Shown here: positions 1 to 51,011 of the stretch, in pieces | How the letters are laid out: the number at the start of each line of letters is the position of its first letter | Numbering within the stretch: position 1 is the first letter of the stretch | Assembly (NCBI GenBank): GCA_011391695.1 | Contig: JAABQB010000020.1 | Location: 1-51,011 of the forward strand | DNA from: Desulfobacteraceae bacterium | GTDB lineage: Bacteria; Desulfobacterota; Desulfobacteria; Desulfobacterales; RPRI01 | Direction of reading: 5' to 3' | Length of the DNA: 51,011 bases | Notes under the pieces: generated by a model | Seen by the model: only the letters and a program-made list of their open reading frames with translations | Databases searched by the model: none | What the model was told of the DNA's origin: nothing | Translations under genes and position numbers: made by a program

Positions 1-132
1 GAATCAGCGCCTATGATTTAATGCGTTTCTATTAAATATCAGATGGTTAATCATATATAAATTGACGTCTGTGGTGATTATCCAAAATGCCCTTTGTATC
101 TGAAGGCAATGGCCTTTATACGCACTTAACTT

Positions 133-165
133 TTACCGAATTCGGCTCAAAGCCGTTTTCGGTAA
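133..165. repeat. Intergenic inverted repeat (hairpin)
   Basis: Eight-base arms TTACCGAA (133-140) and TTCGGTAA (158-165) enclose a second short stem, CGGCT/AGCCG. No T-run follows on either strand, so it does not look like an intrinsic terminator. It ends 30 bases before the first gene and could be a leader structure, an operator or a dispersed palindrome. The rest of positions 1-195 shows no gene. Confidence 0.5.
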
Positions 166-195
166 GAACTCAAACGTTATGCGCAAGGAAACCGA

Positions 196-888
196 ATGAG
201 AATATGGGATATCAGTCCGGGTTATTTAAATCGACAAAGTTTGCTTGGAGAGCATAGAGAGCTCCATGGAATCGTTTCAATAATTGTGAACGGCAAAGAT
301 GGATATTCCAAGCACCCGGAAACTATTCGATGGGTTGGTTTTGGTTGGGCACTTAGGCAACGACACAGGCAACTCGCAGCCGAAATGTTACTCAGAGGCT
401 TTACTGAAAAAACACCTGTGACTACGCGTTCTAATAAAGGCATCTGGCCGGATATTTATATTGATGAACCCTGCAAGCAGTTTCAGTTGCTTGCAATCAA
501 GTATCTTGATAAGGAGCAGGGCCGAATCCCTTTGCCAGGAAATGCACAGCAGTTGTGGAGTAATCACAAGTATTCTGTGCTTGCTCGTGACGTTAAATTA
601 TATAAGGAAATCGGACGCAATGTAGCCAGAATAAATGATGCCAAATTTTCTGAATTGACAAGGGTTCTGACAGAGTTACTGAGAAAACCTCCGTCGATTG
701 GTGGACTGAGAAATGCGTTACAACATATGTGGGGGTACGTCTCAGAATATTCAACAGAAACAAAGGGGAGAATAGAGACGTGGCCGTTGAGTGAGTTGTT
801 GAAAGAGATTCAGCGACTGGCCATAGCATGCAAAAACCCATATCTGAATTCGTCAACCGCTCTAAGCGAGCTGATGGCATGGTTATAA
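196..888 (+). CDS. Pyrimidine-dimer glycosylase (endonuclease V)-like protein fused to DUF1722
   Basis: Predicted DNA-repair protein of 230 residues. Residues 1-75 resemble the Pyr_excise family (T4 endonuclease V): the stretch GEHRELH aligns with the phage AEYRELP, so Glu22 sits where the catalytic Glu23 of T4 lies. Residues about 115-225 (WSNHKYSVLARD, YKEIGR, NALQHMWGY) resemble DUF1722, the YbgA domain often found beside photolyases or fused to DUF523. The ATG follows AAGGAAA at a good distance. Residue 2 is Arg, where T4 uses the amino group of Thr2 as nucleophile, so the base-excision chemistry is not assured. The gene stands alone, convergent with the radical SAM gene. The family calls come from remembered motifs; the catalytic role is inference. 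Confidence 0.72.
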   Translation: MRIWDISPGYLNRQSLLGEHRELHGIVSIIVNGKDGYSKHPETIRWVGFGWALRQRHRQLAAEMLLRGFTEKTPVTTRSNKGIWPDIYIDEPCKQFQLLAIKYLDKEQGRIPLPGNAQQLWSNHKYSVLARDVKLYKEIGRNVARINDAKFSELTRVLTELLRKPPSIGGLRNALQHMWGYVSEYSTETKGRIETWPLSELLKEIQRLAIACKNPYLNSSTALSELMAWL

Positions 889-1923
889 TCAACTGTTTGC
901 ATCTACGCCGAATCCGCCTGCCGGCAGCGATGAGTCGGGAATTACACGCACGGATTTGACGTCAAACAACTTCTTTATTTTACTGATATTGCCGTTTTTC
1001 AATCCACGGAGTTCCGAAACACTTTTCGGATGAATCCTTATGATGATCTCTCCAGTCAGGATAGATTCCGATTGAAGAACACCAATTATATTATCAAGAA
1101 AAATTTCCGAATATACGAGATGGCCGAAGGCCGGATGATATGGCCCTGCAAGAATAGAAATTCCTTCCCTCAGATCCTCCGTGGCCTGCAAACCCATGCG
1201 GATAACCCTGATATTATTTTCCCTGAAAACAAGATATGCCTTTTTTGTAATCGACACTCCTTCTTCAAGAGAGAGCGGCACATATTTTCCCTTCTTATAT
1301 AACACGGCAAGAGGGCTTCCTGCCAGTACAACGGTCGGATATATTCTTACAAAATCGGGGAGAAGTTCCGCAATGAGCTGCGCGGTATGAATCGATCTCT
1401 TCTCATCGTCACCAGGCAATCCTATCATCATCTGCAGGCCTGTCTCAAACTTTCTTTTTTTAATCAGCGAAACCGCGTTTATTGTATCTGAAGATGTGTG
1501 ACCGCGCTTTGCAGCAGCGAGTACGGCATCATCCATAGATTGCACGCCCAGTTCAATAGTCGATACCGGAAAATTATTTAGAAAATCGAGCTTATTGTTG
1601 TCAATAGTATCCGGGCGGGTTGAAAACCTTATGCTGTCAACAAGACCATTTGTTACATATTTTGCTGCCGCGAACAAAAGTTTTTCAATTTTATCAATAC
1701 CAAGTCCTAAAAAATTACCGCCATAAAAACCGATTTGAACCCTGCCTCTGTTTTTACCTTTGTGTTTCAAATACTCTGTAATTATATGGTTTAATTCTTC
1801 CTTGGGAGGAATTATTCTTTGTTTGCCGGTAAGAGTATTCTGGTTGCAGAAAACGCATTGATTAGGACATCCTGCGTGGGGAATAAAAACAGGAATTATG
1901 AAATCTTTAATGGCATTATCCAT
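889..1923 (-). CDS. Radical SAM protein, Elp3-like family
   Basis: 344-residue radical SAM enzyme. The cluster motif CxxxCxxC is at Cys19, Cys23 and Cys26 (AGCPNQCVFC) and is followed by GFYGGNFLG, a SAM-binding GGE-like segment. The arrangement resembles the Elp3 / YhcC-type radical SAM domain without the acetyltransferase part. The substrate is unknown; tRNA modification is possible only by analogy. The ATG lies inside the end of rnc (8-base overlap), so the two genes are probably translationally coupled. A radical SAM gene next to rnc is also seen in other bacteria, from memory. It is the last gene of a leftward dksA-PHP-rnc-radical SAM run. Confidence 0.8.
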   Translation of the reverse strand: MDNAIKDFIIPVFIPHAGCPNQCVFCNQNTLTGKQRIIPPKEELNHIITEYLKHKGKNRGRVQIGFYGGNFLGLGIDKIEKLLFAAAKYVTNGLVDSIRFSTRPDTIDNNKLDFLNNFPVSTIELGVQSMDDAVLAAAKRGHTSSDTINAVSLIKKRKFETGLQMMIGLPGDDEKRSIHTAQLIAELLPDFVRIYPTVVLAGSPLAVLYKKGKYVPLSLEEGVSITKKAYLVFRENNIRVIRMGLQATEDLREGISILAGPYHPAFGHLVYSEIFLDNIIGVLQSESILTGEIIIRIHPKSVSELRGLKNGNISKIKKLFDVKSVRVIPDSSLPAGGFGVDANS

Positions 1924-2629
1924 CGGCTTTCATTTGATTTGCCGTCAGTATATCAAGTGCTTTTCGAGCCGCATCCTGCTCTGCGTGTTTTTTGCTTTTT
2001 CCATATCCTTCGGTCCGGATATCATCTACCGACAACTCGACTCTGAAGTCCTTGTTATGATCCGGGCCTGTTTCTTCAATAACAATGTAGACCGGTTTTT
2101 CCCCTTGTCCAGCTTGAAGCAGTTCCTGAATTCTGCTTTTATAATCGTAGATTGAAGCAAGATTTCCATCCGGCTCGAAAAAGCCTGAAAAATAATTTTC
2201 AATCAATCTGAAAGCCGTATCATAACCACCGTCAAGATATGCCGCGGCAATGATTGCTTCAAAGGTATTGGCCAATATAGAATTTTTTTCCCTTCCGTTA
2301 GTTAAGGATTCCCCTTTCCCAAGTTGTATATGGAAACCAAGATCCAAAGATCGTGCAACGGACGCAACCTGTGTTTCGTTAACCAGATTGGATCGCATCC
2401 GGGACAGATCTCCTTCATCCAGATCCGGAAAATGATTAAGCAGCATATGCCCTATAACAAGGTTTAAGACAGCATCTCCTAAAAATTCCAGCCTCTCATT
2501 ATCACGCATCTGGTGGTGCGCCTGCTCGTTCACGAAAGAGCTGTGCCGAAGAGCCTCTTCAAGAAGGTTTTGATTTTTAAATCCATATGCAAGTCGTTTC
2601 TCTAATGCAGAAGGTCCAGGCCGTTTCAT
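1916..2629 (-). CDS. rnc: Ribonuclease III
   Basis: Endoribonuclease that cuts double-stranded RNA in rRNA and mRNA processing. The catalytic signature NERLEFLGDA lies at about residues 44-53, a second acidic patch (NTFEAIIAAAYLDGG) follows, and a C-terminal double-stranded RNA-binding domain covers about 165-235, ending in GKSKKHAEQDAARKALD. At 237 residues it has the usual length. The ATG at 2629 is preferred to the TTG just before it because AAGGAA is then spaced about six bases away. The gene follows the PHP gene with a short gap and overlaps the radical SAM start by eight bases. Confidence 0.96.
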   Translation of the reverse strand: MKRPGPSALEKRLAYGFKNQNLLEEALRHSSFVNEQAHHQMRDNERLEFLGDAVLNLVIGHMLLNHFPDLDEGDLSRMRSNLVNETQVASVARSLDLGFHIQLGKGESLTNGREKNSILANTFEAIIAAAYLDGGYDTAFRLIENYFSGFFEPDGNLASIYDYKSRIQELLQAGQGEKPVYIVIEETGPDHNKDFRVELSVDDIRTEGYGKSKKHAEQDAARKALDILTANQMKADG

Positions 2630-2638
2630 CAAAATTCC

Positions 2639-3514
2639 TTATCTTAACTGCTTAATAAGATCTTCATACAGGTAATATGGCACATGAAAATCTCCTCTTC
2701 CGGAACCCATATTAATATCGGGTTTCAAAGAACCGTGAAAGTCGGTACCACCCGTTATGAGCAGCTCATGTTTTTGTGCAAGCTTCAAATAATACGAAAG
2801 TTCTTCTTTTGAATGCTCCGGATAATATGCCTCTATCCCTTTTAAACCCATTTCTTTCAGTTCAACTATCAGATCCTCAAACCGGCTGTCATTTACTATT
2901 TCAATAAGCGCGGGATGTGCAAGAACCGGGATACCACCTGCACCGATAATAATCTCAATCACCTTGCCGCATTCAACCCGGTATTTATCAACGTATGCCG
3001 GTTTCCCCTTTCCCAGATATTTGTCGAAGGCTTCTTCAATTGACCCGACGAATCCCTTCTCTAACATTAACCTTGCGATATGGGGTCTTCCTGTCTGCCC
3101 GTTACCTGCAAGTTCAATCACTTCCTGAATAGATATGTTTATACCAAGATTATTTAAGATCTTTATTATCCCGGGATTTCGGTTTTCTCTGGCTTGTTGC
3201 AGTTTGGAAAGAGTCTGATTTAATAAAGGGTCATCAAGACGAAACGAATAGCCCAGAATATGGAAACTTCCTGAACAGAAAAAAGATGGGGAAGGCGCCG
3301 CACTTATTTCAACGCCTGTTAGAAACTTTAAACCCGGGGGGGTACCGGCAACGATTACTTCTTTTGAGCCGTCAATTGTGTCATGGTCTGTAATTGCGAT
3401 GGCCGCAAGATTTATTCTTTCAGCTAAAGCAACTATTTCTTTGGGAGAAAAAGTCCCGTCCGATGCAGTTGAATGTATATGAAGGTCAATTCTCCTGTTA
3501 TTGCTATAATCCAA
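2639..3514 (-). CDS. PHP-domain phosphoesterase
   Basis: 291-residue PHP-family metal-dependent phosphoesterase. Metal-ligand motifs are intact: DLHIHSTASDG near the N-terminus, AITDHDTIDG, AHPALI and GGTDFHG near the C-terminus. The overall shape matches the YciV/RNase AM-type 3',5'-nucleotide phosphatase group, with an insert around residues 100-160. The only plausible start is a TTG that overlaps the end of dksA by 11 bases, which argues for translational coupling. The substrate (pAp-type nucleotides or short RNA) cannot be fixed from sequence alone. Confidence 0.88.
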   Translation of the reverse strand: MDYSNNRRIDLHIHSTASDGTFSPKEIVALAERINLAAIAITDHDTIDGSKEVIVAGTPPGLKFLTGVEISAAPSPSFFCSGSFHILGYSFRLDDPLLNQTLSKLQQARENRNPGIIKILNNLGINISIQEVIELAGNGQTGRPHIARLMLEKGFVGSIEEAFDKYLGKGKPAYVDKYRVECGKVIEIIIGAGGIPVLAHPALIEIVNDSRFEDLIVELKEMGLKGIEAYYPEHSKEELSYYLKLAQKHELLITGGTDFHGSLKPDINMGSGRGDFHVPYYLYEDLIKQLR

Positions 3515-3866
3515 GAGCTTTTTCCAGGGCCTCCTCTTTCGCTTTGCAGTCTATGCATTGAGAAGTCACGGGTCTTGCCTTCAGGCGATTAACCGAAATC
3601 TCCCCGGCACAGGTTTCACATACGCCAAAAGTGCCATTTTCGATCCGCTCAAGAGCCGATTTAATCTTGCGAATCAGCTTGCTTTCCCTGTCCCTGATTC
3701 TGAGCATGAAATTGCGGTCAGCCTCAAGAGCTGCGCGATCTGTTGGATCTGGGAAGTTCTCCTTAGGATCTGTCATCCCGGAAACCGTATCCTCTGCCTG
3801 ACTTAAAAGCTCTTCAAGGCGTTTTGATAAAAACTGTCTGAAATATTCGACGTCTTTTTTCTTCAT
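3504..3866 (-). CDS. dksA: DksA/TraR-family zinc-finger regulator
   Basis: 120-residue RNA polymerase secondary-channel regulator that works with (p)ppGpp. The N-terminal half is a charged coiled coil with DPTDRA at residues 40-45, matching the DxxDxA tip motif of DksA. A four-cysteine zinc finger follows (Cys83, 86, 104, 107; CxxC-x17-CxxC). An in-frame start 48 bases further upstream exists, but the ATG at 3866 has GAGGGG six bases before it and gives the usual family length. It heads the leftward cluster with the PHP, rnc and radical SAM genes. A TATAAT-like -10 box is visible upstream but no clear -35. Its signalling partner Rel is encoded in the same window at 37616-39760. Confidence 0.92.
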   Translation of the reverse strand: MKKKDVEYFRQFLSKRLEELLSQAEDTVSGMTDPKENFPDPTDRAALEADRNFMLRIRDRESKLIRKIKSALERIENGTFGVCETCAGEISVNRLKARPVTSQCIDCKAKEEALEKALGL

Positions 3867-4150
3867 AGCAAGCCCCTCTAACGTAGAGATTTTTCCATTA
3901 TAGAATTGGTTCACTTAACATAAGGGCTTATACAAGTAAAGCAAAAAAATAGTATTTATGGGCATCTTAAGACAACCATCATATATAATGCAGCTTTATA
4001 TTGTATCTTTATTAATTATGTAATATGTGAACGTAAACTGATTATGTTGCGAACACTTTTAATGACTCATGTTAGCCATATTCCACGACATGGCGACAGG
4101 TTAGATATTATGCAAAAGGCTCAATCTTAACACAACAGGGGGGTAATAAA

Positions 4151-4405
4151 GTGGCTAAAAGCAAAAAAGATCAACCCAGTAAAACCAATTATAAAAAGGT
4201 CACAATTAAAACAACGGACGGCTTAACAATTCAAGGTAGAATAAATCTTGCACCGGAACAGCGGGTCTCCGATATTTTTACAAAATCTGAAGACCCTTTT
4301 GTAGTTCTGGTTGAAGTATTTTACAGAGAAGGAGAAGGGAAAATCCTTTTTGTGAATAAAAAGCATATCGTATGGGTTGAACCTGAAGATGACGAAAAAA
4401 CCTGA
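4151..4405 (+). CDS. Small uncharacterised protein, beta-rich
   Basis: 84-residue protein starting with GTG, six bases after a strong AGGGGGG ribosome-binding site. The N-terminus is lysine-rich, followed by TTDGLTIQGRINL, QRVSDIFTK, FVVLVEV and LFVNKKHIVWVEP, alternating hydrophobic strands that suggest a small beta-barrel. I recognise the general pattern from short conserved deltaproteobacterial proteins (possibly the DUF6812 type) but cannot give a function. It is convergent with fabD and divergent from dksA. Confidence 0.7.
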   Translation: MAKSKKDQPSKTNYKKVTIKTTDGLTIQGRINLAPEQRVSDIFTKSEDPFVVLVEVFYREGEGKILFVNKKHIVWVEPEDDEKT

Positions 4406-4428
4406 ACAAATTCCTTCTTATATGATAT

Positions 4429-5373
4429 TTATTTGACTTCTTTTATAAAATTATCATAACTTTTCAGGCTGTTGATAGCATATATTTTACAGGGGTAATC
4501 CTTCGGCAATATTTTTTTCAACAGCCCTGTAAGCACTGTGCCGGTGCCGATTTCTGCAAATATTTCGACCTGTTCATCAATCAGCCTGCACATCGAATCA
4601 AACCACTTAACAGGACTGCATAACTGCTTCCCCATAAGAATTCTGATTTCAGAAGGATCCGGAGAAATATTTGCCGTAACATTATGAATAACAGACGTTA
4701 CCGGCTTACTGAAAGAGGCGCTTTCCAGACACTCATTAAATTCTTTTTCTGCTCCCCTTATCAATTCACTGTGCCATGCCCCGCTTACTTTGAGCGGAAC
4801 TGACTTTGCGCCTTTAGCAGAAGCAGCAGTTGAAACTTTTACAACCGCATCAGGTTCTCCGGTAATTACAATCTGTGTTTTTGTATTATGATTTGCCACC
4901 GATACAACATCTTTACCTTTAACATCGGCTATTATCTGTTCAATCTCTTCGATGGGAAGCCCAACTATCGCATGCATTGCTCCCTTATATTTGGTTGCTT
5001 CCCGATGCATCAGCTCTCCCCTTTTGAAGACAAGACCCAAAGCGCTTTCTTTGGAAACAATCCCGGCTGCAGAAAGTGCGCTGTATTCACCAAGGCTGTG
5101 CCCGGCTGAAAAACATGACTTTATTCCTTCTCTTTCAATAGCCGACAGACATGAAAGATTCACGGTGGTTATTGAGGGCTGCAGGTTAACCGTCGCGGTC
5201 AGGTCTTCCATCGGGCCCTTGAAACAAAGCTTTGATATGTTTATTTTACATATATCTGAAGCCATTTCGAAAAGATCTTTTACAAAGTTGAACTCCTCGT
5301 AAAAGTCAAGACCCATACCCACAGATTGGGACCCCTGTCCCGGAAACAGAAATGCCGTCTTCTTCAAATTCAT
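4429..5373 (-). CDS. fabD: Malonyl-CoA:ACP transacylase
   Basis: 314-residue enzyme that moves malonyl groups from CoA to acyl carrier protein for fatty acid synthesis in the cytoplasm. PGQGSQSVGMG lies at residues 11-21, the nucleophile Ser93 in GHSLGE, and the catalytic His in SGAWHSEL near residue 200. The full family length is present. It is not beside other fab genes here; hemA lies upstream on the same strand after about 90 bases that contain a CACAAAG-type repeat. Confidence 0.95.
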   Translation of the reverse strand: MNLKKTAFLFPGQGSQSVGMGLDFYEEFNFVKDLFEMASDICKINISKLCFKGPMEDLTATVNLQPSITTVNLSCLSAIEREGIKSCFSAGHSLGEYSALSAAGIVSKESALGLVFKRGELMHREATKYKGAMHAIVGLPIEEIEQIIADVKGKDVVSVANHNTKTQIVITGEPDAVVKVSTAASAKGAKSVPLKVSGAWHSELIRGAEKEFNECLESASFSKPVTSVIHNVTANISPDPSEIRILMGKQLCSPVKWFDSMCRLIDEQVEIFAEIGTGTVLTGLLKKILPKDYPCKIYAINSLKSYDNFIKEVK

Positions 5374-5389
5374 TCTCCATTATTAGATT

Positions 5390-5461
5390 TTTCACACAAA
5401 GCCTCAAAGACGCAAAGAATAAACCGTTAAAATTTCCTTTTTTTGCTTTGTGTTCTCAAAG
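5390..5461. repeat. CACAAAG/GCAAAGAA-type intergenic repeat
   Basis: Between fabD and hemA the sequence runs CACACAAAG, CTCAAAGACGCAAAGAA and then the opposite sense, TTGCTTTGTGTTCTCAAAG, giving an imperfect inverted arrangement of a short AAAG-rich word. The same kind of word appears at 22070-22140. It looks like a dispersed intergenic repeat; no protein is encoded. Confidence 0.4.
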
Positions 5462-5464
5462 TCA

Positions 5465-6730
5465 TCATTCGTCAAGATTGAAAAGTTTCCGTGTAACATC
5501 AATATAAACAGAATTATTTCCATGGCATCCGTCTCGTTTCAAGAGATGGGTCGGATTATGCATTATTTTATTGATCAGCGCATTCTTCATTCTGTATAAA
5601 GCTTCCCGTTCGCTTTCTGTAATATTTAAAGCATGCATGGTTCTTTCTATTTCAGCTGTTGCAATAGAATCAATTTTATTTCTCAAAGCAACTATGGTGG
5701 GAACAACATCGAGGCTGTCGTACCATTGTTTGAAGCTTATAACAGCTTCATCAATAATTCTTTCACCCTTTATAGCCTCTTTGTTTCTATCTTCAAGATT
5801 TTCATCAATAACACCTTTTAAATCATCTATGTCATAGACATAAGCGTTGTTAAGTTTATTAATTGCAGGATCAATATCCCTCGGAACAGCAATATCAATA
5901 AAGAAAAGCGGACGATTCCTCCTGCCGGGCATAATACGTTTGACCTGATCTTTTGTAAGTATTATGTCCGGCGAACCGGTGGAACTGATTATAATATCAA
6001 CCTGAAGGATAAAGCCTGGGACTTCTTCAAACTTTATGGCGCTCCCGCCGAATTTTCTGGCAAGTTCAACGCCGTTTTTAAATGTCCTGTTTGCGACGAA
6101 TATCTCTTTAACCCTGTTTTTGAGCAGATGTTCAACAGCAAGTTCAGCCATCTCCCCTGCGCCTATCAGCAGCACTTTTTTCCCCTCAAGCTGCCCGAAA
6201 ATTTTCTTCGCCAGCTCAATTGCGGCATAGCTGACTGAAACGGCATTATCTCCGATTCCGGTTTCTGTTCTTATTCTCTTTGCCGTAAAAAAAGTTCTGT
6301 GAAGAAGCCTGTTTAATATAACTCCCGAGGTTTTTCTTTTTGTTGCATTAAAATATGCCTCTTTGATCTGCCCAAGGATCTGGGGCTCCCCGACCATCAT
6401 GGAATCAAGACTAGATGCAACCCTGAATATATGCCGGACAGCCTCATCGCCTTCGTGAATATAAATTGAATCCTGGAATTGAGAAAGAGGCACGTTTTTA
6501 AATTCTGAAAGATGCCTTTTGGCTGTTTCAACCGCCTCCGCTTTGTCGCCTGCCGCCATCAGAATTTCAACCCGGTTGCAAGTCGAAAATAAAACGACTT
6601 CATTCACGGAAGCTGATTTTTTAATGGCATCAAGCATTGCAGCCGCTTCTTCTTTTGAAATAGCAAGACACTCTCTTATTTCAACCGGAGCGGTTTTATG
6701 ATTTAATCCAAGAAGTATTATTTCAACCAT
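5465..6730 (-). CDS. hemA: Glutamyl-tRNA reductase
   Basis: 421-residue NADPH-dependent enzyme that reduces glutamyl-tRNA to glutamate-1-semialdehyde, the first committed step of C5-pathway tetrapyrrole synthesis. GLNHKTAPVEIRE lies at the N-terminus, the catalytic Cys51 in STCNRVEI, the NADPH-binding GAGEMAEL in the middle and a helical dimerisation domain at the end. The ATG at 6730 is chosen over a TTG nine bases upstream because it gives the family N-terminus; no strong ribosome-binding site is seen. It follows the ccsA/hemX-like gene by about 45 bases in a leftward run with sirC. Confidence 0.96.
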   Translation of the reverse strand: MVEIILLGLNHKTAPVEIRECLAISKEEAAAMLDAIKKSASVNEVVLFSTCNRVEILMAAGDKAEAVETAKRHLSEFKNVPLSQFQDSIYIHEGDEAVRHIFRVASSLDSMMVGEPQILGQIKEAYFNATKRKTSGVILNRLLHRTFFTAKRIRTETGIGDNAVSVSYAAIELAKKIFGQLEGKKVLLIGAGEMAELAVEHLLKNRVKEIFVANRTFKNGVELARKFGGSAIKFEEVPGFILQVDIIISSTGSPDIILTKDQVKRIMPGRRNRPLFFIDIAVPRDIDPAINKLNNAYVYDIDDLKGVIDENLEDRNKEAIKGERIIDEAVISFKQWYDSLDVVPTIVALRNKIDSIATAEIERTMHALNITESEREALYRMKNALINKIMHNPTHLLKRDGCHGNNSVYIDVTRKLFNLDE

Positions 6731-6775
6731 ATATATCAAACATACTGAGGACTTATTACAACCGATGAGAACACG

Positions 6776-7594
6776 TCATCTTGTAAATATTCCATGATGC
6801 CCTTTTAAAAGAAAATTAACGCCAAAAAAAGTAAACAAAACAACAGCAAACCCGATTATGGCCATCACAGCGGCTTTTTTACCTCTCCAGCCGACAGTAA
6901 GACGTCCGTGAAGAATCGCCGCGTACAACAGCCATGTAATGCCGGACCAGACCTCCTTCGGATCCCAGCTCCAGAATCTTCCCCAGACAGACTTGGCATA
7001 AATAAACCCGGTAATAAGCCCTATCGTGAGCAGGGTAAAACCGGTTGCGATACAGGCATAACCGGTGCTGTCAAGAAGATCGAGCGAAGGAAGCCGTTTA
7101 TAAAAAAACCCGTGTTTTTTCCCCTTAATTGCATTTTCCTGAGCAATATAAAGCAGCCCGACTCCGCAGGCCAGAGCAAAAGCCGCATGGCCCACAAAAA
7201 TTGAAACCACATGCACAATAAGCCAAATACTGTTGAAAATGGTCTGAGTTTCAACAATTTTGCCGGGCACAAGAAAAGATGCCACAACGCACGCCGCAGC
7301 AAGAAGAGCGGCATATCCGCCGAGAACTTTTACCTTAAACTTGTATTGAAAAGCAAAAAAAACCCCGGCAACCGCCCAGCCTGTGACAAGAAGTGTTTCG
7401 TGCAGATTCCTGACAGGTATCTGCCCTGTTTTTGCATAATAATAGCCTATCATAATCGAATTGCACAAAAAGCCTGTTGCCAGAAAAACCTGGCCTATCC
7501 TGTGAAGATACTCTTTCTGGAAGAAAAAATACGAAATGTATCCGACCGAGCTGAGGACGTACAAAAAACTGGTTACAGTAATCAGGTTATCCAT
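6776..7594 (-). CDS. ccsA: CcsA/HemX-like cytochrome c assembly membrane protein
   Basis: 272-residue integral membrane protein with about eight hydrophobic segments. The haem-handling WWD motif (WGRFWSWDPKEVW ... LLYAAILHG) spans residues about 204-230, and conserved-type histidines are at 65, 128, 136 and 229. This is the CcsA/ResC family of system II cytochrome c maturation. Its place directly before hemA also matches Bacillus HemX, a related protein that affects glutamyl-tRNA reductase levels. The full WWD motif favours a haem delivery role, but no Ccs1/ResB partner is in the window. The gene lies between the 183-bp element and hemA. Confidence 0.85.
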   Translation of the reverse strand: MDNLITVTSFLYVLSSVGYISYFFFQKEYLHRIGQVFLATGFLCNSIMIGYYYAKTGQIPVRNLHETLLVTGWAVAGVFFAFQYKFKVKVLGGYAALLAAACVVASFLVPGKIVETQTIFNSIWLIVHVVSIFVGHAAFALACGVGLLYIAQENAIKGKKHGFFYKRLPSLDLLDSTGYACIATGFTLLTIGLITGFIYAKSVWGRFWSWDPKEVWSGITWLLYAAILHGRLTVGWRGKKAAVMAIIGFAVVLFTFFGVNFLLKGHHGIFTR

Positions 7595-7629
7595 CTGTCA
7601 CACCGTTTTATATATTAATCCGGTTTCGA

Positions 7630-7812
7630 TTAGTGTCCATCCGGAAACAAAGCTCGGACACAGTTGAGTTTCCAATTCGGAAATAGGCAATTTTGGGCAA
7701 GCTCAAGGAAATCAAGGGATTGCGCGGAGGCATACGCAATGTATGCCGCACAAGAAATCCCGCAGATTGACACCGAGATCGCTCAAAAGGGCCATTTCCG
7801 GATGGAAACTAA
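7630..7812. mobile_element. 183-bp inverted-repeat element (MITE-like), copy 1
   Basis: The ends are imperfect inverted repeats: the left begins TTAGTGTCCATCCGGAAA and the right, read on the other strand, begins TTAGTTTCCATCCGGAAA. The inside holds TTTCC/GGAAA, a GGGATT/AATCCC stem and a GGCATAC/GTATGCC hairpin at about 7730-7748. It encodes no transposase. A second copy of identical length lies at 39857-40039 with about 14 differences. The element overlaps the 3' end of sirC and supplies its last nine codons and stop. It sits in an otherwise tight tetrapyrrole gene run. Confidence 0.88.
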
Positions 7813-8490
7813 TTGTTCTTCCTGCCCCATCAAATCCATATAGCCGTAGCCTTCGCCAAGCACATCAAAAAGAACAGAGTCAATCTTATCAGCATCATTG
7901 TTCTTTATTAATTGTGCAATATCCCTATTTATAAGCTTTTCAAAAAGAGGTTTATGCGCTTCAGGCTCATGATTGTAACGCAGAAGTTTTTTTCTGATTG
8001 CTCCCATTAATTTCAAAAAATCAGCGTATTCAACACCGTATTGTTTTTCGAGATCTTTTCTGATTTTTTTTGCAAAAGCAGGGCTTTTGCCTGAAGTCGA
8101 TACTGCTATTACGAGATCTCCCCGTTTCACGAGCGCCGGCAGTATAAAGTTACATGCCTCCGGGCGATCCGCAATGTTGCAAAGTATATTAAATTTCCCT
8201 GCATCTTCGCTTACCTGCCGGTTAAGCTCTTCATTATCGGTTGCGCATATAACAAGAAACATGCCTTCAAGATCGGATTCAATGTAAGAGCGTTTTATCA
8301 ATGTTATCAAATCTGAACCGGCAAGCTTAAGAAGCTTTTCACTTGCCTCAGGACTTACAACGGTTACGGAAGCCATGCACTCCAAAAGGGTCATCACCTT
8401 CCGGGTTCCTACGTCGCCGCCTCCGATCACAAGGCATTTTCTATTTTTTATGTCAAGATTAACCGGATAATATCTCATTAAATCAATCAT
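7783..8490 (-). CDS. sirC: Precorrin-2 dehydrogenase / sirohydrochlorin ferrochelatase-like protein
   Basis: 235-residue protein of the SirC/Met8/CysG N-terminal family, which oxidises precorrin-2 to sirohydrochlorin with NAD for sirohaem (or alternative haem) synthesis. The NAD-binding motif VIGGGDVGTRK is near residues 21-31, followed by ICATDNEELN and the family stretch CNIADRPEACNFILPALVKRGDLVIAVSTSGKSP (given here only to mark residues about 125-160). The ATG at 8490 is preferred to an upstream GTG because AAGGTG then sits six bases away. The final nine residues and the stop are encoded by the inserted 183-bp element, so the native C-terminus may be altered. It follows the MBL gene closely. 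Confidence 0.9.
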   Translation of the reverse strand: MIDLMRYYPVNLDIKNRKCLVIGGGDVGTRKVMTLLECMASVTVVSPEASEKLLKLAGSDLITLIKRSYIESDLEGMFLVICATDNEELNRQVSEDAGKFNILCNIADRPEACNFILPALVKRGDLVIAVSTSGKSPAFAKKIRKDLEKQYGVEYADFLKLMGAIRKKLLRYNHEPEAHKPLFEKLINRDIAQLIKNNDADKIDSVLFDVLGEGYGYMDLMGQEEQLVSIRKWPF

Positions 8491-8500
8491 TTTTGACACC

Positions 8501-9292
8501 TTACAAAGGAGCTAAATCAATCTTCATTAAATCTCTGGCCAAAAAAAGTGGGCCGGAATAAGTTTTACGGCATTGAAATTCTATATCAACATTGTCACAT
8601 TCCGGATAAAAATGAGTTAAAACGAGCTGTTTAACATTTGCCTTAGTTGCAATTTCACCTGCCTCAGAGGGTGTTAAATGCCCTTTTACTTTTAATTCAT
8701 CCGGAAGAGCCGATTCACAAATTAAAAGATTTGTATTCACGGAAATATCAATCAGGTTGTCACAATAATCAGTATCTCCTGAATAAACAAGCGAAGTTCC
8801 TTTTCCCCCTATGATTTTAAATGCCAGGCTTTCTGCGTTGTGTTCAACTGAAATCATTTCCAATGTGAAATCATTAAAGTTTTTAAACCGGTTGTTTTTA
8901 TCTATTTCAACCAGATTTAAACTGTTTGGGGCAATATCTATCCAGTGCCCGAAAACCTTTTTCAGCCCGCTGTAAAAATCGGCAAGCCCTCTTCCGGCAA
9001 TTATTGATAATGGTATTTGCCGGCAAGTTGCATCCGGGTATTTATTTGAAAACAAAAAAGGTATCAATTCACCTGTATGGTCGGGATGAAAATGACTGAG
9101 CAGTATATGGGAAATATCGTATATTTTAGTACCGTTCTCAAGCAGCCTCCTGATTGTTCCGGGACCACAATCTATAAGAATTTTTGCATCTTTTACTTCA
9201 ACCAAAACAGCGCATGAGCTTCTATCAAGAGATGGAACGCAGGTTCCCGATCCCAGTATTGTTACAGTTATATCAATCTTGTTTTCAGCCAT
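8501..9292 (-). CDS. Metallo-beta-lactamase-fold hydrolase, ribonuclease Z-like
   Basis: 263-residue MBL-fold protein. The metal-binding HxHxDH motif is in LLSHFHPDHTGE near residue 65, with YSGDTDYC and LTHFYPE as the later ligand motifs and GSGTCVPS at the N-terminus. This is the RNase Z/ElaC side of the family. Tight coupling to the DHH phosphoesterase gene upstream (one-base overlap at 9292) and to sirC downstream places it in the leftward run. The tRNA-binding exosite arm of true RNase Z is not evident, so the substrate is left open. Confidence 0.85.
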   Translation of the reverse strand: MAENKIDITVTILGSGTCVPSLDRSSCAVLVEVKDAKILIDCGPGTIRRLLENGTKIYDISHILLSHFHPDHTGELIPFLFSNKYPDATCRQIPLSIIAGRGLADFYSGLKKVFGHWIDIAPNSLNLVEIDKNNRFKNFNDFTLEMISVEHNAESLAFKIIGGKGTSLVYSGDTDYCDNLIDISVNTNLLICESALPDELKVKGHLTPSEAGEIATKANVKQLVLTHFYPECDNVDIEFQCRKTYSGPLFLARDLMKIDLAPL

Positions 9293-10281
9293 TATTTATT
9301 CCCTGCCTTTTTATTAAACTGGGCAATTATCCACCTTAATATTTTTTCGTCGTTTTTAAAATCCAGAATATCTTTTATGGATGAAACGGGAATTTCTGCC
9401 CGGGCCATACTTTTATGACCTCCGGCAGAACCAATATGTCCGAAACTCTGTTTTGCCACATCGCCGGCATTTTTTCGCAAACCGTCATTTCTGAAAATAA
9501 TAATAAGGGCATTATTGCACAGGCCTGAAACGACACTCCACTTTATATGGTTGATTTTAATAAAAAAATCTGCCAAGATAACACATACATCCGGATTAGC
9601 AACCATTCCTGTGTGAATAAATATTCTGTCCTTTTGTTTCCGCATGTTTTCAAGCGCATTTTTAAAATACTTCAAAAACTCTAATTTAAATTCAGCCTGC
9701 TCAATTTTTCTCGCAATATTAATATTTGCATGCCGGAAAAGAAACTGAAAAGCCTTCATATCTTCTTCCAAGGCCTTTCTTTCAAAATTGCTGGTGTCAG
9801 TCTTTATGGCGTAATACAAAGCTGTTGCAAGCTTATATGATGGTTTTATTTTCGCGGCTTTTAAATATTCAGTCATCATGCTTGCAGTCGCCCCGTATTG
9901 CGGCCTAATGTCTTTATATCCGGCTTCGGCATTTGTTTCAGGGTGGTGGTCAAGAATGACATTATATTTGTACTTTAAAAACAAGTTATTATGATTCGGC
10001 TGGGAATCTGCGATCACAAAACGGGAAAATTTATTTCCATCTATTTCATCAACATGAATCATATTTACACCGAGCAAACGGATCATTGCCAGATTATCCG
10101 GACGCTTAACGATATTTATGTTAGAAATGGTTACACCGGCAACCCTGTGCCACAACAGTCTTTTTACAGCCATCGCACTGGCAATGGAATCCGGGTCTGC
10201 ATTGATTAAAACAAGCACATTATCGTCAGCAGAAAACTGTGCATAAAACCTTTTTAGTTTTTCCGAAGCTGAAAGCACCAT
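9292..10281 (-). CDS. DHH-family phosphoesterase, NrnA-like
   Basis: 329-residue DHH/DHHA1 phosphoesterase. Metal-site motifs are NADPDSIASA near the N-terminus, VIADSQP, and VILDHHPET; the DHHA1 part carries SAGGHKSMARAEIP near the C-terminus. Relatives include NrnA nanoRNases and c-di-nucleotide or pAp phosphatases. The usual first-motif His is replaced by Asn (NADPD), a variation I remember from environmental members of this family. It is the first gene of the run leading to MBL, sirC, ccsA and hemA. Confidence 0.85.
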   Translation of the reverse strand: MVLSASEKLKRFYAQFSADDNVLVLINADPDSIASAMAVKRLLWHRVAGVTISNINIVKRPDNLAMIRLLGVNMIHVDEIDGNKFSRFVIADSQPNHNNLFLKYKYNVILDHHPETNAEAGYKDIRPQYGATASMMTEYLKAAKIKPSYKLATALYYAIKTDTSNFERKALEEDMKAFQFLFRHANINIARKIEQAEFKLEFLKYFKNALENMRKQKDRIFIHTGMVANPDVCVILADFFIKINHIKWSVVSGLCNNALIIIFRNDGLRKNAGDVAKQSFGHIGSAGGHKSMARAEIPVSSIKDILDFKNDEKILRWIIAQFNKKAGNK

Positions 10282-10586
10282 ATTGTATTCGCACCAACCA
10301 CAATGGTTTAGTAAAAAGCTGGATATACGCCGCTTTGGGGGCAGCCTTAATCATTAGAAGTCAAAATTCAGACGGCAAAGTAAAAAGTTCAAAAAATGAT
10401 TTATTACTATACCGGCAGCATCAAACAGGCTGTTAAACTACCACATAGCATCTGTTTTTGTAAATAAAACATTGAAAACACATTTTCCCTTTAAAATTGA
10501 AGATTTCCCACTGCAACAAACTTGTTTATTTTTCGATTTTTTTTTATAATTATAAGTGAAAAAATGATGAACCGGAGGCCTTGTTA
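10282..10586. other. Intergenic stretch with a partial GACGGC repeat
   Basis: About 300 bases between divergent genes with no supported ORF. It holds one end of the GACGGC-type element (GACGGCAAAGTAAAAAG at 10371-10387) without a matching second end. AT-rich sequence with an oligo-T run near 10530-10550 precedes the coiled-coil gene and probably contains the promoters of both flanking genes, but no confident promoter can be picked. Confidence 0.5.
10371..10399. repeat. Partial GACGGC-ended repeat
   Basis: GACGGCAAAGTAAAAAG is identical to the left end of the 125-bp element at 13586-13710 through 17 bases; the match then fades and no right end (GCCGTC) is seen nearby. It is probably a truncated copy. 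Confidence 0.6.
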
Positions 10587-10973
10587 ATGGAAAACGGTAA
10601 CAAATTTTTTCTCATGCTCAAATCAGCCGGAAAAACGCTCTTTGATTTTTTCAGGGGGCGAAAAAAGGAATTATTAAGTGAAGTAAGGCGGCTTGAAGCT
10701 GAGAGAGAAATAATCTCGGTAAAAATTAACGAGACTTTGAAAACTCTCGGTGAAAGCGAAGCCCGATTCGCTCAGATGAAAGAAAATATTATCAGGCAGG
10801 GAGAATTAAAAAAAGCAGAAATTATCAATAAAGCCGGTGAAGAAAGCATAATGATAATTGAAAAGGCGAGACGAAACGCTGAAAAAGAGCTTTTGGAGGC
10901 AAAAGAAAAACTGCGCTCAGACATGATCGATCAGGCTTTCGAAATTCCCCTTGAAAAAAAACACCTCAAGTAA
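10587..10973 (+). CDS. Soluble coiled-coil protein resembling ATP synthase subunit b
   Basis: 128-residue protein, almost entirely charged alpha-helix. Residues 45-120 resemble the peripheral-stalk part of F0 subunit b ([28 protein letters not shown]), but no membrane segment precedes it and no atp genes are near. GGAGG eight bases before the ATG at 10587 sets the start, six bases inside an alternative TTG. It is convergent with clpB and overlaps its end by eight bases. The function is unknown; a structural or chaperone-partner role is only a guess. Confidence 0.75.
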
Positions 10974-13542
10974 ATACTATCTTATCTCCTTTTGCTTCAG
11001 CTATTACCGTGCTTCCCTCCGCAATTTCGCCTTTAAGAATTTCTATGGAAAGGGGGTTTTCCAGATATTTCTGAATTGCGCGCTTTAATGGACGAGCGCC
11101 GTAAACAGGGTCGTATCCCTTATCCACTATCAATTTTTTTGCTTCATCCGAAAGCTTAAGGCTGATGTTTCTTTCCAAAAGCCTTGCTTCGAGTCTTTTA
11201 ATCTGAATCCCGACAATTTCGCCTATCTGCTCCGGAGTAAGATTTTGGAAAACAATCGTTTCATCTATTCTGTTTAAAAACTCCGGCTTAAAACTTGCCC
11301 TTAAGGCTTCCATAACACGGGTTTCCATCTCTTCACGCTTTGAAGCCCCCAGTTCCTGTATCCACTGACTTCCCACATTGGAAGTCATAATGATTATCGT
11401 ATTTTTAAAATCAACCGTTCTGCCGTGACCGTCCGTCATTCTGCCGTCGTCGAGTATCTGCAGGAGGACATTGAAAACTTCGGGGTGTGCTTTTTCTATC
11501 TCGTCAAATAAGACAACAGAATAAGGCCTTCTCCTCACAGCTTCTGTGAGATATCCTCCTTCATCGTACCCGACGTAGCCCGGCGGGGCGCCTATAAGCC
11601 TGGATACGGAATGTTTCTCCATATATTCGGACATGTCAATCCGCACTATCGCCTGCTCACTGTCAAAAATAAACTCGGCAAGAGCTTTCGCAAGCTCGGT
11701 TTTTCCGACTCCTGTCGGTCCCATGAAGATAAAGGAGCCTATCGGCCTGTTTGGATCCTGCAAACCGGACCGGGCTCTCCGAACCGCATTTGAAACGGCC
11801 GTTATGGCTTCGTCCTGACCTATTACCCTGTTTCCAAGCCTCTCTTCCATCCTGACAAGCTTTTCCCTTTCTCCTTCCATCATTTTCCTGACCGGGATTC
11901 CCGTCCACTTTGATACTACTTCTGCAATATCTTCGTCATCGACTTCTTCCTTGAGCATTTTTCTGTCCTGCTGCAATTCAGAAAGTTTTTTATTGGCATC
12001 ATCAAGCCTTTTTCTTAAATCAGAAGACTTCCCGTATCTTATCTCAGCAACCCTGGCAAGGTTGCCATCTCTTTCAGCCTGCTGCTCTTCTATGCCGAGC
12101 TGCTCGGTCTCTTCTTTTATTTTTCTTATTATCTGAATCAGGTCTTTTTCTTTCTGCCAGTGGACTTTCATTTCGTTTATTTCGTCGTTCATACCGGAAA
12201 GTTCTGCTTCAAGCTTTAAGATCCGATCCTTTGAAGCAGGGTCTGTTTCCTTCTTCATGGCTTCCCGTTCAATCTCTGCCTGTATTATCCTGCGCTGAAT
12301 CTCGTCAATTTCAGCGGGCATGCTGTCAATTTCAATTCTTAATTTCGAAGCGCATTCATCAATTAAATCAATTGCCTTATCCGGAAGAAATCTGTCCGTA
12401 ATATAGCGGCTTGAAAGAGTGGCGGCAGCAACTATTGCCGAATCCTTTATTCTTACACCATGATGAACCTCATATTTTTCCTTAAGTCCGCGCAGGATGG
12501 AAATTGTATCTTCAACGGTAGGCTCAGGTACCATTACCGGCTGAAAGCGCCTTTCAAGGGCCGCGTCTTTTTCTATATATTTTCTGTATTCGTTTATCGT
12601 TGTGGCTCCGACACAGCGAAGAGTTCCTCTTGCCAGAGCCGGTTTTAACATGTTGGATGCGTCCATTGCTCCTTCGGCTGCTCCCGCCCCGACAAGAGTG
12701 TGAAGTTCATCTATAAATAGAATTATCTCGCCTTCAGCCTTCTCAACCTCCTTGAGAACCGCCTTCAAACGGTCTTCAAACTCACCCCTGTATTTTGCTC
12801 CTGCGATCAGAGCGCCCATATCAAGAGCAACGAGGCGCCTGTTTTTTAAGCTTTCCGAAACATCCCCTTCAACAATCCTGCGCGCAAGCCCCTCAACTAT
12901 GGCTGTTTTTCCTACTCCAGGCTCTCCTATAAGAACCGGGTTGTTCTTTGTTCTTCTCGAAAGAACCTGGACAACACGCCTTATTTCATCATCCCGCCCT
13001 ATTACCGGATCAAGTTTTCCAAGCCTTGCAAGGTCTGTGAGATCGCGGCTGTATTTATTCAAAGCCTGATATTTTTCTTCGGGATTCGGGTCTGTAATCC
13101 TCTGTGTACCCCTGACATCGACAAGAACCTTTAGTATCGATTCTCTTGTAATATTGTGCCGTTTTAGAATTTTTGATGCCTCGCCGGCATGCTCATCTGA
13201 AATTGCAAGAAGGATATGTTCGGTGCTCACATACTCATCCTTCATCTTGGAGGCTTCTGAGAATGCTGCATCAAGCACGCTTTTCGTCCGCATGGAGATG
13301 CTTACATCAATCGCGCCTCTTACCTTCGGGAACCTCTCTATTGAAAGAGCAATCTCTTTTGCCACAGCGTCTGAAGAAGCGCCAAGCTTGCTTAACATGG
13401 CTCTTACTATCCCCTCCTGCTCGCCAAGCATGGCTGAAAGGAGATGCTCCGGCTCTATCTGCTGGTTATTATTCTGAGAAGCAACAGAATGAGCATTCTG
13501 TATGACTTCCTGCGATTTTATCGTAAATTTATCAAAACGCAT
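10966..13542 (-). CDS. clpB: ATP-dependent disaggregase ClpB
   Basis: 858-residue Hsp100 AAA+ chaperone that extracts proteins from aggregates with DnaK. A double Clp N-domain covers residues 1-150, Walker A GEPGVGKT of NBD1 is near 200, the coiled-coil M-domain is at about 400-530, Walker A GPTGVGKT of NBD2 near 600, and the D2-small domain ends the protein. The ATG at 13542 follows a perfect AGGAGG; a longer in-frame reading to 13689 runs into the dispersed repeat at 13586-13710 and is not part of the gene. No sigma-32 or CIRCE site was recognised. Confidence 0.97.
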
Positions 13543-13585
13543 AACTGCCTCCTGATTTTGTAATTCTTTTATCAGTATATTATTC

Positions 13586-13710
13586 GACGGCAAAGTAAAA
13601 AGCTCATTATGCAAGGCGCGCGAATCTTGAGGAATGAAGCGTACTAATTGGTACACTGCAATGACGAAAGATGAAGCGCAACACAGCAAATGACTTTTTA
13701 ATAAGCCGTC
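13586..13710. mobile_element. 125-bp GACGGC-ended inverted-repeat element
   Basis: The left end GACGGCAAAGTAAAAAG and the right end, read on the other strand GACGGCTTATTAAAAAG, form imperfect inverted repeats enclosing an interior rich in GAATGAAGCGTACT and GGTACACTGC. It has no coding capacity of its own. Related ends occur at 10371, 22044-22174 and 25498-25525. It lies just upstream of clpB and artificially extends that reading frame. Confidence 0.75.
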
Positions 13711-13770
13711 ACTAACCTAAAGGATAAACACGGAAAAGAAGATGTCAATCGGAACGGAATATGAGAATAC

Positions 13771-13809
13771 TGTCATGCAGGGAACCGCGTTATGACTCCC
13801 TGCATGACA
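13771..13809. repeat. Perfect 13-bp stem hairpin between clpB and ppdK
   Basis: TGTCATGCAGGGA (13771-13783) pairs exactly with TCCCTGCATGACA (13797-13809) around a 13-base loop. Seven A residues follow on the plus strand, so on the transcribed minus strand the T-run comes before the hairpin rather than after it; it is therefore not a standard terminator for ppdK. It is a strong palindrome of unknown role. Confidence 0.65.
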
Positions 13810-13834
13810 AAAAAATGACAAGGGTTCGGGATTA

Positions 13835-16585
13835 TTACTTTCCCCTTTTCTTAATATTTTTCTTATCAAGTAGCGCCGCATGTGCTGCAGCAAGCCTGGC
13901 AACCGGAACACGGAAAGGAGAACATGAAACATAGTTAAGCCCAAGCTCGTGGCATATCATAATTGATTTTGGATCGCCTCCGTGTTCACCGCAAATTCCG
14001 CATTCGAGATCTGGTTTTACCGACCTCCCTTTCTTAACGGCAATATCCATCAACTCGCCAACACCATCCCTGTCAATTGTAGCAAACGGATTGTCCGGCA
14101 GAATTCCTGAGCCGAGATATTCAACAAGAAAACCTGATTCGGCGTCATCCCTTGATATTCCAAAAGTGGTCTGGGTCAGGTCATTTGTGCCGAAGGAGAA
14201 AAATGAAGCATATTCCGCTATGTGGTCGGCAGTCATGGCCGCTCGCGGGATCTCAATCATGGTCCCGAACTTGTACTCAATTTCCATACCCTGTTCGTTC
14301 ATAACTTTAATCGCTACTGCTTCCAGTGTTGCCCTTTGAGATTTCAGCTCATTAACATGGCTGGTAAGCGGTATCATTATTTTTGGATAAACCTTGATGC
14401 CTTCTCTTGCAACAATACAGGCAGCTTCAAAAACTGCCCGAACCTGCATCATGGTGAGTTCCGGGATATGAATTCCAAGCCTGACACCTCTCATGCCAAG
14501 CATTGGATTTTGCTCACGGAGGCTTTCAACCCGCTTCAGTATTTGCTCCTTAACTCTGATTTTTTGCAGGAGGTCATCAATATCAGACAAATTCCCCGCG
14601 TTCTTTATCCTGATCTTCAAATCAGAAAGGTCTCGCATAAGCTCAACATGATTCGGCAAAAACTCATGCAAAGGAGGATCAAGCAGACGTATAATTACAG
14701 GAAGACCATCCATTATGCGGAATAATTCCGAGAAATCATCTCTCTGAAAAGGCAGGATTGAATTTATGGCTTCGCGCCGTTCAATCGGAAAATCGGTCAT
14801 GATCATTTTCTGGATAAAAGGGAGGCGTTCTGATTCAAAGAACATGTGCTCCGAGCGGCAAAGGCCTATTCCTTCAGCGCCATAATCTCGGGCGCGCTTT
14901 GCATCGCGCGGATAATCGGCATTTGCCCAGACCCCGAGTAGCCTGAATTCATCCGCCCATGAAAGAAGCTTGATGAGCCAGGGATCTTTGATATCCGGAA
15001 TCGTGGTTGCCAATTTATCCAGATAGACTTCCCCAGTCGTTCCATCGATCGATATCCAGTCTCCTTCATGAACTGTTTTGTCCTTGACGCTCATCCTTCG
15101 CCTGCCAAGGTCTACCGTGAGAGAAGAGACTCCGACTACGGCCGGTTTTCCGAACTGGCGGGCAACAAGAGCGGCATGGCTTGTGCGTCCGCCGCGGGTG
15201 GTCAGAATGCCTTTTGCTGCCAGCATTCCGTGAACATCATCCGGCCTCGTTTCAGGCCGAACCATTATAACCTGTTTCCCTTCTTCCTTTGCCCACGCTT
15301 CAGCGCGGTCCGCATCAAAAGCAACAACGCCGACCGCAGCACCGGGGGAGACATTGAGGCCGCTTGCCAGCAATCTGCCTTCTGCCTTTGCAGCTTCAAC
15401 AGCCTTGATATCAAACTGGGGGTGCAAAAAGAAATCAATCTGTTCGGGAGCAACCCTTAAAACTGCTTCTTCTCGGGAGATAAGCCCCTCTTCGGCCATA
15501 TCCACGGCAATCCGGACGGCAGCCTGGGCTGTCCGTTTTCCGTCCCTTGTCTGGAGCATCCAAAGCTTGCCTTTTTCAACCGTGAATTCCATATCCTGCA
15601 TGTCGCGGCAGTGTTTTTCAAGGAGATTAGCAACTTCTTCGAATTCACGGTAAGCAACCGGCATATCTGCTTTCATTTCCGACAGGTCCTTGGTCATTCG
15701 GATGCCGGCTACAACATCTTCTCCCTGGGCATTTATAAGATAATCACCTTCAAGCTGCTTTTCACCGGTTGAACCATTTCGGGTCATTGCGACACCTGTG
15801 GCACTGTCGTCTCCCATGTTGCCGAAAACCATCGTCACAATGCTGACAGCGGTTCCAAGATCATGTGAAATACCGGCGGCATTCCGGTAGTCAACAGCCC
15901 GTTTTCCGTTCCAGCTTTTAAAAACAGCCTCGGTAGCGAGCTGTAACTGCTCATACGGATCAGTGGGAAAATCTCTTTGAGCGTAGCGTTTAAAAATCCG
16001 CTTGAATTTCTCTGTGACAATTTTCCATGCATCTGCAGGAAGTTCAGAATCCACATTAACTCCGTAATCCCTGCGGGTTGCTGTAATTACTTCCTCAAAT
16101 TTTTCATCCGGGATATTCATAACTACACTCCCGAACATTTGTACAAGGCGGCGGTATGAATCATAGACAAAACGTTCGTCGCCTATGATTTCTGCTAACC
16201 CCCCGGCGGTATCATCGTTAAGACCAATATTGAGGACTGTGTCCATCATGCCCGGCATTGAAAATTTAGCGCCTGACCGGCAGGAAACAAGCAGAGGATT
16301 ATGGGGATCTCCGAATACTTTTCCGGTCGCAATCTCTACCGTTTTAAGAGCCTCTTTTTCCTGCTCCCACATTCCTTCCGGAAAAGCACCGTGTTCCGCC
16401 AGATATGCATTACATGCCTCGGTTGTGACAGAAAATCCCGGAGGAACTGGAACTCCGATGCGCGCCATCTCGGCAAGATTGGCGCCTTTGCCGCCAAGCA
16501 ACCCACGGACATCGTCCCAGTTTCCGCCGACATACGCCTCTGCAAGATCAACTTCATTAAACAAATAGACCCATTTTTTAGGCAT
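13835..16585 (-). CDS. ppdK: Pyruvate, phosphate dikinase
   Basis: 916-residue enzyme that interconverts pyruvate, ATP and phosphate with phosphoenolpyruvate, AMP and pyrophosphate. The nucleotide-binding N-terminal domain starts with KWVYLFNE and GGKGANLAEM; the swivelling phospho-His is in GGRTSHAALVARQFGKPAVVG, and the C-terminal PEP/pyruvate domain ends with the catalytic-type CGICGEHGGDP. The ATG at 16585 has GAGGTGAT at the right distance; an upstream GTG is part of that ribosome-binding site. The gene is monocistronic in appearance. In anaerobes it serves gluconeogenesis or pyrophosphate-linked glycolysis. Confidence 0.97.
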   Translation of the reverse strand: MPKKWVYLFNEVDLAEAYVGGNWDDVRGLLGGKGANLAEMARIGVPVPPGFSVTTEACNAYLAEHGAFPEGMWEQEKEALKTVEIATGKVFGDPHNPLLVSCRSGAKFSMPGMMDTVLNIGLNDDTAGGLAEIIGDERFVYDSYRRLVQMFGSVVMNIPDEKFEEVITATRRDYGVNVDSELPADAWKIVTEKFKRIFKRYAQRDFPTDPYEQLQLATEAVFKSWNGKRAVDYRNAAGISHDLGTAVSIVTMVFGNMGDDSATGVAMTRNGSTGEKQLEGDYLINAQGEDVVAGIRMTKDLSEMKADMPVAYREFEEVANLLEKHCRDMQDMEFTVEKGKLWMLQTRDGKRTAQAAVRIAVDMAEEGLISREEAVLRVAPEQIDFFLHPQFDIKAVEAAKAEGRLLASGLNVSPGAAVGVVAFDADRAEAWAKEEGKQVIMVRPETRPDDVHGMLAAKGILTTRGGRTSHAALVARQFGKPAVVGVSSLTVDLGRRRMSVKDKTVHEGDWISIDGTTGEVYLDKLATTIPDIKDPWLIKLLSWADEFRLLGVWANADYPRDAKRARDYGAEGIGLCRSEHMFFESERLPFIQKMIMTDFPIERREAINSILPFQRDDFSELFRIMDGLPVIIRLLDPPLHEFLPNHVELMRDLSDLKIRIKNAGNLSDIDDLLQKIRVKEQILKRVESLREQNPMLGMRGVRLGIHIPELTMMQVRAVFEAACIVAREGIKVYPKIMIPLTSHVNELKSQRATLEAVAIKVMNEQGMEIEYKFGTMIEIPRAAMTADHIAEYASFFSFGTNDLTQTTFGISRDDAESGFLVEYLGSGILPDNPFATIDRDGVGELMDIAVKKGRSVKPDLECGICGEHGGDPKSIMICHELGLNYVSCSPFRVPVARLAAAHAALLDKKNIKKRGK

Positions 16586-16684
16586 TTTGATCACCTCAGT
16601 ATTTGTATTTAAATTAAGCTATTATGATAAAGCCGGAATCGATTTTTCCCAACCCAACCAATTGCAGAATTTTTCTCTATCCTT

Positions 16685-16726
16685 CGCCTCGAGCCTTTCG
16701 CCTCGTGCCTCACGCCTAATGCCTCT
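16685..16726. repeat. Six-copy 7-bp tandem repeat (nGCCTnn)
   Basis: Six consecutive 7-base units (CGCCTCG, AGCCTTT, CGCCTCG, TGCCTCA, CGCCTAA, TGCCTCT) keep GCCT at positions 2-5 of each unit. The array overlaps the stop codon of the zinc-ribbon gene and lies between it and ppdK. It is a degenerate short tandem repeat. Confidence 0.7.
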
Positions 16727-17030
16727 CTTCGCCGCAATACGGGCAAAACATAAAATCTCCGCGCAATCCTTTTCCGCAATTGCCGCACAGAGCTTCCTTA
16801 TCGCACGGTAAAGATTCATGCCCGTATTCAAATTCTTTTATTTCCTTCTCACACTTGTCGCACATTAGAAATGCTTCACCTTTTTTTACCCTGAAGAGTG
16901 GAATAAAAAAGAGGCTGAAATAATGATCCACCCGCTTGTAGCGTGCACGGACCAGCCCGCATACCGGGCATAACTGGGGTTTCTCATCAACTATAGTCGT
17001 TTTCGGAGAAACTCCAGCTATAAGAAACAT
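16716..17030 (-). CDS. Small zinc-ribbon protein
   Basis: 104-residue protein with four CxxC knuckles: CPVCG, CDKC, CGNC and CPYCG, enough for two zinc ribbons. The middle (VDHYFSLFFIPLFRVKKGEAFLMC) resembles the zinc-ribbon plus hydrophobic segment of the zinc-ribbon_15-type family, where the chain enters or touches the membrane. The start may be the ATG at 17030 or a GTG just before it. Its last codons run into the 7-bp tandem repeat. Function unknown. Confidence 0.7.
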   Translation of the reverse strand: MFLIAGVSPKTTIVDEKPQLCPVCGLVRARYKRVDHYFSLFFIPLFRVKKGEAFLMCDKCEKEIKEFEYGHESLPCDKEALCGNCGKGLRGDFMFCPYCGEERH

Positions 17031-17192
17031 CACTTAAAATGGCCTTGGATTAAGGTTTCGTCTGTATTTATTTTTCCCAGTTTATCAAAATACATATTGA
17101 CCTCCCGATTAACATGTTGTTGAAGATATATATAATATTTGTATTTTCAGTCAACATTCTTTGAACCCCTTATAAATATTCTGGAGGCAAGT

Positions 17193-17429
17193 ATGGATAA
17201 AAATCAGCCGGAACTTCTTGATATTTTAAAAGATATTCTTAAAATCAACTCAATAATAGCGACAGAACTTATTCAGCTTGTTGAAAATTCGAGTGCGCAA
17301 TTAAGGGGAGAAATTCCCGATTCCTGTAAAACAGAACACCTTGAGCTGAGAAAAGATATTATAAGCATAGCGGAAAAATGGAACAAAGGGTGTGAAGTGC
17401 TACGCTCTCATAACATAAAGCACGGATGA
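17193..17429 (+). CDS. Small helical protein of unknown function
   Basis: 78 residues, starting at an ATG five bases after GGAGG; an in-frame start at 17139 lacks a ribosome-binding site. The protein is amphipathic helix throughout (LLDILKDILKINSIIATELIQLV), with no recognised domain. It is followed after 28 bases by the amidohydrolase gene and is probably co-transcribed with it. Confidence 0.6.
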   Translation: MDKNQPELLDILKDILKINSIIATELIQLVENSSAQLRGEIPDSCKTEHLELRKDIISIAEKWNKGCEVLRSHNIKHG

Positions 17430-17457
17430 CAATCCTTTTTACAGTGGAGGCTGAAAG

Positions 17458-18297
17458 TTGATAATCGATTTTCATACACATATTTTCCCGGCCCGGGTAT
17501 CTGAAAAGAGGGAAAGTTTTTTTTCAAAAGAGACGGCTTTCAAAATTTTATACGACTCTCCCAAATCAAAACTGGTCGATGCTGAAACACTGATTGAGGT
17601 CATGGACGAAAGCCGGGTAGACAAATCAGTTATTTTCGGTTTTCCATGGAAAAACGACGAATTTTTCAGAATGCATAACGATTATATAATTGAATCAGTC
17701 CTTAAATATCCTGATCGGTTTATTGGTTTTGCCTGTTTTGACCCGTTTAATGCCAAAGCCGGAAATGAAACAGCAAGATGTACCGAAGCAGGACTTAAAG
17801 GAGCAGGTGAACTTGCATTTTACCAGTCCGGCATTGACGAAGAATCTCTGCAAAGATTAACGCCTGTAATGGAAATATGCAGTGAAAAAGACTTGCCGGT
17901 ACTTATACACACGAACGAACCTATCGGACACAATTATCCAGGGAAAACACCGAACACACTTATTCAGATATACAACCTGATTAAGCGATTTCCGGATAAT
18001 AAAATCGTGCTGGCACACTGGGGAGGGGGTATTTTCTTCTTTAACCTGCTGAAAAAAGAGGTGAAGGAAAACCTGAAAAACGTCTATTTTGACACGGCGG
18101 CATCCCCGTTCCTTTTTGACCCGGAGATATACGGCTATGCAAAAGCCCTGGCCGGCGCAGACAGAATTCTATTCGGAAGCGATTATCCGCTTTTAAAACC
18201 TGAAAGATATTTTGAAGAGATTAAAAGCGCCGGACTTGAAAATGAAGATATTGAAAAAATTCTTGGGATAAATGCCGCAACCCTTCTTAATCTATGA
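17458..18297 (+). CDS. Amidohydrolase-family (PF04909) metal hydrolase
   Basis: 279-residue TIM-barrel hydrolase. The N-terminus IIDFHTHIFP holds the HxH pair, LIHTNEP and LAHWGGG hold later histidines, and LFGSDYPLLKP near residue 240 holds the catalytic-type Asp. This is the amidohydrolase-2 group that includes decarboxylases such as ACMSD and o-pyrocatechuate decarboxylase. The start is TTG after a GGAGG. The substrate is unknown, and no neighbouring catabolic genes help. Confidence 0.85.
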   Translation: MIIDFHTHIFPARVSEKRESFFSKETAFKILYDSPKSKLVDAETLIEVMDESRVDKSVIFGFPWKNDEFFRMHNDYIIESVLKYPDRFIGFACFDPFNAKAGNETARCTEAGLKGAGELAFYQSGIDEESLQRLTPVMEICSEKDLPVLIHTNEPIGHNYPGKTPNTLIQIYNLIKRFPDNKIVLAHWGGGIFFFNLLKKEVKENLKNVYFDTAASPFLFDPEIYGYAKALAGADRILFGSDYPLLKPERYFEEIKSAGLENEDIEKILGINAATLLNL

Positions 18298-18371
18298 TTA
18301 TTTTATTCTTATAACATTGTTCAATTATACTTTGATGTATGCCCCCTGTTTCTCCTTCTTGCATAATCGGC

Positions 18372-18427
18372 CTGGATAACAGGCTGGCTTTGTAGCGTAG
18401 CGGAAAAGCCAGTCCTTGTTGATCCAG
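18372..18427. repeat. Long imperfect hairpin with AGCGTAGCG loop, left of TA module 1
   Basis: CTGGAT (18372-18377) pairs with ATCCAG (18422-18427), and CTGGCTTT (18384-18391) pairs with AAAGCCAG (18405-18412). The loop contains AGCGTAGCG at 18394-18402. The same nine bases form the loop of a hairpin with a different stem sequence at 19041-19093, on the other side of the first toxin-antitoxin module. Confidence 0.65.
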
Positions 18428-18446
18428 TTGTGTGAAAATTTATTAT

Positions 18447-18475
18447 TTGACTATTTTAGCTAAAATAACTATTAT
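18447..18475 (+). promoter_or_regulatory. TA module 1 promoter with palindromic operator
   Basis: TTGACT at 18447-18452 and TATTAT at 18470-18475 are separated by exactly 17 bases. The spacer contains a 16-base perfect palindrome, TATTTTAGCTAAAATA (18452-18467), well placed for autorepression by the antitoxin or the toxin-antitoxin complex. Confidence 0.75.
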
Positions 18476-18502
18476 AGGCGTATCTTAAACAAGGAGATTA
18501 AT

Positions 18503-18739
18503 ATGCAAATAAACGCTACAGAACTTAAAAACAGACTCGGTCAATATTTAGATGCCGCCGAAACAGCTCCTGTAATTGTTGAAAAATCAGGGAGAATAAA
18601 ATCTGTATTAATATCAAACGCTATGTATGAAAAATTCCTTGCCTATGAAGATGCTTATTGGGCTTCCAATGCTAAAATAGCTGAAGATGATGGTTATTTA
18701 GGAGAAAAAGCCTCTGAAGCACTTTTAGCCGGGAATTGA
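18503..18739 (+). CDS. Type II antitoxin, Phd/YefM-like
   Basis: 78 residues beginning MQINATELKNRLGQYLDAA, with PVIVEKSGRIKSVLIS and YEKFLAYED, the pattern of the Phd/YefM family: an N-terminal DNA-binding fold and a C-terminal toxin-binding tail (residues about 50-78). AAGGAG precedes the ATG. It lies four bases upstream of the RelE/ParE-like toxin gene in the usual antitoxin-first order, under a promoter whose spacer is palindromic. Confidence 0.85.
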   Translation: MQINATELKNRLGQYLDAAETAPVIVEKSGRIKSVLISNAMYEKFLAYEDAYWASNAKIAEDDGYLGEKASEALLAGN

Positions 18740-18743
18740 TCAT

Positions 18744-19019
18744 ATGCATAAAATTGATATTACGAAAGCTGCCGGTAAATTTATAGAAAAATTACCGCCA
18801 AAACAATACCGACAAGTAATAAGTACCATATTTGATCTTCGAGAAAATCCAACTCCTAATGATTCAAAACAATTATCAGGGTATCCTGAATATCATCGGG
18901 CTGATATCGGTGAATATCGAATAATATATCGATTTGATAATGATACTGTTTATATTGCTGTCATTGGAAAAAGAAATGATGATGAAGTATATAAACGATT
19001 TAAACAGCAAAATCTATGA
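18744..19019 (+). CDS. RelE/ParE-superfamily toxin
   Basis: 91-residue toxin-like protein. The family pattern is clear: KFIEKLPPKQYRQVISTIFDLRENP, KQLSGYPEYHRADIGEYRIIYRFD and VYIAVIGKRNDDEVYKRF, with the basic and aromatic residues expected for a ribosome-dependent RNase of the RelE type. A ParE-type gyrase poison cannot be excluded. It is translationally close to its antitoxin (four-base gap). Confidence 0.85.
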   Translation: MHKIDITKAAGKFIEKLPPKQYRQVISTIFDLRENPTPNDSKQLSGYPEYHRADIGEYRIIYRFDNDTVYIAVIGKRNDDEVYKRFKQQNL

Positions 19020-19040
19020 GTTATTTCCCCTTCTATTTAC

Positions 19041-19093
19041 ACACAACGAAAAAATCACCCGGAGCGTAGCGATAGGGTGGATTGCTTTTGTGT
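19041..19093. repeat. Imperfect hairpin with AGCGTAGCG loop, right of TA module 1
   Basis: ACACAA (19041-19046) pairs with TTGTGT (19088-19093), and ATC-ACCC (19054-19060) pairs with GGGTGGAT (19075-19082) with one bulge. The loop has AGCGTAGCG at 19063-19071, identical to the loop of the hairpin at 18372-18427 although the stems differ. Confidence 0.6.
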
Positions 19094-19094
19094 A

Positions 19095-19133
19095 CGCCCG
19101 GCACGGGCGTGAATTTATGGGGTGGAAGTCCCC
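19095..19133 (+). other. Possible 5' fragment of a group II intron
   Basis: Two small stems, CGCCCG-GCA-CGGGCG (19095-19109) and GGGG-TGGAAGT-CCCC (19119-19133), follow one another in the order and sequence I remember from the 5' end of bacterial group II introns (CGCCCGGC...GGGCG, then GGGGTG-AAGTCCCC). No intron-encoded reverse transcriptase or domain V follows, so at most it is a truncated remnant. Confidence 0.35.
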
Positions 19134-19143
19134 TATATGTGAA

Positions 19144-19183
19144 TTCTGGGGATACATGGGGTCGCTCATCAAAATATAAGTAA
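19144..19183. repeat. Direct repeat flanking TA module 2, left copy
   Basis: CTGGGGATACATGGGG is followed by TCATCAAAATATAA at 19166-19179. The same 14 bases occur at 20034-20047 behind a similar G-rich lead-in. The two copies bracket the second toxin-antitoxin module. Confidence 0.6.
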
Positions 19184-19256
19184 ACAACAATTTAAGAATA
19201 AATTTCAGATATTGTCTGTAACCATCCACGTAAAACTGTTAAACTGGGTGCAGAGA

Positions 19257-19550
19257 TCAGCTCATTCTTGATTGCCAATACCACGGTTTTCTGTGCATAT
19301 GAGCAACAGCCCAAATCACTATTGCATTACTTTCTGTTGTATATAAGATCTTATATGGAAATTTTGGAATGTAGACTTTATAAATATTATCAACTTCTAT
19401 TAAGAACCACTCCGGATTTTTTTTGATTTTCCTGACTTGTTCAAGGACAGCTTTTTTAAACCTCTGACCCAAACCTTTAGATTGATTTTCGTACCATTCG
19501 ACAGCTTCATCAAATTCCTTTGCCGCTATCTCATGGATTTTAACCTTCAT
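19257..19550 (-). CDS. ParE/RelE-superfamily toxin
   Basis: 97-residue toxin-like protein: MKVKIHEIAAKEFDEAVEWYENQ, LGQRFKKAVLEQVRKIKKNP, YIPKFPYKILYTTE and IVIWAVAHMHRKPWYW, the pattern of ParE-type toxins paired with short addiction-module antitoxins. The ATG at 19550 (preceded by GAAGG) is chosen over a TTG 15 bases upstream. It overlaps the antitoxin gene by 11 bases. Confidence 0.85.
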   Translation of the reverse strand: MKVKIHEIAAKEFDEAVEWYENQSKGLGQRFKKAVLEQVRKIKKNPEWFLIEVDNIYKVYIPKFPYKILYTTESNAIVIWAVAHMHRKPWYWQSRMS

Positions 19551-19743
19551 TGTATAGCCCTTCAAAATCCAATAATTTTGCCTTACCTTTCTTAACTGCC
19601 GCCATACGGTTTTTTACTTCAACAATCCATTCCTGGAGAATTTCATCTTTTTCATAATCAATGCTGGCTAAAATTAATTCGGCAAATACCACTCTTTCAT
19701 TAGGCGGCATCTCTAAAGCTTTTTCCAAAAGAGTCTTATTCAT
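19540..19743 (-). CDS. Addiction-module antitoxin (PF09720 type)
   Basis: 67-residue protein of the putative addiction module component family (TIGR02574): LLEKALEMPPNERVVFAELILASID, followed by an acidic stretch and EWIVEVKNRMAAVKKGK. Members are the upstream partners of ParE-like toxins, as here. Its promoter at 19805-19833 carries an inverted repeat. Confidence 0.82.
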   Translation of the reverse strand: MNKTLLEKALEMPPNERVVFAELILASIDYEKDEILQEWIVEVKNRMAAVKKGKAKLLDFEGLYNEG

Positions 19744-19804
19744 AATAAATTCCTTTCAGATCATTTTGTTGCGAATTTTCTCTTTTTCTCGGGATTCCTT
19801 ATTT

Positions 19805-19833
19805 TTTATAGCATTACCCTATAAACAAATCAA
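19805..19833 (-). promoter_or_regulatory. TA module 2 promoter with inverted-repeat operator
   Basis: On the minus strand TTGATT (19828-19833) and TATAAA (19805-19810) are 17 bases apart. The -10 region and spacer contain a 7-base inverted repeat, TTTATAG (19805-19811) and CTATAAA (19819-19825), a likely binding site for the antitoxin complex. Confidence 0.65.
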
Positions 19834-19845
19834 GTTGCCTTAATA

Positions 19846-20005
19846 GATGAATTGAAGCTCCCCGCAGCAAGCTACAGGGAATCTTCGACCGTAGGGAATA
19901 GCGTCTATTTTTAATTCGCTCGCTAACCCCGCTGCAAGTCCACCATGGCGGACCTTCGGCGGGAATGCGCTCGCTGTTTCGGTTCAATTCGCAAGAACAC
20001 CACTT
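19846..20005. repeat. Composite palindromic intergenic repeat
   Basis: From GAATTGAAGCTCCCCGCAG to CGGTTCAATTC the stretch is built of nested inverted repeats: GAATTGAA at the left end and TTCAATTC at the right end are complementary, CCCCGCAG/CTACAGGG forms a stem, and GTCCACCATGGCGGAC is nearly palindromic, framed by CCCCGCTGCAAG and CTTCGGCGGG. No ORF is credible. This looks like a dispersed REP/BIME-type sequence. Confidence 0.6.
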
Positions 20006-20013
20006 GATCTATT

Positions 20014-20050
20014 CCGGGGCATTTAGGGGATGTTCATCAAAATATAAACA
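20014..20050. repeat. Direct repeat flanking TA module 2, right copy
   Basis: CCGGGGCATTTAGGGG followed by TCATCAAAATATAA (20034-20047) repeats the sequence at 19144-19183, with the final 14 bases identical and in the same orientation. Confidence 0.6.
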
Positions 20051-20078
20051 ATTCTGCAGAATGTTTTTTGCTCAGCCG

Positions 20079-20762
20079 TCAATAGGTTAATTTTCTCAAA
20101 GCATCCAGTATTGGTTCCGCCTTCTCTCTGTGCTCAGGGGGTATCATAAGTATTTTTAACGGATGATTCTTTATAAGACCGGAAGGGGGATTTCGAATTT
20201 TACCTGATGAAAGATTCTCACGGTTTTCGGCTGATTCTAAAAATTGTAATACATCCGAGAGATTGCCTGAAAACCTGCCTGCATCGGCATGTTCTATAAC
20301 CTGCATGAAGATATTATTTACCGTAATAACGAAGTCGTCAACTATGGCGCTTCCGCTTTCAGCACAGTTTACAGTTGAAACAAAACACCTGCAGGCAAAA
20401 GGCCTGTGCTCGTAAACGGAACATTCTTTATTATCTGCCAATAGAGGGCATTCGCCTTCCGGCATGTTTTCTTCTTCGGGCAGTTCTCTGTCTTCCATGC
20501 AAAGATGTGCCATCTCGTTTACTGTTATCCTGGGTCTGAATCCTGATATTTCCCCGGATTCTTTTATTCTGGAAAACAACTCTTCTTTGTCTTTTTCTAA
20601 AATACCCTCTATAATCTTAAAACCTTCAATGGTTGTTATCGTCACATTTTCCGTACAGCAAAGACAGCAATGCTTTTTACAGGCAATATTCAAACTAGCT
20701 GAAAATTCATCATAAATTTTATATATTTTCCCAAGCGCCGCAAGTTTTGAGCTGAGATTCAT
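20079..20762 (-). CDS. YkgJ-family cysteine-cluster protein
   Basis: 227-residue protein with two cysteine groups: CKKHCCLCC near residue 29 and, further on, CPLLADNKECSVYEHRPFACRCF. This is the pattern of the putative zinc- or iron-chelating YkgJ/PF03692 family. The distal part contains VNCAESG and a helical tail. The biochemical role of the family is unproven. The gene is alone on this strand, divergent from the DUF362 gene. Confidence 0.75.
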   Translation of the reverse strand: MNLSSKLAALGKIYKIYDEFSASLNIACKKHCCLCCTENVTITTIEGFKIIEGILEKDKEELFSRIKESGEISGFRPRITVNEMAHLCMEDRELPEEENMPEGECPLLADNKECSVYEHRPFACRCFVSTVNCAESGSAIVDDFVITVNNIFMQVIEHADAGRFSGNLSDVLQFLESAENRENLSSGKIRNPPSGLIKNHPLKILMIPPEHREKAEPILDALRKLTY

Positions 20763-20864
20763 TTATATATCCTTTAAAATGTTTTAAATAACAGTTGGTT
20801 CATGTATCAGCTTATCATTAAATTCTTCAACATATTTCAAAGGACAATTTTAACATTAAACGTC

Positions 20865-20893
20865 TTGACTTAAACACTCCCAGTCGTTATTTT
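20865..20893 (+). promoter_or_regulatory. Candidate promoter for the DUF362 gene
   Basis: TTGACT (20865-20870) and TATTTT (20888-20893) are separated by 17 bases; the ATG of the DUF362 gene follows about 47 bases downstream. The -10 match is moderate. Confidence 0.4.
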
Positions 20894-20938
20894 CTATAAA
20901 AATCAAACCATTTAAATTATTTCCGGGCAGGGGGACGC

Positions 20939-22045
20939 ATGAAAAGCAAAGTCTATTTTACCGATTTAAGAGCGACACATAAAGAAAACCTGTTTAAAAA
21001 GATTGAAAAGCTAACCGAAGCCGCCGGCCTTTCAACAACTGTCGGCAAAAAAGATCTTGTTGCAGTAAAGATTCACTTTGGAGAAATGGGGAATGCCGCT
21101 TTTATCCGCCCTGTATTCTTACGCAAAATAGTTGAATCTATAAAAGCAACGGGCGGCGTACCTTTTCTTACTGACGCAAACACCTTGTACGCAGGAACAC
21201 GCAGTGACGCCCCTCATCACCTCACAACAGCCACACAAAACGGCTTTGCATATTCCGTTGTGGAAGCCCCCCTTGTTATTGCGGATGGCCTGCGCGGAAA
21301 ATCGGAAACGCCTGTTCTAATAAACCAGAAACATTTCAAGCAGGTATACATTGGAGCCGAGATTGTTCAGGCGGATTCTCTTATATCGGTTGCGCACTTT
21401 AAATGCCACGAACTTTCAGGTTTTGGCGGAACACTGAAGAATCTTGGAATGGGATGCGCATCACGAAGAGGAAAACTGGCACAGCACTCAACAGTCTGCC
21501 CTGCCATTAAAAAGAAAAAGTGCATCGGGTGCGGAGACTGCGTCGATCACTGTTCCCAGCAGGCAATTTCAATTATCGACGAAAAAGCCGTTATTGATTC
21601 AGAAAAGTGCATCGGGTGCGGCGAATGCATTTTAATATGTCAAAACAGCGCCATTCAGATTGAATGGAACCAGACAATCCCAGCTTTTCTTGAAAAAATG
21701 GTTGAATACACTATGGGAGTATTAAAGAACAAGGCAGGCAAAGCCCTCTTTATAAACTTTATAACAGATATCTCCCCGGCCTGTGACTGTTACCCTTACA
21801 ATGATGCTCCAATCGTAAGAAATATCGGCATAGTAGCTTCAAACGATCCTGTTGCCATAGACCAGGCTTCCGTGGATCTTGTAAACAATGAGCAGGCTCT
21901 TCCAGGGTCCTGCATAAAAACATCTTCAGGGCCGGGTGAAGACAAGTTTAAGGCCGTTTATCCTGCCATTGACTGGACTATTCAGCTTGACTACGGAGAA
22001 AAGATAGGGCTTGGAACACGTGAATATGAAATCGTGCAGATATGA
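20939..22045 (+). CDS. DUF362 protein with two 4Fe-4S clusters
   Basis: 368-residue protein. DUF362 covers roughly residues 30-190 (VAVKIHFGEMGNAAFIRP, GFGGTLKNLGMGCASRRGK), followed by a ferredoxin domain with two complete CxxCxxCxxxC motifs (CIGCGDCVDHCSQQAI and CIGCGECILICQNSAI) and a C-terminal DUF362-type part (ASNDPVAIDQASVDLV). Such proteins are common in anaerobes and are thought to be cytoplasmic electron-transfer or cluster proteins; the substrate is unknown. Its TGA stop overlaps the first bases of a GACGGC-type repeat. Confidence 0.9.
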   Translation: MKSKVYFTDLRATHKENLFKKIEKLTEAAGLSTTVGKKDLVAVKIHFGEMGNAAFIRPVFLRKIVESIKATGGVPFLTDANTLYAGTRSDAPHHLTTATQNGFAYSVVEAPLVIADGLRGKSETPVLINQKHFKQVYIGAEIVQADSLISVAHFKCHELSGFGGTLKNLGMGCASRRGKLAQHSTVCPAIKKKKCIGCGDCVDHCSQQAISIIDEKAVIDSEKCIGCGECILICQNSAIQIEWNQTIPAFLEKMVEYTMGVLKNKAGKALFINFITDISPACDCYPYNDAPIVRNIGIVASNDPVAIDQASVDLVNNEQALPGSCIKTSSGPGEDKFKAVYPAIDWTIQLDYGEKIGLGTREYEIVQI

Positions 22046-22174
22046 CGGCTTTGTAAAAACTCTATTTTCTCACAAAGGCACTAAGAACACCAAGAAAATA
22101 TCATTTAATATTAATAAGTTAACTTTGTGATCTTTGGAGCGTGGTGTGAGATCGTGGCTTTTGACTTTGCCGTC
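22044..22174. mobile_element. 131-bp GACGGC-ended inverted-repeat element
   Basis: The left end GACGGCTTTGTAAAAAC and the right end, read on the other strand GACGGCAAAGTCAAAAG, are imperfect inverted repeats. The interior holds CACAAAGGCACTAAGAACACC and an opposed CTTTGTGATCTTTGG. The left end coincides with the stop codon of the DUF362 gene, and the right end lies 25 bases before the lipoprotein gene. Confidence 0.6.
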
Positions 22175-22199
22175 AGATATAAAGGATAAGGATTATTTG

Positions 22200-22931
22200 A
22201 TGCCGTCAGCAAATAAAAAAATAGCTGTTTTTGCGATAATATTACTGGTTCTCGGTTTGCCTTTTTTCTTTGCTTGCAACGAGCCCGGGAATAACAGCAA
22301 AAAGAAACCTCTGGAAACAGAATTATTATATCCCGAAAGCTTTACTTTCTTTGATTTGGGGTCGAATACCAGATTATCAGACGATCTTCAAAAAATCCTT
22401 TCAGGCAAACTCGGATCACATTCTATTGAAAAAATGACCATTATAGATCTGATTATCCATAACAGGACAATCTTTGCCAAGCATTTCCCGAACCTTTTTG
22501 AACTTCACAGGAAATTAAACGACGAAAAAGGGGCAAGAATAGAGCACAATATTACGAGTCTGACTTTCAGATATCTTCAAACCGAAAAAACTCCGTTTGA
22601 ATATGTTAAACTCACATTTTCCAACTACTCAAACAAGCCTTTGCTGTTTTCGATAACCTCAAAAAAGAAGGAAGCATATATTGTCGACACCCTGAAGGAA
22701 AAATACGGTGAACCGGCTTCAATAAACTGGGAGGACGGGAAAAGCTTATCCATGCTCTGGAAAAAGAACGGGGACTTTTTGGTTTTTTCCAAGATTGCGG
22801 AAAGGGGCAGTTTTAAATACAGTATAATGATTTACTATGTAAATAATATTGAAAACCTTTTGCAGATCGAGCAGGATGAAATCAGAAAAAAGGAAGAGGA
22901 AAGAAAAAAGGCCGGTAAAACAGCTTTCTAA
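22200..22931 (+). CDS. Putative lipoprotein of unknown function
   Basis: 244 residues from the ATG at 22200, chosen because AAGGATAAGGA precedes it and because the reading frame upstream lies in the repeat. Residues 1-26 are a signal peptide ending in FFFAC, a plausible lipobox with Cys at about 26. The mature part has no recognised domain; DTLKEKYGEPASINWEDGKSLSMLWKKNGD suggests a beta-rich fold seen in small periplasmic proteins, and the C-terminus is a highly charged helix. It heads a rightward run with the thioesterase, hydrolase and transglutaminase genes. Confidence 0.72.
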   Translation: MPSANKKIAVFAIILLVLGLPFFFACNEPGNNSKKKPLETELLYPESFTFFDLGSNTRLSDDLQKILSGKLGSHSIEKMTIIDLIIHNRTIFAKHFPNLFELHRKLNDEKGARIEHNITSLTFRYLQTEKTPFEYVKLTFSNYSNKPLLFSITSKKKEAYIVDTLKEKYGEPASINWEDGKSLSMLWKKNGDFLVFSKIAERGSFKYSIMIYYVNNIENLLQIEQDEIRKKEEERKKAGKTAF

Positions 22932-22955
22932 CAGACTCCCCTACACGGAGCACAT

Positions 22956-23744
22956 ATGCACCAGTTTGATGAAGATATTTCGCTGACACCCCAGGAGCAA
23001 TCATTTTTCACAGGGACCATATCCGATAACTGGTCAATCAATGGTAATCCAAACGGAGGATACCTGATGGCCATACTGGCAAATGCCATGTCACAGCAAA
23101 GCGATAAGAAATCCACTCCCATTCTGACTGCAAATTATATTTCGCGGTGCGCTCCTGGCAAAGCAAATTTATCAGTGGAAACGATTTCCCAATCGAACCA
23201 GTTTAACCGGTTTCAGGCTAAGCTGTTTCAGGACGGAAAAGAAAAAACCAGGGCAACCGGCACATTTTCGGATGAAAAAAGCGGTTGTTATTTTGAAAGG
23301 TTTGAAGCATCCGCGCCTGATATTTCCCCTCTTAATGAATGCATCCAGATTCCGCCTATTCCGAAATACACTCTCTTTAACCAATTGGACGCTCGCTTGG
23401 AACCTGAAAGCGCCGGGTGGATGAAGGGTCATTTGTCGGACAGATCAGAACAGAAAGGCTGGGTCAGATTCAAAGACGATCGCGCTTTTGATATTTTTTC
23501 AATAGCGCTTATTGCGGACTCCTTTCCGCCTCCTGTTCTTGCAAGTCAGGGCATGGTTGCCTGGGTGCCGACAATAGAGTTTTCCTTAAATATCAGGAAG
23601 ATTCCTGAAACAAAATGGCTGAAATGCGTTTTCCGCACCCGCTTTATAAATTGCGGCCTTTTGGAAGAAGATGGTGAAGTGTGGGATGAAGAGGGCAGTA
23701 TCATCGCAATCTCAAGGCAGATTGCTCAATTTCGGAAAAAATAA
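22956..23744 (+). CDS. Acyl-CoA thioesterase-like protein (double hot-dog)
   Basis: 262-residue protein of the thioesterase-like superfamily (TesB-like double hot-dog). NGNPNGGYLMAILANAM at residues about 28-44 is the typical first-domain helix start, and PVLASQGMVAWVPTIEFSLNIRKIP marks the second domain. It probably hydrolyses acyl-CoA, but the substrate is unknown. It follows the lipoprotein gene by 24 bases and is followed by the alpha/beta hydrolase gene. Confidence 0.8.
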   Translation: MHQFDEDISLTPQEQSFFTGTISDNWSINGNPNGGYLMAILANAMSQQSDKKSTPILTANYISRCAPGKANLSVETISQSNQFNRFQAKLFQDGKEKTRATGTFSDEKSGCYFERFEASAPDISPLNECIQIPPIPKYTLFNQLDARLEPESAGWMKGHLSDRSEQKGWVRFKDDRAFDIFSIALIADSFPPPVLASQGMVAWVPTIEFSLNIRKIPETKWLKCVFRTRFINCGLLEEDGEVWDEEGSIIAISRQIAQFRKK

Positions 23745-23766
23745 AATATGTGGGTTGGAAAAAAAC

Positions 23767-24543
23767 ATGTATGAAAGAACATCAGGAAATATTTCCTTTG
23801 TTGCCGGGCGCTGGCCCCTTGATCCTGAAAAGCCGACTCTTGTATTAATACACGGCTCCGGGGGATCAAGCGTTCTCTGGGAAAACCAGGTCGATGAACT
23901 CAAAGCGCACGTAAACACAATCGCCCTGGATCTCCCCGGCCATGGACGAAGCAGCGATCCCGGCATGGATACCGTCGCAGGATATTCCGCGGCAGTCGCA
24001 GATTTTATCGAAATAATTGAAATTCCGAGGCCTGTTCCGTGCGGTTTGAGTATCGGCGGAGCCATAGTTCTTCAGCTTATCCTGGAGCATAAGACACGAT
24101 ATAAGTCCGCAATTCTTGTGAATACCGGCGCACGGCTCCGGGTAACGCCTCTGATTTTAGAGCCCATAATAAAAGATTACAACAGGCATCTAAGTACTAT
24201 CAATGCTTTTGAAGCATCTGATAAAACTGATCCCCGTAAGCTGGCTTCACTTAGGGCAGACAAGGTAAAATGCAATCCGAAAACAGTTTATGGCGATTTT
24301 AAGGCCTGCAACCAGTTCGACGTGATAGATAAACTCTCTTCCATAACCACACCGGTTCTGATCTTGACGGCAGAAGATGACAGGCTGACACCGCCAAAGT
24401 TTGGCTTATACTTGAAAGAGCACATTAACAATGCTTCTATCATAGAGATAAAAGACGCCGGGCATCTGTCACCACTTGAACAACCGGAAGCATTCAACAG
24501 GGCCGTTACCGATTTTCTAAAGCAGGGGAAACTTATTTTATAA
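23767..24543 (+). CDS. Alpha/beta hydrolase
   Basis: 258-residue alpha/beta-fold hydrolase. LVLIHGSGGSSVLW supplies the oxyanion region, GLSIGG the nucleophile elbow (Ser), ILTAEDDRLTPP the acidic residue and DAGHLSPLEQPEAF the catalytic His. The ATG at 23767 is preferred; the open frame further upstream overlaps the thioesterase gene. Esterase, lactonase or enol-lactone hydrolase activity are all possible. Confidence 0.88.
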   Translation: MYERTSGNISFVAGRWPLDPEKPTLVLIHGSGGSSVLWENQVDELKAHVNTIALDLPGHGRSSDPGMDTVAGYSAAVADFIEIIEIPRPVPCGLSIGGAIVLQLILEHKTRYKSAILVNTGARLRVTPLILEPIIKDYNRHLSTINAFEASDKTDPRKLASLRADKVKCNPKTVYGDFKACNQFDVIDKLSSITTPVLILTAEDDRLTPPKFGLYLKEHINNASIIEIKDAGHLSPLEQPEAFNRAVTDFLKQGKLIL

Positions 24544-24560
24544 GGAGTCTTTTTATATAG

Positions 24561-25235
24561 ATGGACACTGAAATGCAGAAATATATTCAACCTTCACCGA
24601 CAATTGATTTCGATAACATCATGGTTGCGAAGTTTGCGAGGGAGAACTCAGAAAATTCCACCGATTCGAAAGAAAAGGCAGTCAGTCTTTATTATGCTGT
24701 AAGGGACGCTATACGCTATGACCCTTATTCGATGAATTTGTCAGTCGAAGGACTAAGGGCGAGCACCACGCTGAGCGTTGGGAGGGGCTGGTGTGTCGCC
24801 AAGGCAATCCTTCTTGCAGCATGCTGCCGGTCTTTAGGAATCCCGGCCCGTCTCGGTTTTGCCGACGTACGAAATCATCTGACGACTGCGCGCTTACGTG
24901 AGATCATGAAAACCGACATCTTCTTCTGGCATGGTTATACCTCTATATGTCTGGGCGGAATCTGGGTTAAAGCGACACCCGCATTTAATATAGAGCTCTG
25001 TGAAAGGTTCAGGCTTAAACCTCTCGATTTCGACGGACTTAAAGACTCCATATACCACCCGTTTGATCTTGAGGGGAACAGACACATGGAATATATTAGA
25101 CATCGCGGAGAATCTGCCGATGTCCCCATAGACCAGATAATTGATACGTTTCGCAGGGAATATACCCCTGATGATTCATCACTGAAGGAAGGCGACTTCG
25201 ACCGTGAAGTAGACATAGAAACTCAGAACAATTAA
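24561..25235 (+). CDS. Transglutaminase-like cysteine protease-fold protein
   Basis: 224-residue protein with a transglutaminase core: SVGRGWCVAKAILLAACCRSLGIPARLGFADV holds the nucleophile Cys (residue about 74 in GRGWCV) and IFFWHGYTSI the His. The third catalytic residue, usually Asp in a DPT motif, is replaced by ATP in WVKATPAFN; I remember the same sequence in related proteins, so this is a subfamily trait rather than damage. The C-terminus is acidic. It is probably co-transcribed with the alpha/beta hydrolase. Confidence 0.82.
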   Translation: MDTEMQKYIQPSPTIDFDNIMVAKFARENSENSTDSKEKAVSLYYAVRDAIRYDPYSMNLSVEGLRASTTLSVGRGWCVAKAILLAACCRSLGIPARLGFADVRNHLTTARLREIMKTDIFFWHGYTSICLGGIWVKATPAFNIELCERFRLKPLDFDGLKDSIYHPFDLEGNRHMEYIRHRGESADVPIDQIIDTFRREYTPDDSSLKEGDFDREVDIETQNN

Positions 25236-25401
25236 ACAATAGCGGTATTTCTACAACTGGGAAAGCGGTGGTTTGGATTGCGGCATTTTTGAACAGAGAG
25301 TGATATCGGGACGAATCAGCCCATACCCAGACCTATCCAATGCGGGTTATTAAAAGTCCTCGCAGCAGGGTGCCTCAATAGGTTCAAGTTTTTGTTTTTC
25401 G

Positions 25402-25430
25402 TTGACACCCAATGCCTCATCCTTTATATG
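25402..25430 (+). promoter_or_regulatory. Candidate sigma-70 promoter of the TAXI-TRAP operon
   Basis: TTGACA (25402-25407) is a perfect -35 box; TATATG (25425-25430) lies 17 bases downstream. The start codon of the binding protein follows about 140 bases later, leaving a long leader that carries the 25498-25525 hairpin. Confidence 0.6.
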
Positions 25431-25497
25431 TTGCATCCGACTAAAGTGCTTTTTTACCATACGATATTTGGTGGAGTTGTAATAAAATAGGAATTCA

Positions 25498-25525
25498 GAC
25501 GGCAAAAAAATGTGGCGAAGCCGTC
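25498..25525. repeat. Miniature GACGGC/GCCGTC hairpin
   Basis: GACGGCAAAAAAATGTGGCG is closed by AAGCCGTC: the outer six bases are complementary. It resembles the two ends of the 125-131-bp GACGGC elements joined with the interior deleted. No T-run follows, so it is not a terminator. Confidence 0.5.
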
Positions 25526-25572
25526 AAGCTTGAACAATAACTTAAAATCATGAAAAAGAAAGGACGTGCATT

Positions 25573-26523
25573 ATGAAAAAACTGTTGGGTGTATGTGTAG
25601 CTGTTTTGTTTGTAATCGGCGTGGTAGTCCCGGTTTATGCGGCTGATATCAAAATGATCCTGTCAACAGGCGGAACTGCCGGGACTTATTATCCATTTGG
25701 CGGCGCCATGGCAAGAATCTGGAACACCAAGATTCCCGGAATGAACGTGACCGCTCAAACTACCGGTGCCTCGGCTGAGAACATTCGGCTGGTCAACAAA
25801 AAAGAGGCTGAACTTGCTCTTGTTCAGAGTGATACCCTTGACTTTGCTTACAATGCAAAGGAATCCTTCAAGGAAGCTATCAAGAGCATGAGCGCAATCG
25901 CGGTACTCTATCCTGAAATCATCCAGGTCGTGACACGCGCTGATTCCCCCATCAAATCAATAGCGGACCTCAAGGGCAAGAAAGTGGGCGTAGGCGCACC
26001 GGGAAGCGGAACCGAAGCCAATTTCAGGCAGTTAATGGACGTTTACGGTTTGGCCAAGGGAGATGTAAACAACCAGTATCTCTCTTTTTCAGAAAGCGCT
26101 GAAGCATTCAAGGACAGGCATATCGATGCCTTTATCGTGACTGCCGGCATTCCCAATGCCGCCATAATGGATATTTCCACACAGCATGCAGTCCGTATCA
26201 TCGATATTTCTGCAGATGTAGCAGCCAAGCTCACGGGAAAATACCCCTTTTTAGCGGCAGTTAAAGTGCCAGCCAACACATATAAGAATCAGACCCAGGA
26301 TGCGGCAACAGTTGCGGTCAATGCTGTTCTCATAGTCGGCAACGACGTCCCTGCAGACGTTGTCTACAGTATGACAAAAGCCCTGTTTGAGAACCAGGCT
26401 GAACTTGCATCCGCCCATGCCAAGGGAAAAGAACTGAACCTGCAAAACGCTGTTAAAGGCGTATCAATCCCCTTCCATCCGGGCGCAATGAAGTACTACA
26501 AAGAAAAGGGCGCTATAAAATAG
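25573..26523 (+). CDS. TAXI-family TRAP transporter substrate-binding protein
   Basis: 316-residue periplasmic binding protein with a signal peptide (MKKLLGVCVAVLFVIGVVVP, cleavage near AYA/ADI at about residue 24). The TAXI signature is clear: STGGTAGTYYPFGGAMARIWN, QTTGASAENIRLV, ELALVQSDTLDFAYN, KGKKVGVGAPGSGTE. It captures an organic acid or similar solute for the fused permease at 27217-29217. A hairpin terminator follows directly, which should keep this protein in excess over the membrane parts. The substrate cannot be read from the sequence. Confidence 0.93.
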   Translation: MKKLLGVCVAVLFVIGVVVPVYAADIKMILSTGGTAGTYYPFGGAMARIWNTKIPGMNVTAQTTGASAENIRLVNKKEAELALVQSDTLDFAYNAKESFKEAIKSMSAIAVLYPEIIQVVTRADSPIKSIADLKGKKVGVGAPGSGTEANFRQLMDVYGLAKGDVNNQYLSFSESAEAFKDRHIDAFIVTAGIPNAAIMDISTQHAVRIIDISADVAAKLTGKYPFLAAVKVPANTYKNQTQDAATVAVNAVLIVGNDVPADVVYSMTKALFENQAELASAHAKGKELNLQNAVKGVSIPFHPGAMKYYKEKGAIK

Positions 26524-26538
26524 CCCTGGGAGAATACG

Positions 26539-26580
26539 GGCGCGGTTTTCCGGACGAGGAACCGCGCCTTATTATTTTTT
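26539..26580 (+). terminator. Intrinsic terminator after the TAXI binding-protein gene
   Basis: GGCGCGGTT (26539-26547) pairs perfectly with AACCGCGCC (26560-26568) and is followed by TTATTATTTTTT. It lies between the binding-protein stop and the next gene of the operon, so it probably acts as a partial terminator. Confidence 0.85.
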
Positions 26581-27075
26581 ATGAGCCGTCGATTTGGGTG
26601 GAGCATTATTATTGCCGGTATCATCGGCGCCTGTCTGTTGTTCCTGCCGTATATTAGAGTCCTTGAAATAAGCGATTTTAAGACCCGGCAAAAACTGATG
26701 CTCGCTTGCATGCAATCCGGAGAAGAATTTACCATCTCATTCATTCACTCCGTAAATCGGCGGCCCGTTTACGACACACTGCGGGTGGAAGGCGATCATC
26801 TGGTTATAGTGCGGTCGCGTTACGATTCATTCGGGGCCGGCATGCCGGAGTCTTCCACCGGAGAAGGTACTCTGTCGATCGCTAAAGACGGCTGGCTGGT
26901 ATGGACAGTCAACCGGTCTGTGCCGGAGGTTACTGTCAGGGTCGGATGGACGGCTGAACATATGTTGCATATCAGAGACCGGAAAATCCGTCTGGCGGAA
27001 CTCGCGGAACCGGGCAGCGCTTTAACTATGCGGGTTCAGAAAATAAGCATGATAGATTATTTGATGGACTCGTAA
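26581..27075 (+). CDS. DUF1850 protein of TAXI-TRAP systems
   Basis: 164 residues with one N-terminal hydrophobic segment (about residues 8-26) and the family motifs FTISFIHSVNRRPVYDTLRVEGDHL and RYDSFGAGMPE. DUF1850 genes lie between TAXI binding protein and fused permease genes in many bacteria; the role is unknown, presumably accessory. Its ATG directly follows the T-run of the preceding terminator, and no ribosome-binding site can be seen. Confidence 0.85.
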   Translation: MSRRFGWSIIIAGIIGACLLFLPYIRVLEISDFKTRQKLMLACMQSGEEFTISFIHSVNRRPVYDTLRVEGDHLVIVRSRYDSFGAGMPESSTGEGTLSIAKDGWLVWTVNRSVPEVTVRVGWTAEHMLHIRDRKIRLAELAEPGSALTMRVQKISMIDYLMDS

Positions 27076-27087
27076 GTATAACATTCC

Positions 27088-27156
27088 GTCACTCCCGTGA
27101 AAACGGGAGTCCAGAACTAGCTGAAAAGACTGGATCTCCGCTTTCGCGGGAATGAC
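27088..27156. repeat. REP pair in inverted orientation (BIME-like)
   Basis: The left unit GTCACTCCCGTGAAAACGGG contains a 7-bp stem (CTCCCGT/ACGGGAG) with a GAAA tetraloop and ends in CCAG. The right unit, read on the other strand, is GTCATTCCCGCGAAAGCGG ending in CCAG. The two units face each other, so the whole is also one large palindrome. It lies between DUF1850 and the fused permease gene. The left unit recurs at 39824-39855. Confidence 0.85.
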
Positions 27157-27216
27157 ATAAATATTCAAATTCTGACTTTTTACAAAACCATCATTTTTGA
27201 AAGGCAGATTCTTTAA

Positions 27217-29217
27217 ATGGATGAATTGAAAGAGAATGTTAAATCAGGAACTCTCTCGACAAAAATGGAGGGAGTCGAAGCTGTTTCAAAGGAAGAGATA
27301 GAAGAAATCTTGAAAAAAGTCGACAGGGAGTCAAACATCCGCCCCCTGAAAGGCATTCCGCACTGGATCGTATATTGCATCGGCGTCGGATGGTCGGTTT
27401 TCCAGGTCTATACCGCCGCCTTCGGGCTTTTGCCTGCCCAGCTTCAGCGTTCTATTCACCTGGCATTTGCTTTCGCACTGGCCTATCTCCTGTTCCCCTT
27501 TCGCTCATCCAAGACTTCAGCCCAGCTTAAATGGTACAGTTGGATGTTCGCCGCTTTCGCGACCCTAGTCGGTTTATACATGGGGCTTAACTACATGCGC
27601 ATCATGGAAGCCGGAGGAGATTACGCCACCATCGATTATGTTTTTGCTGGATTCGGTATACTTCTCACCCTTGAAGCTGCTCGCCGTGTGGTGGGTCTCC
27701 CGATCGCATGCCTGGCCTGCTTCTTTCTTTTATACGCATATTTCGGAAGTTATTTCCCTTCATTCATGGAACATCGCGGATATTCCCTGGAGCGGATAGC
27801 ATCCCATATGTACCTCACCACCGAGGGTATCCTCGGCATTCCGCTGGGGGTCTGCTCGACATTTATCTATCTGTTCATTCTGTTCGGTTCCTTCCGTGAA
27901 AAGACTGGACTGGGACAGCTTTTCATTGATATTTCAAATGCTATCGCCGGATGGGCTTCCGGCGGACCGGCCAAGATGGCGGTCATCACCAGCGCCCTGG
28001 AAGGCACGGTCTCAGGGAGTTCGGTTGCAAACACGGTGGAATCCGGCAGCCTGACCATCCCCATGATGAAGCGCCTCGGTTATCGCCCGGAGTTTGCGGC
28101 GGCAGTGGAAGCTTCATCTTCAACCGGTGGTCAGATAATGCCGCCCATCATGGGCGCGGCCGCTTTTATCATGGCCGAATTTCTAAATATGCCCTATTTA
28201 CAGATCGCAAAGGCGGCCATTATTCCGGCCTGCCTTTATTTCTTCGGAGTATTCATGGAGGTGCATTTCGAAGCAAAGCGGCTCAAGCTGCGCGGCCTGA
28301 ACCGTGATGAGCTTCCTATGTTCATGGATGTAATGCGGGAACGGGGACATCTCTTTGTTCCTCTTGTGTCAATAATCGTCTTTCTAAGCATTGGTTTTAC
28401 ACCGCTTTATGCCGCTTTAATGGGCCTTGTTACCTGCGTGGTTGTCGGCGCCATGCGCAAATCGACCAGGATGAGTTTTCGGGAAATAATGGATGCTTTC
28501 GAACTCGGCGCCCGCAACGCGATCGGTGTAGCCCTTGCCTGCGCTTCAGCAGGTATTATCATCGGCGTGATCACTCTTACCGGGTTGGGGTTAAAACTGG
28601 CAAACGGTCTGGTGGATCTGGCGGGAGGGAACCTTTTATTGACCCTGATATTCACCATGTTCACATCCATTATCCTCGGCATGGGCGCACCTACCACAGC
28701 CAATTACATCATCACATCAACCATTGCGGCGCCCGCCCTCATAGCGCTTAATGTTCATCCACTGGCAGCTCATATGTTCGTTTTCTATTTCGGGATCATC
28801 GCCGATATAACTCCGCCGGTTGCACTGGCCGCCTATGCGGGAGCAAGTATTGCCAAGTCCGACCCTTTGAAGACAGGAATCATATCTACCAAGCTGGCAA
28901 TAGGCGCATTCATAGTCCCGTTCATTTTTGTATATAATCCTGCGATGCTCTGGATCAACACCACATGGCTCGGAATAATCCAGACGCTCTTCACGTCCTG
29001 CATCGGCATGACGGCGATCGGTGCGTCCATGATCGGTTTTTTCGTGGCCAAAATGAACTGGTGGGAAAGAGGCGTGTTTTTTTTCGGCGGCCTGATGCTC
29101 ATTGATCCCGGTACAATTACCGACTTAGCCGGAATTCTTATACTCACAATCGCAGTTATTTTCCAGTGGCATAAAAAGAGAAAAGATTCGTCGCAACAGT
29201 TTGCCGGAGCGGTGTAA
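27217..29217 (+). CDS. TRAP transporter fused permease (DctQM, TAXI type)
   Basis: 666-residue inner-membrane protein that joins the small (DctQ) and large (DctM) TRAP membrane subunits. An N-terminal cytoplasmic stretch of about 50 residues precedes the DctQ-like segments; the DctM part carries GTVSGSSVANTVESGSLTIPMMKRLGY and SSTGGQIMPPIMGAAAFIMAEF around residues 265-320 and GMGAPTTANYIITSTIAAPALI near 490. It uses an ion gradient to import the solute delivered by the TAXI protein. A long leader containing the REP pair separates it from DUF1850. Confidence 0.95.
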   Translation: MDELKENVKSGTLSTKMEGVEAVSKEEIEEILKKVDRESNIRPLKGIPHWIVYCIGVGWSVFQVYTAAFGLLPAQLQRSIHLAFAFALAYLLFPFRSSKTSAQLKWYSWMFAAFATLVGLYMGLNYMRIMEAGGDYATIDYVFAGFGILLTLEAARRVVGLPIACLACFFLLYAYFGSYFPSFMEHRGYSLERIASHMYLTTEGILGIPLGVCSTFIYLFILFGSFREKTGLGQLFIDISNAIAGWASGGPAKMAVITSALEGTVSGSSVANTVESGSLTIPMMKRLGYRPEFAAAVEASSSTGGQIMPPIMGAAAFIMAEFLNMPYLQIAKAAIIPACLYFFGVFMEVHFEAKRLKLRGLNRDELPMFMDVMRERGHLFVPLVSIIVFLSIGFTPLYAALMGLVTCVVVGAMRKSTRMSFREIMDAFELGARNAIGVALACASAGIIIGVITLTGLGLKLANGLVDLAGGNLLLTLIFTMFTSIILGMGAPTTANYIITSTIAAPALIALNVHPLAAHMFVFYFGIIADITPPVALAAYAGASIAKSDPLKTGIISTKLAIGAFIVPFIFVYNPAMLWINTTWLGIIQTLFTSCIGMTAIGASMIGFFVAKMNWWERGVFFFGGLMLIDPGTITDLAGILILTIAVIFQWHKKRKDSSQQFAGAV

Positions 29218-29252
29218 TATATTATAACGGTTGTGCTGATAAACACAAAACC

Positions 29253-29855
29253 ATGACATATTCAATCGATATCAGTTACTTTAAGGAGCTTGCAGGGAAA
29301 AACCCGGAAGATCTCTGCAGGCTCGCGTTATGCGATTATGATAAAAATGAAAAAGCTTATATGCTATCCGTCTGGGGCAAGGATTATGGCATCTATGCTG
29401 ATGACTGTAAAATAGTATCCCTTCGGAATGGTAAATCTGATATAAATGCTTTGTTCGGGCTCTTTATTCTTTACTATCTGTTAAAATCAAAGGAAATACA
29501 AGTAAACGGGGAATGGATATCGGAAAAAGATATTCCCGGTGGCGCTACATTTTTTCGCGGCCCTCATAAAATACCCACTCAATTAATTGAACGTCGGTAT
29601 GAAAAAGATATTCAGGGATTCAAAGAAACATGTGAACGGATGTCCGGAAAACTGATAAATATGGCAGATGCGGCCTACTCTTTTCAAATAACGCCGCGTA
29701 TTCCGGCAGCGGTGCTGTTCTGGAACGGAGACGATGAATTTCAGCCTGAATCAAAAATTCTGTTTGACAAAACCATAACTGAACATCTTACTCCTGATAT
29801 AATATTCTGCCTGGCAGTTGAAATTTGTCAAAGAATAAGCGGGGATATAGAATAA
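29253..29855 (+). CDS. DUF3786 protein
   Basis: 200-residue cytoplasmic protein with the DUF3786 pattern: an N-terminal KNPEDLCRLALCDYD, a middle WGKDYGIYADDCKIV and a YLLKSKEIQVNGEWISEKDIPGG segment, and ILFDKTITEHLTPDIIFCLAVEICQRI at the end. The family is common in anaerobes with corrinoid or acetyl-CoA pathways, but its function is not known. It begins 36 bases after the permease gene. Confidence 0.82.
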   Translation: MTYSIDISYFKELAGKNPEDLCRLALCDYDKNEKAYMLSVWGKDYGIYADDCKIVSLRNGKSDINALFGLFILYYLLKSKEIQVNGEWISEKDIPGGATFFRGPHKIPTQLIERRYEKDIQGFKETCERMSGKLINMADAAYSFQITPRIPAAVLFWNGDDEFQPESKILFDKTITEHLTPDIIFCLAVEICQRISGDIE

Positions 29856-29869
29856 TCATTTATAATATC

Positions 29870-30850
29870 ATGGAACAGGCGCAAAACATCCGGAAACGAA
29901 TACTGCGGTTCGCTGTCATCGCAATAGCGCTTTTGCTGGCAGTTATTGCCGCTGGTGCTGATGTTCCCTTTCTTTCCGGGCGCGTGACTGACAATGCTGA
30001 AATCCTAACCGAGGGCATGCGCAGGATGCTGACAGAACGCCTCAAGTCCCATGAAGAAAGTACCGGCAACCAGATCGCCATACTTACCATTTCCTCACTT
30101 GGTGGCGAGAATATCGAGGAATATGCCGACTCGGTATTCGGGGCCTGGAAACTTGGTCAGAAAAGTAAAGACAACGGTGTTCTTGTTATCGTGGTACCCA
30201 ACGACAGGAGCATGCGCATTGAAGTTGGTTACGGTCTCGAAAGCACGTTAACCGACCTTATGGCAGGCCGTATCATACGAAATCTAATGGCACCCCGGTT
30301 CAAGGAAGGTGACTTTGACGGTGGTATAGAGGCTGCAGTAAAAGCGATCATCGGGACGATTGAGGGCAGCGAAGTGCCGGAGAGCCTCAACGCTGCGGAT
30401 TCAAAGTCGAACGCATCATCCGGTTTTAACATCGATGAGCCCGATCTCCCGATAATTCAGCGCATCCTCTTCGGAGCTTTTATCTTTGGCATCATCGGAC
30501 TATTTACGGTGATCGGCGTCCTTACACCCGGAGTCGGATGGTTTCTTTACTTCTTTCTCATTCCCTTCTGGGCGATGTTTCCAATCATCGTTGTCGGAAC
30601 CAGGGGCGCGCTATACCTGCTCACAACCTATGTGATATGTTTCCCGATAGCAAAGATTCTGATCAGGAAAACCGAATGGTACGAAAAGGCAAATAACTCT
30701 CTCCGCACCAGAGGGCAGGCTTCCATCGGCGGGTTCACGGTCACATCCGGTGGTTCGGGAAGTTCCTGGAGCTCGGGCGGTTCTGGCGGTTCAGGCTTTT
30801 CCGGAGGAGGCGGCTCCTCGGGGGGCGGGGGGGCTTCTGGAAGCTGGTAG
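29870..30850 (+). CDS. TPM-domain membrane-anchored protein
   Basis: 326 residues. A signal or anchor segment (RILRFAVIAIALLLAVIAAGA) is followed by a periplasmic TPM domain (residues about 35-180: VTDNAEILTEGMRRMLTERL, GNQIAILTISSLGGENIEEYADSVFGAWKLG, NGVLVIVVPNDRSMRIEVGYGLE), two or three membrane segments (about 195-265) and a Gly/Ser-rich tail with repeated SGGSGG and SGGGG. The last feature is typical of the YgcG group. The start is uncertain; no good ribosome-binding site is seen at the ATG. The family is linked to membrane protein quality control and photosystem repair in plants. Confidence 0.82.
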   Translation: MEQAQNIRKRILRFAVIAIALLLAVIAAGADVPFLSGRVTDNAEILTEGMRRMLTERLKSHEESTGNQIAILTISSLGGENIEEYADSVFGAWKLGQKSKDNGVLVIVVPNDRSMRIEVGYGLESTLTDLMAGRIIRNLMAPRFKEGDFDGGIEAAVKAIIGTIEGSEVPESLNAADSKSNASSGFNIDEPDLPIIQRILFGAFIFGIIGLFTVIGVLTPGVGWFLYFFLIPFWAMFPIIVVGTRGALYLLTTYVICFPIAKILIRKTEWYEKANNSLRTRGQASIGGFTVTSGGSGSSWSSGGSGGSGFSGGGGSSGGGGASGSW

Positions 30851-30892
30851 AAAAAACAAAACATCATATTTAATATAAAAAAGGAGGTACTA

Positions 30893-31810
30893 ATGATACT
30901 TATAACACGTTCAGACTTTGACGGTTTAGGATGCGCCGCGCTTCTTAAGGAGATAGGCCTTATCAGTGACATAAGATTTGTTCATCCAAAAGATGTTCAG
31001 GATGGAAAGATAGAAGTAGATGAGAACTGCATTCTCGCCAATATCCCTTATGTCAAGGGTTGCGGCCTCTGGTTTGATCACCATTCAAGTGAAGTGGAAA
31101 GACTTGTTTACGGCAAATTCAAAGGGGTAACCGACTCTTCCGCTTTAAGTGCCGCAAGAGTTATTTATGACTATTACGGGGGAGATCAAAAATTTAAAAA
31201 CCCATATTTAAAAGAGCTTGTTGAGGCGGTTGATAAGGCTGATTCAGGCAATTTCACTCCTGATGAAATACTAAATCCCGAGGGATGGGTTCTGCTCTCT
31301 TTTATCATGGATCCACGAACTGGTTTAGGCAGATACAAGGATTATAGAATCAGCAATTATCAACTGATGATGGATATGATCGATTATTGCAGATTTAAAA
31401 AAGCCGATGAAATACTGGAAATTGAGGACATCAAAGAAAGAATAAAGCGTTATTTTGAACAGGATGCCCTCTTTAAGGAGATGGTAAAATCCAACACGAT
31501 TATAAGAGGAAACGTAATTGTATTAGATTTAAGGAACCAGAACGAAATATATACAGGGAACCGTTTTGTTCTTTACAGTCTTTATCCGAAACAGAATATT
31601 TCCATACAGGTTCTTTGGGGTTTTCAGAAACAGAATATTGTTATGACCTGCGGTTATAGCATTTTAAACAGAACTTCAAATGTTGATATTGGCGCTCTGA
31701 TGTTAAAATACGGCGGCGGTGGTCATAAAAAAGTAGGTACATGCCAGGTTCCGGCTGAAGAAGCAGATATAATTCTGGAAGATCTTATTAATCAGATGCA
31801 GGAAAACTGA
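30893..31810 (+). CDS. DHH-family phosphohydrolase
   Basis: 305-residue DHH-type phosphoesterase. The metal motifs are TRSDFDGLGCAALL at residues 5-18 and LWFDHHSSEVER near 60, and GGGGHKKVGTCQVP lies near the C-terminus as the DHHA1-like element. Unlike the protein at 9292-10281, it starts with SDFDG rather than ADPD. An AAGGAGG precedes the ATG. Exopolyphosphatase-like or oligonucleotide phosphatase activities are possible. Confidence 0.82.
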   Translation: MILITRSDFDGLGCAALLKEIGLISDIRFVHPKDVQDGKIEVDENCILANIPYVKGCGLWFDHHSSEVERLVYGKFKGVTDSSALSAARVIYDYYGGDQKFKNPYLKELVEAVDKADSGNFTPDEILNPEGWVLLSFIMDPRTGLGRYKDYRISNYQLMMDMIDYCRFKKADEILEIEDIKERIKRYFEQDALFKEMVKSNTIIRGNVIVLDLRNQNEIYTGNRFVLYSLYPKQNISIQVLWGFQKQNIVMTCGYSILNRTSNVDIGALMLKYGGGGHKKVGTCQVPAEEADIILEDLINQMQEN

Positions 31811-31848
31811 TATGGCTTACTAACAATTTTCTGGAAAAGGACATACTT

Positions 31849-32208
31849 ATGACAAATAACGTGCTGATAGTTCTGTCATGTGGAACTGATAACCCCAATC
31901 GCACAACCCGCGCTCTTTTTTTTGCCATGGTGGCTCATAAAGAAGGAAAAAAATCGGCGGTTTTTCTCCTTGATGAAGGGGTTTATATTGCCAGGAAAGG
32001 TATGATAACCAACGTGAGAGCAGCAACGGGAGATAGCGCTGATGATCATATCGCTTATCTTCAGGAATATGGTGTTCCGATCTATGTATGTACTCCTTGC
32101 GCAAAATCAAGGCAAATATCGGAATCTGATCTCATCGACGGGGCAAGAATGGCATCAGGAATGGAATTAATCCAGATGGCCTGCGAAAGCGCTGTAATAA
32201 GCCTCTAA
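31849..32208 (+). CDS. DsrE-family protein
   Basis: 119-residue DsrE/DsrF-like protein: VLIVLSCGTDNPNRTTRALFFAMVAHKEGKKSAVFLLDEGV, then GVPIYVCTPCAKSRQI with two cysteines (CTPC) and GARMASGMELIQMACES. Relatives participate in sulfur relay, but this stand-alone type is of unknown function and has no dsr genes nearby. It lies 38 bases after the DHH gene. Confidence 0.8.
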   Translation: MTNNVLIVLSCGTDNPNRTTRALFFAMVAHKEGKKSAVFLLDEGVYIARKGMITNVRAATGDSADDHIAYLQEYGVPIYVCTPCAKSRQISESDLIDGARMASGMELIQMACESAVISL

Positions 32209-32217
32209 GAAAGATCA

Positions 32218-32655
32218 ATGCAGATGGATGTTCTCGCGGAATACGGTTATATTGGCCTGTTTATCGCTTCATTCTTAGCCGCAACAATACTTCCTTTCAG
32301 TTCCGAGGTTGTGTTAATTTTTTTATTGTTGAACAACCATGACCCGTTTTTGTCGATTACAGTGGCGACTGCCGGAAATGTATTGGGTTCGGTTGTAAAT
32401 TACGCATTAGGATTCCGGGGAAGTTTTCTGATAATGGAAAAGCTGTTAAGATTATCTCAACAGGAGATTGCCCGGTATGAACAGCGATTTAAAAAATACG
32501 GGGTTTTCAGCCTGCTGTTCGCCTGGGTCCCGATTATTGGTGATCCTTTAACTGTTGCGGCAGGCGTTTTAAAGACCAATATTTATCTGTTTTTGAGCCT
32601 GGTAACCGCCGGCAAATTATTCAGGTATATAATGATCGGCATCTCAGTATCGTGA
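32218..32655 (+). CDS. YqaA-family membrane protein (SNARE-associated/DedA-like)
   Basis: 145-residue membrane protein with four or five hydrophobic segments. The motif LFIASFLAATILPFSSEVVL near residue 14 and WVPIIGDPLTVAAGVLKTNIYLFL near 105 match the YqaA branch of the DedA/SNARE-associated superfamily. Members are thought to act in lipid transport or membrane homeostasis. It starts ten bases after the DsrE gene, consistent with co-transcription. Confidence 0.85.
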   Translation: MQMDVLAEYGYIGLFIASFLAATILPFSSEVVLIFLLLNNHDPFLSITVATAGNVLGSVVNYALGFRGSFLIMEKLLRLSQQEIARYEQRFKKYGVFSLLFAWVPIIGDPLTVAAGVLKTNIYLFLSLVTAGKLFRYIMIGISVS

Positions 32656-32689
32656 TTGCAGGTTTACAAATCGACATGTCGCCATATCA

Positions 32690-33067
32690 TCAGTCGGTTT
32701 GTGTGATTTTGGAAAGGATTTCATCTTGAAACAGTCGGTCCGATTCCATGGCAACGCGCTGGTGAATGTCCCTGTAGTTTTCCAGCAGAATTTTTGCAAA
32801 AGGAGTCAACTGAGAGCCGCCGCCTGAAGCACCGCCGATATTCCGGGTCAAAAGCTGCCTGCCTATCCTGTTTTCCGTAGCCGTTATTCTTCCCCATAAG
32901 GCCCGGTAGCTCATTTTCAGCTCTTTTGCAGCCGCCTGAATCGATCCTTGGCGTTCAATGGCTTCCAGCATTTTGAGACGCCCCATGCCAAAAATAACCC
33001 CTCCCGAACCGTCTTCAAACCATACTTTCGAGCGGATATACAATGGAACTTTTTTAGATCGTGTCAT
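32690..33067 (-). CDS. ModE-like winged helix-turn-helix regulator without molybdate domain
   Basis: 125-residue transcription regulator. Residues about 20-90 match the ModE N-terminal HTH: GRLKMLEAIERQGSIQAAAKELKMSYRALWGRI, then NRIGRQLLTRNIGGASGGGSQLTPFAKILLENYR. The molybdate-binding TOBE/MopI part of full ModE is absent, so ligand sensing must be lost or done by a partner. The ATG at 33067 is chosen from two in-frame starts. Two ModE-type operator sequences lie about 190-260 bases upstream, which suggests autoregulation or control of a lost neighbour. Confidence 0.85.
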   Translation of the reverse strand: MTRSKKVPLYIRSKVWFEDGSGGVIFGMGRLKMLEAIERQGSIQAAAKELKMSYRALWGRITATENRIGRQLLTRNIGGASGGGSQLTPFAKILLENYRDIHQRVAMESDRLFQDEILSKITQTD

Positions 33068-33254
33068 GACAGCCTGATAAATTCCTTGCCTGAAGATCAA
33101 TGATCGGCCTATTTTACGGCAACCACATATTGTAGTGCAATAGCGGTTTAAGAGGTATTTTCACGGTAAAACTATGAGCTCCGGAAATAGCCTTGACTCC
33201 GCTATTTGCTTAATAACTCAATCCAACTGAATGAAACAAGAAAAATCTCCGGAG

Positions 33255-33278
33255 CGTTATATTTTTATTGACATAACG
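33255..33278. promoter_or_regulatory. ModE-type operator 1
   Basis: CGTTATAT at the left and ACATAACG at the right enclose eight bases; the outer six bases, CGTTAT/ATAACG, are perfect inverted repeats. As remembered, the Escherichia coli modA operator has the same arms and the same total length of 24 bases. It lies upstream of the ModE-like gene. Confidence 0.7.
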
Positions 33279-33305
33279 GAATGCCTTTGGTTAATAGCAC
33301 TCAAG

Positions 33306-33329
33306 CGCTATGTGTTTATTGGCATAACA
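33306..33329. promoter_or_regulatory. ModE-type operator 2
   Basis: CGCTATGT at the left and GCATAACA at the right, with TTTATTG in the middle as in site 1. The two sites are 51 bases apart (start to start), close to five helical turns, so two dimers would bind the same face of the DNA. Confidence 0.6.
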
Positions 33330-33491
33330 AGACTGTTTACCCAACCCGGATAAACTGTGCGGGACTCAGTCGTCCAGGCGTTATCTGTAGAGATAGCAAT
33401 AATAGATGGGGTGTTTTGGCTTATGGGGCTCGCAGTGGCCAGTGATGTAAAAGCTTCCGGAAGTCCTGAAAAAATACATGAAATAGTCCGC

Positions 33492-33517
33492 TGCCCCCAC
33501 CTGTAAAGGTGGGGGCA
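33492..33517. repeat. Perfect 11-bp GC-rich hairpin
   Basis: TGCCCCCACCT pairs with AGGTGGGGGCA around a GTAA loop. No T-run follows. Such C-rich/G-rich hairpins are typical of the right ends of IS200/IS605-type elements, so this may be a scar of one; the call is tentative. Confidence 0.5.
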
Positions 33518-33601
33518 AGAGAAGCAAGCCGTGCAAAAGAGGGCATTATGCAAAGGTCCCGCACGATATCTGCATTATCTCAGATTGCCAGGAGAATTTT
33601 T

Positions 33602-34381
33602 CTATTTCTGTTTCCACACAGGACTTCGTTTTCCCAGGAATGCGCTTATTCCCTCATTAGCATCTTCCGTAGAGCACAGACGGGCAAAAGCTTCGTTCAT
33701 ATATTCGAAAGATTTATAATAATCCAGATCCGCTGCCGCATAGAATGCCTTTTTGGCGATCTGCAGCGCCAGGGGACTCTTTTGCGCCAGAATCGCAGCC
33801 CAGTTACGGGTTTCCTTGTCTAAATCCGCTTCGGGTATGACACGGTTGATAAGTCCCATCTTTAATGCTTCATTTGCCGTGATCAGATCCCCGTAAAATA
33901 ACAGTTCGAGGGCTCTCTTTCTACCCACGGACCGGGTGACCGGGATTACCGGCCCAATGCAGTTTAGCCCTACGTTGATTGCGGTCAGACCCAGACGTGC
34001 TTTTTCACCGGCGATCGCGAGATCAGCAGCTGCCACCAGGCCTGCTCCGTTTGCCGCAGCAACTCCATGTACCTGAGCAATAACAGGCTTGCTCAAACGG
34101 CTGATTGTAATCAGCGGGTTTTCCATGCATTCTATCCAGTTCCGGTACTCTGTAACGCTTTTATTTGAGAAATCGCTTATATCGATACCGGCGCAAAATG
34201 CCTTGCCTGATCCTTTCAGGATAATTACTCGCGCCTTTTCTTCCGCGTCAAGTTCCCAAAGAGCCTGGTTGAGTTCCTTTGCAAGAGGAATGTTGAACGT
34301 GTTGAGACTGCCCGGACGATTAAGCGTTATTTCAGCTACAAAATCTTCCCCGATTTCAACGATAATGTTCTCGTAACTCAT
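33602..34381 (-). CDS. Crotonase-superfamily protein, ECHDC3-like, lacking both hydratase glutamates
   Basis: 259-residue enoyl-CoA hydratase/isomerase-fold protein. The CoA/oxyanion segment FCAGIDISDF near residue 62 and VHGVAAANGAGLVAAADLAIA near 105 are present, but the positions of the two catalytic glutamates of classical hydratase (in GGGCELA and QPEI) hold Gly and Ala here (ANGAGLV and LTAINVGL). The stretch AINVGLNC resembles human ECHDC3-type proteins. The fold is secure; hydration of enoyl-CoA is doubtful. It starts after AAAAGGAG; a short 3' remnant of another frame lies just upstream. Confidence 0.88.
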   Translation of the reverse strand: MSYENIIVEIGEDFVAEITLNRPGSLNTFNIPLAKELNQALWELDAEEKARVIILKGSGKAFCAGIDISDFSNKSVTEYRNWIECMENPLITISRLSKPVIAQVHGVAAANGAGLVAAADLAIAGEKARLGLTAINVGLNCIGPVIPVTRSVGRKRALELLFYGDLITANEALKMGLINRVIPEADLDKETRNWAAILAQKSPLALQIAKKAFYAAADLDYYKSFEYMNEAFARLCSTEDANEGISAFLGKRSPVWKQK

Positions 34382-34741
34382 GGTATAGCTCCTTTTTTTT
34401 ATATTAGAGTACCTGTTTCAGTAAAATTACCATAAATATCCGACAGTTGCATTTTACACGCCATGGGTGCCGCGGGTAAACAATAATCAAAAGCAAAGTG
34501 TCCTGTTTTTACGCTAACCAGTTTTTTCTCTATATCTTCCCAGGCTTCACCGGTCAATGGCTAATAATCTGCCATGTCGCGTTTCTTATGCAGTTAAATT
34601 ATTGATGCTGGAACAGATTGATCCAGCCTTTAAGATCGAAAAAAATCACTCATTGATATTACAATGGAAAACAGGTAGAAATAACAGGGAAATTCAAATC
34701 TTTTTTATTAATCACCTGCCGGAGAAGGAGGCGAAAGAAAA
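34382..34741. other. 360-bp gap between the crotonase gene and trmO
   Basis: The only items are the short leftward remnant at 34399-34557 and a rightward 66-codon frame (34557-34757) without a ribosome-binding site that overlaps the start of trmO; neither is convincing. GGAGAAGGAGG just before 34742 serves trmO. Promoters for the two divergent genes must lie here, but none stands out. Confidence 0.5.
34399..34557 (-). pseudogene. Possible 3' remnant of a gene upstream of the crotonase gene
   Basis: A clean 52-codon frame begins at a TTG just after an in-frame TAG and ends 17 bases before the crotonase start, in the same direction. The peptide contains VKTGHFAFDYCLP and CKMQLSDIYGNFTETG and does not look like random translation, but I do not recognise a family. 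No ribosome-binding site precedes it. It may be the tail of a deleted operon partner or chance. Confidence 0.3.
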
Positions 34742-35227
34742 ATGGAGGAGCAGATAATATACAGGCCAATAGGTATTATTCACACTCCCTTTACAGAAGC
34801 AAAAAAAATGCCGATTCAGCCCGCTGCTGCAAAGGGCATTGAAGGAACCATTGATATTAATCCTGAATTTGAAAACGGGCTTAAGGATCTCGATGGGTTT
34901 TCACACATTATTTTGCTTTATCATTTACATCTTTCAAGGGGTTTTTCCCTCGAGGTTATCCCGTTTCTGGACGATAAACCGAGGGGCGTCTTTTCCACAA
35001 GGGCCCCAAGGCGCCCCAATCCTATAGGACTTTCGATCGTACGGCTTGTTGATATTGAAGAAAACAGACTTTACATTAAGAACGTGGATGTTGTGGATGG
35101 AACTCCCCTGCTTGATATAAAGCCCTATGTCCCGGAATTTGATCATCAGAAAGCTGAAAAGATCGGGTGGCTATCCGACAAGATTGACAGGATGCGGGAG
35201 ACAAAATCGGATGAAAGGTTTAAATAA
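34742..35227 (+). CDS. trmO: tRNA (N6-threonylcarbamoyladenosine-37-N6)-methyltransferase TrmO
   Basis: 161-residue TsaA/TrmO-family protein that methylates t6A37 in threonine tRNA using SAM. The N-terminal YRPIGIIHTPFTEAKKMPIQP and the core GVFSTRAPRRPNPIGLSIVRL and VDGTPLLDIKPYVPEFD are characteristic. It has the length of the short, single-domain form. Two AGGAG-like sites precede the ATG. It stands alone, about 145 bases before trxA. Confidence 0.92.
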   Translation: MEEQIIYRPIGIIHTPFTEAKKMPIQPAAAKGIEGTIDINPEFENGLKDLDGFSHIILLYHLHLSRGFSLEVIPFLDDKPRGVFSTRAPRRPNPIGLSIVRLVDIEENRLYIKNVDVVDGTPLLDIKPYVPEFDHQKAEKIGWLSDKIDRMRETKSDERFK

Positions 35228-35303
35228 CCCGGGAAGATGCATTACGAAAATGTTGAACCCGTTATGCCAGTCCCTCCAAGAGTGACAGCTGGGAATGAGG
35301 GTG

Positions 35304-35332
35304 TTGACAATGCTTACGCATATAACTATAAT
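35304..35332 (+). promoter_or_regulatory. Consensus sigma-70 promoter upstream of trxA
   Basis: TTGACA (35304-35309) and TATAAT (35327-35332) are both perfect, with an exact 17-base spacer. The expected transcript start is about 35339, giving a 34-base leader to the trxA ATG at 35373. It is the best promoter in the window and should drive trxA-trxB-bamD strongly. Confidence 0.88.
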
Positions 35333-35372
35333 CAGCCAGAATAAAAATTCATTAATAGAAAGGATATAAGAG

Positions 35373-35699
35373 ATGGCAGAAGGTATAATGGAAATCAGTG
35401 ACAGCAGTTTTGATTCGGAGGTTATTCAATCGGAAAAACCGGTTCTGGTTGATTTCTGGGCACCATGGTGCGGCCCATGCAAGGCTATCGGACCTATAAT
35501 CGAAGAGCTTGCAGGAGAGTTCAGTGACAAGATAAAGTTCGCGAAATGCAATGTAGATGACAACCCTGTTTCACCGGGAAAATTCGGGATAAAAGCCATT
35601 CCTACACTTATTTTCTTCAAGCAGGGAAAGGTCGTTGATCAAATTACCGGCATGGTTGCAAAATCCAAACTCCAGCAAACAATAAACAGCGTACTGTAA
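35373..35699 (+). CDS. trxA: Thioredoxin
   Basis: 108-residue thioredoxin. The active site WAPWCGPCKAIGP has Cys33 and Cys36, and the cis-proline is in KAIPTLIFF. It reduces protein disulfides in the cytoplasm, with electrons from the adjacent TrxB. AAGGAT precedes the ATG. It follows a consensus promoter and is 12 bases from trxB. Confidence 0.96.
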   Translation: MAEGIMEISDSSFDSEVIQSEKPVLVDFWAPWCGPCKAIGPIIEELAGEFSDKIKFAKCNVDDNPVSPGKFGIKAIPTLIFFKQGKVVDQITGMVAKSKLQQTINSVL

Positions 35700-35711
35700 C
35701 AGAAGCCTGCA

Positions 35712-36641
35712 ATGGAAAAAGCTGATTACGATCTCATAATAATCGGGGGAGGACCTGCCGGGCTTACAGCCGGAATTTATGCTGTCAGGGCAAGATTAAA
35801 TGTTATTCTTTATGAAAAGCTTGTGCCTGGCGGCCAGATAATCGTTACCGACTGGGTCGAAAATTATCCCGGCTTTCCTGAAGGGATAAGCGGAATGGAT
35901 CTCGTTGAGAAGATTGTGGAACAGGCTAAACGGCTGGGCCTCAAAATAGAAAACAACGAGGTAATTTCCCTTGATGTGTCAGGACAGCTCAAGAGAGTCA
36001 TTTTCCCCGACAAAACAGTTACAGCCCATGCCATCATAATTGCAACAGGCGCACACCCAAAAAAACTTGGTGTTGAAGGAGAGGATGCTTTTATAGGAAA
36101 AGGAATCTCTTTCTGCGCCACCTGCGACGGACCATTCTATAAAAACAAAGTGGTTGCGGCTGTTGGCGGCGGTGATACTGCTGTTCAGGAAGGCATTTTC
36201 CTTACAAGGTTTGCAAAAAAAGTCTATCTTATTCACAGAAGGGATCAGCTTAGAGCAACAAAAATTTTGCAGGAACGCGCCTTTGCAAACAATAAAATAG
36301 ACTTTGTCTGGAATTCGGTTGTAACCAGCATTGAAGGGTCTGACGGCCTGGAAAAATTAACCGTAAAAAATGTTAAAACAGGGGAAACAAAAGAGATTCC
36401 TGTTGACGGTTGCTTTGTCTGGGTAGGAATTCTTCCCAACAGCGGTTTTATTCCAGATACAATTAAGACGGATGAATATGGATTTGTAATTACTAACCAT
36501 AAAATGGAAACCTCGGTTTCCGGTATCTTTTCTGCCGGCGACGGGAGGAGCACTCCTTTGCGCCAGATTGCAACAGCGGTCGGAGATGCCGCAATTGCCG
36601 CTTTTTCTGCGGAACACTATATTGAAAGTTTAAAAAATTGA
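35712..36641 (+). CDS. trxB: Thioredoxin-disulfide reductase
   Basis: 309-residue FAD enzyme. The FAD Rossmann motif IIGGGPAGLTAGIYAVRA is at about residues 9-26, the redox-active pair in CATCDGPFY near 137, the second nucleotide-binding motif in VAAVGGGDTAVQEG, and the FAD-binding end in GIFSAGDGRSTPLRQIATAVGDAAIA. The HRRDQLRA segment after the second motif carries the basic residues usual for NADPH. It forms a pair with trxA and overlaps the bamD start by four bases. Confidence 0.96.
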   Translation: MEKADYDLIIIGGGPAGLTAGIYAVRARLNVILYEKLVPGGQIIVTDWVENYPGFPEGISGMDLVEKIVEQAKRLGLKIENNEVISLDVSGQLKRVIFPDKTVTAHAIIIATGAHPKKLGVEGEDAFIGKGISFCATCDGPFYKNKVVAAVGGGDTAVQEGIFLTRFAKKVYLIHRRDQLRATKILQERAFANNKIDFVWNSVVTSIEGSDGLEKLTVKNVKTGETKEIPVDGCFVWVGILPNSGFIPDTIKTDEYGFVITNHKMETSVSGIFSAGDGRSTPLRQIATAVGDAAIAAFSAEHYIESLKN

Positions 36642-37312
36642 AGAATAGATTATTTCATTTAATTCTGATAGTTATTATCATACTGTTCACGTGCTCCGGC
36701 TGCGCGTTATTTAACGCGTTATTTCAGATCAAAGAGGAAAAATTTGCCCAGGAGCTTGCAAGCGACGGGATGGAAGCCTATCAGGACGGTAAATACAAGG
36801 ATGCAATTGAATCCTTTGAGAGAATTAAAGACTGGTATCCTTTCAGCAAATACGCAATTCTGGCGGAACTCAAAATTGCGGATTCACATTACAAATTAAA
36901 GGAATATGAAGAGGCAGTTTCTGCGTACGAGCAATTTGAAAATCTTCATCCCCAGAATGATGCAATCCCTTATGTAATTTTTCAGAAAGGATTATGCTAT
37001 TTCGAGCAGGTTGATACATCTGACAGAGATCAGAACAGGGCTCGCAAGGCGCTTGAGGCATTCAATCGTTTGATTAAGCAGTTTCCGAATAACACATATT
37101 CCGCCAAAGCCAGAGAATATATTGGCATATGCTATAAAAGCCTTGCCGAATCAGAATTTGAAACAGGCATTTTTTATTATAAGTCAAAGCATTACAAGGC
37201 TGCTTTGGAACGTTTCAAGTCTATTATAATAAATTATCCGGATGTTGGAGTTCATCAGAAAGCTCTTGAGTATATTGCCCTTTGTGAAACTTCACTCTCA
37301 AAGCAAAAATAA
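36638..37312 (+). CDS. bamD: Outer-membrane assembly lipoprotein BamD
   Basis: 224-residue lipoprotein of the BAM complex. The signal peptide ends in TCSGC, giving an acylated Cys at about residue 22. Then come TPR-like helices: EKFAQELASDGMEAYQDGKYKDAIESFERIKDWYPFSKYA, the repeats at 85-110 and IKQFPNNTYSAKARE. The start is TTG and overlaps the trxB stop by four bases, so translation is probably coupled. Coupling of trxAB with an envelope gene is unusual but has no proven meaning. Confidence 0.9.
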   Translation: MKNRLFHLILIVIIILFTCSGCALFNALFQIKEEKFAQELASDGMEAYQDGKYKDAIESFERIKDWYPFSKYAILAELKIADSHYKLKEYEEAVSAYEQFENLHPQNDAIPYVIFQKGLCYFEQVDTSDRDQNRARKALEAFNRLIKQFPNNTYSAKAREYIGICYKSLAESEFETGIFYYKSKHYKAALERFKSIIINYPDVGVHQKALEYIALCETSLSKQK

Positions 37313-37406
37313 AAAAGTGCTTTACACGAATCAGGTTTTAGTGTATCAGCGCACATTCTGTTTGGAAACAGGATAAAACTATTACGATGTTATAAGGAGA
37401 AATTAG

Positions 37407-37598
37407 ATGTCCAAAATGTGTGCGATATGCGGGAAAAAACCTATGGTTGGCTGCAACGTAAGCCATGCTCATAATGTAACAAAACGCAGATTTAACCCTA
37501 ATCTTCAAAATGTCAGAGCGCTTCACAAGGGAAAAATCCAAAAGATAACTGTGTGTACCGGTTGCATAAAATCCGGCCTTGTGGTCAAAGCGCCTTAA
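37407..37598 (+). CDS. rpmB: 50S ribosomal protein L28, zinc-binding form
   Basis: 63-residue L28. The N-terminal MCAICGKKP and the C-terminal VCTGCIKSG provide four cysteines (5, 8, 50, 53) for a zinc ion, the C+ paralogue type. [10 protein letters not shown] is the family core. AAGGAG precedes the ATG. A possible promoter, TTTACA (37321) and TATCAG (37344), lies upstream at 17-base spacing. It is convergent with rel. Confidence 0.96.
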
Positions 37599-37615
37599 TT
37601 TTCAACCACCGAATT

Positions 37616-39760
37616 TCATTCGTCTAATCGCTTTGCTTCCACAACGAGCTTTACCTTCTTCAGATCCGATAAGACCTTTTTCAAATGGTCGGTATCTTTA
37701 ACGGTAAGGGTAAAAAAACTATCGACAACCTTGTTTTCATTTGTCACAGTATTGGCGCCGATAATATTGGCGCCATTTTTACTGATATTGGAAGCTATAT
37801 CTGCCAGCAAGCCAACCCTGTCATGGGCTGTGACATTTATCTTAACCTGATATAAATCGGTTGAAGTCACATTCCACTCGACATCTATCTGTCTTTCAGG
37901 ATTCATTTTAAGGGCATTCACACAATTTGTCCGGTGAACAGTAACTCCATAGCCCTGTGTAATATACCCCGTAATCGGATCACCAGGAACCGGCTGGCAG
38001 CACTTTCCGAATTTTAGCAGTATGTCGTCTATTCCCTTGACAATAACTCCGGATGTTGTTTTTTTCTTTCTGACACGTCCTATCAATTTATCTAATATCG
38101 ATTCATCTTCTTCTGTCTTTGTCTTGGGAACAATCTTTCTTACTATCTGCATAGGGGTAGTTTTGCCATAACCAACGCTTGCAATCATATCTTCAACAGT
38201 TTTAAAACCAAGCTGATCAATGATTTTATCTATATCACCGGACTTTAGAAGAGCCGAAAAATTAAGCTGTTCCTTGCGGAAGGTCTTCTCGCACATCTCG
38301 CGCCCCAGAGTAATGCTGCGATCTTTTTCCTGTGCCTTGATCCATTGTCTTATCCTTGACCGGGCTTTTACCGTCTTAACAAACTTAAGCCAGTCCTTGC
38401 TCGGATGGTGGCCCTTTGTGGTTATTATTTCAACTATGTTTCCTGTCAGCAGTTCGTAATTTAAAGGAACCATGCGACCGTTTACTTTTGCGCCGGTACA
38501 CTGATTTCCGACTTCCGTATGTATAAAATAAGCAAAATCAACCGGCGTTGCCCCTTTGGGAAGAGATTTGATAGCCCCTTTCGGAGTAAATACATATACC
38601 TCATCCGGGTATAGATCTATACGCACATTTTCAAGGAATTCAACAGGATCCTTGAAGTCTTCCTGGTTTTCAACCAGGTTTTGTATCCAGGAAAATTTTT
38701 TGCTTATATTGTCATCTATATTCTTTCCCTCTTTGTAACTCCAGTGAGCAGCAATTCCTGATTTTGCAACCGTATCCATATCCCATGTCCGGATTTGTAT
38801 TTCAATCCGCTCGCCTATGGGACCGACAACTGTCGTATGCAAGGACTGATACATATTCGGTTTCGGGAATCCGATATAATCCTTGAACTTATGGGCAATG
38901 GGTTTCCAGAGTGAATGCACAAGCCCGAGGGCTTCGTAGCACTGAGGAACCGTATTGAGTACGATTCTGAATGCGATGATATCGTAAACCTGGTCAAAGG
39001 CAAGGTTCTGCTTGAGCATTTTCTGATATATGCTGTAGTAATATTTATATCTGCCCATAACATCGCACTTGAGGTTATTTTCATCCATCTTCTTCTTGAT
39101 ATAGTCCTTTACTGTTCCAACATATTTTTCCCGTTCCTCCCTGTCTTTACTGACCAGATTTTTGATGTTTGAATATTCGTCCGGTTGAATATGCATGAAT
39201 GCCGTATTTTCCAGCTCATGCTTTATCCAGTAGATACCAAGGCGGGCGGCAATAGGAGCATATATATCCATTGTTTCCTGGGCAATTTTTATTCTTTTTT
39301 CTTCGCTTTGGAACTGGAGTGTTCTCATGTTGTGAAGTCTGTCCGCGAGCTTGATCAGGATAACCCTGATATCATCCGCCATTGCGAGGAACATTTTTCT
39401 TATACTTTCTGCCTGGCGTGCTTCCTGGGAGCCGTCGAAAGGTAGCTTGCCGAGCTTTGTTACCCCGGATACAATATGCAATATTTCCTGTCCGAACAGC
39501 GCTTTTATCTCTTCGGGAGTTGCGCGGGTATCTTCTATAACATCGTGCAGCAGCCCGGCAGCAACGCTCACGGCATCAAGTTTCATATCCGCAAGTATGC
39601 CGGCAACCTCAAGAGGATGGGAAAGGTATGGCTCGCCCGACAACCGGGTCTGTCCTTCATGAACCCTTGCCGAATAGATATAGGCACGGTCTATGATACC
39701 ATGATCCGCATCCGGATTGTTTGCCGTAATCTTGTCAATTATATCCGTGATCCTGATCAT
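37616..39760 (-). CDS. rel: Bifunctional (p)ppGpp synthetase/hydrolase Rel
   Basis: 714-residue RelA/SpoT homologue. The hydrolase HD domain is intact (LLHDVIEDT, His72-Asp73), the synthetase domain covers about 240-350 (VYDIIAFRIVL, HKFKDYIGFPKPNMYQSLHTT), and TGS (VFTPKGAIKSLPKGATPVDFAYFIHTEVG), zinc-finger-like and ACT domains follow. Intact hydrolase and synthetase motifs suggest it both makes and degrades the alarmone. It acts with DksA, also in this window. It is the last gene of the leftward ispG-proS-rel run, separated from proS by a REP half-unit and a 183-bp element. Confidence 0.95.
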   Translation of the reverse strand: MIRITDIIDKITANNPDADHGIIDRAYIYSARVHEGQTRLSGEPYLSHPLEVAGILADMKLDAVSVAAGLLHDVIEDTRATPEEIKALFGQEILHIVSGVTKLGKLPFDGSQEARQAESIRKMFLAMADDIRVILIKLADRLHNMRTLQFQSEEKRIKIAQETMDIYAPIAARLGIYWIKHELENTAFMHIQPDEYSNIKNLVSKDREEREKYVGTVKDYIKKKMDENNLKCDVMGRYKYYYSIYQKMLKQNLAFDQVYDIIAFRIVLNTVPQCYEALGLVHSLWKPIAHKFKDYIGFPKPNMYQSLHTTVVGPIGERIEIQIRTWDMDTVAKSGIAAHWSYKEGKNIDDNISKKFSWIQNLVENQEDFKDPVEFLENVRIDLYPDEVYVFTPKGAIKSLPKGATPVDFAYFIHTEVGNQCTGAKVNGRMVPLNYELLTGNIVEIITTKGHHPSKDWLKFVKTVKARSRIRQWIKAQEKDRSITLGREMCEKTFRKEQLNFSALLKSGDIDKIIDQLGFKTVEDMIASVGYGKTTPMQIVRKIVPKTKTEEDESILDKLIGRVRKKKTTSGVIVKGIDDILLKFGKCCQPVPGDPITGYITQGYGVTVHRTNCVNALKMNPERQIDVEWNVTSTDLYQVKINVTAHDRVGLLADIASNISKNGANIIGANTVTNENKVVDSFFTLTVKDTDHLKKVLSDLKKVKLVVEAKRLDE

Positions 39761-39823
39761 CTATACATCCATTTTTTGCGAGAGCATCAATTCTGATGTA
39801 TTCATAGAAAGTATAAAAATCGA

Positions 39824-39855
39824 GTCACTCCCGTGAAAACGGGAGTCCAGAACTA
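39824..39855. repeat. Single REP unit adjoining the second 183-bp element
   Basis: The same sequence as the left half of the REP pair at 27088: the CTCCCGT/ACGGGAG stem with GAAA loop, then CCAGAACTA. Identity with the 27088 copy covers 32 bases. The 183-bp element begins at 39857, one base further, so the other half of a REP pair may have been lost or displaced. Confidence 0.85.
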
Positions 39856-39856
39856 T

Positions 39857-40039
39857 TTAGTGTTCATCCGGAAACAAAATTTAGACACATTTAAGTTTCC
39901 AATTCGGAAATAGGCAATTTTGGGCAAGCTCAAGGAAATCAAGGGATTGCGCGGAGACATACGTTTTGTATGTCGCACAAGAAATCCCGCAGATTGACAC
40001 AGAGATCGCACAAAAGGGCCATTTCCGGATGGAAACTAA
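39857..40039. mobile_element. 183-bp inverted-repeat element (MITE-like), copy 2
   Basis: Identical in length to the element at 7630-7812, with about 14 substitutions; several of them are paired in stems (see findings). The inverted ends are TTAGTGTTCATCCGGAAA and TTAGTTTCCATCCGGAAA. It supplies the TAG stop of proS (40036-40038). It lies in the same orientation relative to transcription as the other copy. No transposase gene is nearby. Confidence 0.88.
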
Positions 40040-41556
40040 TATGCTTTGGCGAATATTACCCGCCCGCCGCTCGGCCCGCCGCAACAAACACATTCCCCCT
40101 TTTCTTTTTCCTGCGCAAGAGGAATGCATCTTATGGTAACACTTAAGTCTTCTTTTATTTTTGCTTCGCACTCGCCTGCCCCGCACCAGTGAGAAAGAGC
40201 AAAGCCCCCGTGGATTTCAGGCTGCTCCTTATTAAGCGGGGTAAAAAATTCATAAAAAGCCTTTCCCCCGTCTACCGGCAAAGTATTTTTCTCTTTGAAC
40301 GAGAGGGCCTTTTCATAAAGATTATTTTGAATTTCATCTAAAATGCCTGCGATCTCTTTTACAAACATATCCCGTTTCATGGAGATTTTTTCCCTGTGCG
40401 GCTTATCCCTTCTTGCAACATAAACGGAATCCTGGGACATGTCTCTCGGTCCTATCTCAACCCTTAAGGGAATGCCTTTTTTGATCCAATCCCATCCCCT
40501 GGCGCCTCCTGTATCCCTGTCGTCGATTTCAAATCGTATCTTCCGGTTGCAGTAAAAAACACCCTTCAGTTCCGCGGTAATTTTTTGTACATATTCCATA
40601 ACCTTCAATCTGTCATCCGGTGTTCTGTATATCGGAATGAAAACAACCTGAGACGACGCAACTCTCGGAGGCAGAATTACCCCATCATCATCCCCGTGCA
40701 TCATTATGATTCCGCCGATCATCCGGGTTGAAGCTCCCCATGATACCGTCCATGCATACTCTTCTTTCTCTTCAAAGGACTGGAACTTTATCTCGGAAGC
40801 TTTTGCGAAGTTTTGCCCTAGAAAATGCGAAGTTCCGGCCTGAAGAGCCTTTCTGTCCTGCATCATCGCTTCTATGCAGAAGGTTTCAACCGCTCCGGGA
40901 AATCTTTCGGCAGCCGTTTTTCTTCCCTTTGTAACAGGCAGAGCCAGGTATTCTTCGGCAAGCCTGGCATAAATATCCAGCATCAGCAGTGTTCGCTCCA
41001 TAGCCTCTTTCTCCGTCGCATGGGCGGAATGGCCTTCCTGCCATAGAAACTCGCTTGTCCTAAGGAAAATCCTGGTCCTCATCTCCCATCTTACCACATT
41101 TACCCACTGGTTTATAAGAAGAGGAAGATCCCTGTAGCTGCTCACCCATTTTGAAAAGGCGTCTCCAATGATGGTCTCGGAAGTTGGCCGCACAACCAGC
41201 GGTTCAGTTAACGGCCCTGCAGGCACAAGCCTCCCGTCCGCGTTTTTTTCCAGCCTGTGATGGGTTACTACAGCACACTCTTTTGCAAACCCCTCGACGT
41301 GACTGGCCTCTTTTTCAAGAAAGCCAAGAGGAATGAAGAGAGGGAAATAGGCATTTTTGACGCCTGTTTCCTTAAACATATCATCAAGTTCACGCACTAT
41401 ATTTTCCCACAGGGAATATCCCCACGGTTTTATAACCATGCATCCTCTAACAGGTGATCTTTCGGCCATATCTGAGGCTTTAACCACCTGCTGGTACCAC
41501 TCTGAATAATCTTCTTCTCTCGTCGGAGATATTGCGCTTTTTTCCACTTTTGCCAT
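40036..41556 (-). CDS. proS: Prolyl-tRNA synthetase, type 3 (archaeal/eukaryotic-like)
   Basis: 506-residue class II synthetase that charges tRNA-Pro. Motifs: GCMVIKPWGYSLWENI, YFPLFIPLGFLEKEA, RPTSETIIGDAF, W/RTSEFLWQEGHSAH and a C-terminal anticodon-binding region ending in CCGGPSGGRVIFAKAY, with the terminal tyrosine typical of this type. The editing insertion of the longer bacterial form is absent. Its stop codon TAG is formed by the first bases of the inserted 183-bp element. It follows ispG by 37 bases. Confidence 0.95.
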   Translation of the reverse strand: MAKVEKSAISPTREEDYSEWYQQVVKASDMAERSPVRGCMVIKPWGYSLWENIVRELDDMFKETGVKNAYFPLFIPLGFLEKEASHVEGFAKECAVVTHHRLEKNADGRLVPAGPLTEPLVVRPTSETIIGDAFSKWVSSYRDLPLLINQWVNVVRWEMRTRIFLRTSEFLWQEGHSAHATEKEAMERTLLMLDIYARLAEEYLALPVTKGRKTAAERFPGAVETFCIEAMMQDRKALQAGTSHFLGQNFAKASEIKFQSFEEKEEYAWTVSWGASTRMIGGIIMMHGDDDGVILPPRVASSQVVFIPIYRTPDDRLKVMEYVQKITAELKGVFYCNRKIRFEIDDRDTGGARGWDWIKKGIPLRVEIGPRDMSQDSVYVARRDKPHREKISMKRDMFVKEIAGILDEIQNNLYEKALSFKEKNTLPVDGGKAFYEFFTPLNKEQPEIHGGFALSHWCGAGECEAKIKEDLSVTIRCIPLAQEKEKGECVCCGGPSGGRVIFAKAY

Positions 41557-41593
41557 GTTACCCTTTCAACAATTTCATTTAGTTATTAATAAG

Positions 41594-42682
41594 TTATTCT
41601 TTCTCCTTGGGAATATTTTCTGATAATTTTGCAACTTCTTCAAGAAGAACATCCACAAGCATCTCCTGGGGAAACTTCTTTACAACTTTCCCCTTTTTGA
41701 AAAGTATGCCAGTGCCATCTCCCCCTGCAACACCGATATCAGCCTCTTTAGCCTCACCAGGCCCGTTAACAACACATCCCATAACTGCCAGCTTAACATA
41801 GACAGGGTTCTTCAAAAGGGCTTTTTCGACACGCTCAACAATATCAAAAAGGTTTATGTTGCACCGGCCGCATGTGGGGCAGGATATAATTTCGGGGCCG
41901 CGCTTTCTTATATCAAGAGCCTTTAATATCTCATACCCCGCCCGGACTTCTTCAACCGGATCTCTTGTTAACGATACACGAATCGTATCGCCGATACCTT
42001 CTGCAAGAAGCATCCCGATTCCAAGAGCCGATTTGACAATTCCCGGGAAAAGGGCGCCTGCTTCTGTGACCCCGACATGCAGGGGAAGATCGGTTTTTCG
42101 GGAAAGAAGCCTGTAAGCTTCAACTGTCCTGAACACGTCCGATGCTTTTATTGATATCTTCATCTCATGAAAATCAAGAGATCTCAATTGCTCAACATGC
42201 CGTACAGCGCTTTCAACCATTGCCTCGGGAGCGGCGCCATTATACTTTTTCAGAAGAGCCTTTTCAAGAGAGCCGGAATTAACCCCTATTCTAATCGGTA
42301 TGTTAAAATCTTTTGCACAGTCAACAACCTTTTTTATTTTTGCTGCTGCGCCTATGTTCCCGGGATTTATTCTCAGGCCGTCAGCGCCTGCCTTCGCTGA
42401 AGCAATTGCAAGACGGTAATCAAAATGTATGTCGGCTATGATAGGAATTGAAATTTGCTTCTTTATCATTGAAATTGCGCGGGCAGACTCCATATCCGGT
42501 ACGGCAACTCTAACTATTTCACAACCTGCCTCTTCAAGCTGCCTGATCTGCGCAACTGTTGCTTCAATATCGCAGGTAAAAGTATTCGTCATGGACTGCA
42601 CCGAGACCGGGGCATTCCCGCCAACCTTAACACCGCCGACAGATATCTGCCGGGTTTTTTTTCTCTGAATTGAAAACGGCAT
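41594..42682 (-). CDS. ispG: 4-hydroxy-3-methylbut-2-enyl-diphosphate synthase (IspG)
   Basis: 362-residue 4Fe-4S enzyme of the MEP isoprenoid pathway, converting MEcPP to HMBPP. The TIM-barrel half starts with SVQSMTNTFTCDIEATVAQI; the cluster ligands are in ISCPTCGRCNINLF and VMGCVVNGPGEAKEADIGVAGG. The length matches the single-TIM bacterial form. It is the first gene of the ispG-proS-rel run. Confidence 0.96.
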   Translation of the reverse strand: MPFSIQRKKTRQISVGGVKVGGNAPVSVQSMTNTFTCDIEATVAQIRQLEEAGCEIVRVAVPDMESARAISMIKKQISIPIIADIHFDYRLAIASAKAGADGLRINPGNIGAAAKIKKVVDCAKDFNIPIRIGVNSGSLEKALLKKYNGAAPEAMVESAVRHVEQLRSLDFHEMKISIKASDVFRTVEAYRLLSRKTDLPLHVGVTEAGALFPGIVKSALGIGMLLAEGIGDTIRVSLTRDPVEEVRAGYEILKALDIRKRGPEIISCPTCGRCNINLFDIVERVEKALLKNPVYVKLAVMGCVVNGPGEAKEADIGVAGGDGTGILFKKGKVVKKFPQEMLVDVLLEEVAKLSENIPKEKE

Positions 42683-42724
42683 AAAACGTTACCGGAATAG
42701 AGTTTTTGAGCATTTTTTTACTTA

Positions 42725-43060
42725 ATGGATTATCTTTTACTATCAGACAGTTTGTTCATATTCAAGTTAATTTACGGATTAGTGGATCGGTGTCAGGGTC
42801 CGGGTTACTCCGGGGCAGATATTGAGCGATACCTTGGTGTTACAAACTCTTGCGTGACGCGGTTGATATCAGCAGATGGAAAACAGGATACAGATGACAT
42901 CCTCTATTCTCTCTCCAAGCCACTTTTTTTACGCCGCATGCTGTATCGACGCAACGGCTCGTTTTTCGAGAATTTGAGTCAAACCTCGTCTGAATGGAAA
43001 CAGGAACAGGCTGAATCGGCAATGAACAGAAAACCTCCGGAGGATATAAAGAGGATATAA
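42725..43060 (+). pseudogene. C-terminal fragment of a REP-associated (IS200-like) tyrosine transposase
   Basis: The frame has 111 codons, and only residues about 25-60 are recognisable: GYSGADIERYLGVTNSCVTRLISADGK resembles the C-terminal helix-turn-helix of REP-associated tyrosine transposases (pattern GxSGREIxxYLGxxxSSVSRL). The catalytic HUH domain is missing and no start signal is present, so it is a remnant. Its presence is consistent with the REP pair and single REP unit elsewhere in the window. Confidence 0.5.
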
Positions 43061-43156
43061 ATCAGATATTGAACAACTTAATTTAAATAATAATATCAAA
43101 TAGATTTATGAATTAAATTAGAATTTGACATTGACACTCTCAGGAATTTACTGATA

Positions 43157-43405
43157 TTGAGAGGAAACTATTCAACATATCGTTGGGAGGAAGATAGAAT
43201 TGAGTTCGAATTTGACAGTCATTCGTTCAAAGCGCACGGCCATGATCCATCCATCGTTGATGTCATTATTTGCTGGAAACACAATTGGAGGGAATGCCCC
43301 ATAAAAAAGAAGAAAATCCCAACAAGGCAAATGCAGCCGCCAAAAAGCGGCGCGCCTGATTTGCAACGTGATACTGTAAATAAAAATTTGAACCAAAATT
43401 TATAA
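43157..43405 (+). pseudogene. C-terminal fragment of a nuclease-like protein
   Basis: The 82-codon frame contains IEFEFDSHSFKAHGHDPSIVDVIICWKHNWRECP, a pattern (IEFEF, S-x-F-x-x-HGHDP, D-x-I-x-CW-x-H-x-W-x-x-CP) that I remember from uncharacterised proteins with a restriction-endonuclease-like core. The N-terminal part is missing and the TTG start has no ribosome-binding site. It lies in the same scar as the transposase fragment. Confidence 0.4.
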
Positions 43406-43411
43406 ACCCAT

Positions 43412-44002
43412 ATGCAACAGCGTCGAGCCTATCCTCTGTCACAATTACTGACGATCATAATCACAAATATGATCCCGCTCTATAACGTCCTGTATCATGG
43501 ATGGAGCAGTTTCAAACTAATTCTTCTGTTTATCGCTGAGGGCGCAATCGTTGTCCTGATGGATTCGATCAAGCACTTCTTCATTCCGAAAAATATGCAA
43601 AAGGGTGTTCTCGTTTTTGAGTTTGTTTTTCTCTTTTTCTTCGGTTTTTTTGCCATCTTGATCTATGGTCGGGATGTGAACAGTTCGGATCTGCTGGAAA
43701 CGATCCAATCTTCCTTTCAGGCCGTAAAGGATATTCAGTTCTGGCCGGTTGTCAGTATTTTCGTGATGCGGCTGTCTCGCACGATACAGGAGCTGATGGC
43801 TTCAGGTGTCTTAGGCGGTGGCAAACGACAACCGCTCTTCTATAGCGGGGACGGATGGGTGCTTCTGCTTTTTTTTCTTGTCATGATTGCGCCGTTCATT
43901 GCCGACAAAAGTCCCAACCCCATGACCGGCCTGATAGCCGTCATCGTGCTCAAAACGCTGGGTGAGGTCTTTATGCTCCGGGCACAACGGATAACCAAAT
44001 GA
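43412..44002 (+). CDS. Membrane protein, DUF6498-like
   Basis: 196-residue protein with five or six membrane segments (about 12-30, 36-55, 64-85, 112-130, 148-165, 170-185). The N-terminal pattern TNMIPLYNVLYHGWSSFKLILLFIAEGAIVVLMDSIK resembles the DUF6498 membrane family. Function unknown. It begins seven bases after the nuclease-like fragment and is convergent with the cyclase gene; the tail end is followed by GGGGTCAGACTTGTC, a sequence commonly seen next to REP-associated transposases. Confidence 0.6.
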   Translation: MQQRRAYPLSQLLTIIITNMIPLYNVLYHGWSSFKLILLFIAEGAIVVLMDSIKHFFIPKNMQKGVLVFEFVFLFFFGFFAILIYGRDVNSSDLLETIQSSFQAVKDIQFWPVVSIFVMRLSRTIQELMASGVLGGGKRQPLFYSGDGWVLLLFFLVMIAPFIADKSPNPMTGLIAVIVLKTLGEVFMLRAQRITK

Positions 44003-44067
44003 CATTTGACGAAGTTTGGGGTCAGACTTGTCTATAGAGGGTCAATCAGGGGCGTTGTTGAACCGAA

Positions 44068-46197
44068 TTATAATTTTTCAAGATCGCCATTTGCCCTCTC
44101 CTGGTCGAAGGGATCACCAAGATCCACCGGATCTTCCATCGTCTGGAGCACATACATCGGAAAGCGGCCGAAGTTCTTGGCGAGGGGCATTTCTCCGACG
44201 TACTCACAGAGGCAGTCCTTCAGGTCCATGGCCGCTGAGAGGGCGGCAAATGCCTGACTGACATAGATTTTGCCTGGCGGCGTGATGGGCTCGATTCGGG
44301 CGGTGTTGTTGACATGGGTGCCAAAGCAGTTCCGGTGCCCCGTTACAGGATCCCGTCCGATATATACCGGACCTGTATGGAGGGCCACGCGAAGATTCAG
44401 ATCCGGGGGCAGATCAAGGCTGGCCCAATCGGTGTGGCCGACTTGTTTCACCAGCGCCCTGCTAAAGCAGATCGCATCCTGGGCTTTCCGGAAGACCATG
44501 AAAAGGCCGTCGCCCCAGGTGTTCTTTATGGCTGGACGGACCTTGAGCTCTGCTTCCAATGCTCCAATCGCCCCAAGGAAATAGGAGACGAAAGAGGGCA
44601 CTTGGCGCTCCTTGATCTGACTGAAATGCACGACGTCTGCAAAGAGCATGACCATAACCTGGGATTTGAGACCGTCGCGGAGAGCAGGCGCACTCCGGGC
44701 GGGGCGGCGATGCTCCAGCTTATTGATGATCACGGACTCCATTTCACGGAGATCGATGATTTCCGGCGAGTGGCCGAGCTTCTTCCACTTGGACAGGATC
44801 GTTGAAATGCTGCCCGTGGCCTCACTGGCCTGGCCGTCCCAAACGACGAGGGTCTTCAGTTCGCAGCGCAGCTGGCGAGCCCGGATCAAGCCCAGTCCGA
44901 GTAGGATCTGATTGGCATAGGAGAAGACCACGCTGCCCTCATCCAGGCGCTGGGGGCTGGCCAGAATTACCCTCCGGGCTTTTTCGAGCACGTTGTCAAA
45001 ACGGCTTGTCCAATCCATGTCCTCACGGATGGCCACACTATCAGCCAGGAACTCATCCCGGCCATACGGCAGTAACACGTGGCTTTCACCACCCATTGCT
45101 TGCACCGCCTCGTGAAAAAGGATGGGAGCTCCACAGGCGGCAGTGGCAAAGCCCGCCTCGACATGAAGGCTGGAAAGGCGTTTACGGATGATTCGGGCAA
45201 CGGTTTCGGCAAGGGCGGGCGGGAAACGTGGTGTCTTGCGATCCGGAAAGTCGATCATATGGCCCGCGAACACTATCACCCTGGGAGCGGGAAGAACAGA
45301 TTCAAGGGTGGTGACATCCTGATGGAGCAGTTCGAGGATGCTTCGGTTCAAATAACGGACTTCTGCAACGTCGCTGATCCTCTCTCGCCCTATTTCCGCT
45401 ATTTCCCGGCAGTAGCCGAATCCCTCGCTGAAGCGGAGCTGGAGCATTGCCGTGATACCAAGGATCGCCAAATACCAGAAAGGATCTGTGCCATCCGCCC
45501 GTGCCCGTTGCAGGAGGTCCCGGGCTCCCATTTCTATCTGGGTCGCCATCTCAGATGCGGTATCGACAAAGCCCAACTCCAGGGCCAGCCATGCCGCGTG
45601 GATGCCGCTCCATACGCCCCGGCTGCTGCGATAGGCCTCTTCGTAGAGCTGGAAGGCGCGCAGAAGACACTTCCGGAGCATTCCCGGATCCTTTGCTCGC
45701 TCGCCGTAGTCCCGGTACGCTCTGGCTAAAGGCGCAAGGGTTCCCTGGTCCCGATTGCCTTCCCGCAGAAGCTGGGTAAGCACCGTCAGGGCTTCTCCAG
45801 GAGCGCCGGTGCGGATAAGGGTTAGGGCCTGGAGCTGGCGCAGCTGCACATCTTCCGGAAAATCCAGTCGGGCCCGTTTAACCAGGTCGTACGCGAAGAT
45901 GGGCTCGCCCTGTTTCAGCAAGTTTTCGATATCCAGGCGCGTCTGCAAAAGATCTCTTTCCGGAGTGCGTGGCAGCTCAATGTTGATACCTGCTTCCAGC
46001 AGGACTTCCAGATTCTCCCGTGCCGCGGCCAGTGCGTGAGTCCTCTGCTCATTGGTGAGAGCATCAAAACCAAGACCCTGGCGACGGATCTGCCACAGTT
46101 CATCGGGGTATTGTCGTACGAGATCACGATGCACCTGACCGGCCAGAACTTCAAGAAGCTCCTGATAGCGGGAAGGGTTCAAGAATTCGGATGTCAT
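44068..46197 (-). CDS. TPR/TRAFs-binding, SLOG-like and class III nucleotidyl cyclase protein
   Basis: 709-residue signalling protein. Residues about 80-300 are alpha-helical TPR-like, with YRSSRGVWSGIHAAWLALELG as in TRAFs-binding domains; 305-420 form a Rossmann-like region (VIVFAGHMIDFPD, RFPP, GFATAACGAPILFHEA, HVLLPYGRDEF) resembling SLOG-type nucleotide sensors; 515-690 form a class III cyclase with metal Asp521 and Asp563 and transition-state Asn630 and Arg634. The base-specifying Lys and Asp positions are Asn559 and Asn623, so ATP versus GTP cannot be assigned. The ATG at 46197 is preferred to an upstream start. The base composition is clearly more GC-rich than its neighbours, suggesting transfer. 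Confidence 0.82.
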   Translation of the reverse strand: MTSEFLNPSRYQELLEVLAGQVHRDLVRQYPDELWQIRRQGLGFDALTNEQRTHALAAARENLEVLLEAGINIELPRTPERDLLQTRLDIENLLKQGEPIFAYDLVKRARLDFPEDVQLRQLQALTLIRTGAPGEALTVLTQLLREGNRDQGTLAPLARAYRDYGERAKDPGMLRKCLLRAFQLYEEAYRSSRGVWSGIHAAWLALELGFVDTASEMATQIEMGARDLLQRARADGTDPFWYLAILGITAMLQLRFSEGFGYCREIAEIGRERISDVAEVRYLNRSILELLHQDVTTLESVLPAPRVIVFAGHMIDFPDRKTPRFPPALAETVARIIRKRLSSLHVEAGFATAACGAPILFHEAVQAMGGESHVLLPYGRDEFLADSVAIREDMDWTSRFDNVLEKARRVILASPQRLDEGSVVFSYANQILLGLGLIRARQLRCELKTLVVWDGQASEATGSISTILSKWKKLGHSPEIIDLREMESVIINKLEHRRPARSAPALRDGLKSQVMVMLFADVVHFSQIKERQVPSFVSYFLGAIGALEAELKVRPAIKNTWGDGLFMVFRKAQDAICFSRALVKQVGHTDWASLDLPPDLNLRVALHTGPVYIGRDPVTGHRNCFGTHVNNTARIEPITPPGKIYVSQAFAALSAAMDLKDCLCEYVGEMPLAKNFGRFPMYVLQTMEDPVDLGDPFDQERANGDLEKL

Positions 46198-46589
46198 GAG
46201 ATAGATAACTTCCTTTTGGAGTGAAAACCCGTCAATATTGTTGCCTCGTGAGAGAGGCAAGTATCCCGAATCATATCGTTGATACCTTTACGCATCTCGC
46301 GTTGATAACATATTGTTTCTACACGGCGAGTATAGGTAGGCTGATTTTGCTTGTCAAGGGATATTATGAGAGGTAAATATACAACAAAGCACTGCGGCTT
46401 GAAGGGTGAATCATAGAAAAAACAAAATCGAAAGTTGGCGCATAAAGAAAGGCCAACCGGATCTTGTGTTTCGGGGTAATATGAATTATAATCTGCAATT
46501 AAAGATGTTGAGGAATAAAAAAGATTATAGTGAAAGATATCACCTGAAACTTAAATTTTTGAGCCATTATATACGGGAGGACACATAGC
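46198..46589. other. Intergenic region with the cyclase promoter and a leader hairpin
   Basis: 392 bases. On the minus strand lies a near-consensus promoter (46329-46357) and, in the presumed leader, a 7-bp hairpin TTGCCTC/GAGGCAA (46243-46262). The open frame at 46406-46588 (60 basic residues) is not credible. The ribosome-binding site GGGAGG for the next gene lies just before 46590. Confidence 0.6.
46329..46357 (-). promoter_or_regulatory. Near-consensus promoter of the cyclase gene
   Basis: On the minus strand TTGACA (46352-46357) and TATACT (46329-46334) are separated by exactly 17 bases. Transcription should start near 46322, leaving a leader of about 125 bases with a stem-loop. Confidence 0.75.
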
Positions 46590-46979
46590 ATGACTGAAAA
46601 AAACAACCTGCTTGATAAGGAAATATTGAGCCGTGTTACAGATAACGAACTCTCATGCATATCAGCTTTTGAGATAGCAGGGAAATTTAATATCCCGGCA
46701 AAAGATATCGGGGAAGCCGCGGACAGGCTCAAGCTAAAACTCGTTAATTGCCAGCTGGGATTATTCGGTTACAAACCGAATAAGAAAATCGTAAAAGCCC
46801 GGGAGGCTGTTTCTGAAGAACTAAAAGCTGCCATAAACAAATCCCTTACCGGCGGAAAACTCTCCTGCATCAAATCATGGGGAATTGCAGCCGATTTGAA
46901 GATATCAAGATTTTCGGTAAGTTGCTCATGTGAAGCACTGGGAATAAAAATCAACGAATGTCAGCTTGGAGCTTTTTAA
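46590..46979 (+). CDS. Small protein with two tandem copies of an LSC-CQLG domain
   Basis: 129 residues. Residues about 18-60 (ELSCISAFEIAGKFNI ... LVNCQLGLFG) and 88-129 (KLSCIKSWGIAADLKI ... INECQLGAF) are copies of one helical motif, LSCI-x-IA-x(n)-CQLG-x-F, which looks like a small winged-helix or homeodomain-like fold. I remember similar CQLG-ended proteins in sulfate reducers but no function. AGGAGG-like GGGAGG precedes the ATG. A DNA- or protein-binding role is inference. Confidence 0.72.
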   Translation: MTEKNNLLDKEILSRVTDNELSCISAFEIAGKFNIPAKDIGEAADRLKLKLVNCQLGLFGYKPNKKIVKAREAVSEELKAAINKSLTGGKLSCIKSWGIAADLKISRFSVSCSCEALGIKINECQLGAF

Positions 46980-46997
46980 CTGAACTCCACAAGGGAA

Positions 46998-47624
46998 TCA
47001 TCCATATCCTGCAAAAGGATTATACTTTTTCTCAGCGCCGATGGTTGTTTCAGGGCCGTGTCCGGTAAAAACCCTCACATCATCTCCAAGCACAAACAGC
47101 TTCTTCCGTATGCTTGAAATAAGAGTATCAAAATCACCACCCGGAAAATCGGTGCGCCCTATGGAACCGGCAAACAGTGTATCCCCGACAAAAACGAATC
47201 CGTCCGAATAAAGAGATATGCCTCCAGGGGAGTGCCCCGGTGTATGTATAACTTTCAGAGTAATATCGCCGAATTTTAGTTCGTCGCCATCTTTTAACAT
47301 GAGGTCCGGAGGAGGAGAATCTTCGCCATTCATACCCCATGCGGATGCACTCTGTGAAATATAACCAAGCATTGGAGCATCAAGACTGTGTATCAGGATA
47401 TCCGCGCCTGTCGCATCCTTCATCCTCTTGTTACCACCGACATGGTCAAAATGCCCGTGAGTGTTTATGATATATTTTACTTTAAGCTTCAGACCGGCAA
47501 GCGTCAGCAAAATTTTGTCGGGCTCATCTCCCGGATCAATTACAGCCGCTTCCCTGGTGTTTTCGCATCCTACAATAAAACAGTTTGCCATAATAGGCCC
47601 GACCGACAAATTCTTTATTATCAA
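46998..47624 (-). CDS. MBL-fold hydrolase, glyoxalase II-like
   Basis: 208-residue metallo-beta-lactamase-fold hydrolase. HGHFDHVGGN near residue 55 holds the metal ligands, with HTPGHSPGGISLY and FVGDTLFAGSIGRTDFPGGD as the later motifs and FTGHGPETTIGAEKKYNPF at the end, the pattern of the short GloB-like family. The start is TTG, five bases after AGGAGG. Thiolesterase activity is likely in the family but unproven here. It follows nusB by about 95 bases containing a degenerate tandem repeat. Confidence 0.85.
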   Translation of the reverse strand: MIIKNLSVGPIMANCFIVGCENTREAAVIDPGDEPDKILLTLAGLKLKVKYIINTHGHFDHVGGNKRMKDATGADILIHSLDAPMLGYISQSASAWGMNGEDSPPPDLMLKDGDELKFGDITLKVIHTPGHSPGGISLYSDGFVFVGDTLFAGSIGRTDFPGGDFDTLISSIRKKLFVLGDDVRVFTGHGPETTIGAEKKYNPFAGYG

Positions 47625-47629
47625 ATCAA

Positions 47630-47712
47630 CCTCCTGGATAGGCTGTAGGCTATCAGGCTATAGGCCGTTAGAGTTTTTCGGTAAGAACCACCCTCCTCAG
47701 CTGACAGCCTAA
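47630..47712. repeat. Degenerate TAGGCTGTAGGCTAT-type repeat
   Basis: Between the MBL gene and nusB the sequence GATAGGCTGTAGGCTATCAG is followed by GCTATAGGCCG and, in opposite sense, CTGACAGCCTA and TCAGTCTACAG. It is a short degenerate repeat with partial inverted symmetry. No gene. Confidence 0.4.
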
Positions 47713-47718
47713 ACACCT

Positions 47719-48159
47719 TCAGTCTACAGTCTTATCAGTTATTTTAATTGTTTCTTTTTCTATTGCATCCCGGATACTGTCAAGTATGCCGTTTATAAAT
47801 GGCCCCGACTCTTCAGTCCCGTATTTTTTCCCTATATCAATAGCTTCATTTATAGACACTTTAGAAGGAATATCAGCGCACCAGAGAAGTTCGTAAATGG
47901 CAATTCTCATGATGTTCCTGTCAACACAGGACATCCGGCTGATTTTCCAGTTGCTTGAAAACTTTTCAATTATGGAATCTATTTCGTTCCCTTCAGATAC
48001 AACGCCTTTCACGAGCCTGTGAAAGAAAGGAAGGATATCTTCGGCCGGATTGAAATTTATGCAGAAGCTTTTTAAAACTTCTTCAGAATTATCATGGCAG
48101 TTATCCATATAGAAAAGAGCCTGCATGGCAAGCTCCCTCGACCTTCGACGACTTCCCAT
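47719..48159 (-). CDS. nusB: Transcription antitermination factor NusB
   Basis: 146-residue helical RNA-binding protein that takes part in rRNA antitermination with NusE. The N-terminal SRRRSRELAMQALFYMD and the core VDRNIMRIAIYELLW, PSKVSINEAIDIGKKYGTEESGPFINGILD are diagnostic. Its ATG lies two bases after the ribH stop, so the pair is probably translationally coupled, a common ribH-nusB arrangement. Confidence 0.96.
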   Translation of the reverse strand: MGSRRRSRELAMQALFYMDNCHDNSEEVLKSFCINFNPAEDILPFFHRLVKGVVSEGNEIDSIIEKFSSNWKISRMSCVDRNIMRIAIYELLWCADIPSKVSINEAIDIGKKYGTEESGPFINGILDSIRDAIEKETIKITDKTVD

Positions 48160-48161
48160 TG

Positions 48162-48635
48162 TTACGCTTTATCGACTATTTCAACAAGGTTTGCCATTTC
48201 AATGGCAGAAATTGCCGCGCTCCAGCCCTTGTTCCCTGCTTTCGTACCGGCGCGCTCAATCGCCTGTTCAATATTATCGGCTGTTATTATTCCGAAGATA
48301 ACGGGAATCCCGGTTTCCAGGCTTACCATTGCAATCCCTTTCGAAACTTCCGCGCTTACATAATCAAAATGCGGCGTTGCGCCGCGGATGACCGCTCCGA
48401 GACATATAACAGCATTATGTCGTTTTTTTCTTGCAATTAACTTTGCGAGCAGCGGAATTTCAAATGAACCCGGCACCTTTACTATTTCGATATCAGCCTC
48501 TGCCGCGCCGGAACGCAAAAGGGCGTCAACGGCTCCTCCGACAAGCTTATCGGTTATAAAATCATTAAACCGGCTTGCAATAATTGCAAATTTTTTACCC
48601 TCGGCAAGAAGTTTGGCTTCTATAATCTTAGGCAT
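48162..48635 (-). CDS. ribH: 6,7-dimethyl-8-ribityllumazine synthase
   Basis: 157-residue enzyme of riboflavin synthesis, joining the pyrimidine and the four-carbon unit. [16 protein letters not shown] and [22 protein letters not shown] with the catalytic His are present, as is [42 protein letters not shown] precedes the ATG. It is between ribBA and nusB. Confidence 0.97.
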
Positions 48636-48674
48636 ATTTTCCTCCTGTTTTATCGGACTCCTCTGAATGAATAA

Positions 48675-49889
48675 TTATGGCGTTACATCGGCATTAATCA
48701 GATGTCCCATTTTTAACCGTTTACACTCCAGATAACCTTTATTATATCTATTTGGCTCAATTTCTATGCCAACCTGTTCTATAAGGCTAAGTCCATATCC
48801 TTCAAGCCCGACCATTTTTTTTGGATTGTTGGTAATAAGCCTCATCTTTCTTACACCAAGATCAACCAGAATCTGAGCTCCTATACCATAATTTCTCAAA
48901 TCCGGTTTAAACCCGAGTTTTTCATTCGCTTCAACAGTATCGTAACCCTGATCCTGGAGAGCATAAGCTTTAATCTTGTTCACCAGACCGATGCCCCGCC
49001 CTTCCTGGCGGATATAAAGCAGGACTCCGGCGCCTTCTTTTTGAATCATTTTCATGGACTTTTGTAGCTGATCGCCGCAGTCGCACCGCAGTGAACCGAA
49101 TATATCACCTGTAAGGCATTCGGAATGAACTCTCACAAGAACAGAACTTTCAGGATCAATTTCTCCTTTTACCATGGCAATGTGAAGAAAGTCATCAACA
49201 TCGTTTTCATATACTATTGCCCTGAACTCACCGGCATAGGAAGTCGGTATAACAGTTTCTGCTGCCCTCCTTACGAAGCTTTCTGTTCTCATCCTGTATT
49301 CGATGAGATCGGCTATGGTGCAAATACCTATCCTGTGCTTTTCGCTGAATTTTTCAAGCGCAGGCATTCTGGCCATCGATCCGTCTTCATCCATGATCTC
49401 GCAGATAACTCCGGCAGGCTTCAGACCGGCAAAGCGTGCCAGGTCGACAGAACCTTCAGTCTGGCCGGATCTTACCATGACACCCCCGGTTCTTGCCCTT
49501 AAAGGAAAAATATGCCCGGGCCTGACCAGGTCACTAGGTTTTGCATCATCAGCTATTGCAGTAAGAATTGTTGCGGCGCGATCAGCCGCAGAAATTCCGG
49601 TTGTAACACCGCATCTTGCCTCTATCGAAACAGTAAAACCCGTCTGGAATAATGAAGTATTATTTTCCACCATTGGAGGAAGATCAAGAGAATCGATTTT
49701 CTCACCGGTCATTGAAAGGCAGATAAGACCACGCCCGTGTTTTGCCATGAAATTAATTGCTTCGGGTGTTACTTTGTCGGCTGCCATGGTGAGATCCCCC
49801 TCATTTTCCCGGTCTTCATCATCGACCAGAATAACCATGCGCCCTTCTTTTATATCCTTAATAGCTTCTTCAATTGAAATAATCGGCAT
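48675..49889 (-). CDS. ribBA: Bifunctional 3,4-dihydroxy-2-butanone-4-phosphate synthase / GTP cyclohydrolase II
   Basis: 404-residue fusion for the two entry steps of riboflavin synthesis. The RibB part carries [27 protein letters not shown] and [17 protein letters not shown]; the RibA part carries the zinc motif [18 protein letters not shown] and [22 protein letters not shown]. Both halves look complete. It follows ribE by about 60 bases. Confidence 0.97.
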
Positions 49890-49949
49890 TTTAAAATAAC
49901 TATCTCCTGAAAATGAAATTTATATCACAACTCATGCTGCGATTGTTTT

Positions 49950-50612
49950 TTATATAAAGCCTGTTCTTGCTAAAAACTGCATATCTATAGAGGATGTTGA
50001 GGCCTTCTCTTTTTCACCGTTTAAACCTGAGCCAACAAAACGCTCAATATATTTTCCTATTAAATCTGTTTCGATGTTAACAAAAGCTCCTCTTTCCTTA
50101 AAACCCATTGTGGTGAGTTTCCCGGTATGAGGAATAATGCTTACTTCAAACCATCCTGCGTCACAGTTATTTACTGTCAGGCTGATCCCGTCAACTGCAA
50201 CAGAGCCTTTTTTTATTATGTACCGGGAAAGAGATTCCGGAACACCAACAGAAATCAGAACTGCATTGCCGTCCATTTTTTTCCTGGCAATTGTTCCTAA
50301 TCCGTCTATGTGACCGGAAACAAGATGCCCGTCAAGTCGGTCTGAAAGACGCAGAGCCCGTTCTATATTTACCCTCTCCCCCGTTACTGCATTACCAAGA
50401 GTTGTTTTCTCGAGCGTTTCAGGGGATACATCGATCTCAAAACGGCTTCTGTCAATTGCAACAACCGTCAAACATGCCCCGCTTACCGCGATACTGTCTC
50501 CTATGCCCGTACCTTCAAGGATAAAATCGGCATCAATGGCAAGCCGCTTCCCCTTCCCTGACGAACGAACCATGGCAATTCTGCCAAGCCCTTCAATTAT
50601 CCCTGTAAACAT
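49950..50612 (-). CDS. ribE: Riboflavin synthase, alpha chain
   Basis: 220-residue enzyme that dismutates lumazine to riboflavin. Two lumazine-binding repeats: MFTGIIEGLG with VSGACLTVV in the first and VSGHIDGLG with VDGISLTVN in the second. The length is usual, with a short C-terminal extension. It lies between ribD and ribBA. Confidence 0.96.
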   Translation of the reverse strand: MFTGIIEGLGRIAMVRSSGKGKRLAIDADFILEGTGIGDSIAVSGACLTVVAIDRSRFEIDVSPETLEKTTLGNAVTGERVNIERALRLSDRLDGHLVSGHIDGLGTIARKKMDGNAVLISVGVPESLSRYIIKKGSVAVDGISLTVNNCDAGWFEVSIIPHTGKLTTMGFKERGAFVNIETDLIGKYIERFVGSGLNGEKEKASTSSIDMQFLARTGFI

Positions 50613-50683
50613 ATAATTAACTATCCGGTCTCAATCATTTTTTCAAAGCAGGAACTATAAACCAGGAACCAGAAACTTTCTTA

Positions 50684-51011
50684 TTAAATATATCCCTCTA
50701 CAAGAAAATCAGTCCCGAACCTTTTAATTTCTAGCTCTTTAACCGGAATGCAGCCGCTAATAAGGGCAGGCCCCGGTCCGCTGCAGATGGGAACGCCGTC
50801 GCCGCCAAGTATTTTTGGTGCAAAGAAAAAGAATATCTTATCAACTATTCCGGCAGAAAAAGCGGAAGAAATTACACGGCTGCCACCCTCGATAAGAAGG
50901 CTTGAAATCCCCATTGAACCGAGAATATCCATAAGAGGCTCAAGATCTATGAGGTTTCCTCTGGTTGGCGATTCAATAACTTTTATTCCTTTTGTTTCCA
51001 GCCTTCTTCTT
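50684..51011 (-). CDS. ribD: RibD pyrimidine reductase, C-terminal part (cut by the window edge)
   Basis: Only the last 108 or so residues are inside the window; the frame is open to the edge. ETKGIKVIE and GISSLLIEGGSRVISSAF with FFFAPKILGGDGVPI are typical of the reductase domain of RibD, which reduces the 5-amino-6-ribosylaminouracil phosphate. The deaminase domain would lie upstream outside the window. The gene leads the rib run ribD-ribE-ribBA-ribH-nusB; an FMN riboswitch, if any, would be further upstream. Confidence 0.92.
   Translation of the reverse strand, partial: RRRLETKGIKVIESPTRGNLIDLEPLMDILGSMGISSLLIEGGSRVISSAFSAGIVDKIFFFFAPKILGGDGVPICSGPGPALISGCIPVKELEIKRFGTDFLVEGYI

What the first reader, a model, noticed from the sequence alone, without database searches (positions are those of the whole stretch)
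7630..7812. 183-bp element copies show paired base changes that keep stems
The copies at 7630-7812 and 39857-40039 are equally long and differ at about 14 positions. In the central hairpin GGCATAC/GTATGCC of one copy is GACATAC/GTATGTC in the other: a G-C pair became A-T on both sides. In the left stem CTC/GAG became TTT/AAG: one G-C pair became A-T and another a G-T pair. This suggests selection on folding, as RNA or as single-stranded DNA, rather than only on the ends.
Basis: seen in the sequence. Interest (0 to 1): 0.72.

Follow-up and report, generated by a model that had tools for sequence, protein, structure and literature searches.

The report
Jumping DNA carrying folded RNA
The two 183-base copies belong to a widespread jumping DNA element of sulphate-reducer-like bacteria whose inner 142 bases keep one long RNA-like fold by paired base changes across many genera, so a borrowed transposase may be spreading a structured RNA whose job is still unknown.

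Summary
The copies differ at 14 of 183 positions. They belong to a mobile element with 22 copies of 145 bases or more among 40 scored matches in the own genome. A model of its core matches 221 of 389 genomes of the order and 72 of 395 of the phylum, own included.

Anatomy: 6-bp target duplication (TANNTA), inverted ends GTGTCCATCC../GTTTCCATCC.., a 5' hairpin, and a 142-nt interrupted hairpin.

Covariation is real. The fold of the window copy alone, counted on 34 sequences of about 33 genera, pairs 91.7% of cells with 28 of 50 pairs covarying, far above shuffled and slid controls. Wobble is strand-specific (G-T 106, A-C 17), favouring + strand RNA.

Mobility: a sister species has an empty site. 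A 1.67-kb ISNCY-family insertion sequence shares ends and target duplication and is the likely transposase donor; it lacks the core.

Part of the family was printed in 2009 as unnamed 'predicted short RNA elements' of Geobacter; no Rfam family matched. What the RNA does is unknown.

The parts
7633..7809 (+). element copy 1, 177 nt from GTG to AAAC (reader: 7630-7812)
7627..7632 (.). left flank CGATTA, place of the 6-bp target duplication; agrees with the right flank at only 3 of 6 (old insertion)
7810..7815 (.). right flank TAATTG, place of the 6-bp target duplication
7633..7647 (+). left terminal inverted repeat GTGTCCATCCGGAAA
7795..7809 (-). right terminal inverted repeat, read on the - strand GTTTCCATCCGGAAA
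7633..7661 (+). 5' hairpin, stem 7633-7638 GTGTCC with 7656-7661 GGACAC; longer in some other genera
7668..7809 (+). 142-nt core: one long hairpin with conserved internal loops; covariance model R1, 177.8 bits
7729..7747 (+). apical hairpin GGCATAC-GCAAT-GTATGCC; stem covaries, loop variable
39860..40036 (+). element copy 2, 177 nt
39860..39888 (+). 5' hairpin of copy 2, weakened (five pairs fold, the sixth is lost)
39895..40036 (+). 142-nt core of copy 2; R1 177.4 bits
39956..39974 (+). apical hairpin of copy 2, GACATAC-GTTTT-GTATGTC
40036..41556 (-). prolyl-tRNA synthetase gene; its TAG stop codon (40036-40038 read on the - strand) includes the last base of copy 2
7783..8499 (-). siroheme-synthase-like open frame whose 3' end runs 27 nt into copy 1

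Best explanation
[quoted passage not shown] Shown by comparison: it inserts as a unit, duplicates 6 bp of TANNTA targets, and occurs in many genomes of the phylum. Inferred: it is moved in trans by DDE transposases of ISNCY-family insertion sequences (NCBIfam NF033593), whose ends and target duplications it shares but whose inside it does not. Shown: the 142-nt long hairpin (and, on less data, the 5' hairpin) is conserved by base pairing across genera, with near-invariant internal-loop bases and a variable apical loop. Inferred from strand-specific wobble: the selected molecule is the + strand as RNA, made from active copies. Most likely next step (inferred, weaker): the RNA is bound through its internal loops by a host protein or by the transposase, and this binding is what lets the element persist or multiply; inserted copies then decay with little constraint.
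For: Copies: 40 scored matches in the own genome, 22 of them 145 bases or longer (61 candidates, 40 scored); 12 of 40 genomes, own included; R1 in 221 of 389 genomes of the order and 72 of 395 of the phylum, own included. Target duplication: 52 of 127 parsed copies have an exact 6-bp repeat, 4.0 expected by re-pairing flanks. Empty site: the joined flanks of copy L011 match G004 over 250 bases without a gap and with a single TAACTA. Partner: G078 has six 1671-bp copies with ends GTGTCCATCC; 5 of 6 have an exact 6-bp TANNTA repeat, the sixth an exact 7-bp repeat GGTACTA. Transposase NF033593 at 484.9 bits, cut-off 325. Of 20 transposase loci L383-L402, 8 (one of them G078) show such ends with an exact 6-bp duplication. 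Same-genus ends: element and IS share their first 16 bases at the left end in genus g1 and 20 at the right end in g41. Genomes with a close transposase match (E<=1e-100) have the element in 17 of 19, against 204 of 370 others, Fisher p=0.003; four thresholds were tried, p=0.0016-0.008, uncorrected. Structure. Strand. Loops: internal loops 0.86 mean conservation, apical loop 0.35-0.56.
Against: No transcript was seen; no tool here holds RNA-seq. In the own genome no such transposase was found, and 204 genomes of the order have the element without a close transposase match, so the donor is often absent, diverged or lost in assembly. In tandem gene pairs the element is more often antisense to its neighbours (39 vs 18, p=0.0075), so read-through would mostly make the - strand. 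Within the genus G-T is only slightly above A-C (90 vs 66). 47 of the 106 G-T cells lie at three pairs; counted by pair the excess is 22 vs 7, p=0.008. Under the harshest null only one pair passes E<=0.05 in each set. Both window copies lack a good target duplication (3 of 6 each).
Confidence: 0.72

Rival explanations
1. The fold is selected as single-stranded DNA: one strand folds during replication or transposition and is recognised by the transposase or a replication protein; the RNA is irrelevant.
For: The element moves like a DNA transposon. Its right end is part of the helix (7668-7674 with 7803-7809), as expected if the fold serves transposition. A G-T mismatch is also milder than A-C in DNA (recalled).
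Against: A cruciform would use both strands and give no excess of G-T over A-C; 106 vs 17 was seen. The IS copies examined lack the core, so their transposase does not need it. Near-invariant internal-loop bases look like RNA tertiary or protein contacts (inference).
Confidence: 0.18
2. It is a regulatory small RNA or mRNA element that the hosts use (as suggested for Geobacter in 2009), and its multicopy state is a by-product.
For: Aklujkar et al. 2009 (PMC2700814, passages and a supplementary legend seen) list 24 'predicted short RNA elements' with the palindrome GRCGTAGCGCTGCTACGCC, one of them between dapAB and dapL in two species; R1 covers that palindrome in 22 of 30 pattern loci.
Against: Varied insertion sites, target duplications and an empty site show mobility; the neighbours of the two window copies are unrelated genes.
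Confidence: 0.12
3. The paired changes come from mutation, not selection: template switching in a palindrome copies one arm onto the other, or gene conversion spreads a few variants.
For: The central stem is a near-perfect palindrome and its loop changed together with the stem; a few variants dominate inside the genus.
Against: Paired changes also occur in long interrupted helices whose partners lie up to about 115 nt apart, next to invariant mismatched loops; template switching would remove the mismatches. G-T over A-C is not expected.
Confidence: 0.04
4. Plain MITE: only the ends matter, and the core is a conserved passenger without function.
For: Bacterial MITEs are thought to come mainly from insertion sequences that lost their inside (PMC10969869, passages seen).
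Against: Covariation over about 33 genera and invariant internal loops.
Confidence: 0.03

Closest known systems
[quoted passage not shown] 2009, PMC2700814, Additional file 4)
   Same: Its central palindrome GRCGTAGCGCTGCTACGCC lies inside R1 matches (E<=0.001, three of them weak) in 22 of 30 loci found by that pattern; intergenic, multicopy, thought to be RNA; reported also in G. sulfurreducens, G. uraniireducens and Desulfotalea psychrophila.
   Different: Known here only from passages and a legend; the supplementary alignment could not be opened. In the passages seen, no ends, target duplication, transposase, covariation or phylum-wide range of this family are mentioned.
ISNCY-family insertion sequence, NCBIfam NF033593 (transpos_ISNCY_1)
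   Same: Ends GTGTCCATCC and 6-bp TANNTA target duplication.
   Different: About 1.67 kb, codes for a DDE transposase, no structured core.
bcr1 of the Bacillus cereus group
   Same: Short, high-copy, mobile repeat (PMC6542083, passages); conserved secondary structure with compensatory changes is recalled, not seen here.
   Different: TTTAT motif and a suggested site-specific-recombination-like mechanism, restricted to one group; no sequence comparison was made.
Chunjie MITE of Geobacter uraniireducens
   Same: 178-235 bp MITE with terminal and direct repeats in a related bacterium (PMC10969869, passages).
   Different: Its paper is not held, so its sequence was not compared; relation unknown.
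IS110 bridge RNA
   Same: A structured RNA tied to a mobile element (PMC11208158, start of abstract in a search listing); its hairpin layout is recalled.
   Different: This element codes for no recombinase and has inverted ends and 6-bp target duplications, which fit a DDE transposase.

Membership tests
MITE (miniature inverted-repeat transposable element) | short, no coding capacity, terminal inverted repeats | tested here: met
   177 nt; 15-base inverted ends with one mismatch at the third base in the window copy
MITE (miniature inverted-repeat transposable element) | target site duplication and empty site | tested here: met
   52 of 127 exact 6-bp repeats against 4.0 expected; one empty site tested and found, in G004
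MITE (miniature inverted-repeat transposable element) | shares ends with an autonomous element | tested here: met
   ISNCY elements with the same ends and duplications
MITE (miniature inverted-repeat transposable element) | moved in trans by that transposase | not testable with these tools
   needs a transposition assay
Internal deletion derivative of the ISNCY element (type I MITE, recalled term) | inside derived from the autonomous element | tested here: not met
   R1 over 22 IS loci finds no core inside an IS copy at E<=1; its matches in L382 and L384 lie outside the IS. Resemblance limited to the ends in the eight IS copies printed
Structured noncoding RNA | covariation above a phylogenetic or shuffled background | tested here: met
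   the tree-aware null gives one pair at E<=0.05 in each set, the ranking and the shuffled and slid controls are far clearer
Structured noncoding RNA | transcribed | not testable with these tools
   no expression data held
Any Rfam family | match to a covariance model | tested here: not met
   no match in the window at gathering score, none for copy 1 at E<=1, none over the element in L281, L283, L267 at E<=1
2009 Geobacter 'short RNA' family | central palindrome GRCGTAGCGCTGCTACGCC inside the element | tested here: met
   22 of 30 loci; the published alignment itself was not seen
IS200/IS605, REP and PATE-like elements | no target duplication, no terminal inverted repeats (recalled) | tested here: not met
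   both are present

The most novel reading that the evidence does not exclude
An ancient RNA gene has become a parasite of transposons: a phylum-wide 142-nt structured RNA that is not derived from its transposase donor, keeps its fold by selection on the RNA, and changes its terminal repeats to follow whichever ISNCY transposase each lineage has, possibly because the RNA itself takes part in transposition (for instance by recruiting or titrating the transposase) or in softening the effect of its insertions.
Probability: 0.3. Interest if true: 0.88.

Novelty: new variant of a known kind. Interest (0 to 1): 0.66.

Why it matters
Bacterial MITEs are usually seen as remnants of insertion sequences. 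Here a MITE body is conserved by base pairing across a phylum, is unrelated to the inside of its likely transposase donor, and behaves like an RNA on one strand. It is widespread (matches in 221 of 389 genomes of the order) and no Rfam family matched it. That makes a direct question testable: can a DNA transposon spread because of the RNA it encodes?

Tried and rejected
Search for the autonomous partner by paired ends in the loci then held (L001-L313 and the window) gave two hits, both pairs of element copies. Isolated ends in the own genome looked like degraded copies. Viral contigs: 0 matches for one end pattern, 13 for a core word, none an R1 match, 0 for another. Plasmids (two queries) and phages (one query): no match. 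Three hits of the genome scan with other titles (L031, L035, L068) share only the 19-base word. So the range outside the phylum is untested, not shown empty. A coding reading of the core was looked at by eye and dropped: the frame shifts by one base between the genus and G022. The promoter and terminator scan of copy 1 gave one site each, near chance. Papers: searches showed, in listings, no description of this element as mobile; passages were read in PMC2700814, PMC2996986, PMC3543383, PMC10969869 and PMC6542083, and a word search of PMC2267715 found nothing. Supplementary files were not open to me.

Mended on checking: (tree-aware null, 60 rows) had let in four reverse-strand rows, which favour a palindrome; one search repeats it without them (56 rows) and replaces it. 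The result weakened from ten of the top ten and three pairs at E<=0.05 to eight of the top nine and one.

Rows left out: for I gave 34 sequences chosen by me, about one per genus (L277 and L291 share a genus), out of the best-hit loci; L288 (partial), L293 (extra repeats in the 5' half), L275, L287 and same-genus loci were left out. One search used 37 of 52 non-redundant copies. Searches left out three poorly paired pairs of 50. One search folded 22 of the 43 left ends printed, picked by eye; one lacked the motif and one (L270) folds badly. One search's 127 copies include a few misparsed ones (one with an impossible length is visible).

Full report
What was checked. The two copies were read and aligned. 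Over 7630-7812 and 39857-40039 they differ at 14 positions. The paired change in the central hairpin is real: 7730-7746 is G-C in copy 1 and A-T in copy 2. The central stem is at 95.8% (100 copies).

What it is. BLAST gives 40 scored matches in the own genome, 22 of them 145 bases or longer, and matches in 12 of 40 genomes, own included. With a covariance model of the core (R1, 37 sequences), 221 of 389 genomes of the order and 72 of 395 of the phylum, own included, have matches at E<=1e-5. The element runs from GTG to AAAC, most often 176-178 nt, 186-187 in a second group of copies. It has inverted ends, GTGTCCATCCGGAAA and GTTTCCATCCGGAAA.

It is mobile. In 127 parsed copies the 6 bases on the two sides are identical in 52, against 4.0 when flanks are re-paired at random; the target is TANNTA. 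For one own-genome copy (L011) the joined flanks match a sister genome (G004) over 250 bases without a gap and with a single TAACTA: an empty site. Both window copies look old: their flanks agree at 3 of 6 positions. Copy 2 ends in the stop codon of prolyl-tRNA synthetase; loci L101 and L096 from other genomes have a similar right flank directly after the element, so this insertion may be inherited.

What moves it. Two copies stand head to head with the left end of another repeat (L130, L131). The one beside L131 is repeated in G001, five matches of 114-123 bases, four of them reaching the end of the fetched contig stretch or starting within 5 bases of it, and runs, in G008, into an open frame. 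That peptide led to a genome in one contig, G078, with six 1671-bp insertion sequences. Their protein is an ISNCY-family transposase, NF033593, 484.9 bits against a cut-off of 325, with Pfam DDE_Tnp_1. Their ends are GTGTCCATCC; five of six show an exact 6-bp TANNTA repeat and the sixth an exact 7-bp repeat GGTACTA. Of the 20 loci L383-L402, 8 (one of them G078) show such ends with an exact 6-bp duplication; in the others the ends were missing, cut off or the flanks differed. Element and IS share their first 16 bases at the left end in the window's genus and 20 at the right end in genus g41. R1 finds no core inside these IS copies. In the order, 17 of 19 genomes with a close transposase match carry the element, against 204 of 370 others (Fisher p=0.003; four thresholds tried, p=0.0016-0.008, uncorrected). 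Against this, the own genome shows no such transposase. That the ISNCY transposase moves the element is therefore inferred, not shown.

What is selected. The structure was taken from the minimum-energy fold of the window copy alone and counted on 34 sequences from about 33 genera aligned without structure (A4). 91.7% of 1,696 cells pair; sliding the partner by 1-3 columns gives 37-47%. 28 of 50 pairs have changes on both sides (shuffled 16.8, sd 1.9; slid 7-21); the covariation score is 0.318 (shuffled 0.134, sd 0.006; slid 0.05-0.08). These shuffles ignore relatedness, so a tree-aware null was written. In a 56-sequence phylum set, 8 of the 9 best of 9,591 column pairs are in the structure; the ninth, 7722-7755, is two opposed bases of the same helix, G and A in the window copy but G-C in 34 and A-T in 8 of the 56; one pair is at E<=0.05 (7719-7758, E=0.01). 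The 5' hairpin also keeps its stem while letters change (GTGT/ACAC, GTGC/GCAC, GTGG/CCAC, GTTT/AAAC, loci picked by eye).

RNA or DNA. A strand that acts as RNA tolerates G-U but not A-C. On the + strand there are 106 G-T and 17 A-C cells over 47 pairs; 47 of the 106 lie at three pairs, and counted by pair the excess is 22 to 7, p=0.008. Because most sequences were found with a model that knows 32 pairs, the count was repeated on the 16 usable pairs that the model did not use: 32 against 9, p=0.0004. Inside the genus, where many copies are probably decaying, it is 90 against 66. This favours + strand RNA; one single DNA strand is not excluded. Internal loops are as conserved as the helices (0.86 vs 0.85), with AA at 7705-7706, A at 7709, C at 7725, A at 7728 and GA at 7769-7770 invariant, while the apical loop is variable. 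Against simple co-transcription, in tandem gene pairs the element is antisense 39 times and sense 18 times among 89 copies examined (mechanical ORFs).

What is known. No Rfam family matches. Aklujkar et al. 2009 (PMC2700814; [quoted passage not shown] metallireducens with the palindrome GRCGTAGCGCTGCTACGCC, also in three other species. That palindrome occurs in 12 of 390 genomes of the phylum and lies inside an R1 match in 22 of 30 fetched loci. So part of this family is, most likely, in print as an RNA of unknown function; its mobility, ends, likely transposase, covariation and range were not found in the listings and passages seen.

Verdict. The finding is real and larger than described: a phylum-wide, ISNCY-linked MITE with an RNA-like conserved body. 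Mobility is well supported; RNA as the selected molecule is likely; its task is unknown.

Noticed in passing
window 40036-40038: Copy 2 is inserted in the stop codon of prolyl-tRNA synthetase and its last base is part of the TAG; loci L101 and L096 from other genomes have a similar right flank at the element's end.
   Followed up: partly
L381, L380 (genome G078): Two ISNCY copies in tandem share one TAACTA duplication between them.
   Followed up: no
L130:1-84, L131:4815-4952: Element copies head to head with another element's left end, sharing one TAATTA.
   Followed up: yes
L269:1364-1641: A truncated core copy directly followed by an intact one, 4 nt apart (genome G707).
   Followed up: no
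L201:1795-2085: A longer own-genome variant: a left end and a core about 110 bases further apart than usual, with unrelated hairpin-like sequence between them; similar left-flank words precede the cores in L101 and L273.
   Followed up: no
L283:1307-1411: TPP riboswitch (Rfam RF00059) on the - strand of the locus, beside an element copy.
   Followed up: no
L096:17-120, L140:991-1125, L129:2321-2456: Copies that lack the middle of the hairpin but keep both sides of it.
   Followed up: no
L293:1425-1560: The 5' half of this core copy holds extra repeats of a GGGGA/GACCCATCC type.
   Followed up: no
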